Shown here piece by piece: positions 1 through 64,000 of a stretch of DNA of 64,000 bases. The first letter of the stretch is position 1, and every line of letters starts with the position of its first letter. This DNA is from Acidobacteriota bacterium (GTDB lineage: Bacteria; Acidobacteriota; Thermoanaerobaculia; Multivoradales; J023): contig JAJCXO010000156.1 of the NCBI GenBank assembly GCA_029263395.1, positions 1 to 64,000 on the forward strand, read 5' to 3'. Under the pieces are notes generated by a model. The model was not told the origin of the DNA, searched no databases, and was given only the letters and a program-made list of their open reading frames with translations. A program made the translations under genes and the position numbers.

Positions 1-1440
1 GCCACGGCTGGCGCCAGCGCCAACTCCGGCCTCACCCAGGTGCGTTACCGCTGGAACGCCGCCCTCAACGGCACCTGCACCAACGGCACGGTCACTTCGT
101 CGGGCACCACCTTGACCGCTCCAGCTGGTGACAACACCCTCTACCTGTGTGCCAAAGACAACACCGGACGGGTCGGCCAGTGGAACGGCACCTACCGGGT
201 CGACTCGGGAGCACCCACGCAACCTGGGCCGACCACCGTCAGCTGCGCCTACGCTCCGTCCGGCGATTGCTGGGTCACCGGCAACTTCAATGCCAGTGTC
301 ACCCCAGCTTCCGACCCGTCGGGCATCGATGGCTATCAGATCTGCCGCAGCCAGGACTCCCTCGGTGGTTTTGCTGGATGTGACGTCAACCTCACCCTCG
401 ATGGCGGTACCTCGATCAACGTCAGCGGCAACCACCTGGCCAGCGATGGCTTCCGTCGTGCCTACTATTTCCGCGCCAAAGACAACACCGGCAACTGGGG
501 GCCTTGGAACACGCCCCGTTACGTGCGCGTCGATCGCCACAACCCGACGGTCAGCGCCAACAACGCCTCCCCCGAGTGGTTCGAGAGTCGCACCGCAACG
601 ATCACAGCGGCCGACACTGCGACCGGCGCCAGCGCCAACTCCGGTCTCGTCGATGTCCGTTACCGTTGGAATGCAGCGCTCAACGGCGCCTGCACCAACG
701 GCACTGCCACCTCTCAGGGAGCCACCTTGACAGTGCCCGAGGGCGACAACGTGCTCTACCTCTGCGCCAGAGACAACACCGGGCGGGTGGGCGCTTGGAA
801 CGGCATCTATCGGGTCGACGCCGGAGCACCCACCCAACCCGGGCCGACTACCGTCAACTGCGCCCTCACCGCTCCTGGCGATTGCTGGGTGACCGGTGAC
901 TTCGTCGCCAGTGTCACTCCCGCCAACGACGGCGGTTCCGGGGTCGCTGGCTATCAAATCTGCCGCAGCCAAGACTCCACGGGCGGCTGGGAAGGATGTG
1001 ATGTCAACCTCAGCCTGAACGGCGGGCCCTCGATTACGGTCAGCGGCAACCACCTGCCGACCGACGGCTTCCGGCGTGCCTTTTACTTCCGGGCCAAGGA
1101 CAATAACGGCAACTGGGGACCGTGGAACATACCGCGTTATGTGCGGATCGACCGCCACTCACCAACAGTGAGCGCAACCAACGCCTCCAGCAACTGGTTC
1201 ACCAGCCGTGCGGCGACCCTGACCGCCGACGACGCGGTCGGTGGTGCGGCGGTCAACACCGGTCTGGCTGAGATTCGCTACCGCTGGAATACGGCGCTCA
1301 ACGGCGCCTGCACCAACGGCACCGTCGTCACCTCGGGCACCACCCTGAGTGCCTCCGAGGGTGACAACACCCTTTACCTGTGTGCTCGCGACAACGCTGG
1401 TCGGGTCACACAGTGGAACGGCCAATATCGGGTTGACACC
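1..1440 (+). repeat. ~615-618 bp tandem coding repeats
   Basis: The codons for (V/I)RYRWN recur at 40, 655 and 1273, giving periods of 615 and 618 bp. The copies are highly similar at nucleotide level and stay in frame, so the repeat is translated. The first copy is cut by the window edge and the third ends near the VDTIAPT segment. Confidence 0.85.
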
Positions 1441-4344
1441 ATCGCTCCGACCCGTGACTCGGTCACGGTGTCGTCTCCAGCTTGGTCGATCGCCGATGGC
1501 AGCACCTATGACATCGTGGTCAAGGCCACTGATGTCGGCAGTGGGATTCGCGAGCTGCGAGCCCTGATCAACCACCAGGGCGGAAACGCTGCGAACCCAC
1601 GCGGCAACTTCTCCTGGCGACACGACTCACTGTCTTATCTCTGGACAGCCGACCAAGTGCCGTGCACCGGGGGCGGCTTCGCCTCGAAACATCCAACCAA
1701 CTTCAACCCAGGCACGATCAATCTGGTGGGTTGTACGACGTCCCTCGCCGGAAGTCAACGCACCGTGACGTTCACCGTCCGACCGAACTCGACCTTCGGC
1801 GAGTTCGGCCCGATCAACGACATCGCGTCGTGGGCTCGAGACTTCAGCCTCAATGCCTTGGGTTGGGCCAACTGGGACCTGAACTTCAGTTCCTTCATCA
1901 ACACCACTCCGCCGAGGCTGGTGGTGTCGAGCCCACCCAATGGACCGTTGCCACACAACGGCCTGGTGTCGTGGGGAGAGGTCCAACCCAATAGCGGTAG
2001 CGGCAATCTCATCCCCAGGACCTTGCGGGTCAAGAACGGTGGCGCCACCGGTGCCTCCAATCTGCTTTTGGTGCACTCGCCGACCAACGTCGAAATCCAA
2101 AACACCCAAGGTAACGCCTTCTCATGGACCGGCACCTTGGATTCGCCCTTGACTCCGGATCAGCACGACGACTTCACCGTGCGCATGAATACCTCGCAGG
2201 CGGGCACCTTCAAAGCCGTCTTGAAGATCTGGCACAACGACTTCGTACGACCTGTGCCGCTTCGTATCCAACTCGAAGGCACGGTGGAGGCGCCAGAGCC
2301 GACCGTCACAAGTGTCGAGCGGTCTCCCGTGCGACACGGGCAGCAGAAGATCATCATCGTACGGGGCACCAACCTGCACAACGCATCGGTCCACATCGGT
2401 ACCGAAGCTCCAGAAGAAGGTCAGCCACCACCGCAGCGGGTTTATCCAACCGCTGAGCTGGTGACCATCAACTCGGCAGGCACGCGCCTGGAAGCCCGGA
2501 TCGATGCAAGGGCAGCCGGCATTGATGGCTTCTACAACCTCGGCATAGAGACCTCCGGCGGTGTGGCTGGTGCCCAATTTCGGGTGGTGCCACCTAACCC
2601 GGTTGTCGACGTGTTCACTCCGTCACAAACCGTCCAGGGCAATATCCATGTGTTGACCCTCAACGGCGTCAACCTGCAAGGGGCCAACGTGGTGCCGATG
2701 AATCCGGCGGTTAAGGTCCTCGACCTCGACAACTCGGACGACACCAGCCTGATGGGGTTGCTCTACGTCGATAGTGGTGGCCCGGTCGGACCGACAGAGA
2801 TCATGATCGAAGGTATCGGTGGCGACACTCAGCTGCCGATCACCATCGTGCCGGATCTCAGCAAGGTGACAAAACAAACCAGAACGATGGACATCCCGGG
2901 CCGGTCAGACAATCCCGAAGTGCCCAACGTCCTGCTGCAGGAACCCACCTTCCTGATCGGCGACAGCAATCTCTTGCCACCTGGTAGTCGACTGAGGCAA
3001 GCCGACGAAATCGATGACAAGAGTCATGATCACGAGACCCTCGACGCCGGTGAAGACAAGATGTTCTGTTTCACCTTCAGCGCCCGCTCACGGCGTAGTT
3101 TCTCTGCCATCCTGTTATCGCTGTCGGATCAGTTCGGCAACCCGATCACACGAGCGACTCTCAATCAGCTCGCTCCCGGAAGCCGGCTGAATTTCAACTC
3201 TCTGACGTTGGCGGTCTCAGGCTTTATGGAAGTCGAATTCCTATTCCGGATCTGCAATGGCCACATCACGGATCTCTACTTCTGCTTCCGCGGCAGTATC
3301 ACCTTCATGGTGCCCTTCGTTGGCGGTCAGAACTTCAGCTTCAGCATCTGCGCGGGCCAACCCGGAGGGTGGCTCAATCTCAGTGCCAACGGCTTCATCA
3401 CCAACCACAATTGGAGTAGCAACAGCGGCTGTGCCTCGGTGACCGATAACAACCCAACCTCTCAATCAGGGTCGCGATCGGGAGAGATCTCAGTCGATTG
3501 TTGTGGCCAGTCAGAAATCCGCCTGCAGACCAGTGGTGTTGTGTTTGATCAAACCTTCAACGTCGAAGGTCCGGTAGCCACCATCAGCCCATACTGCCCG
3601 GCAACCGACAACAACAACTTTCACGCTGTGATCCGGGCATTCATCCCAGCCAACTACGTGACATCACCCAACCCCTTGGATATCTGCCGACAGTTCATTC
3701 CGCCGAGCACCTTCATCACCAAGGACCGGATCTTCGCCGGTGACGATCGCGGGTTCGACCCCAACCCGGAGCGCAAGAACTTGCCACCCTTGGATCCCAA
3801 GACCTATCGCATGCAGCAAGAGATCACCATGATCCCCGACGAAAGTCGCAGCAGCCAGGGGTACTTGTCAGGAACGCACTTCGCGGGTGCAGGTGAAACC
3901 CTCACCTACACCGAGGCGACCATCGCAGACGGCATCCTGACACCTGCGGACTTTGACTGGCCCAATCTGCACGATTGCATCAAGTTCGAAGACTGGGCAG
4001 TCGCGACTCTGGATCGGAGCTTCGAGGTCCAACGCCTGACACCGAACAAAGTGAAGGGTACCTACACAGCGGCTGGCGCCGACCCGCTGTCGGCCTTCTC
4101 GCCGAATATCAACTGGACCTTCGAAATCACTCTCGAAAAACCCAATCCACAAACGGTGGCGTGGACCGTTCACGCTCGCCACGACTGTATGCCAGCCTAC
4201 GAGATCTACATCAACGATCAATTGGTCTACAGCTTCATGCCCGATGGCATCAACGGCAACACCATCAACGAATCCGAATTCCTCTTCTGTCTACCGCCAC
4301 CGCTCAACGTGGACCGAGTGGAATCCGGTGTGTTCGAATTTTGA
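1..4344 (+). CDS. secreted tandem-repeat, Cys-containing protein (5' end outside window)
   Basis: The frame is open from base 1 and the residues before the first possible GTG (40) match the repeat unit, so this is the C-terminal ~1447 residues of a longer protein. It begins with nearly three ~206-residue repeats (RYRWNAALNG, CTNGT, LYLCA, GDCWVTG, GYQICRSQ and YYFRAKDN motifs) with regularly spaced Cys, which suggests disulfide-bonded extracellular modules. Next come Ig-like segments, an ASH/HYDIN-like region (about residues 640-760), two IPT/TIG-like segments starting VTSVERSPV and VVDVFTPSQ, and an unassigned C-terminal part with more Cys. No catalytic motif or membrane anchor is visible. 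The HEAT-repeat gene follows 16 bases after the stop, so the two probably share a transcript. A surface or adhesive role is inferred from architecture only. Confidence 0.85.
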   Translation, partial: ATAGASANSGLTQVRYRWNAALNGTCTNGTVTSSGTTLTAPAGDNTLYLCAKDNTGRVGQWNGTYRVDSGAPTQPGPTTVSCAYAPSGDCWVTGNFNASVTPASDPSGIDGYQICRSQDSLGGFAGCDVNLTLDGGTSINVSGNHLASDGFRRAYYFRAKDNTGNWGPWNTPRYVRVDRHNPTVSANNASPEWFESRTATITAADTATGASANSGLVDVRYRWNAALNGACTNGTATSQGATLTVPEGDNVLYLCARDNTGRVGAWNGIYRVDAGAPTQPGPTTVNCALTAPGDCWVTGDFVASVTPANDGGSGVAGYQICRSQDSTGGWEGCDVNLSLNGGPSITVSGNHLPTDGFRRAFYFRAKDNNGNWGPWNIPRYVRIDRHSPTVSATNASSNWFTSRAATLTADDAVGGAAVNTGLAEIRYRWNTALNGACTNGTVVTSGTTLSASEGDNTLYLCARDNAGRVTQWNGQYRVDTIAPTRDSVTVSSPAWSIADGSTYDIVVKATDVGSGIRELRALINHQGGNAANPRGNFSWRHDSLSYLWTADQVPCTGGGFASKHPTNFNPGTINLVGCTTSLAGSQRTVTFTVRPNSTFGEFGPINDIASWARDFSLNALGWANWDLNFSSFINTTPPRLVVSSPPNGPLPHNGLVSWGEVQPNSGSGNLIPRTLRVKNGGATGASNLLLVHSPTNVEIQNTQGNAFSWTGTLDSPLTPDQHDDFTVRMNTSQAGTFKAVLKIWHNDFVRPVPLRIQLEGTVEAPEPTVTSVERSPVRHGQQKIIIVRGTNLHNASVHIGTEAPEEGQPPPQRVYPTAELVTINSAGTRLEARIDARAAGIDGFYNLGIETSGGVAGAQFRVVPPNPVVDVFTPSQTVQGNIHVLTLNGVNLQGANVVPMNPAVKVLDLDNSDDTSLMGLLYVDSGGPVGPTEIMIEGIGGDTQLPITIVPDLSKVTKQTRTMDIPGRSDNPEVPNVLLQEPTFLIGDSNLLPPGSRLRQADEIDDKSHDHETLDAGEDKMFCFTFSARSRRSFSAILLSLSDQFGNPITRATLNQLAPGSRLNFNSLTLAVSGFMEVEFLFRICNGHITDLYFCFRGSITFMVPFVGGQNFSFSICAGQPGGWLNLSANGFITNHNWSSNSGCASVTDNNPTSQSGSRSGEISVDCCGQSEIRLQTSGVVFDQTFNVEGPVATISPYCPATDNNNFHAVIRAFIPANYVTSPNPLDICRQFIPPSTFITKDRIFAGDDRGFDPNPERKNLPPLDPKTYRMQQEITMIPDESRSSQGYLSGTHFAGAGETLTYTEATIADGILTPADFDWPNLHDCIKFEDWAVATLDRSFEVQRLTPNKVKGTYTAAGADPLSAFSPNINWTFEITLEKPNPQTVAWTVHARHDCMPAYEIYINDQLVYSFMPDGINGNTINESEFLFCLPPPLNVDRVESGVFEF

Positions 4345-4360
4345 TTTCGAGGAGACAGCC

Positions 4361-5314
4361 ATGAAACCCATCGCATCGATCAAGAAAGGTAAGTCCAACA
4401 TGAACCTCTGTTTCCGCGCGCTGAGCCTTGTCGTCGGTGTCGCCTACTTGTCATTGCCGGTCGCCGGCAACGAGGCAACCGCGGCTGACACTGGTGCTCC
4501 TTTGACCGCCAAGACCGCCTTGCTGGCACTCGAAAGCCCTCTTCCAGAGGAGCGCATCGAGGCCGCCAGACAATTATCCAAGCTCGCTGTCGATGTTTGG
4601 ACGAGCGACTTCGACCATGTCATGCCGGTCATTCTCACCGCCCTGGATGATCCTGAAGGCGAGGTTCGTGCGATGGCGGCGGTCAGCCTCTTCCAGGCTA
4701 CCTGGGTCGTCTGGGGGGATCTCGAGGTCAGCCCGGAGCAGGAAGCAAACCTGGCGGACGCATCTCCCAAGCTGCGTCATGTCTACCCGGAGATCCTGGC
4801 GCGCCTGGAGGATCCCAACGCGACGGTCCGTGAGTATTTGCTACGGGCGCTGGGTACCTGGATGCCTCAGATTCCCGAAGGCTTGACCCCCAGCGTGCTC
4901 GAACGGGTCGAAGACTCCTCGACCCAGGTTGCCGGCCTGGCCCTTAAGATCCTGGGCCGCGCTGGGGACCGCTCGCCCGAGGTTGCTGACAAGATTGTCC
5001 AGGTGCTCGATGACCGCCCCGACTTGCGGGCAACTGCGGCCGCCGTCCTCGGCGAGCTCTATTCCGACTTGTCGTCCCTGGAAAAAGCTGATGGGCTCCT
5101 CCCGAGCCATGTCACGACCGCTCTCATGACCGCAGCCAACGACGCTGACGAAGTCACTCAATTGTCAGCCTTGCGCGCACTGAGCCGCATCGGTCTGAAC
5201 TCGGAGGAGGCTCGTAGCCACCTCACTCGGCTAGCCGAGGACGCTAGCGAGGAAGAACGTGTTCGCAAGGCTGCCGAGATCACCCTCGCCGGCTTTGAAG
5301 AGATCGACGGCTAG
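4361..5314 (+). CDS. exported HEAT-repeat protein
   Basis: Start chosen at ATG 4361, preceded by GAGGAGA at a normal distance; upstream in-frame codons would overlap the previous gene. The 317-residue product has a basic N-terminus and hydrophobic stretch (about residues 18-36) ending near VAGNEATAA, a probable signal peptide. The rest is alpha-helical with recurring HEAT/Armadillo-like units such as ALESPLPEERIEAARQL, LDDPEGEVRAMAAVSL and ANDADEVTQLSALRAL. Such repeats are scaffolds for protein contacts. Its place directly behind the large secreted repeat protein suggests they act together, but no partner can be named. Confidence 0.8.
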   Translation: MKPIASIKKGKSNMNLCFRALSLVVGVAYLSLPVAGNEATAADTGAPLTAKTALLALESPLPEERIEAARQLSKLAVDVWTSDFDHVMPVILTALDDPEGEVRAMAAVSLFQATWVVWGDLEVSPEQEANLADASPKLRHVYPEILARLEDPNATVREYLLRALGTWMPQIPEGLTPSVLERVEDSSTQVAGLALKILGRAGDRSPEVADKIVQVLDDRPDLRATAAAVLGELYSDLSSLEKADGLLPSHVTTALMTAANDADEVTQLSALRALSRIGLNSEEARSHLTRLAEDASEEERVRKAAEITLAGFEEIDG

Positions 5315-5453
5315 CCTTTAGCCCGATAGCGCTTTCCACGGATGGCGCTCTTCACGTGTGGCGCACTTCAGAGTGTGTCTTCACTGTGAGGCGCGCCATC
5401 CGTTGTTTTCTGACGAAGCTCGCCAGGCCACCGCGACTTGGGCTAACCTCTAG

Positions 5454-6269
5454 ATGATGAGACTGTGGATCCGACGAGAACTCACCACCCTTCTGCTGAT
5501 CGCGACAGTCTGCTTACTTCCTGCGATGGTCGCAGCCGACGACGATCCGCTCATCGGCCTGTGGGAAGGTCGCAAGCTCGACGGTCGCTCGCAGACCACT
5601 GAGCCCTGGGGGCCGTTCTCGATCCAGCGCCACAGCGATGGATCACTGACGGTAACTTATCTCGCCACCCGACTCGGACGTCGTGACCAGGCGATGCGCA
5701 ACGTCCGACTCGAAAGTAACCAGCTGCGCTTCAACATGGGAGGCGCCATCCTGGAAGCCCGGCTTGCCAACGGTTCGCTTGCCGGTACCCTGCGACACCA
5801 CGGCATGGAAGAGGATCTGGAGCTCGAACAAATCCCGGTCCGCTCGGATCAGGACATCCTGAAGCTCCTCGACGAAGGCCGGCTCGGAACAGCGCCGCCC
5901 TTTCAGAGCGAGCTGATGAGTGTCCTCGTCAACCGAGGCCCCGCCGCAGCACGACGCATTTTCCAAGCCATGCGCAGCCAAGCTCCCGATCGGCAGCTGT
6001 GGGGACCGAGCGCAGTCAACGCCTATGGTTACGAGCTCTTGAACCAAGGTCGAACTGCCCTCGCCGTCGAAGTCTTGCAGCTCAATACCGCCGCTTATCC
6101 GCAAGCAGCCAACTCTTTTGACAGCCTAGGCGAAGCCTACCTCCGCAACGGTGATCATCAACTCGCGATCGAAGCGCTGCGTAAGGCCCTCACGCTACGC
6201 CCTCGGCCCGAGGTCCGTAACAACTCCCTCCAGTTGCTCAGAGAACTCGGAGTCGGGGCCGACGACTGA
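5454..6269 (+). CDS. exported protein with C-terminal TPR repeats
   Basis: The 271-residue protein starts at tandem ATGs (5454/5457) with no strong Shine-Dalgarno. Residues 1-28 form a signal peptide ending LPAMVAA. The middle (about 30-130) is beta-rich and starts LIGLWEG, reminiscent of small lipocalin-like or 'DPLIGTWEG' modules fused to serine hydrolases, but no hydrolase domain is present. Residues about 175-265 hold TPR-type helices (NAYGYELLNQGRTALAVEVL, SFDSLGEAYLRNGDHQLAI). It stands alone, 139 bases after the HEAT gene. Function unknown. Confidence 0.75.
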   Translation: MMRLWIRRELTTLLLIATVCLLPAMVAADDDPLIGLWEGRKLDGRSQTTEPWGPFSIQRHSDGSLTVTYLATRLGRRDQAMRNVRLESNQLRFNMGGAILEARLANGSLAGTLRHHGMEEDLELEQIPVRSDQDILKLLDEGRLGTAPPFQSELMSVLVNRGPAAARRIFQAMRSQAPDRQLWGPSAVNAYGYELLNQGRTALAVEVLQLNTAAYPQAANSFDSLGEAYLRNGDHQLAIEALRKALTLRPRPEVRNNSLQLLRELGVGADD

Positions 6270-6276
6270 GTTTTTG

Positions 6277-6309
6277 AAGTCACCGCAGGTTTCGAAGTCA
6301 CCACAGGTG
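6277..6309. repeat. short direct repeat after the TPR gene
   Basis: GAAGTCACCGCAGGT (6277-6291) is repeated with one change as GAAGTCACCACAGGT (6295-6309), an 18-bp period just beyond the stop codon. Role unknown. Confidence 0.6.
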
Positions 6310-6391
6310 CTCCGAAGGTCCCAGCCAACCGGTGGCGCACACGGTTATGAGGCCACCGGTCGACGTCACGAGCAACACGGCGGACTAAGCG

Positions 6392-6745
6392 TCAGCTCGC
6401 GGCTTCGCCACTTGCGTCCGAGGCCGCTTCCTCAGTGGTCTTGATTTCGATCGGCTCGTAAACCGGGATCTCGAACTTGAGCTCTTTGTGACAGGCTTCC
6501 TTCCAGAGGTCTGTCACCTTGTCAAAGATGATGTTCTCATCCTTGAAGATGCCATCGGTCACGATGTAGTTCTCTTGCAAATAGAGAATGTCATCATCGT
6601 TCAGTTCAGTCCTGGCGACCTCGACATCTTTGCCGTTCTCTTCTTTCGTGTCCGGACGCAAGTTACCAAGATTTTCCTCCCACCCCTCGAGGGCCCGGAA
6701 GTCCTTGGCATAGTATGCTTTGCAATATTTACCCATCTCTGACAT
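6392..6745 (-). CDS. small conserved protein next to MbtH-like gene
   Basis: The 117-residue soluble protein starts at 6745 behind AGGAGA. It has no signal peptide or membrane segment. Notable blocks are GKYCKAYYAKDFRALEGW near the N-terminus, a central DDDILYLQENYIVTDGIF and a following DENIIFD; the tail is a low-complexity Ala/Glu/Ser stretch. These blocks look like those of short hypothetical proteins recalled from bacterial gene clusters that make modified peptides, but no function can be assigned from sequence. It lies 68 bases downstream of the MbtH-like gene on the same strand, so the two probably form one transcript. Confidence 0.8.
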   Translation of the reverse strand: MSEMGKYCKAYYAKDFRALEGWEENLGNLRPDTKEENGKDVEVARTELNDDDILYLQENYIVTDGIFKDENIIFDKVTDLWKEACHKELKFEIPVYEPIEIKTTEEAASDASGEAAS

Positions 6746-6813
6746 GTTGCTGAATCTCCTAGATTTAGATCGTCAGGAGCCTGCCGTCAACGCGAGCAGG
6801 CCGATAGGAACGA

Positions 6814-7053
6814 CTAGTTGTCGCCCCCCGCGGCCCGGCGCGCATCCTCTTCCATCTTCTTGCGCAAGCTCAACGGACGCATGTCGGTCCACACCTCTTC
6901 GATGTAGTCGAGGGCTTCTTTTTTGGTACCTGTTGGACCCGCATCGTTCCAGCCAAGAGCGTTCTCTCGATCGGCTGGCCAGATGGAGTATTGCTCCTCA
7001 TGGTTGATCACGACTTTGTAGACAGTGTTGTCTTCTTCTTCGTCCCAGGCCAT
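6814..7053 (-). CDS. MbtH-like protein (NRPS adenylation-domain partner)
   Basis: The 79-residue product carries most of the MbtH fingerprint: N17-x-E19-x-Q21-x-S23-x-W25-P26 ([10 protein letters not shown]), then LGW at 33-35, and WTDMRP at 55-60. Family members bind and activate or stabilise adenylation domains of non-ribosomal peptide synthetases. The Pro normally found in the PxGW element is Ala32 here. GAGGAGA precedes the start at 7053. No NRPS, carrier protein or adenylation domain lies in the window, so this is an orphan copy working in trans or in another process. Confidence 0.92.
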
Positions 7054-7381
7054 GCTTCTCTCCTCGGGTTCGGCCGGATATCATCCGGCCACAGCTAAGC
7101 ATCTCAGGTGTTTCCGGGCGACGTTGCACCGGCTCTCATGGACGCCCAATCTTAGCTTGAACTGAGAACCACTGTACCGTAGTACAACGTGCCGCGGTTC
7201 AGCAGTCTCGAGTCATCTCAACGAGCGCCCCTCGTAGACTCAAGAGGATACCAGATCTAGTCCTTTAAAGTGAAAGTGGTTTGATCGATCCACTGGATCT
7301 ATGCTCTTATCAGCATCGCACAAGAGTGAGCAACATCGCTCCGGAGTGAGCAAAGATCGACCACGCAGATCAGGAGAAACC
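7054..7381. promoter_or_regulatory. divergent intergenic region mbtH / htpG
   Basis: This 328-base gap separates divergent genes and must hold both promoters. A weak candidate toward htpG is TTGAAC (7157-7162), 17 bases, TAGTAC (7180-7185), overlapped by the inverted repeat TGTAC-CGTA-GTACA (7173-7186). A GAGTGAGCAA direct repeat lies at about 7324 and 7344. No CIRCE element was seen. AGGAGA at 7372-7377 is the htpG ribosome site. Confidence 0.35.
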
Positions 7382-9331
7382 ATGGCGACCAAAGTCGAAA
7401 CCCACTCGTTCCAGGCAGAAACTAAACAACTTCTGGATCTCATGATCCATTCGCTGTATACACAAAAAGAGATCTTCCTGAGAGAGTTGATCTCCAACGC
7501 TTCGGATGCCCTCGATCGGCTGCGCTTCGAAGCGTTGACTAAAGAGGAATTGCTCACAGGTGACGACAAGTTCGAAATCCGGCTCGAGGCCGATTCTGAA
7601 GCGCGCACCCTGACGATCAGCGACAACGGGATCGGTATGAGCCGCGCCGAGGTGGTCTCCAACATCGGCACTATCGCCAAGTCGGGAAGCCGTGAGCTGA
7701 TGAAGAAAGTCCAGAAGGGCCAGTCAGCTGAACAGATCTCAGACCTCATTGGGCAGTTCGGTGTCGGCTTCTATTCGGCCTTCATGGTTTCCGACAAAGT
7801 CACCCTGGTGACCCGCCGGGCAGGCAAGAAGGCCGCCACGTTCTGGGAATCCACCGGCGACGGCGAATACACCCTGTCAACAGCGCAACGCGAAGGTCGC
7901 GGCACTACGATTACGCTGCACCTGAAAGAGGCCAACAAAGACGCCGGCATCGACGATTACACCGATGAGTTTGTACTGTCGCGCATCGTCAAACGCTACT
8001 CGGACTTCGTGACCTATCCCGTGATCAACAAGATCACTCGCGAAGAGGTCGAGAAGGACGAAATGGGCATGCCGGTGAAGGGTGCCGTCGCCTCGACGGT
8101 AGTCGAGGACAAAACCCTCAACTCGATGAAGCCGATCTGGATCCGGCCACAATCCGAGGTCAAAGACGAGGACTACAACGAGTTCTACAAGCACATCTCC
8201 CACGACTGGAACCCGCCCATGAAAACTCTCCAGTTCAGGGCGGAGGGACGGATCGAGTATCAAGCTCTGTTGTTCATCCCTTCCGAGGCGTCGGACGATT
8301 TCTATTACCACGCCTACGAGTACGGACTACAGCTTTACGTGCGGCGAGTGATGATCATGGATCGTTGCGAAGATCTGGTACCACGTTACCTGCGTTTCGC
8401 CCGCGGCGTTGTGGACTCATCGGACCTGCCACTCAACATCTCCCGTCAACGTTTGCAGGAAGATCGTCACATCACCCAGATCCGCAAGTGGCTGACGAAA
8501 AAGATCCTCGATACGCTGGTCGAGCTGAAGGACAACGACGAAGAACAGTATCGGACCTTTTGGAAACACTTTGGAAAGGCCATCAAAGAAGGCCTGTCCT
8601 CGGACTTCGACAACAAAGACAAGCTGCTCAGCCTGAGCCTGTTCGAGACGTCTCACGATGCAGAGAGGCTCTCGACCCTCAGCGAGTACGTCTCACGGAT
8701 GCAGCCGGAACAGGAGCAGATCTTCTACCTCCCCGGCGAGTCCCGCAAAGCGGCCGAGAACTCGCCGCATCTCGAAGCCTTCAAGGAAAAGGGCATTGAA
8801 GTGGTCTACCTCGTCGATCCGGTCGACGAGTTGGTGATCCAGCATCTCTTCGACTTCGAGGGCAAGAAGCTCAAGTCGGTGGCCAAGGGCACCGTCGAGC
8901 TCGGCACTCAAGAGGAAAAAGAGCAGGCCGAAAAAGAAGTCAAAGAGAAGGAAGAGGAGTTCAAAGACCTTCTCGAGATGATGCAGAAGCACCTCGACGA
9001 CAACATCAAGCAGGTTCGCATGTCGAGTCGCCTCACCTCCTCGCCGGCCTGCCTGGTCGGCGCCGAACACGACTACAGTCCGCAACTCGAGAAACTATTA
9101 CAGAAGGGCAAAGGCGGCGGACCGGCGCAGCGCCGTATCCTCGAGCTCAACCCCAAACACTCGATCGTCGAGAAGCTACAAGAGCGGTTTGCAGCCGACA
9201 AGGACGATGCCCTACTCGGCGACTACGCCGAGCTGTTGATGGGTTATGCCCTGGTTGCCGAAGGTACCGAGCTGATCGATCCAGTACGTTTCAATCAGCT
9301 GATCTCTGACGTGATGTTGGCCCGCTTGTAA
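7382..9331 (+). CDS. htpG: Hsp90-family chaperone HtpG
   Basis: The 649-residue protein begins at ATG 7382, preceded by AGGAGA; the frame extends upstream to 7301 but without homologous sequence. It is cytosolic, with the GHKL ATPase domain at the N-terminus: ELISNASDALDRLRF (helix with the catalytic Glu and the Asn that helps bind Mg-ATP), DNGIGM and GQFGVGFYSAFMVSDKV (lid and glycine-rich loop). The middle domain contains the conserved RGVVDSSDLPLNISRQ segment, and the C-terminal dimerisation domain includes RMSSRLTSSPACLV. Length fits bacterial HtpG. It folds client proteins in an ATP-driven cycle. It is monocistronic, with a terminator 14 bases after the stop. Confidence 0.97.
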   Translation: MATKVETHSFQAETKQLLDLMIHSLYTQKEIFLRELISNASDALDRLRFEALTKEELLTGDDKFEIRLEADSEARTLTISDNGIGMSRAEVVSNIGTIAKSGSRELMKKVQKGQSAEQISDLIGQFGVGFYSAFMVSDKVTLVTRRAGKKAATFWESTGDGEYTLSTAQREGRGTTITLHLKEANKDAGIDDYTDEFVLSRIVKRYSDFVTYPVINKITREEVEKDEMGMPVKGAVASTVVEDKTLNSMKPIWIRPQSEVKDEDYNEFYKHISHDWNPPMKTLQFRAEGRIEYQALLFIPSEASDDFYYHAYEYGLQLYVRRVMIMDRCEDLVPRYLRFARGVVDSSDLPLNISRQRLQEDRHITQIRKWLTKKILDTLVELKDNDEEQYRTFWKHFGKAIKEGLSSDFDNKDKLLSLSLFETSHDAERLSTLSEYVSRMQPEQEQIFYLPGESRKAAENSPHLEAFKEKGIEVVYLVDPVDELVIQHLFDFEGKKLKSVAKGTVELGTQEEKEQAEKEVKEKEEEFKDLLEMMQKHLDDNIKQVRMSSRLTSSPACLVGAEHDYSPQLEKLLQKGKGGGPAQRRILELNPKHSIVEKLQERFAADKDDALLGDYAELLMGYALVAEGTELIDPVRFNQLISDVMLARL

Positions 9332-9344
9332 CACCGTCTTGTAA

Positions 9345-9368
9345 GGGCGCACGGCCGTGCGCCCTTTT
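9345..9368 (+). terminator. rho-independent terminator of htpG
   Basis: Perfect GC-rich inverted repeat GGGCGCAC-GGCC-GTGCGCCC at 9345-9364 followed by TTTT (9365-9368), 14 bases after the htpG stop. Confidence 0.85.
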
Positions 9369-9444
9369 GAGGTGAGAAGGAGGTCTGTGACCATGGTAAT
9401 ATGACCAGGGTCGGATAGATTCGAACGAAGTCTGGAGAGTTCCC

Positions 9445-9678
9445 ATGCAGCAACATGTTTCAAAGTCGAGCTTCAAGGCCCGAGCGCTGGAGTATTTTCG
9501 ACAAATTGAACGCACGGGCAAGGAGTTGGTCATCACGGACCACGGTAAGCCAGTCCTGAAGATCGCACCTTACTCACGAGATCCGGCCGAAGCGCTAAAG
9601 AGCCTCCGTGGGTCGGTGCTCCGCTATGACGATCCCACTGAACCCGTCGGGTTGGAGGATTGGGACGATCTTCAATGA
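9445..9678 (+). CDS. Phd/YefM-type antitoxin
   Basis: The 77-residue protein has the Phd/YefM N-terminal fold: SSFKARALEYFRQIERTGKELVITDHGKPVLKIAPY is the usual DNA-binding dimerisation segment, with 'VITDHGKPV' as its signature. The acidic C-terminus (VGLEDWDD) would bind and block the toxin. It overlaps the following PIN toxin gene by ATGA, the normal arrangement for type II pairs, and complexes of this type usually repress their own promoter. The gene starts 77 bases past the htpG terminator. Confidence 0.92.
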   Translation: MQQHVSKSSFKARALEYFRQIERTGKELVITDHGKPVLKIAPYSRDPAEALKSLRGSVLRYDDPTEPVGLEDWDDLQ

Positions 9679-10070
9679 TTGTCCTCGACACCCATACCTG
9701 GGTGTGGTGGGTCGGCTGTCCTGAGTTGCTTTCCAAGACAGCAAGCCGGGAAATTGATCAAGCCCTCGACGAGTCCAGCATCTACATTTCGGCCATCAGC
9801 TGCTGGGAAGTCTCGATGCTGGTCATGAAAGGTCGTCTAGAGCTGACGACGAACCTCGAGGATTGGATTGCCCGCTCCGAAGCTCTGCCTTTTTTCCAGT
9901 TCGTGCCTGTTAACAACCGTATCGCTGTGCAGTCCAACCGGCTACCCGGCGAGTTGCACAGTGATCCTGCGGATCGCATCATTATCGCAACCGCGCTTTC
10001 CCTTGGAGCGCCACTCATCACCAAGGACCGAAAGATCAGGTCCTATCCAAATGTCGAGTCTCTATGGTGA
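9675..10070 (+). CDS. PIN-domain toxin (VapC family)
   Basis: Start chosen at ATG 9675, inside the antitoxin stop (ATGA); the 131-residue product then begins MIVLDTHTWVWW, as PIN toxins do. Acidic residues expected to hold the metal ions are visible: Asp5, Glu45 (SCWEVSML), Asp97/Asp100 (DPADRIIIATAL) and Asp118 (ITKDRKI). VapC-like toxins are Mg-dependent RNases that cut tRNA or rRNA. All key residues are present, so the toxin looks active and is held by the upstream antitoxin. The gene converges with the membrane protein at 10097. Confidence 0.92.
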   Translation: MIVLDTHTWVWWVGCPELLSKTASREIDQALDESSIYISAISCWEVSMLVMKGRLELTTNLEDWIARSEALPFFQFVPVNNRIAVQSNRLPGELHSDPADRIIIATALSLGAPLITKDRKIRSYPNVESLW

Positions 10071-10096
10071 CGTGGGACAAGACGTGCAGCACGGCC

Positions 10097-10462
10097 TCAG
10101 GCTTGTCCTTGGTTCGTTAACTCTCGCCGGCCTCGACGTGCACGGCGATAAAACACCGCCGCCGCGACGAGAAACACAGTCGCAGCGACGACCCAAGCGT
10201 AAGGTAAACCTTGTTTGCCCTGCTGAAAGTAGTCGTAGCTCAAGAACGCGGCGACCAGTGCGTTGCAAAAGTAGATCACCGCGCTGGTCATCTCCGGAGC
10301 TTTGGAGACAAATCGCACGGCGATCCAATTGGCCGCGGTCATCATCAGATTGACCGCGGCTAGCACGGTACTGCCCTGATCGAAGGCGTCGAGGCTTGCC
10401 AATAGGAATGGCAATGCCCCGATGATCAACGGCAGTTTCAGCTTACGCTCAGCTTTGTCCAT
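10097..10462 (-). CDS. small membrane protein, unknown
   Basis: The 121-residue protein has four hydrophobic segments (about residues 11-26, 32-51, 60-77 and 88-105) and a basic C-terminus (YRRARRGRRE), so it is an inner-membrane protein with that end probably in the cytosol. No family was recognised. It begins 35 bases after the PQQ-repeat gene on the same strand and is likely co-transcribed with it. Confidence 0.7.
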   Translation of the reverse strand: MDKAERKLKLPLIIGALPFLLASLDAFDQGSTVLAAVNLMMTAANWIAVRFVSKAPEMTSAVIYFCNALVAAFLSYDYFQQGKQGLPYAWVVAATVFLVAAAVFYRRARRGRRELTNQGQA

Positions 10463-10497
10463 GCTGATCTTTACGCTCAGCGCCGCGTTCTCTGCGG

Positions 10498-12513
10498 TTA
10501 GGGCGCAAAGTCGTTCAACTTTTCGTAACCCTCGGGCACTTGCAGCTGGTAGGCATCAGCAGCCACTTCGGGGTTGGCTTCGAGATGGGTCAGGATCATG
10601 TCCAGGCTGCCTTTCCCTTGCCGGTTCTCGAACTCACGCAGGCGCCGCCGCGGTAGCAGATCCTCGGTGCCGAAATACCAAGTGGCCTCGCCTCGGCGTC
10701 CACCATAAACCACCCGCACCTTGTGGCACTCGACTCCGGCAACCGTCTCCTTGCCTTGCAATTCGACGGATTCGGCGTTGATCTCGTCATCGAACGGCGA
10801 CTCGTGCACCAGCTCGGCCATAAAAACTCCTCCCAGCGTCCTCCGGGCGGAGCCCAACACCCCGTTGTCGATGTCTTCATAAACCTTCTTGCTCTTGTGG
10901 TCGATCAGGAAGAAGGTCTCGCCGTCACTACCGGCATCGAACTCAATCGCCTCGCCAGATCCCGGCTGCTGGGTCTTGACCCGACCAAAGAACCTCTGCG
11001 GCGCCTGGCCGTCCCAGCCACTCAGCACCCCTTCGCCTTCGGTTGGTGTTGCAAATTCGGTAGCAACGCCTCCCGGTGTTGACTTCACTTTGAACCGTGC
11101 GGTGTGCACGGCCCGGGTCGCGGCATCCACCTTGCGCAACAACTTGACCGCTTCAGAGTCTTCCTTGGCCACCTCACCCTCAGCCTCCCCAGCGGCTGGC
11201 GCTTCGGTCGCCATCTTGGCGCTGGCGGGGGCCTCGGTTCGGCTGGTACTGAGGTCCAGGGCTATGAGACGTAGCTTGTCCCGGACATACATGTGCTTAC
11301 CGACGATCGTCGGCGCCGACCATGCGACCCGGTCGAGTAACTCGACCTCGGAGTGAACGGTGAGCCCCTCAGGAGTGGCGGTCGTCAAGAAAAGCTTGCC
11401 GTCTTCGTCGAGCACCACAATTCGGCCATCGGCATACACCGAGTTGGCTTTGGCGAAGCCTCGCTCACGCCAGGGGATTTCACCCGTTTTCACGTTGATC
11501 GCTGACATGAACGCTGGCGACCGACTGCCGCTAGAGCCATAAACGTAATCGCCTTGATTGACCGTCGTAGCGTGGTAGAACTGGATTTTACGACTCGACC
11601 ATAACTCCTCTACCTCGGTCTTGCCGCCTTCACTAGGGGTCAGTTTGAGACCGCGGGAACCAGCCTGATTTGCCGACAGGAAGAGGTATTGGCCGTCGAC
11701 CAACGCCGGTAGGTTGATGTTCTGGTCCCACTGATTCTCGATCGCGTAGCGCCAGTATTCCTCACCGTTGTTGGGATTGACGCCAATCATTTCCTTGGCC
11801 ATGAACGCCACAAACTGCTCTTGGCCATTGACGTTCAAAATTTGACCGGTCGAATAGCTATTTTTATAGCTCAGGGCCTGCCAGGCGACGCTACCGTCTT
11901 TCTTGTTGAAGGCGACGATGCTGTTGCCTTCGCCGCCAACCAACACGATGATGGTGTCCTTGTACTCGATTGGGCTCGACGAATAGCCGTGGTTCAGCTT
12001 GTTGCCACCAAACTTTTCGCCCCACAGCTCCTGCGACCACGCAACCTTGCCGTCAGCCTTGTCGAGGGCGAACATCCTGCCGGCGATGCCGATGGTGTAA
12101 ATCCGATCACCGGAAATCAGCGGTGTCGATCGCGGCCCAGTACCAAATTGGGTGACGTGCCCTTCGTCAGGATCGTCATCATAAACGTGCTCCCAGATGG
12201 TCTCACCGGTCGCCGCGTCCATACAGATCACAACTTCGTCCATGTCGTCGGCCCGGTACATCGTGTAGAGACGACCGTCTTCCACCAAAATGGTCGAGTA
12301 GCCTTCGCCGAGATCCCGTGACCACAATTCCTTCGGGCCAAACTCGCCCCAACTCGCAGCGACGCCCGTACCGGGAGCTTTGAAGTCATGGCCCGGCCCA
12401 CCCCACTGCGTCCAATTCTCCGTCGGGTCACCCAACGCTGGCAAAGCCAGGAGCAACATCGCTATCAGGGGCAGGGCACTGCCAACTGAGGGCGTTCTCG
12501 TCAATGGTCTCAT
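10498..12513 (-). CDS. secreted PQQ-type beta-propeller fused to LolA-like domain
   Basis: The 671-residue protein has a signal peptide (residues 1-28, ending LPALGD). Residues about 30-405 form a PQQ/quinoprotein-like propeller with recurring blade motifs (DAATGETIWEHVY, DKADGKVAWSQ, NKKDGSVAWQA, NVKTGEIPWRE). An Ala/Glu-rich linker (about 410-450) leads to a C-terminal domain (about 452-671) resembling LolA/LppX or DUF2092-like lipid-binding folds: VDAATRAVHTARFKVKST, SDGETFFLIDHKSKKVYED, VAGVECHKVRVVY. No quinone-dehydrogenase Cys pair or metal residues are obvious, so the propeller is probably a binding scaffold. The combination suggests an envelope protein that binds protein and lipid ligands. 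Confidence 0.85.
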   Translation of the reverse strand: MRPLTRTPSVGSALPLIAMLLLALPALGDPTENWTQWGGPGHDFKAPGTGVAASWGEFGPKELWSRDLGEGYSTILVEDGRLYTMYRADDMDEVVICMDAATGETIWEHVYDDDPDEGHVTQFGTGPRSTPLISGDRIYTIGIAGRMFALDKADGKVAWSQELWGEKFGGNKLNHGYSSSPIEYKDTIIVLVGGEGNSIVAFNKKDGSVAWQALSYKNSYSTGQILNVNGQEQFVAFMAKEMIGVNPNNGEEYWRYAIENQWDQNINLPALVDGQYLFLSANQAGSRGLKLTPSEGGKTEVEELWSSRKIQFYHATTVNQGDYVYGSSGSRSPAFMSAINVKTGEIPWRERGFAKANSVYADGRIVVLDEDGKLFLTTATPEGLTVHSEVELLDRVAWSAPTIVGKHMYVRDKLRLIALDLSTSRTEAPASAKMATEAPAAGEAEGEVAKEDSEAVKLLRKVDAATRAVHTARFKVKSTPGGVATEFATPTEGEGVLSGWDGQAPQRFFGRVKTQQPGSGEAIEFDAGSDGETFFLIDHKSKKVYEDIDNGVLGSARRTLGGVFMAELVHESPFDDEINAESVELQGKETVAGVECHKVRVVYGGRRGEATWYFGTEDLLPRRRLREFENRQGKGSLDMILTHLEANPEVAADAYQLQVPEGYEKLNDFAP

Positions 12514-12761
12514 CGATCCACCTTCCTATCTGTCTGACGTTTCGCTGTTTTTGAAATTTTCAGTTCAGCCCTTCGTTGCACCACCGGGGCCGAGGCCTCA
12601 CCGGAGATTGCTCGAGGACCGGATCTTTGGGTCGTGATTCTTCACTGAGTACGATACCAGAGCCACCGAGGTTTGCCTGAGGCCAGACAACGAAGCAAGT
12701 GACCCAACGCAGACTTCCCTGGTTCCCGCGATATGTGCACCCACAGTCAACTGCGAAACAC

Positions 12762-13490
12762 TCAGGTCAAGAGCTTACGCACCTCTTCGATCCGACTCCG
12801 CGACACCGGTACCCGGTCTCCGGCTTCCAACTCCAGCCAATAGCGACCACCGCTCGCCGCATGCAACTGGACAATCCGATCGAGGTCGACGAGATACGAC
12901 CGATGCACCCTCGCGAAGCGGGCCGGTAGGATCTGCTCGAGGGTGTTCAACGTCTTGCTGTGCAGGCGGGTGGAACCATCCGTGAGATGGAGGGTCGAAT
13001 AGTCGCCAGAACCCTGGATAGTACGGACGGTGGCCATCGGCACAAGCTCGATGCGACCGGGACGCTTGACGGCGAGGTGTTGGAGCTCAGCTCTCAGGGT
13101 GTCCTCTCTGCCATCGACCGAGCGACCCTCTGACTGACGGTCTTCCAACCGACGTAACGCCTGCTCCAGCCGGGCCGGGCCGAAGGGTTTGGGAACAAAG
13201 TCGAGAACACCCACCTCAAACGCGCGCAACGCTTGATCGTGATGGGCAGAGACAACAATGGTGTGGAACGGACCGGCGACGGCTTCGTTCAGCAGCTCGA
13301 AACCGTCACGGCCATTCAGGTTGAGATCGAGGAACACAACGTCAGGGCCCTGCTTGGCAATCAGGTCGCGTGCCACCACCAAGTTGTCGGCGACGGCGAG
13401 GTTGAACTCACGCTCACCGAAGTAACCGTGGATCAACCGTTCGAGGCGAGCGGCCACCATCGTCTCGTCTTCGACGATCAGGACCCGCAT
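12762..13490 (-). CDS. LytTR-family response regulator
   Basis: Start set at ATG 13490 (MRVLIVEDE); a TTG 48 bases upstream would run into the kinase gene. The 242-residue protein has a receiver domain (1-120) with acidic pocket Glu7/Asp8, phosphoacceptor Asp55 (VFLDLNLNG) and conserved Lys (FVPKPFG), then a LytTR DNA-binding domain (about 145-242; VRTIQGSGDYSTLHL, FARVHRSYLVDLDRI). It is the output partner of the kinase encoded just upstream; the stop TGA of that gene is four bases before this ATG, so translation is probably coupled. Confidence 0.95.
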   Translation of the reverse strand: MRVLIVEDETMVAARLERLIHGYFGEREFNLAVADNLVVARDLIAKQGPDVVFLDLNLNGRDGFELLNEAVAGPFHTIVVSAHHDQALRAFEVGVLDFVPKPFGPARLEQALRRLEDRQSEGRSVDGREDTLRAELQHLAVKRPGRIELVPMATVRTIQGSGDYSTLHLTDGSTRLHSKTLNTLEQILPARFARVHRSYLVDLDRIVQLHAASGGRYWLELEAGDRVPVSRSRIEEVRKLLT

Positions 13491-13494
13491 GAGC

Positions 13495-15234
13495 TCAAGC
13501 CGGGACGGTCCATTCGGTCGCCCATACGTCACCCTCAACCCGCGAGATCAATCCCACCTCCGATCCGAAGCTCTCTTCCAACCGCGTGCGAACGTAACGC
13601 ATGCCGGTTCCCTCCTCGCCGCCAGAAGATCTATCGGGCTCCGTCGACAGAGCTTCTCCAAGGGGTGTCTCGAGCCGGTAGCAAGTCGCCGCGCCGTGAC
13701 GGCTAGCGATGAGTTGGAACACCGTCTCGGGGTGCCGGTAACGATTGTGAGTGAGGGCGTTTTCGAGCAGAGTGTGCAGCACTCCGGGAGCGGTTGGAGC
13801 GTCGACGTTGATACCTGTGGTCTCGAGACGAAACTTACGATCTTGGCGATAACCCATGACCTCCAGATGGCTGCGGCACAGGCGCAGCTCGCTGGACCAT
13901 GGGATGGTACGTTGATCGGCAATGTCGTACAGCATCCGCATCTCTTGCGACAGGCTGTCGAGCATCTCCGACGCCACTTCGGGCTGACGCTCGAACCATT
14001 CGGCTAGGGCGGTCAAGGTGTTCATCAGAAAGTGAGGCTGGATGCTGCGCTTCACGAGCTCTGCCTCGAGCCGCGCTGAACGCAACCGCTCGGCCACCAG
14101 CCGCCGCGAATCATCTCGCGCTTGGATCGCCCGCGACACCAGGAGCAACGCCAAGGTACCGTCGAGGGCCAGGAAGACGGTTTGATCGGCGAAGCGCCCC
14201 GGCTTCCAAACGAACACTGCCAGGCAGAGTACAACACCGAGGGTCGCCAGGACGCTACCCGGTAAACCCCGACGGATCGCGCCCACACCCCACACCGTGC
14301 TCGCCACCAACGCGATGGCAAAAAAGGCTCCCACTTTTGCGTCCCACCCCGGCAAGCCGAAAAACGCCACCAGCGAAAGCGCAAGGCAGATCGCCAGCAG
14401 TCCTCTGCCATAACGGCCACGGAAGCGGGTCACAAAAAACAGCACCAGTAGGGCACACGTCAACCAAGCAAAAGCCGCAACGCCATAAAGACGTGGAAAG
14501 TGCCAGTCGTAGGTGTACCCCACCAGAGAACGCCAAGCCTCGACGACGAGCAACCCGCCCGCCGACAGGCTGAGCAGCCCGAGCAGCAGATAGGAACGCT
14601 CGCGAACCAACACGAACATAGCCAGAAAATAGATCGCCGCCACCGCTTTGGCACTCAGGCTGGCAATCGCGATACCGGAGTAGGCCCCCGCCAACTCGAT
14701 GAATTCGGCATAGGTGGAGACGGCAAGAAAGTAAAAACCAACCAATGGCTCTCGTTGACGATGCTGAGTCGAACACCGACCGGCCAGCAGATGGCGCCCC
14801 GCGGTTGCCATGCGCGGGGGCAGAAACGTCGGTGCATCGATCGGTCCCGCAATCTCCTCTTGTGGACTGCTTCCGACTTTGCCATGCGCCGGCAATGCTT
14901 CGCCGTCCCAAAACAGCTCACAAGTTGCCAAAGCCGACAGCCACACCGCGAGCGGTTCGGTGGAGTTGACGTGGGCGTCCGTGAGCGTGACCTCGGCGCG
15001 CAGCCAGAAGATCTCGTCCTGACCGCCGAGGTCCGAAAACGCGCTGACCTGCCATTGACCTGACGGCTCATCAATCTGCGACCACGAGGCATCGTCACCA
15101 ATCGTCCAGGCAACCTCGTCAACCCGCACCCATGGTAGGCGCGAGTCGGAAGAGACCGAGCAAGCACTGCTCACGAGTGCAGCTAAACCGATCCAAGCCT
15201 TCCAGCCGGCGCAACCCTTAAAACCGTGCCACAT
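13495..15234 (-). CDS. LytS-type membrane histidine kinase
   Basis: The 579-residue protein has an N-terminal hydrophobic leader, a periplasmic domain (about 30-175, resembling 7TMR-DISM extracellular modules), about seven membrane segments (about 185-370), a short coiled region (RRLVAERLRSARLEAEL) and a His_kinase domain. The phosphoacceptor is His401 in RSIQPHFLMNTLTAL, typical of LytS/AlgZ kinases. The ATP-binding region has the N box (LENALTHN) and a glycine-rich segment (GGEEGTGMRYVRTRL). It senses an unknown envelope or carbohydrate-like signal and phosphorylates the LytTR regulator encoded directly downstream. Confidence 0.93.
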   Translation of the reverse strand: MWHGFKGCAGWKAWIGLAALVSSACSVSSDSRLPWVRVDEVAWTIGDDASWSQIDEPSGQWQVSAFSDLGGQDEIFWLRAEVTLTDAHVNSTEPLAVWLSALATCELFWDGEALPAHGKVGSSPQEEIAGPIDAPTFLPPRMATAGRHLLAGRCSTQHRQREPLVGFYFLAVSTYAEFIELAGAYSGIAIASLSAKAVAAIYFLAMFVLVRERSYLLLGLLSLSAGGLLVVEAWRSLVGYTYDWHFPRLYGVAAFAWLTCALLVLFFVTRFRGRYGRGLLAICLALSLVAFFGLPGWDAKVGAFFAIALVASTVWGVGAIRRGLPGSVLATLGVVLCLAVFVWKPGRFADQTVFLALDGTLALLLVSRAIQARDDSRRLVAERLRSARLEAELVKRSIQPHFLMNTLTALAEWFERQPEVASEMLDSLSQEMRMLYDIADQRTIPWSSELRLCRSHLEVMGYRQDRKFRLETTGINVDAPTAPGVLHTLLENALTHNRYRHPETVFQLIASRHGAATCYRLETPLGEALSTEPDRSSGGEEGTGMRYVRTRLEESFGSEVGLISRVEGDVWATEWTVPA

Positions 15235-15379
15235 GCCGGCAGTCTAACAACGCGGATGTGCCGGCCGATGCAACTCACCGACCCGAGATGCAGCTCGCAG
15301 ATACCCACGAGAATTTAGGCGATCCGGCTCGTAACGTCCTTCAGAACGACACCTTCGGAACCCTTCCAAGGAGCTCATA

Positions 15380-17011
15380 ATGAAGAACCCATCCACAAAC
15401 GCTCGAGTCACGAACCGATGGTGGTGCGCGGCACTATTCGCCTTGTCCGCCCTCGGCTTCCTGATGATGTTTCTGTTCCAGCCCCTGTTCGATACCAACT
15501 TCTGGATCGCATGGTGGATCGCCTTTCCGTCCCTACTCGCTGCGTTATGGATGAGCAGCCGCCTGTTGTGGCGCTCGAAGCGCTGGTGGGTCAAGTCGGG
15601 CGCCGTGTTGGTTGTGTTGATCGGAGTCGCGTTGATTGCACCCGTGATCTTCGTGATCTACAAGCTACAGGCTGCTGGCGCGTCGATCCACATGCTGACG
15701 ACGGCGGAGAACAGCCAGCTCCCGGACTCCCGGAAGATCCATCAGCTTTACCTAGAGCTCGAGTCGACCCGAGCCGAAGACGCTCCGCCCATCGTCTATC
15801 TTGCTGGAGGCCCTGGCGGCGCTGGCTCTGCAACGCTTTACCTGAGTGGTCGGTACCCGGTGTTCATGGCGATGCGCGAATTTGGTGACGTCATCGCCTG
15901 GGATCAACGCGGCACGATGCCCTGGAACGATCCTTTCCTGCTCTGCCCGTCAACCTGGGATTACCCGCTGGACGTTCCTTTCGAGCTCGATCGGATGCTC
16001 GACCACCAGCGACCCTTTGTCGAGTCGTGTCGGCAGCACTTTCAAGACAAGGGTGTTGATCTCGCAACCTACACCACCGCCCAGAGCGTCGAAGATCTCG
16101 ACGATCTCCGCCGCCAGCTCGGTAGCGAACAGATCACGCTATGGGCCACCAGCTACGGTACCCACCTGGCGTTGGCCTACATGAAACGTTACCCACGGCG
16201 CGTCCATCGCGCCATCTTGCATGGCACCGAAGGGCTCGACCAAACCCTCAAGCTACCGAGCCAAGTGCAGGCGGCACTCGAACACACCCGCGAGCTGGCA
16301 CAGTCGGACGCAACGCTCAACAGCACCCCACCAGACATGCTGGCAGATCTCGCGGCGGTGCTCGCCGAGTTCGAGCGGGGACCCAAGGAGATACCACTCA
16401 ACGACGACGAAGAAGGAGCCACCAGTGTCGTCATCGGTCAGGAAGACGTTCGGTTGATGATCGCCTTACAGCTCCGCAACGGTTCCTCCAGATCCAAACT
16501 CCCGCGGATGATCGCCCGCATGCAAAAGGGCGACTTCTCTCGGGTTGCTGGTTTTGCCGCCAACATCCGGCGCTACAGTCGTGAGTCGCTGATGCATATC
16601 AACATGGACTGCGCTTCGGGCGCCACCGAGGCAAGGCTCCAACGTATCAATACCGAAGCCTCCCAATCGCTGCTCGGGAACATCATCAACACGGGTTTTC
16701 CAGAGATCTGTAACCTCGCCGACAGTCCGGATCTCGGCAACACCTTCCGTGCGCCATTCCAAACCGATATCCCTACCCTCTTCATCAGCGGCACCCTGGA
16801 CGGTCGTACCCCGGTAAGCAATGCCGAAGAAGTCCTGACCAGCTTCACCCAAGGTGAGCACCTGATCATCGAGGGCGCCGGTCATGGCGACGAGCTTTTC
16901 GTCTCGGCGCCGGAGATCTTGGTCGCTATGCAGCAGTTCATGCGCGGCGAAGTACTCACCGTCCACCACATCCGTGTGGCCTTCGAATTTGCGCCGATCG
17001 AAGGTGACTGA
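15380..17011 (+). CDS. membrane-anchored alpha/beta hydrolase (S33 aminopeptidase-like)
   Basis: ATG 15380 follows AAGGAG. The 543-residue protein has three hydrophobic segments in its first ~95 residues (about 14-36, 41-58, 71-93), then an alpha/beta-hydrolase domain. The oxyanion element is YLAGGPGGAG, and AWDQRGTMPW is as in proline iminopeptidase and tripeptidyl aminopeptidase. The nucleophile is Ser258 in WATSYGTHLAL, so the elbow reads A-x-S-x-G instead of the usual G-x-S-x-G. Asp474 (SGTLDGRTP) and His502 (GAGHGDE) complete the triad. Substrates are likely peptides. It stands alone, divergent from the kinase gene. Confidence 0.85.
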   Translation: MKNPSTNARVTNRWWCAALFALSALGFLMMFLFQPLFDTNFWIAWWIAFPSLLAALWMSSRLLWRSKRWWVKSGAVLVVLIGVALIAPVIFVIYKLQAAGASIHMLTTAENSQLPDSRKIHQLYLELESTRAEDAPPIVYLAGGPGGAGSATLYLSGRYPVFMAMREFGDVIAWDQRGTMPWNDPFLLCPSTWDYPLDVPFELDRMLDHQRPFVESCRQHFQDKGVDLATYTTAQSVEDLDDLRRQLGSEQITLWATSYGTHLALAYMKRYPRRVHRAILHGTEGLDQTLKLPSQVQAALEHTRELAQSDATLNSTPPDMLADLAAVLAEFERGPKEIPLNDDEEGATSVVIGQEDVRLMIALQLRNGSSRSKLPRMIARMQKGDFSRVAGFAANIRRYSRESLMHINMDCASGATEARLQRINTEASQSLLGNIINTGFPEICNLADSPDLGNTFRAPFQTDIPTLFISGTLDGRTPVSNAEEVLTSFTQGEHLIIEGAGHGDELFVSAPEILVAMQQFMRGEVLTVHHIRVAFEFAPIEGD

Positions 17012-17064
17012 TTCACTCGAGTAACACCGTCGCCGGACCGCCTGGCCGCAATACAGAATATGAT

Positions 17065-17071
17065 GTTAGGC
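17065..17071 (+). other. GTTAGGC core site, putative left edge of a gene cassette
   Basis: GTTAGGC matches the GTTRRRY crossover consensus of integron attC sites, with exchange expected between G17065 and T17066. It lies 121 bases before the SDR start and pairs in sense with the GCCTAAC at 18040-18046 after the gene. The 7-mer alone could be chance; the support is its position opposite the attC-like hairpin. Confidence 0.45.
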
Positions 17072-17185
17072 CGCCGAAAGAGAGTGACTTCATGTCAATC
17101 GACGCGTACTGCCGAACCCAGCCTCGACCGTCGCGGCGGCCTCACACGATCATGGAGGTCGTGCATCGAGAGGAGAGCATCTGAG

Positions 17186-17992
17186 ATGACTGCATTCGCA
17201 GAATTCGAGAACCGAGTTGCCGTGCTGACAGGCGGCGCGTCCGGTATCGGTCGTGAACTCCTAAATCAGTTGGTACTACGAGGTGCGCATGTGGCAGCTT
17301 GCGACATCGATAGCGACAGACTGGAAACGGCGGTGCGGCGGGCTCGGGCGAGCAACCCTGAAGTACGCGTGACTGCACACGTGCACGACGTATCTGATGA
17401 AAAGTCGGTTGTTCGGTTGGTGAAGGAAGTCGCTAAAGAACACGGAAGTGACGCGATCCACTTGTTGTTCAACAACGCCGGCGTGGTGGGCGGCGGCTCG
17501 TTCGTCGTCGGACAGCGCGACGAGTGGGAGCGTACGTTCGCGGTATCCTGGTTCGGCACGTACTACTGCACCCGAGCGTTTCTCCCGATGCTCGTTGCTG
17601 CGGATCAGGGTGTCATCGTCAACACATCCTCGGTGAGCGGGATTTGGGCCAGCTTGGGGGCGGGATCGCCTCATACGGCCTATTCAGCGGCGAAGTTCGC
17701 GGTCCGGGGTTTTACAGAGTCGCTTCTTGTTGATCTCCGCGCGCACGCTCCCCATGTCTCTGCTGTGCTGGTCATGCCAGGCCATGTCCGTACCAGGATG
17801 CCGGCTCCTCCCCGGTCATGGCGCCGTGCGCTCAACTCACTGTTCGCCGACTATCAGCCAGTGACCAGCAAACAGGCGGCGGAGGCGATCCTGAACGCGG
17901 TGAGCAATGGCGACTGGCGGGTAGTCATTGGGCAGGACGCTGAGGCAGTCGACGCACGTGTCCGAGCAGATCCATATACGGCCTACGATTGA
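17186..17992 (+). CDS. short-chain dehydrogenase/reductase
   Basis: Start set at ATG 17186, ten bases after AGGAG; the frame is open upstream to 17060 but that part is Arg/Ser-rich and not SDR-like. The 268-residue enzyme has the cofactor loop TGGASGIG (15-22), the NNAG strand end, the Ser region NTSSVSG and the catalytic pair Tyr166-x3-Lys170 (YSAAK). Asp in ACDID at the end of strand 2 suggests a preference for NAD(H). The usual active-site Asn helix position reads VSWFGTYY (Ser). The substrate cannot be read from sequence. The gene lies between GTTAGGC and an attC-like hairpin, so it may have arrived as a cassette. Confidence 0.93.
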   Translation: MTAFAEFENRVAVLTGGASGIGRELLNQLVLRGAHVAACDIDSDRLETAVRRARASNPEVRVTAHVHDVSDEKSVVRLVKEVAKEHGSDAIHLLFNNAGVVGGGSFVVGQRDEWERTFAVSWFGTYYCTRAFLPMLVAADQGVIVNTSSVSGIWASLGAGSPHTAYSAAKFAVRGFTESLLVDLRAHAPHVSAVLVMPGHVRTRMPAPPRSWRRALNSLFADYQPVTSKQAAEAILNAVSNGDWRVVIGQDAEAVDARVRADPYTAYD

Positions 17993-18039
17993 TTGAGAAT
18001 GAGGCTGTGCGGCCGTGGGGCTTCTCGCTCTGCGCGGCT

Positions 18040-18121
18040 GCCTAACAACGCGCATGAACGCGGACAGAAGAGCTTCGTCGCTTTGCTCCGTAGCTCTTCC
18101 GCCGATTGTGCGTAGTTCCGA
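18040..18121 (+). repeat. attC-like imperfect hairpin after the SDR gene
   Basis: GCCTAAC (18040-18046) begins a ~80-base region that folds back on itself. AACAACGCGCA (18044-18054) pairs with TGTGCGTAGTT (18107-18117) with one mismatch and one G-T, and GAAGAGCT (18067-18074) pairs perfectly with AGCTCTTC (18092-18099), separated by unpaired GACA-like bases. Two stem blocks with extrahelical bases and an AAC/GTT outer pair are the hallmarks of integron attC sites. The 3' core reads GTTCCGA rather than GTTRRRY, as it would if the cassette sat at a non-canonical target. Confidence 0.5.
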
Positions 18122-18226
18122 TATGCAACCGAAGAACGAAGAGGCCGATACCCAATCATGACCATGAGCCCTATGCACTGACCGGCAGGGTCTGTTCCCA
18201 AACGCCAACGGCGTTTTATATCGAAG

Positions 18227-18288
18227 CCCAGGGTAAGCGAAGCGCCACCCTGGGGAAAAATGCAACCACACCCCCAACCCTGAAGGGT
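18227..18288. repeat. paired REP-like hairpins
   Basis: CCCAGGGT (18227-18234) pairs with ACCCTGGG (18247-18254) across a 12-base loop, and ACCCT-GA-AGGGT follows at 18277-18288. They resemble dispersed hairpin repeats of large environmental bacterial genomes. They lie in the 382-base gap 17993-18374, which has no gene apart from the attC-like element. Confidence 0.6.
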
Positions 18289-18374
18289 GGCATCGCCATG
18301 CCTCAGATGAACGAACGAGTATTGAGGCGCCAGGGGTTTCGGAGAAGACGCATCCCTTTGGTACGATCTGCACC

Positions 18375-18959
18375 ATGCAACGCGCCAAAGACTGGCCCGG
18401 AGACAAGTCCGCCCCCGACGGCTTGCAACTCGTGGTGAACTTCTTGAACACCGTGGATCACGAAGCGGGCACCGACGCTCTCGCCAGTCCAGCAACGCTG
18501 GCCACCTGGCTGGAACAGCAGGGTGTCTTCTCTCCCGCCACCGAGCTCAGTGAGTCGGACCGAAGGCGCGCCCTCGCCGCCCGCGCCGGGTTGTGGGCTG
18601 TGGCAGCCGACCACAGCACCGCCTACCGCAACCAGGGCGGTGACCGGGACGCCATTGCCCAGCTCGATACGTTGGCCGCGACGGCAGTCACCACTATGCG
18701 TTTTGATGCCGACGGAACCGGCCGACTTGCCGCCACCGCCAAGGACTTCGATCAGGTCCTCGGTCACCTCTTCGCCCTGGTCGTTTTTGCCCAGCGTGCC
18801 GGCCACTGGTCGCGGGTCAAAGTGTGCGCCAACAGCGCCTGTCGGCGGGCATTCTGGGATGCCTCGAACAATCGCGGGGGCAAATGGTGTGCCGTCCGAC
18901 GTTGCGGCAATAAACTCAAAGCGCGCACCGCCCGCAGCGCGATGCGACGCTGGCGTTGA
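18375..18959 (+). CDS. ABATE-domain / CGNR zinc-finger protein
   Basis: The 194-residue protein has the CGNR family layout: an N-terminal stress-associated (ABATE) domain starting GLQLVVNFLNTVDHEAGTD and a C-terminal zinc finger with Cys in CANSACRRAFWD and WCAVRRCGNK, then a basic Arg/Lys-rich tail. CGNR proteins are thought to be DNA-binding regulators, often near detoxification or antibiotic-related genes. It starts at ATG 18375 without a strong ribosome site and lies between putative mobile repeats and the small gene at 19002. Confidence 0.9.
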   Translation: MQRAKDWPGDKSAPDGLQLVVNFLNTVDHEAGTDALASPATLATWLEQQGVFSPATELSESDRRRALAARAGLWAVAADHSTAYRNQGGDRDAIAQLDTLAATAVTTMRFDADGTGRLAATAKDFDQVLGHLFALVVFAQRAGHWSRVKVCANSACRRAFWDASNNRGGKWCAVRRCGNKLKARTARSAMRRWR

Positions 18960-19001
18960 GTTCGATCAGACTGCCCTCTTGCAATAATCGGCCTCGAGCT
19001 A

Positions 19002-19244
19002 ATGCCTAGAAGTATTCGACCTCTGACTATTTCCGAGTTGGAAGCCCTTCCAACCCAGCGTCTGCTCGCCTATCGCAACAAGCTGCTGGCGCTCGAAGCA
19101 TCGCCCGAGCTATCGGATTGGTCACCGGCTGGAGTCGCAGCTTTGGATCCTGAATTGCTTTGGTTCAAGTCGCAAACTCGTTGGCAAGAGCTTCATCGTC
19201 AACTGACCTCGATTCTCTCCGGTCGGGAACACGTGGCTCGGTAG
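19002..19244 (+). CDS. small hypothetical protein
   Basis: The 80-residue basic-to-neutral helical protein starts MPRSIRPLTISELEALP and contains RLLAYRNKLLALE, then a SDWS-containing middle and a C-terminal helix rich in Gln/Arg. There is no signal peptide or catalytic motif. Similar short 'LEALPTxRLLA' proteins are recalled near accessory regions, but no function is known. It follows the CGNR gene by 42 bases on the same strand. Confidence 0.65.
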   Translation: MPRSIRPLTISELEALPTQRLLAYRNKLLALEASPELSDWSPAGVAALDPELLWFKSQTRWQELHRQLTSILSGREHVAR

Positions 19245-19262
19245 CCAACGGACATCGATAGA

Positions 19263-19350
19263 CATCGTCTCGACGTATCCTCCGGCGGTTCTGCGTCAGC
19301 TGTCCTTTGTTTGATCTTCGGCTTCCGCCGCCCACCGACGCTGGCGCAGT
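19263..19350 (-). pseudogene. degraded 3' fragment copy of the 21555-22154 gene
   Basis: About 88 bases here align with 21553-21645, the end of the 199-residue hypothetical gene. Long identical blocks include CCTCCGGCGGTTCTGC and CTTCGGCTTCCGCCGC, with substitutions and a ~5-base indel between. In translation LRQRRWAAEAE corresponds to LRQRRRAAEAE. The rest of the gene is absent, so this is a relic of a duplication or of recombination within the region. The remainder of 19351-19443 shows nothing. Confidence 0.75.
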
Positions 19351-19443
19351 CCCATTTTCAACGGATCAGCCCGATCATGTCGTCGCATGGGGACGTAGCA
19401 ACACCCGCCACCATGGCCGGCGTGTAGCAGAAGAAGTGGAAGC

Positions 19444-20136
19444 TTATTTCTTGGCACCTTCTTTGACGGATTTCTCGAGCTCTTCAACAATGCGCAGATG
19501 ATCCTCCGATCGAGTCGGCGACGCTATCTGGTACCTGCGTTCAGACAGTGGCACCTTGGGCACAGGTCCGATCGTGAAATTCTTCGCGCTGAGCCCGATT
19601 GCGTGTTCCTCCAGCCTTGTAGGCGTGGTGTATTTGAGGCCAAAAGTCATTTCGATGTGAAGGATCCTGGGTTCCACACCCTCGGTAGTGCAGCCAGCGA
19701 TTAGGCTCGTGTTCAGGAATCGTGTGAATCCACTGCCGTACAGTTCGTTCCAGTCGAAATCCAGACAGGCCGAACAGCTGGTCTCGGCAGCAACAACCAG
19801 CGGGTCAGCGAGGGGGCCTTCTTCGCCGAAGATCGTCTCGCAGATCGCGTCAATGGCGTCATCAGCCTCGGCGCTGGTGCCCAACACCGTAAGCATAATA
19901 CGCCTCTCCTCGATAGTGGCGTTCAAGATGATCGTCTTATGATCATCTGCTGCGACCAAGTGCCCATGAGTGAATTGCATCGCGCCCCCACCAGACTCAA
20001 CCATGGCGAAGGAATTGAACTTGAAAGCCGCTTCTATCACCCGGACGCCGCCGGCAGCCAGAATCGTGTTCATGGGAATTGACCCTGGCGGATACAGGCG
20101 AACCACCTGCGATATCAGGTCCTGAAGATCTTCCAT
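19444..20136 (-). CDS. hypothetical protein behind hicAB
   Basis: The 230-residue protein begins at ATG 20136, three bases after the hicB stop (TGAGGCATG), so it is probably translated with the toxin-antitoxin genes. No signal peptide or membrane helix is seen. Three Cys lie in SCSACLDFDW and AGCTTEG, and the C-terminus is charged (EELEKSVKEGAKK). The middle segment HLVAADDHKTIILNATIEERRIMLTVLGT looks beta-rich. No family was recognised. It could be a third component, a target or an unrelated passenger of the hicAB operon. Confidence 0.75.
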   Translation of the reverse strand: MEDLQDLISQVVRLYPPGSIPMNTILAAGGVRVIEAAFKFNSFAMVESGGGAMQFTHGHLVAADDHKTIILNATIEERRIMLTVLGTSAEADDAIDAICETIFGEEGPLADPLVVAAETSCSACLDFDWNELYGSGFTRFLNTSLIAGCTTEGVEPRILHIEMTFGLKYTTPTRLEEHAIGLSAKNFTIGPVPKVPLSERRYQIASPTRSEDHLRIVEELEKSVKEGAKK

Positions 20137-20139
20137 GCC

Positions 20140-20661
20140 TCAAATCTCCACTGTTGAGTCCATCGTTGCAGTGGTCATAGAACCAACACTCCAGCGAGAT
20201 TGCGGTGCCGCAATAAACGCCGACGGCAAGCGTGACATTGTCAACGATGCGACCATGTCTCTAATCACGACGATATTTTTTGCCATCTCCGCAGTAGGGG
20301 CTGCAGCACGGGCACTGCAATAAGTCGCGAGCGCATGATTGAGAAGAGCGTTGAGGCTCATGTTTTCGCGACGGGCGACCTTCGCCATCTGAGCATGGAG
20401 CGAAGATGGCATGCGAAGCGAGACCCGCCCACTGAACTCGGTACCGGTTGGTTCTGGCACCGTGTAGCCGCCTTCAAGGCGAGTCTCAATCCAAAGCTCT
20501 CGCGCGGCATCCAAGTTTTCTGTCGCCTCATCCGCTGTCTCTCCCTCGGCCATGCAACCAGGCAAGTCCGGGTGTGTGGCAAAGAACCCATCTTCGCCCT
20601 CCTCCTTTGAAAGCTCGTACGGGTAATTGATCCGCATGTAATACGAAAGATCTTTTACCAT
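20140..20661 (-). CDS. hicB: HicB-family antitoxin with C-terminal RHH domain
   Basis: The 173-residue protein has the HicB N-terminal fold (YPYELSKEEGEDGFFATHPDLPGCMAEGETADEATENL), the degenerate RNase-H-like domain that caps HicA, then a ribbon-helix-helix DNA-binding segment (GRVSLRMPSSLHAQMAKVARRENMSLNALLNHAL). The last ~45 residues are an unassigned extension. GGAG lies before the ATG at 20661, and the gene starts 11 bases after the toxin stop. HicB neutralises HicA and represses the shared promoter. Confidence 0.93.
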   Translation of the reverse strand: MVKDLSYYMRINYPYELSKEEGEDGFFATHPDLPGCMAEGETADEATENLDAARELWIETRLEGGYTVPEPTGTEFSGRVSLRMPSSLHAQMAKVARRENMSLNALLNHALATYCSARAAAPTAEMAKNIVVIRDMVASLTMSRLPSAFIAAPQSRWSVGSMTTATMDSTVEI

Positions 20662-20672
20662 TATTAGACTCC

Positions 20673-20963
20673 TTAATTAACGGTGTCGTCGCCGGAGCTC
20701 CCTGCCTTTCGGTAGAGCACCCTAACCTTGTCGATCTCAGCGAGCGCTTGCTTAACGGCACCGATTTTCATCGTCCGCTCATGCGGCTTGTGGATCGTCA
20801 GTGTGATCTCGCCGTGTGACCAAGCGCGCAGATTGTCGTTCCTGCGGCTCCTCTTGCCTCTCTCGAAGCCCCAGGCTTCGAGTAGCTTCTCCATCTTCTG
20901 AAGCGTACAGCCACGAGGGTCTTGCTGGACAATCTCATACTGTTTCTCTGGCGACTTCGCCAT
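20673..20963 (-). CDS. hicA: HicA-like mRNA interferase toxin
   Basis: The 96-residue product fits a HicA-type dsRBD fold: KMEKLLEAWGFERGKRSRRNDNLRAWSHGEITLTIHKP, with candidate catalytic His58/His61 in the ITLTIHKPHERTMK strand, then helix GAVKQALAEIDKV. HicA cleaves mRNA in a translation-independent way. The order toxin then antitoxin is normal for hicAB. GGGAGGCAGGAA precedes the start. It is longer than minimal HicA and somewhat diverged, so the family call leans partly on the neighbouring hicB. Confidence 0.85.
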   Translation of the reverse strand: MAKSPEKQYEIVQQDPRGCTLQKMEKLLEAWGFERGKRSRRNDNLRAWSHGEITLTIHKPHERTMKIGAVKQALAEIDKVRVLYRKAGSSGDDTVN

Positions 20964-21017
20964 TTCCTGCCTCCCGCTGTAGGCAGTGCCCCCGCGAGAG
21001 GCGCTGACACTGTATAT

Positions 21018-21046
21018 GGTATCACCCAGATCGCCGCTTCTGTCAA
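21018..21046 (-). promoter_or_regulatory. candidate hicAB promoter
   Basis: On the minus strand a consensus TTGACA (21046-21041) is followed after 17 bases by GATACC, or after 19 by TACCAT, about 55 bases before the hicA start. The -10 match is weak. It overlaps the last codons of the small gene ending at 21043. Confidence 0.45.
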
Positions 21047-21264
21047 CCCTCCTTTTCAGCCCACCGCGCCGCCGCCTTCTTGGCGATCTCGCGCCGATGC
21101 TCGGCGGATAGCTTCTTGGTCCGCGACTTTCCGCCGTTCAGGCCACCGCGCCGGCAGAGAGCAACCACCGCCGGGTCCTTCTCGCGCTCCGGTTCGGGTC
21201 GCTGATCAGCTGCTGGATCTCGGCTCGCAGCTCTGCTTCGGTGAGAGGTGAATCTGCCGGCCAA
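21043..21264 (-). CDS. small basic GGxxGGK protein (possibly 3' part of a frameshifted gene)
   Basis: The 73-residue frame ends in a recognisable module: DPAVVALCRRGGLNGGKSRTKKLSAEHRREIAKKAAARW. Short basic proteins with 'GGLKGGKxRAxxLSxERRxEIAKKAAxARW' occur widely in bacteria and may bind nucleic acid. Residues 1-25 are Arg/Ser-rich and look non-native. In other members the module follows an acidic helix, which here is encoded in a different frame by the overlapping gene at 21138-21377. A single indel near 21180-21220 would join them. Confidence 0.6.
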   Translation of the reverse strand: MAGRFTSHRSRAASRDPAADQRPEPEREKDPAVVALCRRGGLNGGKSRTKKLSAEHRREIAKKAAARWAEKEG

Positions 21265-21377
21265 GTGGTTTGCGCCGCGAGGACGGCGTCAGGAAACTTC
21301 AGCTTGAGCTGGAGGCCAGCGTGCACGAGTTTTTCGAGCAGCGCCGACACCAGACCCGGAGTCGACGATGTAGACAT
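21138..21377 (-). CDS. small hypothetical protein (possibly 5' part of a frameshifted gene)
   Basis: The 79-residue frame from ATG 21377 (or GTG 21380) starts MSTSSTPGLVSALLEKLVHAGLQLKLKFPDAV, followed by PLTEAELRAEIQQLISDP, a helical segment. The last ~25 residues turn Arg/Trp-rich and overlap the GGxxGGK frame by 127 bases. It begins within four bases of the stop of the upstream 58-residue gene, so it is the third member of a tight operon. Confidence 0.6.
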   Translation of the reverse strand: MSTSSTPGLVSALLEKLVHAGLQLKLKFPDAVLAAQTTWPADSPLTEAELRAEIQQLISDPNRSARRTRRWLLSAGAVA

Positions 21378-21381
21378 CACC

Positions 21382-21558
21382 CTAATTCCTTGATACCAAA
21401 CATCGTTCGACGCGGGCCTGGACGTCGAGCAGACGGCTCGGATCGGCCAACTCCTCGTGTGTCAGGGTTGCTTCGGTGGTCGCATCCCCGGCAGCCGGAT
21501 CACTGGCAGACCAGTCACCGACAGACGCTTCATCATTGGGCTGTTCTTCGAACATCAT
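21382..21558 (-). CDS. 58-residue hypothetical, translationally coupled
   Basis: ATG 21558 overlaps the stop of the 199-residue gene as ATGATG/TGA, and the TAG at 21384-21382 is one base before the GTG/ATG of the next gene. The acidic product starts MMFEEQPNDEASVGDW and ends LLDVQARVERCLVSRN. Too short for family recognition; the evidence is the perfect fit into the gap of the operon. Confidence 0.6.
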   Translation of the reverse strand: MMFEEQPNDEASVGDWSASDPAAGDATTEATLTHEELADPSRLLDVQARVERCLVSRN

Positions 21559-22154
21559 CTCGACGTGTCCTCCGGCGGTTCTGCTTCACCTGTCCGTTGC
21601 CTTGCCTGACCTTCGGCTTCCGCCGCTCGCCGACGCTGGCGCAGTAGCCAGCGGACTTCCTGGGCTACTCGAAACAATAACTGGTCGGTTTCGGAGGGGT
21701 CGAAGGTCAGCAACCGTGTCGCGAAGTCTTCGGCCAGATCGTTCTTCGCTTGCTCGTCGACCCAGGCGGCTTCGAGCTTGCCAAGGAAGTCGGGCGGCGA
21801 GCCGGCATTAGCTCGGGCGCGGGCGATGGCGAGAAGTTCTTTGTAGTAGACGCCGATGGTGCCATCGGGGTCGAGCACTTCGGCGGGATGGTGCCACCAG
21901 TCCTCAGCCTGTTCAAGCTGACGATAATGACGATGGATCAGCAGCGCCGCATTCATACGGTCGCGGCTCTCGCCGAGCTCAGCCTCTCGCGCCATGGCTT
22001 CTAGACGCTCGACGTGACCGCTGAAGCGGGTATCCCTCGTCACCAGGTTGCGCAGGCGCTGCAGGGTGTCGAGCGGGAACTGGTCGGTGCGGTCGATCAG
22101 CAGGGCCACGTCTTCCAGGGTCAGGACCTCTTCGTCGAGCTGTGATTCGGTCAT
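21555..22154 (-). CDS. hypothetical helical protein, first gene of four-gene operon
   Basis: The 199-residue soluble protein is rich in Glu, Arg and Leu and predicted mostly helical: LEDVALLIDRTDQFPLDTLQRLRNLV, SRDRMNAALLIHRHYRQLEQAEDWW, and a C-terminal charged helix (EVRWLLRQRRRAAEAEGQ). The repeated Leu/Glu/Trp pattern suggests helical bundles. No family was recognised. A promoter lies ~100 bases upstream. Its 3' end also exists as a degraded copy at 19263-19350, so this gene has a history of duplication in the region. Confidence 0.75.
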   Translation of the reverse strand: MTESQLDEEVLTLEDVALLIDRTDQFPLDTLQRLRNLVTRDTRFSGHVERLEAMAREAELGESRDRMNAALLIHRHYRQLEQAEDWWHHPAEVLDPDGTIGVYYKELLAIARARANAGSPPDFLGKLEAAWVDEQAKNDLAEDFATRLLTFDPSETDQLLFRVAQEVRWLLRQRRRAAEAEGQARQRTGEAEPPEDTSR

Positions 22155-22254
22155 CGGTCATCCCTCCGGGCAAGTCCACAGACGCTGTGCGACACGCCAG
22201 CGCTCGGTGCCGCGAGCTTGCCAAAGGTCGAAGCGTTTTGTCGCTACCGATTCC

Positions 22255-22344
22255 CTTATAGACAACCCTCTTGGTGTATCAAAACCATTAACGGCATACC
22301 GAATCTATTAACAGACAGCGGCCAAACCTGTCAGGATCATTAAC
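22255..22344 (-). promoter_or_regulatory. promoter and ATTAAC repeats before the four-gene operon
   Basis: On the minus strand TTGATA (22282-22277), 16 bases, TATAAG (22260-22255) is a good sigma-70-like promoter ~95 bases before the start at 22154. Just upstream are three ATTAAC(A/G)G direct repeats at 22287, 22307 and 22339, a plausible regulator-binding array. The rest of the 434-base gap 22155-22588 shows no gene. Confidence 0.5.
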
Positions 22345-22588
22345 AGCTCTCCCACCACAGACCCAAGGTCGCACGATGTATCGAACGAGCCTACCCGCAT
22401 GAGTTGTGCCGTGAGTGGAACACCTTGTGGGCTGGTTGGCAGGTTGTTGCAGCCGCTGACGTGACCTGTCACGTCAACTGTCCCTCACCCCTGAGAAAGG
22501 AGATCAATCATGCACACCCAAACTACGGTCCGAGCTGGCGCAGCTCCGCTCTTGGATCCCGACGGCTAGGCTCAGAGACCTGGCTGGC

Positions 22589-24475
22589 CTATCGGCGCAG
22601 CCGGGTCGCGAGCTTCGGGCAAACGCGCACCAAAATAGCAAGCCGAAGGGTTTCGCGCCGCAAACAATGGTTACGGGCCTCGAGATAGATCTCCTTGGCC
22701 AAGGTCCGCTGCGTTTGACTGTTGAATCCAGTTTGCGTCATGTAGTGGTACGACTTCAACGCAGCTTCCCTCGCTCTCTCGGGATCTTCTTCGAGTAAAA
22801 CCCAGGCATATTGAAGCCAAGTGACAGCAGTATCAGCAGGTAATTCGTTGGCTTCATACCAGTGAGCCGCTTCGGTGAGAACCTTGGCCGCAAGTTCTGG
22901 CTGCTCCTGAAGGCTTGCAATCAAGCCGTCGATCTGGCGCTGGTTGGCCGCTAGAAAAGACGATGCTGGCGGCGGCAGGAGATCTCTCAGGGCGCAGATT
23001 TCATTTAGTTTCGCGCCGGTTAGACGGTCCACCAAGTAGAGGAGTGCCAGTAGGCGAGTCACATGGGCCGCCTGAATTAGATCGCTTGCAAATGGATAAC
23101 GAAGCAATGAGGTGATGCACCAATTCAACAATCTCGAAGGATCCCTCCCTGCGGCAAGCAGGGTTGAGGCTCTCTTGATCACCAACCGCAACCGTTCGAG
23201 CTCATCGCCAGCTCGCTTCATTAATGCCCCCGCCAAGAGCAGTTCTCGACGCGCCCGGCTGGGCTGCCCGAGACGATCCCAAAGCGACGCATAGAGTGAG
23301 TGGATTCGCCCCACGATCCACGGTTCGGCGTCAACCGCTCCAACAATCTCCAAAGCGCGCACGAACGTCTGTTTGGCATCGTGTAGCCGGTTCCTGCGGC
23401 GCAACGCGTTGCCATGTAGCGCCAGCGCCAAGGCGTGACGAGCTCGGACTCCGGGCCCTGCCGAATCCTCCACCTCGGTGACGGCCAACGCCAGATCCAC
23501 ATAATGCTCGGACTCCGCGGCATCTTGCATCAACCGCACTGCGGCGCTGTCTACAAGTAGCCAGAAGAAGGCGTCACCACCTATGGCTGGATCGGTGCGC
23601 ACCGCCTTCAACCGCAGCGCAGCCGGCAGCAAGAGCAGCTCACCCAACGTCCGGTTAGCGATCTGCCAAGCCGTCCACGACGCCGCCAACGTATCGCGAC
23701 CCAATCGGCGATGCACCCATTGACCATACCAATGCGCCGCCGAATAGTCAGCATGGGTGCGGAGCACCTGCCGCAACAATGCCTGCGAACGGGGCTCCAC
23801 CGCACTCACCAGACGGACCACCTCGGCGACACGCTCAGGCTCGACATCAGCACGCACAGCTAGAGCGCCCGGCTCAGCTTCAACCATCGTTTCTGAAGCC
23901 AGTGTCGCCACGTATTTGGCAAGCTGACGAACCTCGGCGACCGACAGCTCCCCCGACTCGGCCCCGCACCATAACCTGAACATCGGATCGTCCAAGGTGT
24001 GGCGCAGGGCCTTGCGTAACTCCGACGGCGTCCACCCGGTGCGTTGGCGGAACGCCCGCTGGAAACGTCGATACGACAGCCCTACCGCCCCGGCAATCCG
24101 TTCGAGGGTCAACCGTTCGTCTACCAACAGCGCCAGCGACGTCTCGATGCGGCGCTTTTCGATGACATCCGCCAGCGTGTCGCCAACATAAAACCGTACC
24201 TTGGTGGTCAAGCCAGTGTCCCGTAGACCCAAACGACGCCGGCAGGCGTCGACACTGAGATCGGCATCCAGCAGGTGCTCAGCGATGTCGTTCAGGACCC
24301 GGGCCATATCCTGTGGCAGGGCACGAGCCTGCCGACGCAGACGTCGACGGATCTGGAGTACCGCTCGCTCCGCCGCCTGATGCACCTCGTCGTCACTGGC
24401 CGGAGCATCGCTCTGCGCCTCGGCGAACTGGGACTGCGGAGAAGGCAGATTGCTGGATATCGGCTCGCCTGGCAC
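22589..24475 (-). CDS. AraC-type regulator with long helical (TPR-like) C-terminus
   Basis: The frame is open from 24706 but its first ~75 residues are low-complexity (including three SHLGH/Q units encoded by a minisatellite) and overlap the next gene; GTG 24475 is a plausible start 33 bases after that gene's stop. A helical segment and an AraC/XylS double helix-turn-helix follow (DLSVDACRRRLGL; LTLERIAGAVGLSYRRFQRAFRQRTGWTPSELRKA). The remaining ~420 residues are helical, resembling TPR units (RARHALALALHGNALRRRNRLHDAKQTF). Such proteins couple a DNA-binding head to a sensing helical array. The upstream AraC gene may have been one protein with it. Confidence 0.75.
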   Translation of the reverse strand: MPGEPISSNLPSPQSQFAEAQSDAPASDDEVHQAAERAVLQIRRRLRRQARALPQDMARVLNDIAEHLLDADLSVDACRRRLGLRDTGLTTKVRFYVGDTLADVIEKRRIETSLALLVDERLTLERIAGAVGLSYRRFQRAFRQRTGWTPSELRKALRHTLDDPMFRLWCGAESGELSVAEVRQLAKYVATLASETMVEAEPGALAVRADVEPERVAEVVRLVSAVEPRSQALLRQVLRTHADYSAAHWYGQWVHRRLGRDTLAASWTAWQIANRTLGELLLLPAALRLKAVRTDPAIGGDAFFWLLVDSAAVRLMQDAAESEHYVDLALAVTEVEDSAGPGVRARHALALALHGNALRRRNRLHDAKQTFVRALEIVGAVDAEPWIVGRIHSLYASLWDRLGQPSRARRELLLAGALMKRAGDELERLRLVIKRASTLLAAGRDPSRLLNWCITSLLRYPFASDLIQAAHVTRLLALLYLVDRLTGAKLNEICALRDLLPPPASSFLAANQRQIDGLIASLQEQPELAAKVLTEAAHWYEANELPADTAVTWLQYAWVLLEEDPERAREAALKSYHYMTQTGFNSQTQRTLAKEIYLEARNHCLRRETLRLAILVRVCPKLATRLRR

Positions 24476-24507
24476 ACCGGGTTCAAAGGCAGCCGGATAG
24501 ATTCGAC

Positions 24508-25062
24508 TCAGGCGCTGACCGAGGTGGCTGGCACCGTGACCGAGGTGGCTGGCACCACCGTGACCGAGGTGGCTGGCACCACCGCGTCGAATCGAGGCCG
24601 AAGGTGTAGCGGTAACCGCACCAACCTCGGTGCCGGCCCCGCACAACGCTCCCAAGCTCGGCGAAACCGAGGAAAACCTTCGATCCCCACCGCAGCGGCA
24701 ACACAACCGGTCGGGATCCGATGATCACTGAGCTCCAGCATCCGCCGTGCGGTCTCAATTCGTAGGGTTTCCACATAGACCCGTGGCGACACATCTAGTG
24801 TGTCTTCAAACTGCTCGCGTTGGGTGAGCGTCGCCCGCTGCTCCACTGCTGGATCTGCTGTAGCCAGTGCTGAATCTACCCACGCTGTACCCCGCCACGC
24901 CGCCTCGACATCGAAGTCGGGCGCGAAGAGTTCCAGTTCGATCCGAGCGAAAAACGCCGCACACCCCGCCGGACACCGATCCTGGTCGCATCGGATCTGC
25001 TCGTAAGTCGAAACTGCGGCCAGGCGAAGGGCGTGATCAACTTCTGCCTGGAGACTGTTCAT
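24508..25062 (-). CDS. AraC-family regulator (possibly split from downstream gene)
   Basis: Start chosen at ATG 25062 (MNSLQAEVDHALRL); the frame extends to 25257 but that part has unlikely composition. The ~184-residue protein has an N-terminal segment with CDQDRCPAGCAAFF (Cys pairs) and an AraC-type HTH (FEDTLDVSPRVYVETLRIETARRMLEL; GCVAAAVGIEGFPRFRRAWER). The C-terminus is a translated minisatellite (VPATSVTV repeats). Having a second AraC domain in the next gene, in another frame and without a clear start, suggests an ancestral tandem-AraC protein now in two frames. Confidence 0.65.
   Translation of the reverse strand: MNSLQAEVDHALRLAAVSTYEQIRCDQDRCPAGCAAFFARIELELFAPDFDVEAAWRGTAWVDSALATADPAVEQRATLTQREQFEDTLDVSPRVYVETLRIETARRMLELSDHRIPTGCVAAAVGIEGFPRFRRAWERCAGPAPRLVRLPLHLRPRFDAVVPATSVTVVPATSVTVPATSVSA
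24517..24583. repeat. minisatellite: three copies of a 19-bp core
   Basis: GACCGAGGTGGCTGGCACC occurs exactly at 24517, 24538 and 24562 (periods 21 and 24 bp). All units are multiples of three, so copy-number change would add or remove residues in both overlapping frames without shifting them. Confidence 0.85.
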
Positions 25063-25214
25063 CAAAATCTGGGTACCGCCTCGCCAAATTGGACTGATAT
25101 AGCCAAGAAGTCTAGCAAAAAGATCTTGGCGCGATCGGCGGCCCACTTTTCCCGCGGTACCCGAGGCACTGAAAACGCACGATTGACGCTCGATCGTACG
25201 ATCTTCAGCTCCAA

Positions 25215-25375
25215 CATCACGGGTGCGACACTCGCACCCGTGATGCTCACCGTCCACATACCAGGTGCGACGCTCGCACCCGTGATGTTTGCCGCCTACA
25301 TACCAGGTGCGACGCTCGCACCCGTGATGTTCACCGTCCGCATACCAGGTGCGACGCTCGCACCCGTGATGTTGA
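25215..25375. repeat. four 42-bp tandem repeats each with a hairpin
   Basis: GGTGCGA-N3-TCGCACC occurs at 25222, 25264, 25306 and 25348, exactly 42 bp apart. The first copy extends to perfect 14-bp arms, CATCACGGGTGCGA and TCGCACCCGTGATG (25215-25245). The linkers are also nearly identical, so this is a tandem array and not CRISPR. It fills much of the 441-base gap 25063-25503 upstream of the AraC gene; the rest shows nothing clear. Confidence 0.85.
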
Positions 25376-25503
25376 AGCTTTGGAACCCATAAATGGGGTT
25401 CGAGCCGACAATCTGACGAATCTCAAAAGCTCGTGAGAGCTTCGAACGCAAATCCGGTTCGCTACTGAACTCACGTCTCCTCGTTCGAACCACGCACCAA
25501 GCG

Positions 25504-25854
25504 CTAACGGCAGTCGGCACGATGCTCGATCGCCACCACCGTCACGTGGTGACCACCCGGATACTCCAGAGCCATCACTGCCTCGAACTCGGCGACGGTC
25601 TCGAATCCCCACTCTTCACCGGGTCTTATAACCGTTTCGATCGGTTGATCGCGACCGGGGTACGCATAACCCGCAAACAGGTACCAATGTTCTTGGTACT
25701 CACAAGCATCGGGTAGGCGATCGGGTACCCAAATAACCCCAACATGCCTCCTGTCCTGGAACAAGTTGATCTCTCCTGGATCAATCTGGGCGAGGGCGGC
25801 GGCTGAGATCAAGATTCCGAACACCAGCAAGAGGGCAATCGATTTTCGCAACAT
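25504..25854 (-). CDS. small secreted protein, unknown
   Basis: Start set at ATG 25854, preceded by AAGGAG; the frame extends to 25896 without benefit. The 116-residue protein has a signal peptide (residues 1-22, LLLVFGILISAAALA) and a mature part of ~94 residues with two Cys (PDACEYQ and the C-terminal ADCR) that may form a disulfide. Trp/Tyr-rich segments (EHWYLFAGYAYPG, EEWGFETVAEFEAV) suggest a small beta domain. No family recognised. Confidence 0.75.
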   Translation of the reverse strand: MLRKSIALLLVFGILISAAALAQIDPGEINLFQDRRHVGVIWVPDRLPDACEYQEHWYLFAGYAYPGRDQPIETVIRPGEEWGFETVAEFEAVMALEYPGGHHVTVVAIEHRADCR

Positions 25855-26031
25855 GGTGGACTCCTTGGATGTTTTGGCGCGAGGCGCCGGGTTCAAAGAG
25901 GTTCACGGGATCACCAACCCAACACTGCCAACTTCGATGGCTCCAACTCAACACGACCGGTATGAGTCGATCTGCCCCAGGCTTGGGATCGATTAAGATC
26001 AAGGAATGACCTTGATCGCGAGAGAGACGCA

Positions 26032-26238
26032 ATGAGCCCGAGCCAGTTCCAAGAGACGGGGTATCAGGTCTAGGCCGAGGCCGGAGATCTGTTGATCCTC
26101 CACGGCGGCGCTGTGATCCATCGCGGGCTCATCCAGCAAGACGAAGGCGAGCGAACGTTGCTGGCCGCTAGCTACGACCGAGTCGGCAAGAAGACCAGCC
26201 GGGCCTGGGAGTGGATCGCACAGCGTCTCAATTATTAA
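26032..26238 (+). pseudogene. gene relic with in-frame stop (dioxygenase-like C-terminus)
   Basis: From ATG 26032 the frame reads MSPSQFQETGYQV, an amber stop (26071-26073), then AEAGDLLILHGGAVIHRG and ~35 more residues to a TAA at 26236. The AGDLLILHG...HRG stretch resembles the C-terminal part of phytanoyl-CoA-dioxygenase-type proteins, where the His is a metal ligand. The N-terminal body with the HxD motif is missing. It is a relic and its family assignment is tentative. Confidence 0.5.
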
Positions 26239-26255
26239 CGCTCCGGGATACCAAC

Positions 26256-26711
26256 ATGCTGGCTGAGATCCTTCAGATTCTGACCTCTCTCATCCTCGGG
26301 CTATTCGTCGGCAGTCTGCTCACCGAGGGAGCGATCCTAGTGCCCTATTGGCGAACTCTCGAGCCCAAAGTCTTCCTCGAGTTGCACCCCACCCTCGGCC
26401 CTAAGCTTTACCGTTACTTCGCACCGCTCACCATCACCGCCACCATGTTGCCGGTGACCACCACAGGGGTCTGCCTATGGACCGGCTCGACAACCCTCTG
26501 GCTCTCGATCATCACCGCTGTTTTGGTGCTGGTGATTCTGGGGATCTACTTCATGTACTTCAAAGCCGCCAACACCAGCTTCGAGACCGGCTCCGTTGGC
26601 ATCGACGGCTTGCCAGCCGAATTGCAACGATGGGCCAATTGGCATTGGTTGAGGACGGTCCTCGGCATCGTCGCGTTCTTCATCTCATTGTTGGCCTTGG
26701 TCGATCCCTGA
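26256..26711 (+). CDS. DUF1772-like membrane protein
   Basis: Start at ATG 26256 (MLAEILQIL). The 151-residue protein has four hydrophobic segments: about 5-24, 56-75, 79-101 and 131-149. Between the first two lies LVPYWRTLEPKVFLELHPTLGPKLYRYF, and FETGSVGIDGLPAELQRWANWHWLRT precedes the last; both regions recall the DUF1772 (anthrone-oxygenase-like) family. Cellular role unknown. Confidence 0.75.
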   Translation: MLAEILQILTSLILGLFVGSLLTEGAILVPYWRTLEPKVFLELHPTLGPKLYRYFAPLTITATMLPVTTTGVCLWTGSTTLWLSIITAVLVLVILGIYFMYFKAANTSFETGSVGIDGLPAELQRWANWHWLRTVLGIVAFFISLLALVDP

Positions 26712-26941
26712 GGACACTCCCCAAGGCCATCACCATCGCGGTCAATCTGATCGATCCGGTCGCAGGCTGGCCCCGCTACGACAAAACCTATCTCTCGCCA
26801 CAATTCCGCCATCTTCGGCTGGCTGAATAGAGCCGTGGAGGTTAGGACCGTACAATGTTTTCCTATCGAGCTGTTGATCAGCTCCCTCGCATCATTCGTT
26901 CAACCCAGCATCCCCGGATGCCGTCTGGATAATCGGACTCA

Positions 26942-27727
26942 ATGAACATCATCCAACACAACCGAGAAGCCTGGGATCGCGAGTCTACCGCTGGCAGCGA
27001 GTGGACAACGCCGGTCGACGCAGAATCCATTGATCGTGCTCGCAGGGGCGATTGGAGCGTGATCTTGACGCCGACACGTGCCGTTCCCGCCGAATGGATC
27101 GGAGACCCTCACGGCAAGAAAATCTTGTGCCTGGCGTCCGGCGGCGGCCAACAAGCGCCGATCTTTGCCGCTGCCGGAGCCCAGGTGACCAGCTTCGATC
27201 TCTCTGATGAGCAGTTGGCAAAGGATCGCATGGTGGCGGAACGTGAGGGTCTCGAGCTGCGCTGTGTCCAAGGAGATATGGCAGATCTCTCTGAATTTCC
27301 CGACGACAGCTTCGAGCTCGTATTTCACCCGGTCGCCAACGTCTTCGTCCCCAACGTGACCGTGGTGTGGCGCGAGTGCCATCGGGTTTTGCGGGCGGGC
27401 GGGGATTTGTTGGCCGGTTTCATGAATCCCAACTTCTATCTCTTCGACCATGACAAAGCCGAAGCCAGCGGCGAGTTGATCGCCCGCTATCCCTTGCCCT
27501 ATGCCGAACCCGACAGCCTGGACGGCGAGGCTCTGAAGCGGTGGCAAGAGAGCCGTCGTGCTGCCGAGTTCAGCCATTCTCTCGAAACCCAGATCGGCGG
27601 CCAGATCGCCGCCGGCTTCGCGATCACCGGACTCTACGAAGACACCTGGACCGACGATGCTACGCCATTGAACCGCTTCACACCGGTGAACATCGCAACA
27701 CGTGCGACGAAGCCTGAGGCAGGCTGA
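26942..27727 (+). CDS. class I SAM-dependent methyltransferase
   Basis: The 261-residue cytosolic protein starts MNIIQHNREAWDRES and has a Rossmann core: motif I KILCLASGGGQQAPIFAAAG (with G-G-G rather than G-x-G-x-G), the acidic end of strand 2 (VTSFDLSDEQL), CVQGDMADLSEFPDDSFELVFHP, and the post-core CHRVLRAGGDLLAGF. The final segment includes YLFDHDK. Substrate unknown. It is 14 bases upstream of the VanZ-like gene and likely co-transcribed with it. Confidence 0.88.
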   Translation: MNIIQHNREAWDRESTAGSEWTTPVDAESIDRARRGDWSVILTPTRAVPAEWIGDPHGKKILCLASGGGQQAPIFAAAGAQVTSFDLSDEQLAKDRMVAEREGLELRCVQGDMADLSEFPDDSFELVFHPVANVFVPNVTVVWRECHRVLRAGGDLLAGFMNPNFYLFDHDKAEASGELIARYPLPYAEPDSLDGEALKRWQESRRAAEFSHSLETQIGGQIAAGFAITGLYEDTWTDDATPLNRFTPVNIATRATKPEAG

Positions 27728-27741
27728 GGGGATCACCCATC

Positions 27742-28218
27742 GTGCCAAACCTCAAGCTTGCTGAATTGCACGAGTCAGCACAAACTGATCCAGGGTATCG
27801 GAGCCGGATCCGTCTCATCAGTGCCCTGACCTTCGTGTTCGGGTTGTTTATTCTTTGGATCATTTATACCGCGGACACCGGCCGAGCAAACCCTTTTATT
27901 GATCTGATCCGACCTATTCCTATCGGAGACAAGGTTTGCCATGCGGTCCTCTACGGCCTGCTCACCCTCGGTGCAAACCTTTCGAGTCGATGTCGAACCT
28001 TCAGGCTCGGGAGGTTCGCCTGGTATCGAGGCTCCTTGGCAGTGGCGGTTTTTGCGTTGTTGGAAGAGCTCACTCAGATCTACATTCCATCCCGGGCCTG
28101 GGATGGATCTGATCTCGCCGCCGATGCCGTCGGGATCGTGCTGTTCAGCGCATTGTCAGCAAGTCTGTGGTCTCGGGTGACAACCAACTCCAAAGATCGC
28201 GCCATCTCGATTCCTTGA
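27742..28218 (+). CDS. VanZ-like membrane protein
   Basis: The 158-residue protein starts at GTG 27742, 14 bases after the methyltransferase. Four hydrophobic segments and the VanZ motifs are visible: GDKVCHAVLYGLLTLG and LEELTQIYIPSRAWDGSDLAADAVG. VanZ-like proteins occur in glycopeptide-resistance loci and widely elsewhere in membrane or envelope contexts; their reaction is not known. It is not near van genes here. Confidence 0.85.
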   Translation: MPNLKLAELHESAQTDPGYRSRIRLISALTFVFGLFILWIIYTADTGRANPFIDLIRPIPIGDKVCHAVLYGLLTLGANLSSRCRTFRLGRFAWYRGSLAVAVFALLEELTQIYIPSRAWDGSDLAADAVGIVLFSALSASLWSRVTTNSKDRAISIP

Positions 28219-28270
28219 AGAGGGTGAGCACCGGCCCGCGCCCCGTGAATCTCGCCGATCGCCACGGTCG

Positions 28271-28370
28271 TGTAGGGGCAGGCCTTGTGTCGGCCTGACA
28301 AAAAACGGCTGACGGGGACCGGGCCACCTCGAGATCCCAACTGGGCGGGCACAGGGCCCGCCCCTCGGAC
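28271..28370. repeat. dispersed repeat element with two inverted-repeat halves
   Basis: GTAGGGGCAGGCCTTGTGTC (from 28271) and GGGCGGGCACAGGGCCCGCC (from about 28343) lie in the 309-base gap 28219-28527. The first is similar to sequences at 35325 and, inverted, at 35459-35488, so it is a dispersed element. No gene is seen in this gap. Confidence 0.6.
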
Positions 28371-28527
28371 CGGGCCAAGAACAGTCGATGCTGACTACTG
28401 GCCAGAGCTGAGGCTTCCAAAGACTCTCCATCTTGGACCGGGACAACCCACGGCGCCGAGTCGTACAGCAGGTGAAGACACCCACCAGGTGGCAGCACCC
28501 ACGTAAACGACCGGATACACTAGGGTC

Positions 28528-31500
28528 ATGACTCGAATCAGCACAATCATCACCTCCCGTCGTTTGGCTTCCGTTCTGATGTTCCTGATCGTCGCCTTGT
28601 TCGCATCCGGCGCAGCTTGCGGACAGGTAGGGCGCGGCAGTCCACAGCCAGGGACTGCGGGTATCGCGGCAGCCGAAGAGACAACGGCAGGAAGCGGAGA
28701 GGCCATGGCAGAGAACCCACGTTGGAAGGATGTCGACCGTCTGATCTCGGAACAGAAGATGGAGGCGGCGATCGAGATCGTGGACGAGATCCTGGCCACC
28801 GCCCGCACTGACGGCAACGACGCCGAACAGACCCGAGCGCTGATCAAGGGTGTGCAACTGCGCACCTCGCTGCACGGCTACGGCACCACCGTCCGCGATC
28901 TACGCCGTGAAGCCTGGCCCGAGTCGCCGCAGCAACGCACTATCTTGCATCTGTTCTACGCCCGCACCCTGGTGACGTATCTGCAGCAATATTCGTGGGA
29001 GATCAACCAGCGCGAGCGGGTCGACACTGGCGACGAAATTGATCTCGAAGCCTGGACCCGCGAGCAGATCATCGACGAGGCACAACGTGCCTACGGTGCG
29101 GTGTGGAACCACCGCGATGCTTGGGGCGACGCCTCTCTCGGTGCCCTGGCCGAATATGTGCAGCAGAACGACTATCCAGCACGCATCCGCGGCACCCTGC
29201 GCGACGCAGTGACTTATCTGTGGGCGGAGCTCCTGGTCGACACCTCACAATGGCGCCCGGAGCACGAGAGCGGGACCTATCGTCTCGATCTCGAATCTCT
29301 GCTCGCCGACGAGCCCGAACCGGTGGCCCTCGACAATCCGGAAATCCACCCGTTGGCGCGGCTGACGACGATCCTCGCCGACCTCGAACGCTGGCACCAC
29401 GAGCGTAAGCAGCCCGAAGCTGCCTTCGAAGCGCGTCTCGAGCGTTTGCGACGGCTGCGAAACAGCTTCACCACCGACGACGATCGTGACCTGCTGCACC
29501 AAAGCCTCGAACAAGCGTTGGACAACCTCGGACAGCGTTACGAATGGTGGTCCTCAGGGATGGCGCTGCTCGCTGAATGGACGCGAGACCGAGGGGATAA
29601 TGCGTTGATTGCGGCCCGCCGTATCGCCCTCGAAGGCGCCGAGGCCCACCCGAAATCACCGGGTGGTCAACACTGTCAGCACCTGGTCGCCACCATCGAG
29701 GCACCGAGCTACAACCTGAATGCGATGGGCAACGACGGCCCGCGCCGCCAGTCGCTTTTAGTGCAACATCGGAATCTGCCCGAGGTCCACTTCCGCGCGT
29801 ATGCCCTCGATCTCGAGCGGCGGCTGCAAAAAGCCAAAGATTACAACCTGCTGCCCAACTATCGCGACGTGCCACCGATTCTGGCGGCACAGAAGCCGGT
29901 TGCGGAATGGAGCGTCGAGCTGCCGGCGACACCGGATTTTCGCGAGCATCGCACGTTTGTGACACCCCCCATGGACACCCCTGGTCTCTACCTGGTGGTG
30001 GCTTCAGCGCGGCGCGATTTCGCCCAAAATTTCAACCAACAGACCGCCGTCAACATGATCATCGGCGATCTCGTGATGCTCACCCGCAATCTGCGCCAAG
30101 GCGTCGAAGCAACCGTCCGGTCTGGGGAAACCGGCAAGGCCCTGGCTGGCGTCGTGATCGACCTTTATCGCTACGACTACCGCCAAGGGCATACCAAAGT
30201 CGACACCCGGTCCACTGACGCCAAGGGAGTGGCGCAGTTTGGCCAAGGCCGGTTCAACCGCGGCAACCACTTCTTGGTGGCGCGCCACGGTAATCATGTT
30301 GGGCTGTCCCACAATGTCCAGAGTCCTCTGATCAAGAATACCGTCGGTGAGCAAACCAGCTCTTTGATCTACACCGATCGCACCGTCTATCGGCCGCAGC
30401 AAAAGATCCTGTGGAAAGTGGTCGCCTACCGTGGCAACTCGCAGGATGGACGTTTTCAGACCCTGCCGGAGTCGGCCGTCACCATGACACTTCTCGACGG
30501 CAACCGCCGAGAAGTTGCGACGGCCGAGGTGACAACCAACGCCTTCGGCTCGGCCTCCGGCGAATTCGATATCCCCACCGGCCGAATACTCGGTAGCTGG
30601 CAGCTCAAGAGCTCTCTCGCCGCAGCAGCCTACGTCAAGGTGGAAGAGTACAAACGCCCCACCTTCGAAGTCACGGTGAGCGATCCCGAGACGGCGCTGC
30701 GCCTCAACCGTCCGGCGACGTTGACCGGCGAGGTCCGCTACTACTTCGGTTTGCCGGTGGTGAGCGGCGAGGTTGTCTGGCGAGTGGTCCGCGAGCCGGT
30801 TTATCCACGCTGGGGCTGGCATTTTTGGGCGCCCACCCGGGGTGCTACCGAGACGATCGCCGCTGGCGAGACCGAACTCGGCGCCGACGGCAGATTTCGT
30901 GTCAGCTTCACCCCCGAAGCTGACGAGCGCGAAGCCAAATCCGTCACCTATCGCTACCGCCTGAGCGTCGATGTGACCGACGAAGGTGGCGAAACGCGCT
31001 CCGCATCGCGTGCGTTCCGTCTCGGGTTTGTCGCCATCGAGACCTCCCTCAACACCGATGACATGGAATTCTTCCGCCACGGTGAGCAAGTCGAGCTGAC
31101 TGCCCAGCGCAGCGACCTCGATGGTATTCCGCGCAGCGGCAAAGCGAGCTGGCAGTTGTTCTCTCTCGAACAGCCGGAACAACCCCTTTTACCCGCTGAA
31201 CAACCGGTGGCGTCTCGTCCGTTCGATCCCAAACCGATGGTTGAAAGCCAGACGAACGAAGCCGACGAAGGCTATGAGACCGCCGGAGACCAACAGCGGG
31301 CACGGTGGGAAACCGACTACAAACCATGGCGGGCGATCTCGGCATGGGCAGACGGGGCCGAGCTGCGCCAGGGCAAGATCGAGCACGACGAGGGTGGTGC
31401 GGCCAAGATCTCATTCGACGGCCTCGCGCCCGGCGCCTATCGATTACGCTACAGCACTACCGACGAGTTTGGCGCCGAGTTCGAAACGGCGAAGGACATC

Positions 31501-34500
31501 CTGGTGGTCGCCGCCAAACGTACCGAGCTAGCGCTGCCGGCGGTGTTGATGGTGGAAAGCGAGGTCGCAAGGGTCGGCGACGTTGTGCGCTTCTTCGTCC
31601 ACACCGGGTTAGAGGACCAGGAGATGTTTCTGGAGCTATTCCAGGCCGGCGAACGCACCTCGACCAAGCGATTGCGTTCAGGAGGTTTCCAGCTGATCGA
31701 GATCCCGGTAGGCGACGAGCATCGGGGCGGCTTCAGTGCCCGGCTATCCACTGTCCGTGATCACCAGGTGATCAATCTCACGCAAGACATTCACGTGCCT
31801 TGGAGTGATCGTAAGCTGAGGCTCGAATTTGCCAGCTTTCGCGATCGTTTACGCCCCGGTGACCAGGAGACTTGGCGGGTTGTTGTCCAAGGTGACGATG
31901 AGGAGACGGTCAGCCGCGATGCCGCCGAGGTCTTGGCCTACATGTACGATCGTAGCCTGGACGTTTTCGCCAAACATCGATTCCCCAACCCTCTCCAAAG
32001 TTATCCGAGACGCCAGGGAGTCGGTTCGTTTCGTTCCAATCTCGGACAGGCCAATCGCGCCTGGCACCTCAGCCAGAATTTCACCTCGGTGCCGAACTAC
32101 CCTCGGTTCAGCGGCGACCAGCTGAAGTTCTATGATGGCTACGGTATGGGCGGTCCTGGGCGTCGCCGCATGGTGCGCATGCAAGGCGAGGGCGTCGCGT
32201 TGCAGTCTATGGCATCGCCGTCGCCACCCAAGCAGGCAAGCCGGGAGATCCCCAAGGCGAAAGCCGCTTTCGCCGCCACGGATGTCGTGGCAGAGTCCGC
32301 CCCCCTCGCGGAGGCTGCTCCTGCCGACACGGCGCCAGCCACCGATACGGCCGGCACCGGCACCGCCGAGGTGCGTTCCAATTTCGCCGAAACCGCGTTT
32401 TGGGAGCCCCATCTGGTGACCGGTGACGACGGCTCGGTGGCGTTCGAGTTCACCGTCCCGGACTCGGTCACGGAATGGAATGTGTGGGTACACGCCATCA
32501 CCAACGATCTGCGCTCCGGCTCCCTCGAACAACAGACCAAAACGGTCAAAGAGCTGTTGGTGCGGCCCTACCTACCGCGCTTCTTTCGCGAAGGTGACCG
32601 TGCCGAACTCGAAGTGGTGGTCAACAACGCCGGTGAGGTTGATCTCGAAGGTCACCTGGACTTCGAGATTTTCGATCCGGAGACCGACGAGAGCCTCCTC
32701 GCTGACTTCGGCCTGGCGACGGAAGCGGCACGGGGTGTGCCGTTCAGCGTCGCTGCCGGCGGCGGCACCAGCGTCACCTTCCCGGTCCGCGCTCCAGCCC
32801 GCATCGGGACCGTGGCGGTGCGGGTCATCGGTCGCAGCACCGGCCCCGACGGTGACCTCAGCGACGGCGAGCTGCGTCCGTTGCCGGTGCTACCGGGTCG
32901 CCTACACCTCGCTCAATCACGGTTCGCCACCTTACATGACAGCGATCGTCGGACCCTGACTTTTGACGACATGACGCAGGATGATCCGTCCCGTATCGAC
33001 GAGCAACTTGTCGTCACCCTCGACGCTCAACTGTTCTACAGCGTGCTGCACGCCCTACCCTATCTGGCCGAATATCCCTACGAGTGTGTCGAGCAGTTGC
33101 TCAACCGCTTCCTATCGACTGGCATCGTCGCCAGTCTCTATGACCAATACCCCGCCGTCGCCAAGATGGCCAAAGACTTCTCGCAACGCGAGACCCGCCT
33201 CGAGACCTGGAACGCCGAGGATCCCAACCGTCGGATGACCCTCGAAGAAACACCTTGGCTGCAGACCGCCAGCGGCGGATCCGAGCGGCCTGGCGCCGAG
33301 CTCGTCAACGTACTCGATCCAGCCATCGCCCGTGCTACCAAGGACTCGGTCCTCGCCAAGCTGCAGGAGGCCCAGACTTCGCTCGGTGGCTTCCCATGGT
33401 GGCCAGGCGGCCCGCCGTCACCCTACATGACGCTCTACTTGCTCCAAGGCTTCTCCCGCGCCCTCGAATTTGACGTCGAGGTGCCCAAAGACATGGTGGT
33501 CAAAGCCTGGAGCTACGTCCACCGTCACTACCTCGACGAGTTGGTGCGGGACATGCAGTCCAAGGATTGCTGTTGGGAGCTCATCACCTACCTCGAGTTT
33601 GTGCTTTCCAGTTATCCCGACAATTCGTGGACGGGCGGCGTCTTTTCGGACGACGACCGGCAAAAGATGCGTGACTTTTCCTTCCGTCATTGGCGCCAAC
33701 ACTCACCACGGCTCAAAGGTTACCTGGCGCTGACGCTGCACCGTGCCGGCCGCACTGACGACGCCAAGCTGGTCTTCGACAGCGTCATGGACTCGGCCAA
33801 AACCACCCGCGACGAGGGCACCTTCTGGGCTCCCGAGGACCGCGCCTGGTTGTGGTACAACGACACCATCGAGACCCATGCCTTTGCGCTGCGCACCCTC
33901 GGTGAGCTCGAACCCGACGATGCCCGCCGCCATGGCCTTGTCCACTGGTTGTTCCTCAACAAGAAGCTCAATCATTGGAAGTCGACCCGCGCCACCGCCG
34001 AGGTGATTTACAGCCTGGTCCACTATCTGGATCAGGAGGGTGCACTCGGAGCCCGCGAAGAGGCCACGGTGGCGATCGGTGCCCGTCGCCAGACCTTCAC
34101 GTTTGAACCTGACCATTACGTCGGTCAGACCCAGGTTGTCGTCAAGGGTGAGGATATCGATCCCTCCACCATGTCGACGATCGAGGTGGCCAAGGAGACT
34201 CCGGGTTTCCTCTTCGCCTCCGCCACTTGGCACTTCTCTACTGAGAAACTGCCGAAGGAAGCGCGCGGCGACTTCTTTTCCGTCACCCGACGCTATTTCA
34301 AACGTGTCAACACCGGTCGTGAATGGGTACTGCAGCCGCTCGCCGACGGCGCCCACCTCGAGCCCGGTGACCAGCTCGAAGTCCAGCTCTCGTTGCGCAC
34401 CAAACACGCTGCTGAGTATGTCCATCTGCGAGACCCTCGCGGCGCCGGTTTCGAGCCCGAGTCCACAACGTCCAGCTTCAAGTGGAACCTCGGCCTCGGC

Positions 34501-34707
34501 TGGTACGAGGAGGTACGCGACAGCGGCACCAACTTCTTCTTCGAGTGGTTGCCAGCCGGTGAGCACACCTTCAAATATCGCCTGCGCGCTAGCCTAGCCG
34601 GCACGTTCCGCGTCGGTCCGGCCACCATCCAGTCTATGTATGCTCCTGAGTTCGTCGGCTATTCGTCGGGTGCTGAACTCGAGATTACGACCTCCAAAGA
34701 TCCATGA
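28528..34707 (+). CDS. bacterial alpha-2-macroglobulin
   Basis: This 2059-residue exported protein starts with a hydrophobic signal segment (about 14-31, with Cys32 in SGAAC, a poor lipobox). The long N-terminal half contains MG-type beta domains, among them an MG2-like domain near 610-715 (YTDRTVYRPQQKILW). The A2M domain is near 1285-1350 (AETAFWEPHLVTGDDGSVAFEF). The thioester motif is CVEQ with Cys1520, preceded by PYE rather than PYG. The complement-like helical barrel and a beta-sandwich C-terminus complete it. A2Ms trap host or competitor proteases by a thioester after cleavage. The NlpC/P60 gene overlaps its stop (ATGA). Confidence 0.95.
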   Translation: MTRISTIITSRRLASVLMFLIVALFASGAACGQVGRGSPQPGTAGIAAAEETTAGSGEAMAENPRWKDVDRLISEQKMEAAIEIVDEILATARTDGNDAEQTRALIKGVQLRTSLHGYGTTVRDLRREAWPESPQQRTILHLFYARTLVTYLQQYSWEINQRERVDTGDEIDLEAWTREQIIDEAQRAYGAVWNHRDAWGDASLGALAEYVQQNDYPARIRGTLRDAVTYLWAELLVDTSQWRPEHESGTYRLDLESLLADEPEPVALDNPEIHPLARLTTILADLERWHHERKQPEAAFEARLERLRRLRNSFTTDDDRDLLHQSLEQALDNLGQRYEWWSSGMALLAEWTRDRGDNALIAARRIALEGAEAHPKSPGGQHCQHLVATIEAPSYNLNAMGNDGPRRQSLLVQHRNLPEVHFRAYALDLERRLQKAKDYNLLPNYRDVPPILAAQKPVAEWSVELPATPDFREHRTFVTPPMDTPGLYLVVASARRDFAQNFNQQTAVNMIIGDLVMLTRNLRQGVEATVRSGETGKALAGVVIDLYRYDYRQGHTKVDTRSTDAKGVAQFGQGRFNRGNHFLVARHGNHVGLSHNVQSPLIKNTVGEQTSSLIYTDRTVYRPQQKILWKVVAYRGNSQDGRFQTLPESAVTMTLLDGNRREVATAEVTTNAFGSASGEFDIPTGRILGSWQLKSSLAAAAYVKVEEYKRPTFEVTVSDPETALRLNRPATLTGEVRYYFGLPVVSGEVVWRVVREPVYPRWGWHFWAPTRGATETIAAGETELGADGRFRVSFTPEADEREAKSVTYRYRLSVDVTDEGGETRSASRAFRLGFVAIETSLNTDDMEFFRHGEQVELTAQRSDLDGIPRSGKASWQLFSLEQPEQPLLPAEQPVASRPFDPKPMVESQTNEADEGYETAGDQQRARWETDYKPWRAISAWADGAELRQGKIEHDEGGAAKISFDGLAPGAYRLRYSTTDEFGAEFETAKDILVVAAKRTELALPAVLMVESEVARVGDVVRFFVHTGLEDQEMFLELFQAGERTSTKRLRSGGFQLIEIPVGDEHRGGFSARLSTVRDHQVINLTQDIHVPWSDRKLRLEFASFRDRLRPGDQETWRVVVQGDDEETVSRDAAEVLAYMYDRSLDVFAKHRFPNPLQSYPRRQGVGSFRSNLGQANRAWHLSQNFTSVPNYPRFSGDQLKFYDGYGMGGPGRRRMVRMQGEGVALQSMASPSPPKQASREIPKAKAAFAATDVVAESAPLAEAAPADTAPATDTAGTGTAEVRSNFAETAFWEPHLVTGDDGSVAFEFTVPDSVTEWNVWVHAITNDLRSGSLEQQTKTVKELLVRPYLPRFFREGDRAELEVVVNNAGEVDLEGHLDFEIFDPETDESLLADFGLATEAARGVPFSVAAGGGTSVTFPVRAPARIGTVAVRVIGRSTGPDGDLSDGELRPLPVLPGRLHLAQSRFATLHDSDRRTLTFDDMTQDDPSRIDEQLVVTLDAQLFYSVLHALPYLAEYPYECVEQLLNRFLSTGIVASLYDQYPAVAKMAKDFSQRETRLETWNAEDPNRRMTLEETPWLQTASGGSERPGAELVNVLDPAIARATKDSVLAKLQEAQTSLGGFPWWPGGPPSPYMTLYLLQGFSRALEFDVEVPKDMVVKAWSYVHRHYLDELVRDMQSKDCCWELITYLEFVLSSYPDNSWTGGVFSDDDRQKMRDFSFRHWRQHSPRLKGYLALTLHRAGRTDDAKLVFDSVMDSAKTTRDEGTFWAPEDRAWLWYNDTIETHAFALRTLGELEPDDARRHGLVHWLFLNKKLNHWKSTRATAEVIYSLVHYLDQEGALGAREEATVAIGARRQTFTFEPDHYVGQTQVVVKGEDIDPSTMSTIEVAKETPGFLFASATWHFSTEKLPKEARGDFFSVTRRYFKRVNTGREWVLQPLADGAHLEPGDQLEVQLSLRTKHAAEYVHLRDPRGAGFEPESTTSSFKWNLGLGWYEEVRDSGTNFFFEWLPAGEHTFKYRLRASLAGTFRVGPATIQSMYAPEFVGYSSGAELEITTSKDP

Positions 34708-35297
34708 GACTCCTGAGGTTGGCACCGGTGCTCGCAATCGTTGTCGGTTCCGTTACGACCGGTTGTACCTCGACAAGACCTGTTTCGACAGGACCTGCCT
34801 CAACACCACCTCCGTCGATGGTGTCGGTAGGGTCGCAGCCAACCCGTCCCCCGCTCGTGGTCCGACAGTCGATTCCCAGCTCGCCTCGTCGTACCCGCAA
34901 CATCCCGGTTGCTGGCGAAACGCAACGGCTCGTCGAGTCAGCACGCCAGCTCCTTCACACTCCTTACCGTTATGGTGGCGAGAGTCTTTCGGGTTTTGAT
35001 TGTTCGGGGTTCACTCGCCACGTCTTTCGCGGCCTTGGAGTCGAGCTACCGCGAGTCGCCAAGGATCAAGCCCGCACCGGCCGTTGGATACCACTGGACG
35101 AATTGCGGACGGGCGACTTGGTGTTCTTTGGCGAGATTCGTCAGGCACCCTTCCATGTCGGCCTCGTGATCTCGGCGTTAGGTGAGCCGCTGACCATGAT
35201 CCATGCCTCGAAATCTAGTGGCGTGGTCGAGACTCGCGTTACCGCCAGCGATTATTGGCTAGGACGGCTCGAGTTTGGACGTCGAATTGTGCCGTAG
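34704..35297 (+). CDS. NlpC/P60 lipoprotein peptidase
   Basis: ATG 34704 overlaps the A2M stop, so the two are translationally coupled. The 197-residue protein has a signal peptide ending TTGC (Cys21, lipobox-like), a Pro/Ser/Thr-rich linker (about 22-68) and an NlpC/P60 domain (about 75-197). The catalytic Cys100 (FDCSGF), His151 (FHVGL) and His167 (MIHASKS) are present. NlpC/P60 enzymes cut peptidoglycan stem peptides, usually gamma-D-Glu to diamino acid. As a lipoprotein it probably works on the periplasmic face, next to the A2M. Confidence 0.93.
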   Translation: MRLLRLAPVLAIVVGSVTTGCTSTRPVSTGPASTPPPSMVSVGSQPTRPPLVVRQSIPSSPRRTRNIPVAGETQRLVESARQLLHTPYRYGGESLSGFDCSGFTRHVFRGLGVELPRVAKDQARTGRWIPLDELRTGDLVFFGEIRQAPFHVGLVISALGEPLTMIHASKSSGVVETRVTASDYWLGRLEFGRRIVP

Positions 35298-35324
35298 GTC
35301 CGACTCAAAGCCAGTCTTCTCTGC

Positions 35325-35490
35325 GTAGGGGTGGGCCTTGTGTCCACCCTGCCTTTTGGCCACCCTGCCTTGTGTCCACCCTGCCTTTTGGCCACCCTGC
35401 CTCGCGTTCTGAATCCTGTGCATTCTCGCGGACGACGTATGGGCGTAGGCTTCACCTACGGGCCGACACAAGGCCGGCCCCTACATTCCA
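35325..35490. repeat. tandem and dispersed intergenic repeats
   Basis: A 36-bp unit (TTGTGTCCACCCTGCC plus TTTTGGCCACCCTGCC) is repeated twice within about 35338-35402. GTAGGGG-GGGCCTTGTGTC (about 35325) and, inverted, GGCCGACACAAGGCCGGCCC (from 35461) match the element at 28271. The gap 35298-35534 holds no gene. Confidence 0.75.
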
Positions 35491-35534
35491 GACCCTGGGT
35501 ATTCCCAAGGGGCGAAGAGGTGGGTACCCTAAAT

Positions 35535-36182
35535 CTAGTCGTTCGCCCTAAAGATCGCGAAGTTCTGGACTGGCAAAAAATCAAAACGCTGCTCGAGGGT
35601 GTAGCCGGCAATCTCCATCTCCCCCAACAGATCGGCCCATGAGGTCCAGTGGCCTTCGTCGACAAACAGACTGCCGAGGCCAGTGACATCGTCGCGCATG
35701 TCGATCACTGCCACCCGTCCGCCCTTTTTGAGGTCCTGCTTCAGGCGTTTGAAATACACTGAACGACTTTCGATGTGATGGTAGGTGTTGCATAGAAACA
35801 CCAGATCCATGGTGTTGTCGGGTAACCGCGGGTCAGCGAGCTCACCGTGGATGACGCCGACATTGATCGCGTCCTTCACTTGCACCCGCATTTCCAGATT
35901 GCCAACGATTCGATCCTCGACATCCACTGCATACACCCTGCCATTGCGACCTACAGCCTTGCTGAGCAAGAAGGTAAAATAACCTTCTCCCGCACCGAGA
36001 TCAGCCACGACGGCGCCTGGCTTCAGATCCAGTTCGGCAATGACACGATCTGGCAGCTGCCACGCAGCCCTGGTGGGTCCTTTGATCCAATCCAAACGCA
36101 CCAACTCGTACCAACTCTGCCAGACCGCCACGCCAAAGACGGTCGCGATCACCATCATGGTGAAAAGGCGGCTGACCTTCAT
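35535..36182 (-). CDS. membrane-anchored SAM-dependent methyltransferase
   Basis: The 215-residue protein begins with a hydrophobic anchor (about 8-23, MMVIATVFGVAVW) and then a Rossmann methyltransferase core: VVADLGAGEGYFTFLL (motif I), GRVYAVDVEDR, DLVFLCNTYHHIESR, KKGGRVAVIDMRDD. The start at 36182 overlaps the stop of the decarboxylase (ATGA), so the two genes are coupled. The substrate is unknown; an amine or aromatic product of the decarboxylase is a testable idea, although the anchor points to the periplasm. Confidence 0.85.
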   Translation of the reverse strand: MKVSRLFTMMVIATVFGVAVWQSWYELVRLDWIKGPTRAAWQLPDRVIAELDLKPGAVVADLGAGEGYFTFLLSKAVGRNGRVYAVDVEDRIVGNLEMRVQVKDAINVGVIHGELADPRLPDNTMDLVFLCNTYHHIESRSVYFKRLKQDLKKGGRVAVIDMRDDVTGLGSLFVDEGHWTSWADLLGEMEIAGYTLEQRFDFLPVQNFAIFRAND

Positions 36183-37666
36183 CGGACGTCCCCTACCGCC
36201 ATCGCTGCGGGCTCCCGCACCAGCTCCTGGACTGCCAGACGGACATCGGCGATGCAGGCCTCGACGTGCGAACGATGCGTACGGAACGACAACACACAGA
36301 TCCGCAACACAAACGCTCCGCCCTTTGGGAGATCGCGCAATGCGGTACCGGTCAAGAAGACGTGTTGCCGGCGATTGATGTTCTCGAGCAACGATTGGTT
36401 CAGCTGATCGAGCTCTGGGGCCGGCACTCCGTCAGGAACCAAGCGAAAGACCACCAGCGACAATTGGGGGTCAGCAACGAGCTCAATGTCGGGAATCTTC
36501 ACCAATTCGGCGGCAGCCCAGCGGGCTAGATCAAGCTTCTCGTCGAGATTACTGCGGAAGACCCCGATGCCATGCATCTTGATCGGAAGCCAGGTGCGCA
36601 GACCACGGAAGTCTCGCGATAGCTCAGGGGAGATCTCACAGAAGTCGACCCGGTCATCATCGGCTTGCATGGACGGCATGTAGTCGGCCTGGATGGAGTG
36701 GGTTCGCCGCAATGTCTCAGGGTCACGAACCAGCAGCGAGCCATTGCCATAGGGCAAGAACAGACCTTTGTGAGGATCGAGCGTAATCGAATCGGCCCGG
36801 TGCAGACCCTGCATGACATCGCGGCCACGTTCGGTGAGGGCAAAGAACCCGCCGTAGGCCGCGTCGGTATGCAGCCACAGTTGATGCTGCTCGGCAAGAT
36901 CAGCAAGCGCCTCCAGATCATCAACCGACCCAGTGTTGGTAGTGCCAGCACTCGCCACCACCAGAAACGGCTGATAGCCGTCGCGCCGATCCGCAGCCAG
37001 CTGGCGTTCGAGCTCGTCGAGGCGCAGACGAAAGCTACCGTCGACCGCCACAGGTCGAGTATTGCGGGCTGGAAATCCAGCCAGGGTCGCCGCTTTCAGG
37101 ATCGAGTGATGCACCTGTTCTGAGACGTAAAGGGTGCCCCGAAGAAAATCCTCCGGCAGGCGCTCTTGCCGGGCGGTGACCACCGCAGTGAAATTGGCCA
37201 GGGAGCCGCCACTGGTCAAAATACCACCGGCGGTGTGCGGATAACCAACCATTTCACACAGCCACCGAACCACGTTGGTTTCGAGCTGTGCCAACCCTGG
37301 AGCGGCAAGCCAGACGCCAACATAACGGTTGACCGAGTCGGCAATCAGGTCGGCGACTGCTGAGTGGAACAAGCCTCCACTCGGAATGTAAGCCATATAA
37401 CTGGGCGCCGCAGTATTGAATGAGCAGGGCACAACGCGGTCGAACAGCAGCTCGAGAAGCTCAGTGAAGGGTGAGCCTGTTTCCGGCAATGACTCGGCGA
37501 GAGACCGGGCCAGCTCCCCACCACCCTCGATCGCTGACGCGGGCTGGTCTGGCAAAGACTCAATGTGGGCGACGATCCGGTCCATAGCCTGCTCGACCAT
37601 CGAACGCATCGCTCCTGCGTCGAGCTCGAGTGGATTGGTGTTACGGGTCATCATGAAGGCGGTCAT
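36179..37666 (-). CDS. PLP-dependent group II decarboxylase (aromatic amino-acid type)
   Basis: Start set at ATG 37666; a TTG 15 bases upstream is possible and neither has a strong ribosome site. The 495-residue enzyme follows the group II decarboxylase layout: SYMAYIPSGGLFHSAVADL, GGILTSGGSLANFTAV (phosphate binding), VSEQVHHSILKAA, VVASAGTTNTGSVDD, WLHTDAAYGGF, and the PLP lysine Lys300 in LDPHKGLFLPYG. This fits tryptophan/tyrosine/DOPA or related decarboxylases; substrate choice cannot be read. The methyltransferase gene overlaps its end. Confidence 0.93.
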   Translation of the reverse strand: MTAFMMTRNTNPLELDAGAMRSMVEQAMDRIVAHIESLPDQPASAIEGGGELARSLAESLPETGSPFTELLELLFDRVVPCSFNTAAPSYMAYIPSGGLFHSAVADLIADSVNRYVGVWLAAPGLAQLETNVVRWLCEMVGYPHTAGGILTSGGSLANFTAVVTARQERLPEDFLRGTLYVSEQVHHSILKAATLAGFPARNTRPVAVDGSFRLRLDELERQLAADRRDGYQPFLVVASAGTTNTGSVDDLEALADLAEQHQLWLHTDAAYGGFFALTERGRDVMQGLHRADSITLDPHKGLFLPYGNGSLLVRDPETLRRTHSIQADYMPSMQADDDRVDFCEISPELSRDFRGLRTWLPIKMHGIGVFRSNLDEKLDLARWAAAELVKIPDIELVADPQLSLVVFRLVPDGVPAPELDQLNQSLLENINRRQHVFLTGTALRDLPKGGAFVLRICVLSFRTHRSHVEACIADVRLAVQELVREPAAMAVGDVR

Positions 37667-38063
37667 CCGGTTACTTGGCAACCATCATCGTATCGAATCG
37701 GGTGGGTCAATAAACACGGTCACGGCCTAGCCTGAACTTTTTTCAATTATTTTCACTAACGATGACCAGATCGACGACCCGATTTCGCGTCCTCCATTGA
37801 ACCCGGACAAGACAGCAAAAAACACAGGTTTTTAACTTTACTGACTTTAGACCCTGGCCTTTCCGTCGTCCTTAAACCCCATCGCCCCCCTTGATGGCGG
37901 AGAGGCCAGGATCTTAATCCTCATAAAGTCCGCGAGTGGAGTGGCGTAAGCTGCTCCACTATTTTTTTGCCTGCACGATTCCGTTGCTACGCGGTTTTGT
38001 TGCTACGTGGTTTTGGCTGCAGGGCTCATTGTTACCGGGTACCGACGCTTGAAAGGCGAGCCG
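37667..38063. other. structured intergenic region with a long hairpin
   Basis: This ~400-base gap shows no gene. CCTGGCCTTTCCG (37853-37865) pairs with CGGAGAGGCCAGG (37898-37910) in 12 of 13 positions; the loop itself contains CCATC...GATGG. The stem may be a terminator for the SpoIID-type gene or an RNA element. GTTGCTACGYGGTTTT is also tandemly repeated near 37982-38013. Confidence 0.5.
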
Positions 38064-40415
38064 TTAGCTGGCCGCTCGCGGCCGTGCCGGCCCTGACTTC
38101 AACCGACCGAGCTTGATACCACTGTAATAGTGGCCAAGGATCTCGCGATAGGTTGCGCCGCGCTGAGCCATGCCAAACGCACCAGCTTGGCACATCCCAA
38201 CACCATGGCCCCAACCCTTGCCGCGAAATTGCCAACCCGGCCCCTGTGCGCTCTGCAGGACCGGCTCAGCCCAGAACAAGGTGTCCCAGACGTCGAGCGT
38301 CCAACGGACAGCCAGCCCCTCGACCAGCAGACTGCGCCCATCTGATCCCAACAGCCGCAACTTGCCTACCCGCCCCGAAACACCGCGGGACAGCACTTCG
38401 AAATTCTCGAAAGGAAACCCTGGGTAACGTGCCTGGACCGCCGATCGGAGCCTGCTGGTCGAAACGAAACGCGACCAACTCTGCTTGGGTACACGATGGC
38501 CAAATCGCACTGCTGGTGCGTCGACAGGCTGCACCAACGCCACCATGTCATCTCCCCGGAAGTAGAGCTCGAGCAAATCGCCAGCCAACACTTCGAGCGC
38601 CGCCGAACGTATGACGCCGTTCTGGCGCCTGAAGGTGGCGAAGCTGCCTGGAAGCTCGTAGCGATGAAAACCGCGGGCGGTGCGCACCTGAAGCCCGCCG
38701 TCGAGGGACAGGTAACGATGGGCACGTCGCTCCAGGACTTCGAGGTAAATCGCCAGTCGAAAGAGTAACTCTTCCGCATCGGATGCGCTCATCAGCGCGG
38801 ACCCAGGCTCGGCGGCCAACTGGCTCGAAACCAAATAGCCAGCAAACTCGACATCACGGGGACGCCATTCGGCTGGCGGTTCGGCGACAAGCTCCTCGAG
38901 CTCCTCGTGAGACGAGCGTAAGCGCTGGTCGAGCGCCAAGTCGAACACCGACATCGCAAACCGCAGCACTTCATGGCGGTTTAGCGACCGCAGGCGATCC
39001 CGTGGCACCGGTAAATCGGCGAATTCTGCCAATCGCTCAATTCTCTTACCCAAGGCCTTCGCTGGCTTGCCGGTCGAGACCGGCAGTAGACGCTGCATGA
39101 GGGCATCCGGGAAAGCCGTGCCTCGCGGCGCATCACCTTCGAGGGAGCTGACCCCGGCTTCGACACATGGCACGCCGCGCAGGTAAGGCCCGGTCTTGAG
39201 CGGAAAGACGACCTCGACATTTTCGGTATGACCACCACAGGTGGCGCCATACATCGTTTCTGCCGGCTGGCCTTCGAACAACGCCACCAATCCCCGAGTG
39301 TCTGAGATCGCCTGGTCGGACATTGGATGTTCCACCTGCATACCGCCATAAACCTGGCAGCGTGGGGTCGAGCAAATATCAAACCCCTCGTCGGCGAACT
39401 CGCTCAGATTGCGCACCGCATAGGTTCGTGCCGCCAGCGTCTGTGCCTTCAACGCCTCGATCTGCTTGTAGAGCTCTGGGCCCATTTCCTTCGGTACCAC
39501 GCCGCGCAGATAGTCCTCGAGCTCAAGCTCGTTGACGATGTTCAGATTGCCCCGGTCGTTGAGAAAGACCAGCAGCTGCCCACGGTACCGGCCGGTACCG
39601 TAGGGCACTCCGACGTCGGGTGGTGCCGATACTTCGAGCCAACGGCCAGCAACTTGCCAGGTTTCGCCCGCACTCTCGAGCTCGAAGGCTGGATTCTCCA
39701 GCATGCCACCCTCGGTGGCCACCCAGCTACCTAGAATACCGAGTGCATCGAGTCGACCGCGCGTCGCCTCGGCTTCGGCACGGGTTGCAAGGCGCCCGAC
39801 GCGAACCCGATAGAGGTCGGTTCCGGCATCAAAAATGGCATCGGCCTGCTGGCCAATCGACTCTGTCAGCCGTTGTGCTAGCCCCTGCGCCTGCTGTTCG
39901 TCTTTCAGCGCAGCCACCTGTAGGCGGTAAACCGCACGATCCTGCAGGGTGTCCGAGGGGGCCACCCGAATAGACTCCGACAGCGATATGACCTCGGTAC
40001 CCGCACGTAGAGTCAATCGGCGATCACAACACGGCAGCTCGAGCTCAGTCAGATCACTGGCCAAGCCGACTCGGATCAACAGAGGCCCCTTGGCGCTCGT
40101 CGGGACTTCGAGATTCGAAACCGCCGCTTCGACCGGCTCGATCTGTGGTGACACAACCGGCGTACTTGGGGGGACCGTTTTGCTGGGCGAAACCGTAACC
40201 CGTGGGATCCGCACAACCTTCGGCAGCTGAGGCGTCGTCACCGGCGGTTCCCCCGGTCGACAGGACGCCAAGGCGGCGAGCATGAACACTACGCCAAACC
40301 CTCCGATCAACGTCCGCTGGCGACGGTGAGCGGATTGCCGAGCGCGATGACGCGCCGCCAACGCACGACGCCGACGACGCGCTCTCGATCTGGGATCTCT
40401 GCGCTCCGAGCTCAC
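38064..40415 (-). CDS. SPOR-SpoIID lytic transglycosylase-like lipoprotein
   Basis: The 783-residue protein starts at GTG 40415, with a very basic N-terminus and a membrane segment ending LAALASC, a lipobox. A SPOR-like domain (about 160-235; YRLQVAALKDEQQAQGLAQRL) would bind denuded glycan strands. The SpoIID/LytB catalytic domain follows (LEDYLRGVVPKEMGPELYKQIEALKAQTLAARTYA, with the catalytic Glu in PKEM; then SDQAISDTRG), and GWGHGVGMCQAGAFGMA lies near the C-terminus. SpoIID cleaves glycan strands lacking stem peptides. It is a cell-wall remodelling enzyme, longer than usual because of a ~200-residue unassigned insert. Confidence 0.9.
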   Translation of the reverse strand: MSSERRDPRSRARRRRRALAARHRARQSAHRRQRTLIGGFGVVFMLAALASCRPGEPPVTTPQLPKVVRIPRVTVSPSKTVPPSTPVVSPQIEPVEAAVSNLEVPTSAKGPLLIRVGLASDLTELELPCCDRRLTLRAGTEVISLSESIRVAPSDTLQDRAVYRLQVAALKDEQQAQGLAQRLTESIGQQADAIFDAGTDLYRVRVGRLATRAEAEATRGRLDALGILGSWVATEGGMLENPAFELESAGETWQVAGRWLEVSAPPDVGVPYGTGRYRGQLLVFLNDRGNLNIVNELELEDYLRGVVPKEMGPELYKQIEALKAQTLAARTYAVRNLSEFADEGFDICSTPRCQVYGGMQVEHPMSDQAISDTRGLVALFEGQPAETMYGATCGGHTENVEVVFPLKTGPYLRGVPCVEAGVSSLEGDAPRGTAFPDALMQRLLPVSTGKPAKALGKRIERLAEFADLPVPRDRLRSLNRHEVLRFAMSVFDLALDQRLRSSHEELEELVAEPPAEWRPRDVEFAGYLVSSQLAAEPGSALMSASDAEELLFRLAIYLEVLERRAHRYLSLDGGLQVRTARGFHRYELPGSFATFRRQNGVIRSAALEVLAGDLLELYFRGDDMVALVQPVDAPAVRFGHRVPKQSWSRFVSTSRLRSAVQARYPGFPFENFEVLSRGVSGRVGKLRLLGSDGRSLLVEGLAVRWTLDVWDTLFWAEPVLQSAQGPGWQFRGKGWGHGVGMCQAGAFGMAQRGATYREILGHYYSGIKLGRLKSGPARPRAAS

Positions 40416-40449
40416 GATGTTTGCCCCAGGGTACGTCGGCAGCCCGTCA

Positions 40450-41310
40450 TCAACTCCCGATCCGATGCTGAAACATCTTCACCTCACGGCGGTAGTCCCA
40501 GTCCGCCGAGTTGATTGTCAACTTCACCGGCTGAGCCATCTCGTACAAACGGCTCACCAACAAATCGGAGAGGCGAGTCGACAGCAACGCTTGATCCTCT
40601 TTCCGGACCCGGTCCCCACCCATCCCCGGTTTGGGGGGCGTCGGGCTTTCGAGCCGGTAGTTAGTGGTGAAGATCGTCGGTAGCCTTCGGGTGTAGCGAG
40701 TGTTCATGATCAAATACAACGTGTCGCGCACCCACTCGGTCGGTTTCTGAGCCCCGAGCTCGTCGAGCACTAGGAGCTCGGCATCGACAATCGGCGTCAG
40801 AATCGAAGCCTTCGACTGTGTCGATGAGTTGTCGAAGGTCGACTGGATCTGGTGGAGAAGGGCCGTAAAGTCGACGAATTTGCCTCGCACCTTGTAGCGC
40901 TCGACCACTTCGGACAACACCGCCGCCGCCAGGTGCGTCTTGCCGACTCCCGGCGGCCCGATAAGAAGCAAGCCGGCTTCACGAAATCGTTGTTCCTTGC
41001 TGTCGAAGAATCGATCGACATAACGCTGGCTGATCGTGTGGGCACGCTTCAGCTGTTCGCAGACATGGGGGTTGGCACTGTTGGTGGTCTTGAAGGTGCT
41101 GAGGCGACAACGCCGGTAGCGCTCAGGGATGCCAGTCTGCGCCAGGTACTCCTTACCTCGTTCCCGCTTTTGGCAATCGCAGCGGGTCGCCGAACCGGCA
41201 CCGCCATCGGCGACCACTCTCCAGCCCCGTCCATGACACTCGGGGCACAGATTGGGATCCGGCTCAACTTCGACACCCTTCGGCCCTTTCGGTGGTACGA
41301 ATTCCTGCAT
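40450..41310 (-). CDS. DnaC/IstB-like AAA+ ATPase with N-terminal zinc finger
   Basis: The 286-residue protein has an N-terminal Cys4-type finger (CPECHGRGWR ... RCDC), a linker and an AAA+ core with Walker A GPPGVGKTH, Walker B ELLVLDELGAQK, and a sensor-like TIFTTNY. This resembles DnaC/DnaI helicase loaders. No transposase is adjacent, so an IstB role is unlikely and replication initiation more plausible. It lies 35 bases before the SpoIID-type gene on the same strand. Confidence 0.88.
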   Translation of the reverse strand: MQEFVPPKGPKGVEVEPDPNLCPECHGRGWRVVADGGAGSATRCDCQKRERGKEYLAQTGIPERYRRCRLSTFKTTNSANPHVCEQLKRAHTISQRYVDRFFDSKEQRFREAGLLLIGPPGVGKTHLAAAVLSEVVERYKVRGKFVDFTALLHQIQSTFDNSSTQSKASILTPIVDAELLVLDELGAQKPTEWVRDTLYLIMNTRYTRRLPTIFTTNYRLESPTPPKPGMGGDRVRKEDQALLSTRLSDLLVSRLYEMAQPVKLTINSADWDYRREVKMFQHRIGS

Positions 41311-41452
41311 TGGCGAATGCTAGCACTTTAGGGCCATGATCTCCCCTTCTCGGGATGAACGACGGTCAAAGCCTGCTCGCTCTCACGATAAGCTCTCCAC
41401 CCCCCGAAGAATCTCTCGACCGTTCGTTCGCAACTCTCCACAGGAGCTACCC

Positions 41453-43600
41453 ATGAGGCTTGACCGAGGAACCGTGAAACTATCCCTGTGGGTCTTGGCC
41501 GGCAGTGTGCTCCTGGGTGCCAGCGCCTGTTCACCGACGAAGGAGTCCACCTTGGCTTATCCGCAGGCCGAACGGTCCGACCACACCGATGACTACTTCG
41601 GTGTCGAGGTGCCGGATCCCTACCGCTGGCTCGAGGAACTCGGCTCAGAGTCGACGCGCACCTTTGTCGAGGCACAGAATGCATTGGCCCAACCTCAACT
41701 CGAGACGCTACCAGCTCGCGAACGGCTGCGAGAGCGGATGACCGAACTCTGGCGTTACGAACGCTACGGGGTCCCAGAAAAACGTGGCGGACGCTACTTC
41801 TACGAAGCGAACAATGGCTCCCAAGAACTGGACGTGCTGATGGTTGCCGACAGCCTGGATGCAAAGCCCCAGGTGCTGATCGACCCTAACAGCTTCCGTG
41901 ACGATGCCACTGTAGCGCTCGCTGATTGGACGCCCAGTCCGGACGCATCGCACGTCGCCTATGGCGTGTCCGATGGTGGTACCGATTGGAAAACTTGGCG
42001 GATCTACAACGTCGCGACTGGCAAGGATCTAGACGATGTAGTCGGCCATATGAAGTTCAGCACAGCCGTGTGGGCCCCCGACAGCAGCGGTTTTTACTAC
42101 AGTCGCTACCCGCTGGGAGATGACGGCAAGGCCGATGGTTCTGCCAAGGTTTCGGTTTATTATCATCGAATCGGCACCACGCAGGATGATGATCGACACG
42201 TCTACTCCACTGCTGGAAACAACAACTATGACCCTTACCCGGAAATCAGCGACGACGGTCGTTTCCTGATCCTGAATCTGTTCGAAGGTTATTCGACCAA
42301 CGGTGTTTACGTTCGGGAGTTGGGCACCGCCGACGCACCGTTGATTCGCCTGCTCGATGATTGGGACGCCTTCCACGTATTCCTCGGTAATCACGGAGAT
42401 GAGCTGTTCTTTCGTACCACCGACCGAGCACCCAACGGTCGAGTAGTCGCTATCGATCTGAAGATGCCCGAACCAGCCAACTGGCGGCAAGTGGTTCCAG
42501 AGTCCACAAACGCGCTGGCGGACGCGCAACTGATCGGTGGTCACATCGTGACGCAATACCTGGTTGACGCCCGCAGCCACGTGGTGCGATTCACCACCGA
42601 CGGCACCCAAGTTGGAGTCGTCGAGCTGCCGGGTATTGGCACCGCAAGCGGCTTCACTGGCAAAAACGACGACCCAGAGACTTTTTTCGAGTTCGAGACC
42701 TTCACAGCGCCACCGACGGTCTTTCGCCTCGACATCGCGAGTGGAGAAACCGTACCGCTTCGAGCGCCGGCCGGCACCTCGGATACCGACCTCTACGAGA
42801 CCGAACAAGTTTTCTTCCAGAGCAAAGATGGTACCCGAGTGTCGATGTTCCTGATCTACAAAACTGGCCTCGAGCGCGACGGCAAGACCCCCACCATGCT
42901 TTACGGTTACGGCGGTTTCAACGTCTCGGAGACTCCAGAGTACAAGGTGCGCTGGAAGATGTGGCTAGAGATGGGCGGACTCCTCGCCATTCCCAACCTC
43001 CGAGGTGGCGGTGAATATGGCGAAGCATGGCATCAAGCCGGCACCAAACTCGACAAGCAAAATGTCTTCGACGATTTCATCGCTGCCGCCGAGTGGTTGA
43101 TTGCCGAGCAATACACCAGCACCCCCAAACTCGCGATTCATGGTCGTAGCAACGGCGGCTTGTTGGTGGCAGCGGTGACCACCCAGCGGCCAGATCTCTT
43201 CGGCGTTTCCTTGCCGGCGGTGGGTGTCCTGGACATGCTGCGCTACCACACCGCCAGCGCCAATGCGTATCAATGGGGCAGTGACTACGGATGGAGCGAG
43301 AACAAAGACGAGTTCCAGGCCCAACACGCTTACTCGCCAGTCCACAACATCCACTCGGAGACCTGCTTCCCACCGAGCCTGGTCACGACCGCCGACCGCG
43401 ACGACCGCGTCGTACCGTGGCACAGCTACAAATACGCCGCGGCGATGCAACAAGCTCAAAGTTGCGACCATCCGATCCTGTTACGGATCGAGACCCGAGC
43501 CGGCCACGGCGGTAGTAAACCCATTTGGATGCAGGTCGAGGACTATGCTGATCAGTGGGCCTTCGCCGCCGCCCAGATGGGGATGGAAGTCCCGTTGTAG
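41453..43600 (+). CDS. secreted prolyl oligopeptidase (S9A)
   Basis: Start set at ATG 41453 after AGGAG; an upstream in-frame ATG (41336) lacks support. The 715-residue protein has a lipoprotein signal (LGASAC) and then the N-terminal PYRWLEELGSE of S9A enzymes, a seven-bladed propeller and the catalytic domain. Ser566 (HGRSNGGLL), Asp in TADRDDRVVP and His in RAGHGGSK form the triad; GGGEYGEAWH is a family signature. It hydrolyses short peptides after Pro in the periplasm or outside. Monocistronic. Confidence 0.95.
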   Translation: MRLDRGTVKLSLWVLAGSVLLGASACSPTKESTLAYPQAERSDHTDDYFGVEVPDPYRWLEELGSESTRTFVEAQNALAQPQLETLPARERLRERMTELWRYERYGVPEKRGGRYFYEANNGSQELDVLMVADSLDAKPQVLIDPNSFRDDATVALADWTPSPDASHVAYGVSDGGTDWKTWRIYNVATGKDLDDVVGHMKFSTAVWAPDSSGFYYSRYPLGDDGKADGSAKVSVYYHRIGTTQDDDRHVYSTAGNNNYDPYPEISDDGRFLILNLFEGYSTNGVYVRELGTADAPLIRLLDDWDAFHVFLGNHGDELFFRTTDRAPNGRVVAIDLKMPEPANWRQVVPESTNALADAQLIGGHIVTQYLVDARSHVVRFTTDGTQVGVVELPGIGTASGFTGKNDDPETFFEFETFTAPPTVFRLDIASGETVPLRAPAGTSDTDLYETEQVFFQSKDGTRVSMFLIYKTGLERDGKTPTMLYGYGGFNVSETPEYKVRWKMWLEMGGLLAIPNLRGGGEYGEAWHQAGTKLDKQNVFDDFIAAAEWLIAEQYTSTPKLAIHGRSNGGLLVAAVTTQRPDLFGVSLPAVGVLDMLRYHTASANAYQWGSDYGWSENKDEFQAQHAYSPVHNIHSETCFPPSLVTTADRDDRVVPWHSYKYAAAMQQAQSCDHPILLRIETRAGHGGSKPIWMQVEDYADQWAFAAAQMGMEVPL

Positions 43601-43636
43601 GAAAACCCTAACGCTCGATTTTGCGTTTGAATCTCC

Positions 43637-43926
43637 ATGGGACGGCCGAACATCATCCTGCTTGCGGGCACTATAACCTGTAGCGGCTTGATGGCCACAG
43701 CAAGTGCCAGATCTCAGGAGCCCTCGGACACATCAGTCGCGCCAGTAATTGCACCATCCGAAACCGCGATCAGCATCGCACGCACGTCGGCTGTAATCAC
43801 CGTCGACGGCAATCTCGATGATCCTGGCTGGGACAAGGTGACAACCGTGAGTTCAACGAGCCTGACCATCTCGAGCCCGCGTCCCGCCAGCTCTTCCTCA
43901 AAGTGAGTTACGCCTTCCGCCGCTAA
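43637..43926 (+). pseudogene. DUF5916/CBM9-like gene with internal deletion
   Basis: From ATG 43637 a signal peptide and IARTSAVITVDGNLDDPGWDKV are encoded, the usual N-terminal start of CBM9-like/DUF5916 outer-membrane proteins. At about 43843 another frame reads NREFNEPDHLEPASRQLFLKVSYAFRR and a stop (43924), a typical outer-membrane beta-strand C-terminus of such proteins. Normally ~700 residues separate these ends, so almost the whole gene has been deleted. The following gap to 44083 shows nothing. Confidence 0.65.
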
Positions 43927-44083
43927 CAGGCCGGGGCGAAAGTGCTCCGCGCTGAGAGCGAGGAGTTTTTCGTCAGATCAAGGCTTGAAATCGCATGGAT
44001 ACTGGTGATCTCTAGAGATTTCGTAACGCAGAGTTGGCGAAAAAGGACCGTTCTCAGCGTGGTCTGACTTTCGCCACGGCCTG

Positions 44084-45124
44084 CTAAGCTCCACAGGTTT
44101 TCACAAAGCGCATCGCCCGCCTCAGCTGCCGCACGTAGTCTTGGGGGAACGTGTGCCCCAGCCCCGGATAGACAACCAATCGCTGGGTGATACCGCGCTC
44201 GGCAAAACGCTTGGAGGTCTCGCGGGTACGATCCACCACACCGTCCTGGTCGCCGACCATAAAGAAGAACCGTGGCAGTTTGGCGGCAGGAACCTCGGGA
44301 AAGCTCGTCTCACGATCCATCGCCGAACCCATCACGATAACGCCAGCAAAGGATTCGGGGTGACGAAAGGCAGTCGAGATCGAACGACGGCCACCCTGAG
44401 AGAAACCCATCAGCACGACACAGTCACGGTCGATCGGATACTTGGCTGCCGCCACTTCGATAGCCTGTAACGTTTGGTAGGCGGTTTCCTCCTGAGTTCC
44501 CCACTGAAACCCACTGGCGTAGGGATTCAGAGCTTCGGGTACCGCCAGCACCGCCCCAAACTGACGAGCGACGGTTTTCCACAGCTGCATCATCGGCTCA
44601 CCACGACCGCCACGCCCATGCAGCGCCAGGATCAAAGGCGCGGGCTTGTTGGGGTCGAGACGACGCGGCGGCACCAACTCGGGTGGATGAGCCTTGACCT
44701 GTCGGCGAAAGGCTTCTCGTTCCGCAACCTGATTAGCTCGCACCCGTTCAAGAATCGCGGCATATTCAGGCAACTGTTTCAGGGCGGCGAGGTCGGAATC
44801 GCTATCGAGCACCACAACCTCTGCAAAGCCAGCTGCCGCCGACTTCCGCAACCATTCGAGCGCCGCGTTGTGCTCCCCACGGGCAGCACGCAACCGAGCC
44901 ATGTCATAAGCCACAAATACATTCTGTGGCTGGCGTTCCATCAACTCCTGGCCGATTCGCAAAGCGGCGTCGAGATCACCGTCGCGATAAGCCTCGACGA
45001 ACTGACGCTGAAGCAGCACTCCTGAGTCGACGACGTCTTGAGCCACCGTCGGCAGTGCAAACAACACCGACAGCACAACAACCACGAACAACCGAATATT
45101 GACTGGGAACAGCGAGTTAGGCAT
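44084..45124 (-). CDS. exported esterase (alpha/beta hydrolase) with TPR-like N-terminus
   Basis: Start set at ATG 45124 (MPNSLFPVNIRLF); upstream codons are not protein-like. The 346-residue protein has a signal peptide, a helical TPR-like region (about 35-135) and a carboxylesterase/PHB-depolymerase-type alpha/beta-hydrolase domain. Visible are LALHGRGGRGE, the nucleophile motif GFSQGG (Ser) and the C-terminal His in PGLGHTFP; the Asp is in VGDQDGVV. It may hydrolyse esters in polymers or glycans. The gene is on the same strand, directly downstream of the glycan set. Confidence 0.88.
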   Translation of the reverse strand: MPNSLFPVNIRLFVVVVLSVLFALPTVAQDVVDSGVLLQRQFVEAYRDGDLDAALRIGQELMERQPQNVFVAYDMARLRAARGEHNAALEWLRKSAAAGFAEVVVLDSDSDLAALKQLPEYAAILERVRANQVAEREAFRRQVKAHPPELVPPRRLDPNKPAPLILALHGRGGRGEPMMQLWKTVARQFGAVLAVPEALNPYASGFQWGTQEETAYQTLQAIEVAAAKYPIDRDCVVLMGFSQGGRRSISTAFRHPESFAGVIVMGSAMDRETSFPEVPAAKLPRFFFMVGDQDGVVDRTRETSKRFAERGITQRLVVYPGLGHTFPQDYVRQLRRAMRFVKTCGA

Positions 45125-45159
45125 GAGGCCTATCTTGCCACTACCAGCTGCCGGCGGGA

Positions 45160-46683
45160 TCAGCTTTCTTGTTGAGCCGCCGGCCGGCGGGTGTGGATCA
45201 CCGCAAAAACCTGAATTGCAGCGAGGCCCAAGGCAAAGAGGATCGAAAAGACATCCGTCATCACCCACCCTTGTGCGATACGGGAACCCACCGCCGCCAA
45301 CAACACTGCCATCAACGTGACTTGTGGTACCACCAGAATCGGCGGAGTCCGCTGCGAGGTCTGCTTAGGAGTCGAGATATGCGGCACACGGATCCGCAAC
45401 AAGGCCAAGACCAAAGCCAGCGTATACACCGGCCACAACAAGAAAGTATGCACATAACCTCGCCAGTTGGACACCATTGAGGTTGGATTGTCAGTCCAGG
45501 CTGACAGCGCGACGCGCCGAACCAGGATGACCGATGCCACAAACGGGATCGAGTGCAACAAGTACTCGCTGAATGCGGCGCGAGCCGACATCGGGCCGAA
45601 TGTCAAGATCGCTGCCGCCAAAATCGAATGGGCGAGGAAAACGGTGCCGATCAGGTAGTAGGTGAAGCGTACCGCGTAGGCCAGATTCTGAGTCAGCGAC
45701 AGGCGCTTCCACACCCGCGGATAAACCTCGAGCAAGATCTCGAAGACGCCCCGTGCCCATTTGAGCTGCTGTTTGGTAGCTGCCATCAGGTCGCCAGGTA
45801 CCAGGCCCAAAGCCTTCAGCGACGGCACGAAGACCGAGCGCCAACCCGCAGCGTGGACCCGCAACGAGGTATGAAGGTCCTCCGCCAAGCCGGTTTGATG
45901 ACCACCGATACTGTCGAGGGTGACACGCCGGAAGGTACAGTGACTACCCCAAACCTGCGCTGCACCACAACCGTACATGCCCATCGACGTCGGTCCGAGC
46001 GCATCGGTCGATTGTTCGGCACCAGCCCGCGCAACCCATGACTCGCAGGCGTTGGAAAATCCCACCGCACTCTGCACAAAACCGACACTTGGATCGCGGA
46101 AATGCCCCAGGATTGAATCGAGATAGTCAGGATCGGGAATGTGATCGACATCGAAAATGGTCACGAACTCGGCATCACTAGCGGCCAGCGCGGCGTTGAC
46201 GTTACCCGCCTTGGCATCACGATTGTCGCTGCGTACCCGATATTCGACCCCGAGCCGCTTTGCCAGCGAGGCAAACCGGGGGTCGCGAGCATCATCCAAT
46301 AGGAAAGTACGGTGCGGGTAGTGGATCGCCAGAGCAGCTTTCAAACTGCGCTCCACCATTTCGTGAGGCTCGTCGTAAACCGGGATGAAGATATCGACCG
46401 CCCACCCGTCAGGAGGCGCCTCGGTTTCTGGAGATTCGATGCGCAGGTAGACGTAACACGCGCAATACACCTGCACCGCGACATAAAACAACGCCAAGGC
46501 AAAACAGAAGGCTAGCCAGGGATCGTAAATCCTGCCGTCGCGGAACCACCAGCTGAAATACAGCACTGAGGTCGCGAATCCGACAAAGACCAACACAAAC
46601 AGTAGCCACCGCCTTGCACCCGCTGGGCGCAGCGTGGACTCCGTGGGCGGTACTATCGTCAGGGTTTCGATCGAATCTTCCAT
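45160..46683 (-). CDS. cellulose-synthase-like family 2 glycosyltransferase
   Basis: The 507-residue membrane protein has two N-terminal membrane helices, a cytosolic GT2 domain and about five C-terminal helices. Processive-GT motifs are present: IFIPVYDEPHEMVERSLKAAL, a first Asp pair (LLDDARD), DVDHIPD (DxD), GLAEDLH (TED-like catalytic base) and QQLKWARG, corresponding to QxxRW with Lys-Trp instead of Arg-Trp. It probably polymerises a beta-linked glycan across the inner membrane. No PilZ domain is seen. Confidence 0.92.
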   Translation of the reverse strand: MEDSIETLTIVPPTESTLRPAGARRWLLFVLVFVGFATSVLYFSWWFRDGRIYDPWLAFCFALALFYVAVQVYCACYVYLRIESPETEAPPDGWAVDIFIPVYDEPHEMVERSLKAALAIHYPHRTFLLDDARDPRFASLAKRLGVEYRVRSDNRDAKAGNVNAALAASDAEFVTIFDVDHIPDPDYLDSILGHFRDPSVGFVQSAVGFSNACESWVARAGAEQSTDALGPTSMGMYGCGAAQVWGSHCTFRRVTLDSIGGHQTGLAEDLHTSLRVHAAGWRSVFVPSLKALGLVPGDLMAATKQQLKWARGVFEILLEVYPRVWKRLSLTQNLAYAVRFTYYLIGTVFLAHSILAAAILTFGPMSARAAFSEYLLHSIPFVASVILVRRVALSAWTDNPTSMVSNWRGYVHTFLLWPVYTLALVLALLRIRVPHISTPKQTSQRTPPILVVPQVTLMAVLLAAVGSRIAQGWVMTDVFSILFALGLAAIQVFAVIHTRRPAAQQES

Positions 46684-46743
46684 TGCTTTAGGGTCTTCGC
46701 GGTTCGAGCAGATCGTTGGGCTCAGATGAAGTTGGTCGCTGCG

Positions 46744-49467
46744 TCAGATGAAGACCGGGTTGCGCATCGTTTGGTTCTCGACGTTGGGTGACGCCATCAA
46801 ATCTCGAGCCTCGAGCTTGGCGGCGAAAGACTCGAGGTTGTCTGCCCCTTCAATATCAAGCCGTGGTAGCGCCAACAGAGAGTGGTTCGCCTCACACACA
46901 CCCGGTGCAGTAGATAAACCGAACTCGAAGCCACAGGCACCGGTCAAGAACTGAATCGGCTTGTTGAATGCACCCCAAGGATAGGCCAAAGAGTCCACGG
47001 GTGCACCTAACCCTTGCTCCAAAACCTGCTTCGAACGCCGAAGGTCACGGACCACCTGCCGCCAAGACAGAGAGGGTAACCAGGGATGCGTCGCGGTATG
47101 GGAACCAAAGTTCACGCCCGCCGCCTGCAGCTGGCGGATCTCGCGCCAGTCGAGCAGCTCCACTGTCTCACCGTACTCCGCGTCCCAAGTATTGGTGCAA
47201 CCAATCTTGTCGGCCACCAGGAACACAGTTGCTGAGAAGCCGTACTTCTCGAGCAGTGGCCAGGCATCGTCCTTGAAGTCGCGATAACCGTCATCGAAGG
47301 TGATGAGCACCGCGCCACGAGGCAACGTACCTCCGAACACCACATATTGACTCCAGTCTCTGAGGTCGATGCTGTGGTAGCCGTGATCCCGCAGGTAGCG
47401 CAGTTGTTCTTCAAAGGCCGACACCGTGACACGATAAGGCGCCAGCGCTTCCGAGCCGTGGTCGGCGACGCGGTGGTACATGAGGATCGGCAGGCGATCT
47501 CCAACGCCGTTCCAGACCATGTGGCGTTCGACGTCCGGCGGCGGCGTCTGGCACTCGACGGTACGAATAGCCGGGGCTCGACGGCGGTCCTCGTTCGCGA
47601 GTTCAAAACGTTGCACTCGGTAGTAAGGGGTCTGCAGCTCTTCCGAAAAACTCAGCGTGGGCTGCGCGGCGAATGTCTCACCAATCGTTTTGACTCCGTA
47701 GTTGAAGCTCCAATCGAAGCCAGGCCGGTCGGGGTCGTCGACGGTCAGATTGGCGTGTGCCATCACCAACTGCCCACCGGGATTGAGTGCCTCCGCGAAG
47801 CGCTCCGCCACCGCTTCCAGCCGCTGGACGCGGCCGAGATAATAGAGCACCTCACTACAGACGATGAGATCAAACTTCCCTGGGATGGGGTCCTTGGCAA
47901 GATCCAACGTTTGGAAACTCGCGTTGTCGTGTTCAGCGCAGCGCTCGGCAGCTCGGTCAACCGCAACCTGAGAGATGTCCGTCGAAAGCAGCCGACCAAC
48001 TCGCGGAGCCAGCTGTGCCGAAAAATGGCCCTCGGCACAACCGACCTCCAGGACACTCCTGGTACCCTCCGGAATCAACTCCAGAGTCTGCTCGTATTTC
48101 GTCTGCTCGTAAGCATTGGTATAACCCCAGGGATCTGCCTTCTGCTTGAAGAACTGATCGAGCGAGTTCTGACTCTCCGGTCGCACGTAGCGTTGACGAA
48201 TCTTGCGGTAACGCCCGTAAAACCGCGGCATCATCCGCAAGCTGTTGGTGGCCATACTCTTGAGATGACCGCTCACCTCTCCGAGCCAACGCACGGAGTC
48301 GGTTTTTGTGTACATCAGCCGGAGCAAGACTTTGGGTGGCAGCGCCTTCAGTCGATGGCCCAGACTCGCTTCGGCCATCTTCACTGGCACCAGCAGCCGC
48401 GCCAGCAAGCAGGCGCGGCGAGCCAGTCCTGGCGCCTCGCTAGAAGATTCCAACGCCTGGAGGAAGTCGATGGCATAAGGCTCGGCTTCGCGCCAGGCCG
48501 TGGACCATTCGACCAGCGGGCTACCACTGGCATCCATCGCGGCGGACACCAGCCAGTCCGCGATGTAATAGGGATCGAGAGTCGGGCTGATCTCTCCAAT
48601 TTCCAGATCCAGTAACGGACGCGGATCGCCTTTGATTCCGGCGATCAAGCCAGCAGAAAAGCACAAGAAATACGTTCTCTGGAAGGCCAGGATCTCGGGA
48701 TCTTCCGCCAAGCCGTCCGGGTGCACCGGATGCAACCGAGGTACCCGAGGATCCGGCGCATGCCCTTGCTCCAAGACTCGAACGGCATCAACCAGCATCC
48801 GGCGAGCCTGCTTCGAAGCCGATTCGGGACGCATGCGATAAAACGCGAGCACCTCAGGCACCGGTCCAAAGCGCGCTCCAAGGCGAGCGATCCGCTGCCA
48901 GAAGTCCCAGTCTTCGCTCGTCTGAAGCTCGGTATCAAAACCACCGACCTCTTGCGCTAGAGCCTTCTCCACCACACAAGCATGGATGGCAAACCGCCAA
49001 TCCACCGCCAATTGCTCGAAGAGATCCCCTTCCTCTTTGGGGAGGCTGGTACAGGTGGCATGATCATCGGGCGACACCGACGCCCAGCCGCAGTAGACGG
49101 CATCAAGACTGTTGTCCTGGGCCAGCGCCGCGGTCATCAACTCCAGGTGTCGCGGCGCGATGGTGTCATCGGCATCGAGGAAGAGCAGCCAGTCATTCGC
49201 AGCCTCGGCGATACCATAGTTACGGGCCGCACTGACTCCGGCATTCGACTGCCATACGACGCGAATCCGAGAATCACGACGCGCGAATCGACTAGCGACC
49301 GCGCTGGTCTCGTCGGTCGAGCCATCGTCGACCACGATCGCTTCCCAAGCGCCATAGGTCTGGGCGAGGAGCGCATTCAAAGGCTCCTCGAGCGTCTCGG
49401 CCGCATTGTACGCCGGAATGAGCACCGACACTTTGACGGCGGGTGTTGCGTTGGAGCTCGAGTCCAT
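46744..49467 (-). CDS. three-domain protein: GT2, methyltransferase, polysaccharide deacetylase
   Basis: Start set at ATG 49467, seven bases after the previous stop; the frame extends upstream. The ~907-residue protein begins with a GT-A glycosyltransferase (VSVLIPAYNAAETLEEPLNALL; LFLDADDTI DxD; EDWDFWQRI). A helical middle part follows, then a NodS-like methyltransferase (DPWGYTNAYEQTKYEQTLELI; VLEVGCAEGHFSAQL), then a NodB-type deacetylase (ILMYHRVAD; LITFDDGYRDF; FGSHTATH metal motif). A single chain that could transfer, methylate and deacetylate sugars is unusual. No membrane helix is evident. It lies between two glycan genes. Confidence 0.93.
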   Translation of the reverse strand: MDSSSNATPAVKVSVLIPAYNAAETLEEPLNALLAQTYGAWEAIVVDDGSTDETSAVASRFARRDSRIRVVWQSNAGVSAARNYGIAEAANDWLLFLDADDTIAPRHLELMTAALAQDNSLDAVYCGWASVSPDDHATCTSLPKEEGDLFEQLAVDWRFAIHACVVEKALAQEVGGFDTELQTSEDWDFWQRIARLGARFGPVPEVLAFYRMRPESASKQARRMLVDAVRVLEQGHAPDPRVPRLHPVHPDGLAEDPEILAFQRTYFLCFSAGLIAGIKGDPRPLLDLEIGEISPTLDPYYIADWLVSAAMDASGSPLVEWSTAWREAEPYAIDFLQALESSSEAPGLARRACLLARLLVPVKMAEASLGHRLKALPPKVLLRLMYTKTDSVRWLGEVSGHLKSMATNSLRMMPRFYGRYRKIRQRYVRPESQNSLDQFFKQKADPWGYTNAYEQTKYEQTLELIPEGTRSVLEVGCAEGHFSAQLAPRVGRLLSTDISQVAVDRAAERCAEHDNASFQTLDLAKDPIPGKFDLIVCSEVLYYLGRVQRLEAVAERFAEALNPGGQLVMAHANLTVDDPDRPGFDWSFNYGVKTIGETFAAQPTLSFSEELQTPYYRVQRFELANEDRRRAPAIRTVECQTPPPDVERHMVWNGVGDRLPILMYHRVADHGSEALAPYRVTVSAFEEQLRYLRDHGYHSIDLRDWSQYVVFGGTLPRGAVLITFDDGYRDFKDDAWPLLEKYGFSATVFLVADKIGCTNTWDAEYGETVELLDWREIRQLQAAGVNFGSHTATHPWLPSLSWRQVVRDLRRSKQVLEQGLGAPVDSLAYPWGAFNKPIQFLTGACGFEFGLSTAPGVCEANHSLLALPRLDIEGADNLESFAAKLEARDLMASPNVENQTMRNPVFI

Positions 49468-49474
49468 CACTTGA

Positions 49475-50881
49475 TCATCCACTGGTGACCACCACCGTCC
49501 CAGTATTCGCACCATCGAGACTAACTCGCACGGCATCGTCGAGGTGATGTCGCGACGACCAGGCAGCGAGCCCCCGGTGACGCCGGTAATAACCGAGACC
49601 AGCCACACAGCCGGCAATCTCGACCGCGAGCAGGCGCGCCCGATAAGCCGGATCACGCAGCACACTGCGCACGGTGTAGCCGGCGTAAACCTTGGGCAAG
49701 GTCCACATCAGATGCCGCAGGTTGCCGAGATCACGAAAGCGCGAAAGCTGCACCAGGGCTGATGCAACGTGGCCTCGCATGTAGGCATAAAGCTGGCGTT
49801 CCAAATCTTTCATCTCACGACGATGCTGGTGTTCCGTCACCGCCCGCGGCTCGTAGCGGCAGCTCCAGCCGCCGGCCAAAGCGCGATAGAACAGCTCGAA
49901 CTCCTCACAACCGCCAGCTCGACCCGCCCCTAGCCGCTCGTCGAATCCGCCGAGTTGTTCGAACACATGTCGACGGATCGCCATGTTGCCACTGCCACCG
50001 ATCTCCCAGACCGGCACACCACGATTCCGGGTTCGACGATAGAGCGCGGCATCGAAGGTACGAGCCACATATCCGCGAGCGAAACTGTAACGCTGCTCGA
50101 AGATGCGCTGGGCCTCGGTCTCGAGCTCACTCGGTAAAACCAGGCCGGTAGCCAAGCCGACCGTCGGGTTGTGAAAGCAGTTCCTCAAATGGCTCAACCA
50201 GTCGGGATGCACGGCTTCGTCATCATCCACGAACGCAACCAACTCACCACGACAATGGTGGACGCCGGTATTCCGGGCTGCACTCGATCCTGATCGGTGC
50301 TCCGCAACATAACGAGCTTCCGGGAAAGCCTCGACCACCTCTCGGGTGGCGATGGAAGGTGCGTTGTCTACAACGACAATCTCGAGTGGTTTCTCACGCA
50401 GACCCGCTAGAGATCGTAGGCAGGCGGCGAGCCGCTGAGGTCGATCGCAGGTCGGCACCACGACGCTGATCGACGCCGGTGGTTGTTCTGCCTGGGCAGC
50501 CGAACATGGACCCGATCCCTGCCGGCTGTCGAGCAACGACAACGCCACCCGCAACAGCCGTCGAGGATCGCCGTCACGGCCGGTTGGGCGCTGCCGACGA
50601 CGCGGTGCCACAAATCCGGTGCCTGCCAAGTAGGCATCAACTGCCGGAGTGATCGTCCGTAGCGCAACCCAGGCCAACTCCGACGCAGTCATCGACCGTT
50701 GCGAGGGCTCGAGCTCCAGCTGGCCGAGGGGAATGTCACGCCACCAAAACACGACGAACACGCCGCGGTCCGCCTCAGCGAAGGGCATAATGCCTTCGGC
50801 GAGGTCAAGATGGACGATATCCCATCGAGTGTCTTGGTTCGTCATCGAATCTTGGATCGTCATCGTGTCTTGCTTTGTCAT
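49475..50881 (-). CDS. family 2 glycosyltransferase with unusual N-terminal repeats
   Basis: The 468-residue protein has a start region with three hexapeptides, MTKQDT, MTIQDS and MTNQDT, each beginning with Met, so the true start may be any of 50881, 50863 or 50845. A ~100-residue domain (VFVVFWWRDIPLGQLEL) seen in front of some bacterial GT2s follows, then a GT-A domain (SISVVVPTCDRPQRLAACLRSLAGL; FVDDDEAVHPDWL DxD; GGCEEFELFYRAL). It lies 16 bases after the ABC exporter stop, so these genes are likely co-transcribed. Confidence 0.9.
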   Translation of the reverse strand: MTKQDTMTIQDSMTNQDTRWDIVHLDLAEGIMPFAEADRGVFVVFWWRDIPLGQLELEPSQRSMTASELAWVALRTITPAVDAYLAGTGFVAPRRRQRPTGRDGDPRRLLRVALSLLDSRQGSGPCSAAQAEQPPASISVVVPTCDRPQRLAACLRSLAGLREKPLEIVVVDNAPSIATREVVEAFPEARYVAEHRSGSSAARNTGVHHCRGELVAFVDDDEAVHPDWLSHLRNCFHNPTVGLATGLVLPSELETEAQRIFEQRYSFARGYVARTFDAALYRRTRNRGVPVWEIGGSGNMAIRRHVFEQLGGFDERLGAGRAGGCEEFELFYRALAGGWSCRYEPRAVTEHQHRREMKDLERQLYAYMRGHVASALVQLSRFRDLGNLRHLMWTLPKVYAGYTVRSVLRDPAYRARLLAVEIAGCVAGLGYYRRHRGLAAWSSRHHLDDAVRVSLDGANTGTVVVTSG

Positions 50882-50897
50882 CGCGGCCCCGGCCTTA

Positions 50898-52703
50898 TCA
50901 GGCCGTATCCTCGAGATACGCAGGACGTTTTTGCAGTGCGTAAAGGCGTGCGAAGAGGGCATTGTTCCGCAACAGGTCGGCCAGACTACCGCGTTCGACG
51001 ATCGCGCCCTTTTCCATCACCAGGATCTGGTCAGCCTGTTCGATGGTCGACAGCCGATGGGCGATCACGATCACCGTCCGATCGCGGCGCAGCTTCTCCA
51101 AAGACGCCTGGATCACGTTCTCGGAAATGCTGTCCAAGGCGTTGGTCGCCTCATCCAAGATGAGAATCTCCGGATTACGCACGATTGCCCGCGCCAGAGC
51201 GAGGCGCTGTTTCTGGCCGGACGACAGCCGCAGCCCACGATCACCCACTACCGTGTCGTAACCATCGGGCAGCGAGCTGATGAACTCGTGCGCATCTGCT
51301 TGACGGGCCGCCGCGACAATTTCGGTCTCGGTGGCGTCCAGCTTGCCATAGGCAATGTTGGCGCGGACCGTAGTATCGAAGACAAACACATCCTGATCGA
51401 CAATCGCAATCTTGTCTCGCCACGAGCCCAGGTCGAACTCAGGCATCGGGGTACCGTTGATGTGGATCTCACCCGCGGTCGGCTCGTAGAACCTCAGCAA
51501 GAGGTTGATCAATGTCGACTTGCCTGCCCCCGAGGGGCCAACCAACGCCGTGGTTTCACCCATAGCGAAACGGACCGAAACGTCGCGGAGGGCCGGTGCC
51601 TCGTCAGCATCGTAGGAAAAGGACACCTCGGAAAGCTCAACGCCAGTTTCCAAACCGCTGAATTCGCGATCCCCGGAGTGCACGGCGGGCTTGTCGTCGC
51701 GTTTCAGGAGCCCCATCACCTGTTCGATGGCCGGCAACTTAGCGATCAGGTCGGCACGGCCCTCGTCCAGCCCGTAGACCTCCGGATGCAACCGATAGAG
51801 GATGACGATGAACACCAGCACCGCAGGTAGGCCGTTGGCGTTGTCGTGCAACATCGCAAACAGCACGCCGATCAACAGGCCCGCAGCCAAGATTTCGGAC
51901 AGTGGCTCCATCAACCCGGAGACTTTCTCCTGCTTGAAGCCGATCCGCCCCACTCGCCAGGAAGCTTTCTCGTACCGTTGCTGCTCATACCGCTGGCGGT
52001 TGAAGGCTCGGATGGTTCGCATGCCCGCGAACAACTCGATCACTCGTTGCGAAAGCGTCTGATCAGCTTCCAGACCAGCCCGAGACATCGCTTCGATGCG
52101 GCGCGTCAGTAACTGGACCGTCGCTGAAATCAAGAACAGGGCAACCGCCACTACCACCGTCAGCTGCCAAGAGATCAGCAACAGGACCGTGGTGAAGATC
52201 AATACCGTTGCCAGATTGATGATCAGACCGGCAAAGGTTGATACCGCATCCGCCGTGGTCCAGGTCTCCCCTTCGAGGGTGTTCCACAACTTGCCCGACT
52301 TGGTGCGCTCGATGAAACGCAAACCGACCCGGAGCAGCTGATCGACCACTCGGCTGCGCAGATGATGACTCAGTTTGGTATCGACCCAACTGAACAACAG
52401 CCCGTTGCCGTACGAGATCACGCCCTTGAACAGCACCAACGTCAGGATCGCCAACGAGATGAACAGCAAACGATCCGAGGCGGGTACACTTTCGAACAGA
52501 CTGGTGAGCGCCGCGGACAGGCTACCTTCGGCGGCGGGCTCGATGGCCGACTGATCGAGACTGTAGAGGAAAGGGATGAAGAGGCTTATCCCAAGACCCT
52601 CGGTCAAAGCTTCCAGAAGTCCGAGCACCACCATACCCGCAAGCGCCCAAGGATGGCGCTTGATCAGGGGTTGGACAGCTCGAATAGCCTGGATCTCTTT
52701 CAT
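50898..52703 (-). CDS. MsbA-like ABC exporter (half transporter)
   Basis: The 601-residue protein has an N-terminal transmembrane domain of six helices (about 20-330) and a nucleotide-binding domain (about 345-590). Walker A GPSGAGKST (near 388), signature LSSGQKQRLALARA, Walker B ILILDEATNAL and the switch His (IVIAHRLS) are intact. Half transporters dimerise to flip lipid-linked substrates. The neighbouring glycosyltransferases suggest that a lipid-linked glycan is the substrate. Confidence 0.95.
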   Translation of the reverse strand: MKEIQAIRAVQPLIKRHPWALAGMVVLGLLEALTEGLGISLFIPFLYSLDQSAIEPAAEGSLSAALTSLFESVPASDRLLFISLAILTLVLFKGVISYGNGLLFSWVDTKLSHHLRSRVVDQLLRVGLRFIERTKSGKLWNTLEGETWTTADAVSTFAGLIINLATVLIFTTVLLLISWQLTVVVAVALFLISATVQLLTRRIEAMSRAGLEADQTLSQRVIELFAGMRTIRAFNRQRYEQQRYEKASWRVGRIGFKQEKVSGLMEPLSEILAAGLLIGVLFAMLHDNANGLPAVLVFIVILYRLHPEVYGLDEGRADLIAKLPAIEQVMGLLKRDDKPAVHSGDREFSGLETGVELSEVSFSYDADEAPALRDVSVRFAMGETTALVGPSGAGKSTLINLLLRFYEPTAGEIHINGTPMPEFDLGSWRDKIAIVDQDVFVFDTTVRANIAYGKLDATETEIVAAARQADAHEFISSLPDGYDTVVGDRGLRLSSGQKQRLALARAIVRNPEILILDEATNALDSISENVIQASLEKLRRDRTVIVIAHRLSTIEQADQILVMEKGAIVERGSLADLLRNNALFARLYALQKRPAYLEDTA

Positions 52704-52898
52704 TCGTCTGACGCTCGATCAAGGGTCGCTGAATGCCACCTACCGGGGGTGCAGCAAATCCAAATATCCGTCAACACTGAATAGGAACCGAAAATCCGGT
52801 CTGCTGCCAGTTTAAGCAAACGACATTACGGCCCAAATTACAGAACATGACGTTCTGTGTAACGGCGCCGCGCCGCAGTACAATCGGGTCGGTCTATT

Positions 52899-54887
52899 TT
52901 AGAGGCAATCGTCGACAGGGTCTGCTGAAATTGCTGGCAATCGCTGCAGGCTCCAGCGAACACCGTAAGCTCCAAGTAACGCTACCGCAAAACCTACTAT
53001 CCCCGGAGCAGGCCCGCCCAACAGCAAATGCCCTGTTCCGAACAGCAGTCCGTAGACCAGCCCTAGCCCACTGAGGACACCGATCAGAACCGGCGCGGGC
53101 TGACTGCCGGTGTCTACCGGGCCCGCCAACTCGCGCACCGGCTGCCACCAGCCGATGGGACGTACCTTTTGGTAGAACGGAACCAACGTGCTGGGATCCG
53201 GACGCGGCCCGAGCCACAGCGACAACAGCGCCATGCCCACGGAGGCACCGACAACCACCAGCAAACGCCCTTCATGCAGCAACTCGCCGTTAGGACTGAG
53301 TGCACCGAGACGCCAGTGGATCGGCGCCAAAGAAATGCCGATCGTGACCGCCGCCGACGTCAGCATCGCTACCACCTCGGTCATGGCATCGATCCGCCAC
53401 CACAGCCAGCGCATCACATAAACCGGACCGACGCCGCCTAGAAAGGCGAGGAAAAACGTGAACAGGTCACTGATCGACTCAGCGTAGAAGGCCATCGCCG
53501 CACCCAGGCACATCACTCCAACACAGGTCAGACGGGCCACCATGACGTAGTGACGCGGTCCAGCACCGGGCACCAGGAAACGACGATAAACGTCGTTGAC
53601 GAAGAACGACGACGCCAGGTTGACATGGGTGTCGATCGTCGACATGAACGCGGCGCACAACGAGGCGATCACCAGGCCGAGGAGGCCTACCGGCAGATAC
53701 CGCGCCATCATCACAACATAGGCGCGCTCGGAATCGGTGCGGGCAAGCAACTGCCCAGCCACCACCTCGTCACCGACCGCCAACCGGGTTGTAGACGCCA
53801 GCGGATACCAATCCTCGGCGCTGCCCGGCGGACGCAACGACACCTCACGGGTCGAGCCACCGGCCGATTCCAACACCACCGCGGATTGATCAACCGCTGT
53901 CACTTGGCCAGCCAATGGGGCGTGTACCTCGAGGTTCGGCAACACCGCCAGCGATGCCAGGGCAACCAGGATCCAGGGCCAGGGACGCAGAGCGTAGAAC
54001 GCCACTGCGTACCACAACACGGCGAGTCGACCATGGTGCTCGTCCCGCGATGCGGCGACGCGCTGCACAATGACGCCATCACCATCGGCCCACTCGGTCG
54101 CCCACCAACCGATCCCGAGATTGACCGCCAGAATCGCCACCGGCGCCGTCCAAAACGTCAGCTCGAAGGGACTTCCGAAACCGGCCGTCGGCACAAAACG
54201 CAGGATCTGATCGAGCGGCACGCTCGTTCCGCTGGCACCCGCGGCGAGCACCCCACTGAGTCCGCCAACGCCTTGCCATGTAATCACCGCCAAGGCAATC
54301 GCCCCGACCATCGCCATGATGAACTGGACCACGTCGGTCAAGACCACGCCCCAAAGCCCAGCCAACAACGAATAGGACAAAGCGATCGTGCAGGCCAAAG
54401 CAAGCGCCATCCCTTTGTCGACATCGAACAGCACATCGATGATCTTCGACGCCGCCAGCAGGACCCAACACAGAATGATGGTGTTGGTGAACCCGGAGTG
54501 CAGCACACCCAGGAAGCCGCGCAAAACCCGCGCCCCGCGACCGCCATACCGCAGCTCGGCAAGCTCCGCCTTGGTCACTACCATCGCCCGCCGCCACAGG
54601 CGCGAAAACAAGAAGACACCGAGCAGTGTGGTCACCGCAAAGCTCCACCACAACCAATTCTTCCAAATACCGTGGTCTCGCACCCAACCGGTGATGACCA
54701 ACGGTGTATCGGCGGCAAAGGTCGTGGCGACGATCGAGGTACCCGCCAGCCACCAGGGCAACGACCGGCCGGTCAAGAAAAATTCGTTGATGTCGGAGCC
54801 GGCACGGCGCGCAAAACGCAGACCGATGACGATCGCGAACACCACGTAGGCGGCAAGGATCAACCAATCGATCAGATGGAGCTGCAT
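52899..54887 (-). CDS. sodium/solute symporter with inserted barrel-sandwich-like domain
   Basis: The 662-residue membrane protein belongs to the SSS (LeuT-fold) family: WLILAAYVVFAIVIGLRF, DINEFFLTGRSLPWWLAGTSIVATTFAADTPL, GFTNTIILCWVLL and FMSTIDTHVNLASSFFVNDVYRRF are typical. An unusual ~75-residue non-membrane segment lies in a loop between helices (about 325-400; VHAPLAGQVTAVDQSAVVLES, VGDEVVAGQLLARTD), resembling barrel-sandwich/lipoyl-like beta modules. The substrate is unknown. It is the last gene of a minus-strand run starting at lon. Confidence 0.9.
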   Translation of the reverse strand: MQLHLIDWLILAAYVVFAIVIGLRFARRAGSDINEFFLTGRSLPWWLAGTSIVATTFAADTPLVITGWVRDHGIWKNWLWWSFAVTTLLGVFLFSRLWRRAMVVTKAELAELRYGGRGARVLRGFLGVLHSGFTNTIILCWVLLAASKIIDVLFDVDKGMALALACTIALSYSLLAGLWGVVLTDVVQFIMAMVGAIALAVITWQGVGGLSGVLAAGASGTSVPLDQILRFVPTAGFGSPFELTFWTAPVAILAVNLGIGWWATEWADGDGVIVQRVAASRDEHHGRLAVLWYAVAFYALRPWPWILVALASLAVLPNLEVHAPLAGQVTAVDQSAVVLESAGGSTREVSLRPPGSAEDWYPLASTTRLAVGDEVVAGQLLARTDSERAYVVMMARYLPVGLLGLVIASLCAAFMSTIDTHVNLASSFFVNDVYRRFLVPGAGPRHYVMVARLTCVGVMCLGAAMAFYAESISDLFTFFLAFLGGVGPVYVMRWLWWRIDAMTEVVAMLTSAAVTIGISLAPIHWRLGALSPNGELLHEGRLLVVVGASVGMALLSLWLGPRPDPSTLVPFYQKVRPIGWWQPVRELAGPVDTGSQPAPVLIGVLSGLGLVYGLLFGTGHLLLGGPAPGIVGFAVALLGAYGVRWSLQRLPAISADPVDDCL

Positions 54888-54896
54888 CGCGAGAGA

Positions 54897-55679
54897 TTAC
54901 TCCGCGGTCGCTAGGCCAACTAATTCCCGCACGCCCTCGGTAGAAGTGACGGTGCGGTGATACTCCGGCGATCTCAACTCAGTGCCCATGAAACAATGGC
55001 GATTGCGGTACCGCATCGAGCTCTCGGCTTCAGCCGTCGCCACAACGTGGATCTCCCGCGCCTTGGTCTCATCCACGATCCGGCGCAGATTCCGCGCCGT
55101 GATGCCACAACCGGGCATCACCACCAAACGATCCCCGGCTTGTTTGATCAGCTCGGCGATCAGTTCGGTCCCTTCTAAAACCGACGCTTCCTGCCCTGAC
55201 GTCAAGACCCGATCGACCCCGAGCTCGATCAAGGTCTGCAATGCGGCCAAGGGGTCGCGGGCCATGTCAAAGGCACGATGGAAGGTCACGCTGAGCGGCC
55301 GCGAGGCTTCGATCAGACGCGCACACACCTCGCTGTCGATCGTGCCGTCGGGTCGCAACACTCCGAGCACCACGCCGTCCGCACCAAGATCCTGCGCCAC
55401 CGCCAGGTCATGGAGCATGGCTTCGATCTCCAACGGCGAGTAGCAGAAATCGCCACCCCGTGGACGGATCATCACCTGCAAACCGATATCGACCGCCCGC
55501 CGGGCCGCGGCGATCATGCCAGCGCTCGGGGTTGTCCCGCCTTCGATCAGATTGTCACAGAGCTCAACTCGGTCGGCGCCACCGCGCTGTGCCGCAACCG
55601 CCGAATCCGCAGAATCGAGACAGACTTCGACCAGCACATCGATCGATTCTGCAGCATCTTCGAGCATCCCTTGGCTCAA
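54897..55679 (-). CDS. cutC: CutC-family protein
   Basis: The 260-residue TIM-barrel protein has the CutC signatures: LVEVCLDSADSAVAAQRGGADRVELCDNLIEGGTTPS, MIRPRGGDFCYSP, SVTFHRAFDMARDP and GVDRVLTSGQE. The start is TTG 55679 overlapping the previous stop, or ATG 55667. CutC was named for copper homeostasis; its true activity is disputed. It lies between a glutamine amidotransferase and a symporter. Confidence 0.93.
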   Translation of the reverse strand: MSQGMLEDAAESIDVLVEVCLDSADSAVAAQRGGADRVELCDNLIEGGTTPSAGMIAAARRAVDIGLQVMIRPRGGDFCYSPLEIEAMLHDLAVAQDLGADGVVLGVLRPDGTIDSEVCARLIEASRPLSVTFHRAFDMARDPLAALQTLIELGVDRVLTSGQEASVLEGTELIAELIKQAGDRLVVMPGCGITARNLRRIVDETKAREIHVVATAEAESSMRYRNRHCFMGTELRSPEYHRTVTSTEGVRELVGLATAE

Positions 55680-56509
55680 CCAGTAACCGCTAAATGCTTC
55701 GGCGGACGAACGCGACTCTGCTGAAGACTATCGGTAACAAGCTGTGGCTCAGCAGCAAAGAAGGTCTCGAAGATTTTCAGATTGTCCTCGACCTGCGTTG
55801 GATCCTGCAGCTGATCAACACAATATTGCTGTGCGTCAGGCTCGGTCTCCAGGTTTCCCTGCATCATGCGCTGGCCTTCCGCATACGACATCTCGGGATG
55901 AAACTGCACCCCCCACACCGGCTGTTCGCGCATCTGGAACGCTTGAATGGCACAGTCGTCGGTCCAAGCGATGCGCTCACAGCTCGGCGGCAAATCGTAA
56001 ACTTCGTCATAGTGGGAGTGGATCGGAACCAGCTCGTCGTGATCCCCGAACAATGGGCTTTGCCCTAGCGACAACCGCTTCCAACCAAACTCCGGCACGG
56101 CCGCACGCCGGCAACGACCACCCAGCGCTCGGGCCAACATCTGATGGCCGTAACAAATCCCCAACACCGGCTTACCAGCATCGACGAAGTCTCGGATCAA
56201 AACACACAGCTCGTCGTCGCGCTCATTGACTTTGGCCGCTGAGAGCTCAGAGCCTGAAATGAGCAGCCGACGGTGACTTCCGCCATCGGCGAGGGGCTCG
56301 GAACCCAGCAGATGTCGGATCACAAATGGCTCTGATGCCATCGGCTGGAGACGCGGCAACACGACATTGTCGAATCGGCGCCGCTCCTCGGCGCTCACGA
56401 TACAGTTGATGATCAAGGTCATATTGTGGCCCAAATGTAGCGCCGTAAGGGCCGCGTCGTCAAACCGTGCTGGACTGTCCCGAGGCAGCTGAATCGACCA
56501 ACCGAGCAC
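55676..56509 (-). CDS. class I glutamine amidotransferase-like protein
   Basis: The 277-residue frame begins at GTG 56509; an ATG at 56422 (MTLIINCIVSAEERRRF) fits the domain start better. Triad residues are visible: Cys in KPVLGICYGHQML, His and Glu in WGVQFHPEMS. The linker after the domain (LETEPDAQQYC...) is unusual. Class I GATases take ammonia from glutamine, or act as gamma-glutamyl hydrolases. No synthetase partner is adjacent; the neighbouring aminotransferase may be functionally linked. Confidence 0.88.
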   Translation of the reverse strand: MLGWSIQLPRDSPARFDDAALTALHLGHNMTLIINCIVSAEERRRFDNVVLPRLQPMASEPFVIRHLLGSEPLADGGSHRRLLISGSELSAAKVNERDDELCVLIRDFVDAGKPVLGICYGHQMLARALGGRCRRAAVPEFGWKRLSLGQSPLFGDHDELVPIHSHYDEVYDLPPSCERIAWTDDCAIQAFQMREQPVWGVQFHPEMSYAEGQRMMQGNLETEPDAQQYCVDQLQDPTQVEDNLKIFETFFAAEPQLVTDSLQQSRVRPPKHLAVTG

Positions 56510-56513
56510 CCCC

Positions 56514-57671
56514 TCAGGTCAAGGCTGCACGAAACCGCTCACCAACCCCCCGCAACCGCTCTAGCGGCTCGTTGGAGAACACGACTCGCACGTAGTTCCG
56601 GGTGTGGTCAGTGCCCCAATTGACCATCGCCGTGGCGGCGATCTTGCCGAGTTCGAGCAGGCGCCGAGACGCCGTTGGGCCATCGAAGCCGAGCGACGAC
56701 ACATCAACCAGAAACGACCAACCACCATGGGGTGGGATGACTTTGAAATCGGCGAGTTCGTCCAACAGGAGATCCCGCCGTTGTTGCCAGGTCTCGACGC
56801 TCGACCGGATGCCATCGTCGGGATCGTCGATCGCCGCCGCTACCGCGTCCATGGCGATGCCGGTCTGACACACCACGTTGCTGATGCTCACTCGTGCGGT
56901 ATCAGCGACCACAGCAGCCGGCCCCACCACCCAGCCGACCCGCCAGCCGATCATGCGGTATTCCTTCGATGCCGAACCGACCGTGACGACGTGCTCGCGC
57001 ATCCCCGGAAACGCCGCCGGATGGATCACTGGACGATCGTCGTAGAGAATACGTTCCATTGCCGAGTTGTTGATCAGCAAACATTCGGCACGTTGGCACC
57101 AGGTGACAATCGCTTGCCATTCGTCTTCGGTGAGGACCGCCCCGGTAGGCATCGACGGACTCATGATCAACGCCACCTTGACCGGCCCTGGTGCAATCTG
57201 GTCGAGGGCTGCAAGGTCGAGTCGCCAGCCTTCAGGTGATGGAATCAACGGCACGTAACGCGGTACGCCACCCGCCAAGCGCACTCGATTAATCAGCCCA
57301 ACGTAAGTCGGATCGGTAAGCAACACTTCATCGCCGGGCTCGAGCGTCGCCAGCAACACATTGAGGACACCAGACAAACCACCGGCACTGATCACACACT
57401 CGGTTTTCCAGTCGTAGGTGTGTCCACTCTGCCGACCAACCAGCCGTGCCGACGCCTGGCGGATCGAGTCCAAACCAAAAAATGGCAGATAGCTGTTGGC
57501 GTCGTCATCATCGACTGCCTGCTTCGTGGCTGCCAATGCCGACCTAGGCGGTCGCAGATCGGTATCGAGGTTCTCCAGACGTAGAACCTTGGGATCGTCG
57601 AGGCTATCGGCTAGATCCCCCATATCCTCGACGCCAATTTTGGTGATGAACTCGAGCCTTGAAACTGACAT
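56514..57671 (-). CDS. PLP-dependent aminotransferase, class I/II
   Basis: Start set at ATG 57671, ten bases after GAGGAG; GTG 57677 would be too close. The 385-residue enzyme has fold type I motifs: SYLPFFGLDSIRQA, CVISAGGLSGVLNVLLATLEPGDEVLLTDPTYVGL, IMSPSMPTGAVLT (the usual N-P-x-N-P-T-G reads S-P-S-M-P-T-G), the PLP lysine Lys236 in SASKEYRMIGWRVGW, and YVRVVFS with the substrate-binding Arg. The amino donor is unknown. It is 30 bases downstream of lon. Confidence 0.92.
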   Translation of the reverse strand: MSVSRLEFITKIGVEDMGDLADSLDDPKVLRLENLDTDLRPPRSALAATKQAVDDDDANSYLPFFGLDSIRQASARLVGRQSGHTYDWKTECVISAGGLSGVLNVLLATLEPGDEVLLTDPTYVGLINRVRLAGGVPRYVPLIPSPEGWRLDLAALDQIAPGPVKVALIMSPSMPTGAVLTEDEWQAIVTWCQRAECLLINNSAMERILYDDRPVIHPAAFPGMREHVVTVGSASKEYRMIGWRVGWVVGPAAVVADTARVSISNVVCQTGIAMDAVAAAIDDPDDGIRSSVETWQQRRDLLLDELADFKVIPPHGGWSFLVDVSSLGFDGPTASRRLLELGKIAATAMVNWGTDHTRNYVRVVFSNEPLERLRGVGERFRAALT

Positions 57672-57701
57672 TGCCACGGATCTCCTCGGGTTGTGGACCT
57701 G

Positions 57702-60032
57702 CTACTTCGACGGCTCCAACCGAGCCGTCAAGGCGGGAATAGCGGCCCGGATCACGTCGGCCAGCGTGGTGGCAAAAACCAATTCGAGGCCTTCACGGGC
57801 CGCCTCCGGCAAGTCGTGAAGGTCTTTTTCATTACCCTGCGGCAAGATCACCTGGGTCATCCCAGCACGCTGAGCGGCCAACACTTTCTCTTTGACACCA
57901 CCAACCGGCAGGACCAAACCGCTGAGGGTGATCTCGCCGGTCATCGCGGTATCGGCGCGGGCCGGCTCACCGCTGTAGAGCGAGGCCAGGGCGGTGGCTA
58001 TCGTCACTCCTGCCGAGGGTCCGTCTTTGGGAATGGCCCCCGCCGGGACGTGGACATGGACCTCACCCCGTTCCAGATCGGGGGCCAGGCGCTCGGCCTG
58101 AGACAACACGAAGCTCTGTGCCGTCCGCGCCGACTCCTTCATCACATCACCGAGCTGGCCGGTGAGGATCAGTTGATCACCCCCCGACAGCCGCACCGCC
58201 TCGACATAAAGTACCTCGCCGCCGGCCTCGGTCCAAGCCAGGCCGGGTGTTACGCCGGGAGGTAACTCGGTGCGCATCCTTTCGGCGGAAAACGGCGCTG
58301 GGCCGAGCATAGTTTCGAGGTCCTCGGGTTCGATCGTCACCTCATCGCACGTACCCTCCGCGCAACGTAGGGCAACTTTTCGCGCTAGCCGACCGAGGGT
58401 ACGTTCGAGCCCTCGGACCCCGGCTTCCCGCGTATAGTGCCTGATCAACTGAGCCAGGGTTTCGTCTGGAATGATCAGCTGCTCGTCCTTCAAGCCGGTC
58501 TCTCGACGCCGCCGAGGCAACAGATAACGACGAGCGATCTCCATTTTTTCCTCGTCGCCATAACCAGAAAGCCGCACGATCTCCATCCGATCGAGCAACG
58601 GCCGAGGCAGTGTGTCCAACCCGTTGGCGGTGGCGATGAAAAAGACCTTGGACAGATCGAACGGCAGATTCAGGTAGTTGTCGCGAAAGGAGTGATTCTG
58701 CGCTGGATCGAGAATCTCCAGCAACGCAGCGGTGGGATCGCCGCGGTGATCACGACCAACTTTGTCGATCTCGTCGAGCATCAACAGCGGATTCTTGACC
58801 TCGGCACGACGCACCGCCTGCAACACCCGGCCCGGCATGGCGCCAACATAAGTGCGGCGGTGGCCGCGCAGCTCCGACTCGTCATGTAGTCCACCGAGAC
58901 TGAGGCGCTCGAACTGGCGCCCCAACGCCCGGGCAATCGACGAGCCGAGCGACGTTTTACCAACCCCAGGCGGGCCGACAAAACACAAAATGGGCGCCTT
59001 GGCTTCGGGGTTGAGCTTGAGCACCGCCAGTTGCTCGAGAATACGCTCCTTGATCGTGTCGAGGCCAAAATGATCTGCGTTGAGGACCTCTCGCGCATGC
59101 ACCAGATCGAGATTGTCCTCGGTCTCGCGAGACCACGGCAACTCGGCAACAAGCTCCAAGTAGTTGAGCGAAATGTTGAAGTCCGGGCTCGACGGCGGCA
59201 GATGCGCCATCCTGGCCAGTGATCGATTGGCCTCCTCTTGCACCATTTCGGGCAACTCGGCCTGCTCGAGCTTTGCCCGCAGGTCGTCGACCTCCGAGGT
59301 TTCTTTTTCGGACTCGCCAAGTTCCTCACGAATCGCCTGCATCTGTTGTCGCAGCAAATACGCGCGCTGCTCGCGGTTCATCTCGGTCGTGGCCTCGTTG
59401 GCAATTTGCTTCTTGAGATCCAGCACCTGGAGCTCGTGCCGCATATAACGTGCCGCCATCCGCATGGCATCCGCCTGTGAGTCGAGCCCGATCAATATCT
59501 GCGCCTTCTCCGGGGAGAGATGGAGCATCGAACTCAGCAGGTAAACGAGATGCATAGGACCGTCGAGATGGGCCACAACCTCCTGCATGTCGACTTCCGG
59601 CAATGCCTGGACGGTCTGCTGGATACGACCGGCAAGCTCCAGCAACTCGCGCTGCAGCGCCTCGGCTTCGGTAGCGTCGCCGGCCACCGTGGGTTGGAGT
59701 TGGACCTTCGCCCCCAGGTACGGCGTCGTTTGTTCGACCTCGACCAGCGCAATCCGCTCCAATCCCTGCATCACCAGCTGAACCCCTCGTTCGGAATGCG
59801 ACGCTTGGGTAATGATCGCCTGCGTGCCGATCGGATAAAGGTGCTCCTGACCCACATCCTCCATGCCGGCGTCGTGTTGGGCAAACACCGCAATCAAATG
59901 GCCTTCGCTCTCGAGGGCGGCTTGGATCGCCTGCACCGAAGCCCGCCGTTCGATGACGACCTGCATCGTCACATAAGGGAACAACACTGCATTACGGACC
60001 GGCAGCACCGGCAAGACGTGTGGTTGAGTCAT
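57702..60032 (-). CDS. lon: ATP-dependent protease Lon
   Basis: Start set at ATG 60032 (MTQPHVLPVLPVRN); an ATG 39 bases upstream is possible. The 776-residue protein has the N-terminal LON substrate-binding domain (LPVLPVRNAVLFP), a coiled middle, the AAA+ domain (Walker A GPPGVGKTSLGSSIARAL, Walker B LLMLDEIDKVGRD) and the C-terminal protease domain with Ser673 (KDGPSAGVTIATAL) and the dyad Lys in VGGVKEKVLAAQRAG. Lon degrades misfolded and regulatory proteins, which include antitoxins of loci like those in this window. Confidence 0.97.
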   Translation of the reverse strand: MTQPHVLPVLPVRNAVLFPYVTMQVVIERRASVQAIQAALESEGHLIAVFAQHDAGMEDVGQEHLYPIGTQAIITQASHSERGVQLVMQGLERIALVEVEQTTPYLGAKVQLQPTVAGDATEAEALQRELLELAGRIQQTVQALPEVDMQEVVAHLDGPMHLVYLLSSMLHLSPEKAQILIGLDSQADAMRMAARYMRHELQVLDLKKQIANEATTEMNREQRAYLLRQQMQAIREELGESEKETSEVDDLRAKLEQAELPEMVQEEANRSLARMAHLPPSSPDFNISLNYLELVAELPWSRETEDNLDLVHAREVLNADHFGLDTIKERILEQLAVLKLNPEAKAPILCFVGPPGVGKTSLGSSIARALGRQFERLSLGGLHDESELRGHRRTYVGAMPGRVLQAVRRAEVKNPLLMLDEIDKVGRDHRGDPTAALLEILDPAQNHSFRDNYLNLPFDLSKVFFIATANGLDTLPRPLLDRMEIVRLSGYGDEEKMEIARRYLLPRRRRETGLKDEQLIIPDETLAQLIRHYTREAGVRGLERTLGRLARKVALRCAEGTCDEVTIEPEDLETMLGPAPFSAERMRTELPPGVTPGLAWTEAGGEVLYVEAVRLSGGDQLILTGQLGDVMKESARTAQSFVLSQAERLAPDLERGEVHVHVPAGAIPKDGPSAGVTIATALASLYSGEPARADTAMTGEITLSGLVLPVGGVKEKVLAAQRAGMTQVILPQGNEKDLHDLPEAAREGLELVFATTLADVIRAAIPALTARLEPSK

Positions 60033-60389
60033 CGGGGTCTCATCGGGAGTCGGAGGTAGGCGGCGAATCATGTCCCGCTGGATGAGGCGATTCTACTCTG
60101 GATCGGACTTGGTTATGCCCCAGGACAATAGCCCGCTCTAAAGCAGGCGCTCCGTGGCGCTCAGCTTCTGGTGCCCTCCTCTGGTGACGAGAGCTGCGGG
60201 TATCCATTTGGTTGTTCGATCCTCGACCCCATCGCCGAATGCAGACTGCAGGGATCAGCAACTTTGGACGCTGCAGAATCGCCGAATTTTGCTGATCCCT
60301 GGCACGTTGACGCTCTGAACTCGAACGCTTGAGGCTGAATTGCAGTCTTGGATATCTGGGTGCATCGCTACGGAGCCTCTGGCGACGGC

Positions 60390-60661
60390 TTGGATAGATA
60401 TCCAAACCGTTCAAACGGCATCGCCAAGAGATTGGACAGTTCGACAACCCCTCGCTAGAGGCTAGTGGGACGTGTTCGAAACATCCAAATGATCTAGTAG
60501 AGGCGGTCGCGGTGGATTCTGAACTGTCACCACACTTCTAAGAGCCTCTTGGCCGAGATTGGACAGTTCGCCAGAGCCAGTCCACGGCACCTGATCCGAC
60601 TTGGACAAGTATCCAAGTCGCGTAGATGGCGACCAACAAGGACTTGGATACGTGTCCAAGT
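60390..60661. promoter_or_regulatory. array of TTGGA...TCCAA operator-like palindromes
   Basis: TTGGATA-GA-TATCCAA (60390-60405) and two sites with arms ACTTGGA / TCCAAGT and a 6-base spacer (60599-60618, 60642-60661; 43 bp apart, about four helical turns) share the same half-site; both of the latter are followed by CGCG. Repeated same-face sites are a strong hint of a cooperative DNA-binding protein. Confidence 0.55.
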
Positions 60662-60701
60662 CGCGGATATTGAGCGAAGCGCCTGATCTATCGACCATTT
60701 A

Positions 60702-60717
60702 TTGACCGACCGGTCAG
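60702..60717. promoter_or_regulatory. TetR-type operator candidate
   Basis: TTGACCGACCGGTCAG (60702-60717) has arms TGACC and GGTCA with a GACC spacer, like many operators bound by TetR-family repressors. It lies 183 bases before the start at 60900. No TetR gene is in the window. Confidence 0.4.
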
Positions 60718-60899
60718 TTGATTAAGGAAAATCCGGTCGACATGTGCTTAATGCAGTCATTTTTTTCTAAGGTTCTTCCTGTCGCTGGCGCGACCCGAGA
60801 GTTGCCTCCAAGCCTCTATGGTGCTCGGTGCACAGGGAACTGTGAAGGCAGGAGACGACTCTGTGGCAGCGCTAAATCTCTGCGACACAGGAGTTAGAC

Positions 60900-61760
60900 A
60901 TGGGACAGAAACTGAGAAAGATGGTGATGTATCGAAAGGGTCTATGCGACTTTGTCGTCGGTGCCACAAAGGTGCAGGGACCAGAGACGGGGCAAGCATT
61001 GGCAGAGTACTTCTCGCCGATGCTCGGGCAAGAGGAATCCTCGCCAGATCTGGAGTTAGTGCTGGCGCTCGCCGGTCGCAAGCTGGATCACTTCGGTGGC
61101 GTGATGGTCGACACCGACCAAGAGTACTTAGCGGCGCTGGCACTCCTGGGTGAGGGCCAGGATCAAAGTAAGGACTTGGGATCGCAGCTCAAAGCCAAAA
61201 TCCTGAGCCTACGTTCGACGTTTCGAGGCCTCTTCGGAGAAGAGAGTGTGCGATCGGTGGGTCTCGACTTCAATGTTGCGCAAGATGTCGAGGGTATCCT
61301 GCGTCAAAGCGAGATCATCCAAGATCGAATACGCAGCTCGACGTTCGACCTCACATCCAAGGAGTGGCTTGACGTGGTACTGGATCGGAATGCGTTGGCA
61401 GACGCGCTCGAGCCCGGCATCAGCGCTCTACGGGACGCCCTCGATCTCGTGGTTGCTCGCCGCAAGCAGCTCGACAGTGCCAAGGTCCGCAAGGACCAAG
61501 CGCTGAAGGAATTCGATCGTCAGTTCATGCTGATCGCTCGTTATCTTGAAGCCTCCTTCCGGATGGTTGGCGAAACCGAGTTGGCCGATCGCATCCGTCC
61601 ACGGGTTCGCCAACTCGGTCGCGATCGCGACGCGGGTGAAGCGTCTAACGAGTCAACACCGAACGACGAGCCAAGCTCCGACGCCCCAGCAGTCGTCGCG
61701 ACTCAGGAGACCGCTGAGACGCAAGAGCCTCTGGAGACGCAAGAGATCTCGTCGGTGTAG
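60900..61760 (+). CDS. unknown helical protein
   Basis: The 286-residue soluble protein has no signal peptide or membrane segment. Its N-terminal half includes MGQKLRKMVMYRKGLCDFVVGATKV and EYFSPMLGQEESSPDLELVLALAGRKL; the second half is helical (EGILRQSEIIQDRIRSSTFDL, ALDLVVARRKQLDSAKVRKDQALKEFDRQF) and could be a coiled coil or helix bundle. The last ~45 residues are acidic low-complexity with a TQE-x-x-E repeat. No family was recognised. The palindrome-rich leader suggests tight control. Confidence 0.8.
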   Translation: MGQKLRKMVMYRKGLCDFVVGATKVQGPETGQALAEYFSPMLGQEESSPDLELVLALAGRKLDHFGGVMVDTDQEYLAALALLGEGQDQSKDLGSQLKAKILSLRSTFRGLFGEESVRSVGLDFNVAQDVEGILRQSEIIQDRIRSSTFDLTSKEWLDVVLDRNALADALEPGISALRDALDLVVARRKQLDSAKVRKDQALKEFDRQFMLIARYLEASFRMVGETELADRIRPRVRQLGRDRDAGEASNESTPNDEPSSDAPAVVATQETAETQEPLETQEISSV

Positions 61761-61789
61761 GCCTCGACGTCAACGTTGATCTTCTGTGG

Positions 61790-61821
61790 TGCCCCTCCTG
61801 GCGATGGCGTCGGGAGGGGCA
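61790..61821 (+). terminator. stem-loop after the 61760 stop
   Basis: TGCCCCTCC (61790-61798) pairs perfectly with GGAGGGGCA (61813-61821) over a 14-base loop, 30 bases past the stop. It lacks a T-run, so termination efficiency is uncertain. Confidence 0.5.
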
Positions 61822-61896
61822 TTGCGGCACTACCTCGCGGTACACCTTCTTGGTGTCCAGCTGCATGAATCCGGGCGGAATGCCCCGTCAGCCCAC

Positions 61897-61926
61897 TTGA
61901 CGACATATACCTAACGCAGGTACATT
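61897..61926 (+). promoter_or_regulatory. higBA promoter with overlapping operator
   Basis: TTGACG (61897-61902), 18 bases, TACATT (61921-61926) precedes the higB reading frame by ten bases. The palindrome TACCT-AACGC-AGGTA (61908-61922) lies between the boxes and overlaps the -10, as expected for a HigA-type autorepressor. Confidence 0.6.
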
Positions 61927-61936
61927 CCTTAGTGAC

Positions 61937-62226
61937 GTGGCGATTCAGAGCTTCGCTACCGCCAGGTCGAACAGTTCTTCAACGACGGCAAGCTGCCCAA
62001 GGGAGTTGGTTGGGTCAGTGTCGTAAAAATCGCCGCCAGAAAGCTCGATCTGGTGGATTACGCCGCTGTGTTGAGCGACTTGGCATCGCCACCCGGCAAT
62101 CGACTGGAACCCTTGAAAGGTGCCCTCGCTGGGTTCCACAGTATTCGGGTCAACGACCAGTGGCGAGTGGTCTTCTGTTGGACCGACCTAGGACCCGTCG
62201 ACGTAGATATTCTCGATTACCACTAA
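61937..62226 (+). pseudogene. higB toxin gene with a frameshift
   Basis: From GTG 61937 six codons read VAIQSF, then the HigB sequence continues in another frame from 61957: YRQVEQFFNDGKLPKGVGW to the stop at 62224. Characteristic blocks are present: VVKIAARKLDLVDYA, SPPGNRLEPLKG, HSIRVNDQWRVVFCWTD and VDILDYH. Loss of one base near 61954-61956 (TTC-CGC-TAC expected, TTC-GC-TAC seen) explains the shift, and there is no good start in the second frame. HigB cuts mRNA at ribosomes; this copy should be inactive unless frameshifting occurs or the base is a sequencing error. Confidence 0.75.
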
Positions 62227-62237
62227 GGAGCCACCCA

Positions 62238-62537
62238 ATGCGCAAGACCCTCCGGAAGAGGCAACCCACTAGCCCTGGTGAGATTCTTAGAGAAGAATTT
62301 CTGGTCCCGCTCGGTATGACACAGAAGCAGCTTGCTGACCATCTGGGACATGATCTCAAGGTCGTCAATCGGATCGTCAATGGCCGTACCTCTGTGAGTG
62401 CTGAGATGGCCTTGAAGCTTGGAGCGACCTTCCGAACATCCCCTGAATTTTGGCTCAACGCGCAGAAGGCTATTGACCTCTATCGTGCCGCCAGCAGACT
62501 GACCGAGCTACCGAAACCACTGCTCAAAGCCAGCTAG
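62238..62537 (+). CDS. higA: HigA-family antitoxin
   Basis: ATG 62238 follows AAGGAG and lies 11 bases after the higB stop. The 99-residue product has a HigA-type start (PTSPGEILREEFLVPLGMTQKQLADHLG) with an HTH (TQKQLADHLGHDLKVVNRIVNGRTSVSAEMALKLGATF) and a FRTSPEFWLNAQKAIDLYRA dimerisation segment. HigA binds HigB and represses the shared promoter. Its frame is intact although the toxin gene is broken. Confidence 0.93.
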   Translation: MRKTLRKRQPTSPGEILREEFLVPLGMTQKQLADHLGHDLKVVNRIVNGRTSVSAEMALKLGATFRTSPEFWLNAQKAIDLYRAASRLTELPKPLLKAS

Positions 62538-62603
62538 GTTAGAGCCTAAAAGGTCGCACGCTTCAATCTAGCGGCGGGTGATCACTCCGGCACCGGAAGC
62601 CCG

Positions 62604-63683
62604 CTACTTTTGTTCGCGGGTCGCCAGTAGCTGCTCCAACTCCGCCCGCCGCTCGCGGTCTTCGGCGGACGCGGCCAGAGCCTCGAGAGCTTTGGCGTAA
62701 GCGACGCCAAACGCATCGTCCGCTGGCACCTCGATATCCGGCTCTACGCCAACACCTTCCCAATTGGTGCCGGTGATCGGATTGATGGCGCGGGCAAACG
62801 GAATCGCGGCCGCCAGGCCGTGGCCAAGACTCACCACTCGCACCGGATGTGCGCCGCCCGCGCTACGTTCGCCGATCACCGTCGCTCGCTTCAGGTTTTG
62901 GAGCATGTAGGTGAAGCCTTCGGCAGCGGAGAATGTCTCAATACTGGTCAGAATGAAAACGTCGATCTCCGGCAGTCGCTTGCCCGGCACCCACGTCAAC
63001 GAGTGAATCTGCCGGGTCGAATCGCTCGAGCGTACATATTGATCCACTAGGTGCTGCGGCGCCTCCTCCAACAGATAGCTGGCCAGCAGCTGCACCATGA
63101 ACGGTGAACCGCCGTGGTTCTGCCTCAGATCGATGATCAAGGCTTCGCTGTGGGCGAGCATCGCCATTGCAGCGGTTGCTGTGTCGCCGGCCACCGATGG
63201 ATCGGCGAACTTCTTCAACTCCAGGTAACCGATGTTGCCATCTAGGACCTGAACCAGGCGAAAGCCGTAATTCTCGCGCCAAGCCCTCTCTTCGTACTGG
63301 CGCCGGGCCCTGGCCAGGTCGTCTTCATGCTCGTGCGTCTCAGGTGGCAACTCGAACACTCGCAGGTGTTTGTCGTCCGTGACCGACCGAAGATCGTGGG
63401 TGAGCCGAGCTGCCAGCTGTTCGGGCGCCGTCTCCGCGGCATAGGACCCACCTTGCAATCGACTCTCGACGGCAGACGCCATCGCCTCCGCCTTGTCGGC
63501 GAATACATACACCTCGCGGAGCGACTCTGCCAACTCCCCGATCACCTCGCTGCGGGCTTCACGACCTAGCTGTGAGACAGACGGGTCAGCGGCCTCGACC
63601 GAGGAACCCAACACAAGCAGCGCGAGGCCCAACACGAGCTTGCGGTAGCTGTCGCCGAGACCGACGCTGATACGTATGGACAC
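62604..63683 (-). CDS. secreted S41-family peptidase
   Basis: The 359-residue protein starts at GTG 63683 and has a signal peptide (about 1-31, ending VEAADP). A helical N-terminal region (LREVYVFADKAEAMASAV) precedes the S41 core: NIGYLELKKFAD, LIIDLRQNHGGSPFMV and the nucleophile Ser252 in SIETFSAAEGFTYML, then ATVIGERSAGGA. No PDZ domain is seen, so it is of the IRBP/C-terminal-processing-like type. Substrate unknown; periplasmic. Confidence 0.9.
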   Translation of the reverse strand: MSIRISVGLGDSYRKLVLGLALLVLGSSVEAADPSVSQLGREARSEVIGELAESLREVYVFADKAEAMASAVESRLQGGSYAAETAPEQLAARLTHDLRSVTDDKHLRVFELPPETHEHEDDLARARRQYEERAWRENYGFRLVQVLDGNIGYLELKKFADPSVAGDTATAAMAMLAHSEALIIDLRQNHGGSPFMVQLLASYLLEEAPQHLVDQYVRSSDSTRQIHSLTWVPGKRLPEIDVFILTSIETFSAAEGFTYMLQNLKRATVIGERSAGGAHPVRVVSLGHGLAAAIPFARAINPITGTNWEGVGVEPDIEVPADDAFGVAYAKALEALAASAEDRERRAELEQLLATREQK

Positions 63684-63701
63684 CTCTACACCAGCAGAGA
63701 C

Positions 63702-64000
63702 TCAGGCAGCCTCGATCGCCCTGACCACCGCTTCGGTGAACTCGTGGGTACCCGCGGTGCCTCCAAGGTCCCGCGTCCGCACTTTCTGGTCGACCAAAAC
63801 ATGCAACAAGGCTGTCTCCAGGCGCTTGGCCTGATCGACATGGCCAAGGTGATGGAGCATCATGACCGCGGAGCGCATCAAGGCCAGGGGATTGGCGACG
63901 CCGCGACCGGCAATATCCGGCGCGCTGCCATGGACCGCTTCGAACACTGCGGCATCTTCTCCGAGGTTGGCGCCCGGGGAAACGCCGAGACCCCCCACCA
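63702..64000 (-). CDS. isocitrate/isopropylmalate dehydrogenase family (5' end outside window)
   Basis: The ~99 C-terminal residues include GGLGVSPGANLGEDAAVFEAVHGSAPDIAGRGVANPLALMRSAVMMLHHLG, the substrate and cofactor region of NAD-type isocitrate or 3-isopropylmalate dehydrogenases. The FEAVHGSAPDIAG block fits NAD-dependent isocitrate dehydrogenase best. The frame stays open to the window edge. Its stop is 18 bases upstream of the S41 gene start. Confidence 0.85.
   Translation of the reverse strand, partial: VGGLGVSPGANLGEDAAVFEAVHGSAPDIAGRGVANPLALMRSAVMMLHHLGHVDQAKRLETALLHVLVDQKVRTRDLGGTAGTHEFTEAVVRAIEAA

Follow-up and report, generated by a model that had tools for sequence, protein, structure and literature searches.

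The window, a stretch of 64,000 nucleotides, belongs to a 171-kb contig (C156) of an Acidobacteriota genome of 10.7 Mb in 291 contigs. Some 18 kb into it, a gene for an SDR oxidoreductase follows an alpha/beta hydrolase gene and precedes a gene for an ABATE/CGNR-zinc-finger regulator (Table 1). The SDR gene is the only gene between the heptamer GTTAGGC and its reverse complement GCCTAAC, a motif that occurs in a single copy on the plus strand of the window, and it is oriented as the attC site that GCCTAAC opens. The preliminary description had taken this arrangement for a lone integron cassette, and both heptamers and the gene are located where it had placed them; the imperfect hairpin that it described, with two stem blocks and bulges, was seen again in the computed fold of 18040-18121. 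Beyond the SDR gene, the right flank contains a REP-like repeat, GAAGCCCAGGGTAAGCGAAGCGCCACCCTGGG (18141-18305), which is partially matched at approximately 25 other places in the genome; these repeats were considered as the source of the empty site and discarded, since they do not reach the junction. Further downstream, the minus strand carries a gene for a HicB-like antitoxin (20140-20661) and, upstream of the latter, a small ORF (20673-20963) that by its appearance resembles a HicA toxin.

Table 1. Features of the SDR locus, with positions in the window.
Feature	Position	Strand	Basis
alpha/beta hydrolase gene, 5' neighbour of the SDR gene	15380-17011	+	also conserved in the same-genus genome
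Left crossover core GTTAGGC	17065-17071	+	sequence; exact reverse complement of R''
Integrated cassette (probable), 1055 bp (1050 bp with the right crossover at 18115)	17066-18120	+	left core G|TTAGGC, gene, attC orientation
SDR oxidoreductase gene, 268 aa, TGGASGIG and YSAAK motifs	17186-17992	+	PF00106, E = 1.5e-43
attC site	18040-18126	+	R2, 16.4 bits; homologous to C232:105748-105834
R'' core GCCTAAC	18040-18046	+	sequence
L'' arm ACGCGCA, pairing with 18107-18113	18048-18054	+	fold
Inner box GAACGCGGAC, same letters in the C232 attC	18056-18065	+	sequence comparison
L' arm TGTGCGT	18107-18113	+	fold
GTT, right crossover of the preliminary description (alternative boundary)	18115-18117	+	sequence
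GATATGC, favoured R' and right junction	18120-18126	+	broader attC model R2; alignment to C232
ABATE/CGNR-zinc-finger regulator gene, right flank	18375-18959	+	best same-genus match 39% identical

Homology and fold of the probable attC site

Two attC models were built from integrons of the same phylum, R1 from 11 sites that excluded those of the genome itself and the broader R2 from 57 sites. The site at 18040 was not detected by R1 (below 5.2 bits), a model that does find attCs elsewhere in the same genome. With R2, it was the top match and the only attC in the 64-kb window, in the right orientation and starting exactly at 18040. The score is weak (E = 0.077 per 64 kb) and falls short of significance at the scale of the genome; nor is it fully independent, as the training set included the sibling site on contig C232. 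That sibling was also the one other match returned when the hairpin was compared by BLAST with the 10.7-Mb genome (C232:105745-105815, E = 4.2e-4); within about 1 Mb the same comparison gave E = 3.5e-5, and 0 of 200 shuffles matched as well. The C232 site is the terminal one of a two-attC remnant, the partner attC lying 1.9 kb upstream (R1, E = 1e-4). The window and C232 sites have identical inner boxes (GAACGCGGAC and GCCGATT) at an identical spacing of 35 nt, and the pattern GAACGCGGAC..GCCGAT does not recur anywhere else in the genome. Moreover, two L''/L' pairs differ on both sides and yet stay paired (G.T to T.G and C-G to G-C), as judged by hand from the two sequences only.

The fold of 18040-18121 reached -16.8 kcal/mol (z -1.55), and when the cassette ends were joined as in an excised circle, which completes the outer stem by a 7-bp pairing, the value fell to -22.2 kcal/mol (z -4.3, equalled in 0 of 300 shuffles). 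Shape by itself was nevertheless within chance: when the dinucleotides of the window were shuffled 60 times, a reciprocal 7-mer pair accompanied by a hairpin as stable arose at a rate of 0.67 per 64 kb. An Rfam search of the window gave no match. What sets the site beyond chance is not its shape but its sequence, which is homologous to that of another attC in this genome. We favour its reading as an attC with foldable R'', L'', L' and R' elements, for which the model score speaks weakly and the homology to C232 strongly.

The left core is the reverse complement of R'' at 7 of 7 positions; in the arrays of the genome, the left core and the R'' of the same cassette agree at 7, 7, 6, 5, 7, 7, 7 and 6 of 7 positions. 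The right end had been placed at the GTT of 18115, where the spacer from L' to R' would be only 1 nt long, compared to approximately 5-7 nt in the inspected attCs of this genome. Both R2 and a manual, gap-free alignment of the 3' arm with the C232 attC put R' at 18120-18126 instead, and the boundary G|ATATGC at 18120 is probably to be preferred. The earlier right end would then be 5 bases short, and the empty site predicted along with it (ATGATG|TTCCGATA) is probably displaced by the same 5 bases. GATATGC also terminates two other attC-like sites (C167:27003-27058 and C152:5588-5686); on C167 the R'' that comes next, GCATATC, is its reciprocal. Entry of the cassette into the chromosome by way of such a G|AT core, a variant used in at least one array of the genome (on C167), is a tentative proposal of rather low probability.

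Flanks of the probable cassette and integron remains elsewhere in the genome

Model scans and BLAST identified neither attI nor attC in the flanks of the cassette: the left flank did not resemble an attC (1.8 bits at 17032-17071) and gave no significant match when compared by BLAST with the attI-like part of contig C173, and no GCATATC of a following cassette was found downstream to the right. With its position 18 kb into a 171-kb contig and no other attC in 64 kb, the site is therefore solitary. The only other genome of the genus has unrelated sequence downstream of the hydrolase gene, so that no empty site was seen in it.

It had been proposed that no integrase lies nearby. This held for the window, as none of the integrase matches listed is on C156, but not for the genome, in which an intI gene is present on contig C272 in two overlapping frames (L017:1219-2140; TIGR02249, 298 and 100 bits), which could reflect a pseudogene or a sequencing error. 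Across the phylum, intI was found in 88 of the 297 genomes searched. Further attC sites form arrays on C173 and C167 or are scattered over C7, C111, C194, C152, C187 and C232, several of them close to contig ends, so that some may belong to broken arrays. C173 opens with 201 bp that also follow, at 99% identity, the integrase gene of C272; this shared stretch is probably the attI region. Since a frameshifted intI, attC arrays and scattered sites all occur in the genome, a local source of the cassette is possible.

The C173 array (L128:1554-10519) includes the non-RRRY cores GTTCTGC, GTTCGAC and GTTCGGA. RelA/SpoT-like, TIR and HNH-type proteins are encoded by its cassettes, and it is split by a region that looks like an IS91-type transposase. 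In the C167 array (L018:11458-15749), one cassette boundary is G|ATATGC and not G|TT, and the cassettes encode DUF4062 and AAA ATPase proteins. Upstream of this array lies an IS91 transposase with a tyrosine recombinase, which was considered as an IntI and rejected, as it scored under the integron cut-off and adjoins the transposase. Isolated attC-like sites at L120, L121, L126, L135 and L136 scored 46, 48, 37, 33 and 26 bits with R2, the first three having been part of its training set.

Such remains could also mean that an integron array once stood at the locus and lost, by deletion, its platform and the cassettes on either side of the decaying one that is left. The frameshifted integrase gene, the scattering of attCs, the two-attC remnant on C232, the break in synteny with the same-genus genome at the right flank and the recurrence of GATATGC at two other attC-like sites all agree with this explanation. 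It is nonetheless unlikely, as the left flank resembles neither an attC nor the attI-like stretch, and no downstream attC with the reciprocal core GCATATC was found.

Distribution of the SDR gene and origin of the probable cassette

A search of 396 genomes of the phylum found the SDR gene in this one only, the other 395 yielding no match at E <= 1e-60. Its relatives belong to four other phyla, with identities of 85, 84, 84 and 81% to Candidatus Chloroploca, Comamonas, Fuerstiella and a Gemmatimonadetes MAG, respectively, and the homology to these copies stops at the stop codon and at most approximately 40 bp before the start. This distribution supports horizontal acquisition of the gene, which we count in favour of a solitary cassette. 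No recognisable attC was seen next to the orthologs in other phyla, and none of these provided a second instance of the SDR gene as a cassette. A GTTAGGC upstream of the SDR gene at L062 was set aside, as it appears to overlap the stop codon of the neighbouring gene, behind which no attC was found. The plasmids searched held no similar attC and only SDR matches below 60% identity, and the viral contigs searched gave none. An SDR gene acquired otherwise, near which a GTTAGGC and an attC-like hairpin merely happen to lie, would fit the chance level of the shape, the negative R1 result and the lack of SDR orthologs in cassettes, but is the least probable explanation and a rather improbable one, given the homology to a second attC of the same genome that no shuffle matched, the compensatory changes, and a hairpin correctly oriented and placed directly behind an acquired gene.

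The locus is thus most probably a single integron cassette, made up of the SDR gene and its attC, that lies outside any array at a chromosomal target which is neither attI nor attC and would resemble an attG site. The claim of a solitary cassette gains support from the attC homology, the fully reciprocal core, the orientation, the acquired gene and the lack of any other attC in the window. A cassette circle would have recombined, through its folded bottom-strand attC, with a secondary site of the attG type; the enzyme would have been an integron integrase, probably that of the genome itself, now frameshifted. The target would have lain 54 bp past the stop codon of the hydrolase gene. Weak tests found neither a terminator-like site between the hydrolase and SDR genes nor a sigma-70-like promoter before the SDR gene and, as the two genes also run in the same direction, read-through from the hydrolase gene could express the SDR gene.

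On the account given in PMC12444791 and PMC12901181, Loot et al. (2024, Nat Microbiol 9:228) described single cassettes integrated at attG sites. The cases are alike in that a chromosomal cassette occupies a target other than attI or attC; the present one differs in being a natural case from an environmental genome, in having a target deduced and not observed empty, and in a right core that is possibly G|AT rather than G|TT. With attC-bounded cassettes that have no adjoining integrase, the locus shares this trait, differing in that the window has one attC only, and IntegronFinder 2, with its default threshold of two attC sites, would therefore not report it. The sedentary chromosomal integrons of the same phylum have attC architecture and reciprocal cores in common with this cassette, whereas the locus has neither integrase nor array; in a complete integron intI stands beside the array, and here it is on C272.

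On this reading, the locus exemplifies well a process known from earlier work, and not a new one. Here a cassette occurs naturally outside of any array, in a genome where the decayed integron persists. If the G|AT reading is true, this integrase lineage would accept non-GTT cores, and cassettes could reach a wider set of chromosomal sites than with the well-studied integrases. If the solitary cassette is confirmed, cassette genes can settle in chromosomes beside other genes, and attC relics can help to trace the movement of genes, such as this SDR, across phyla.
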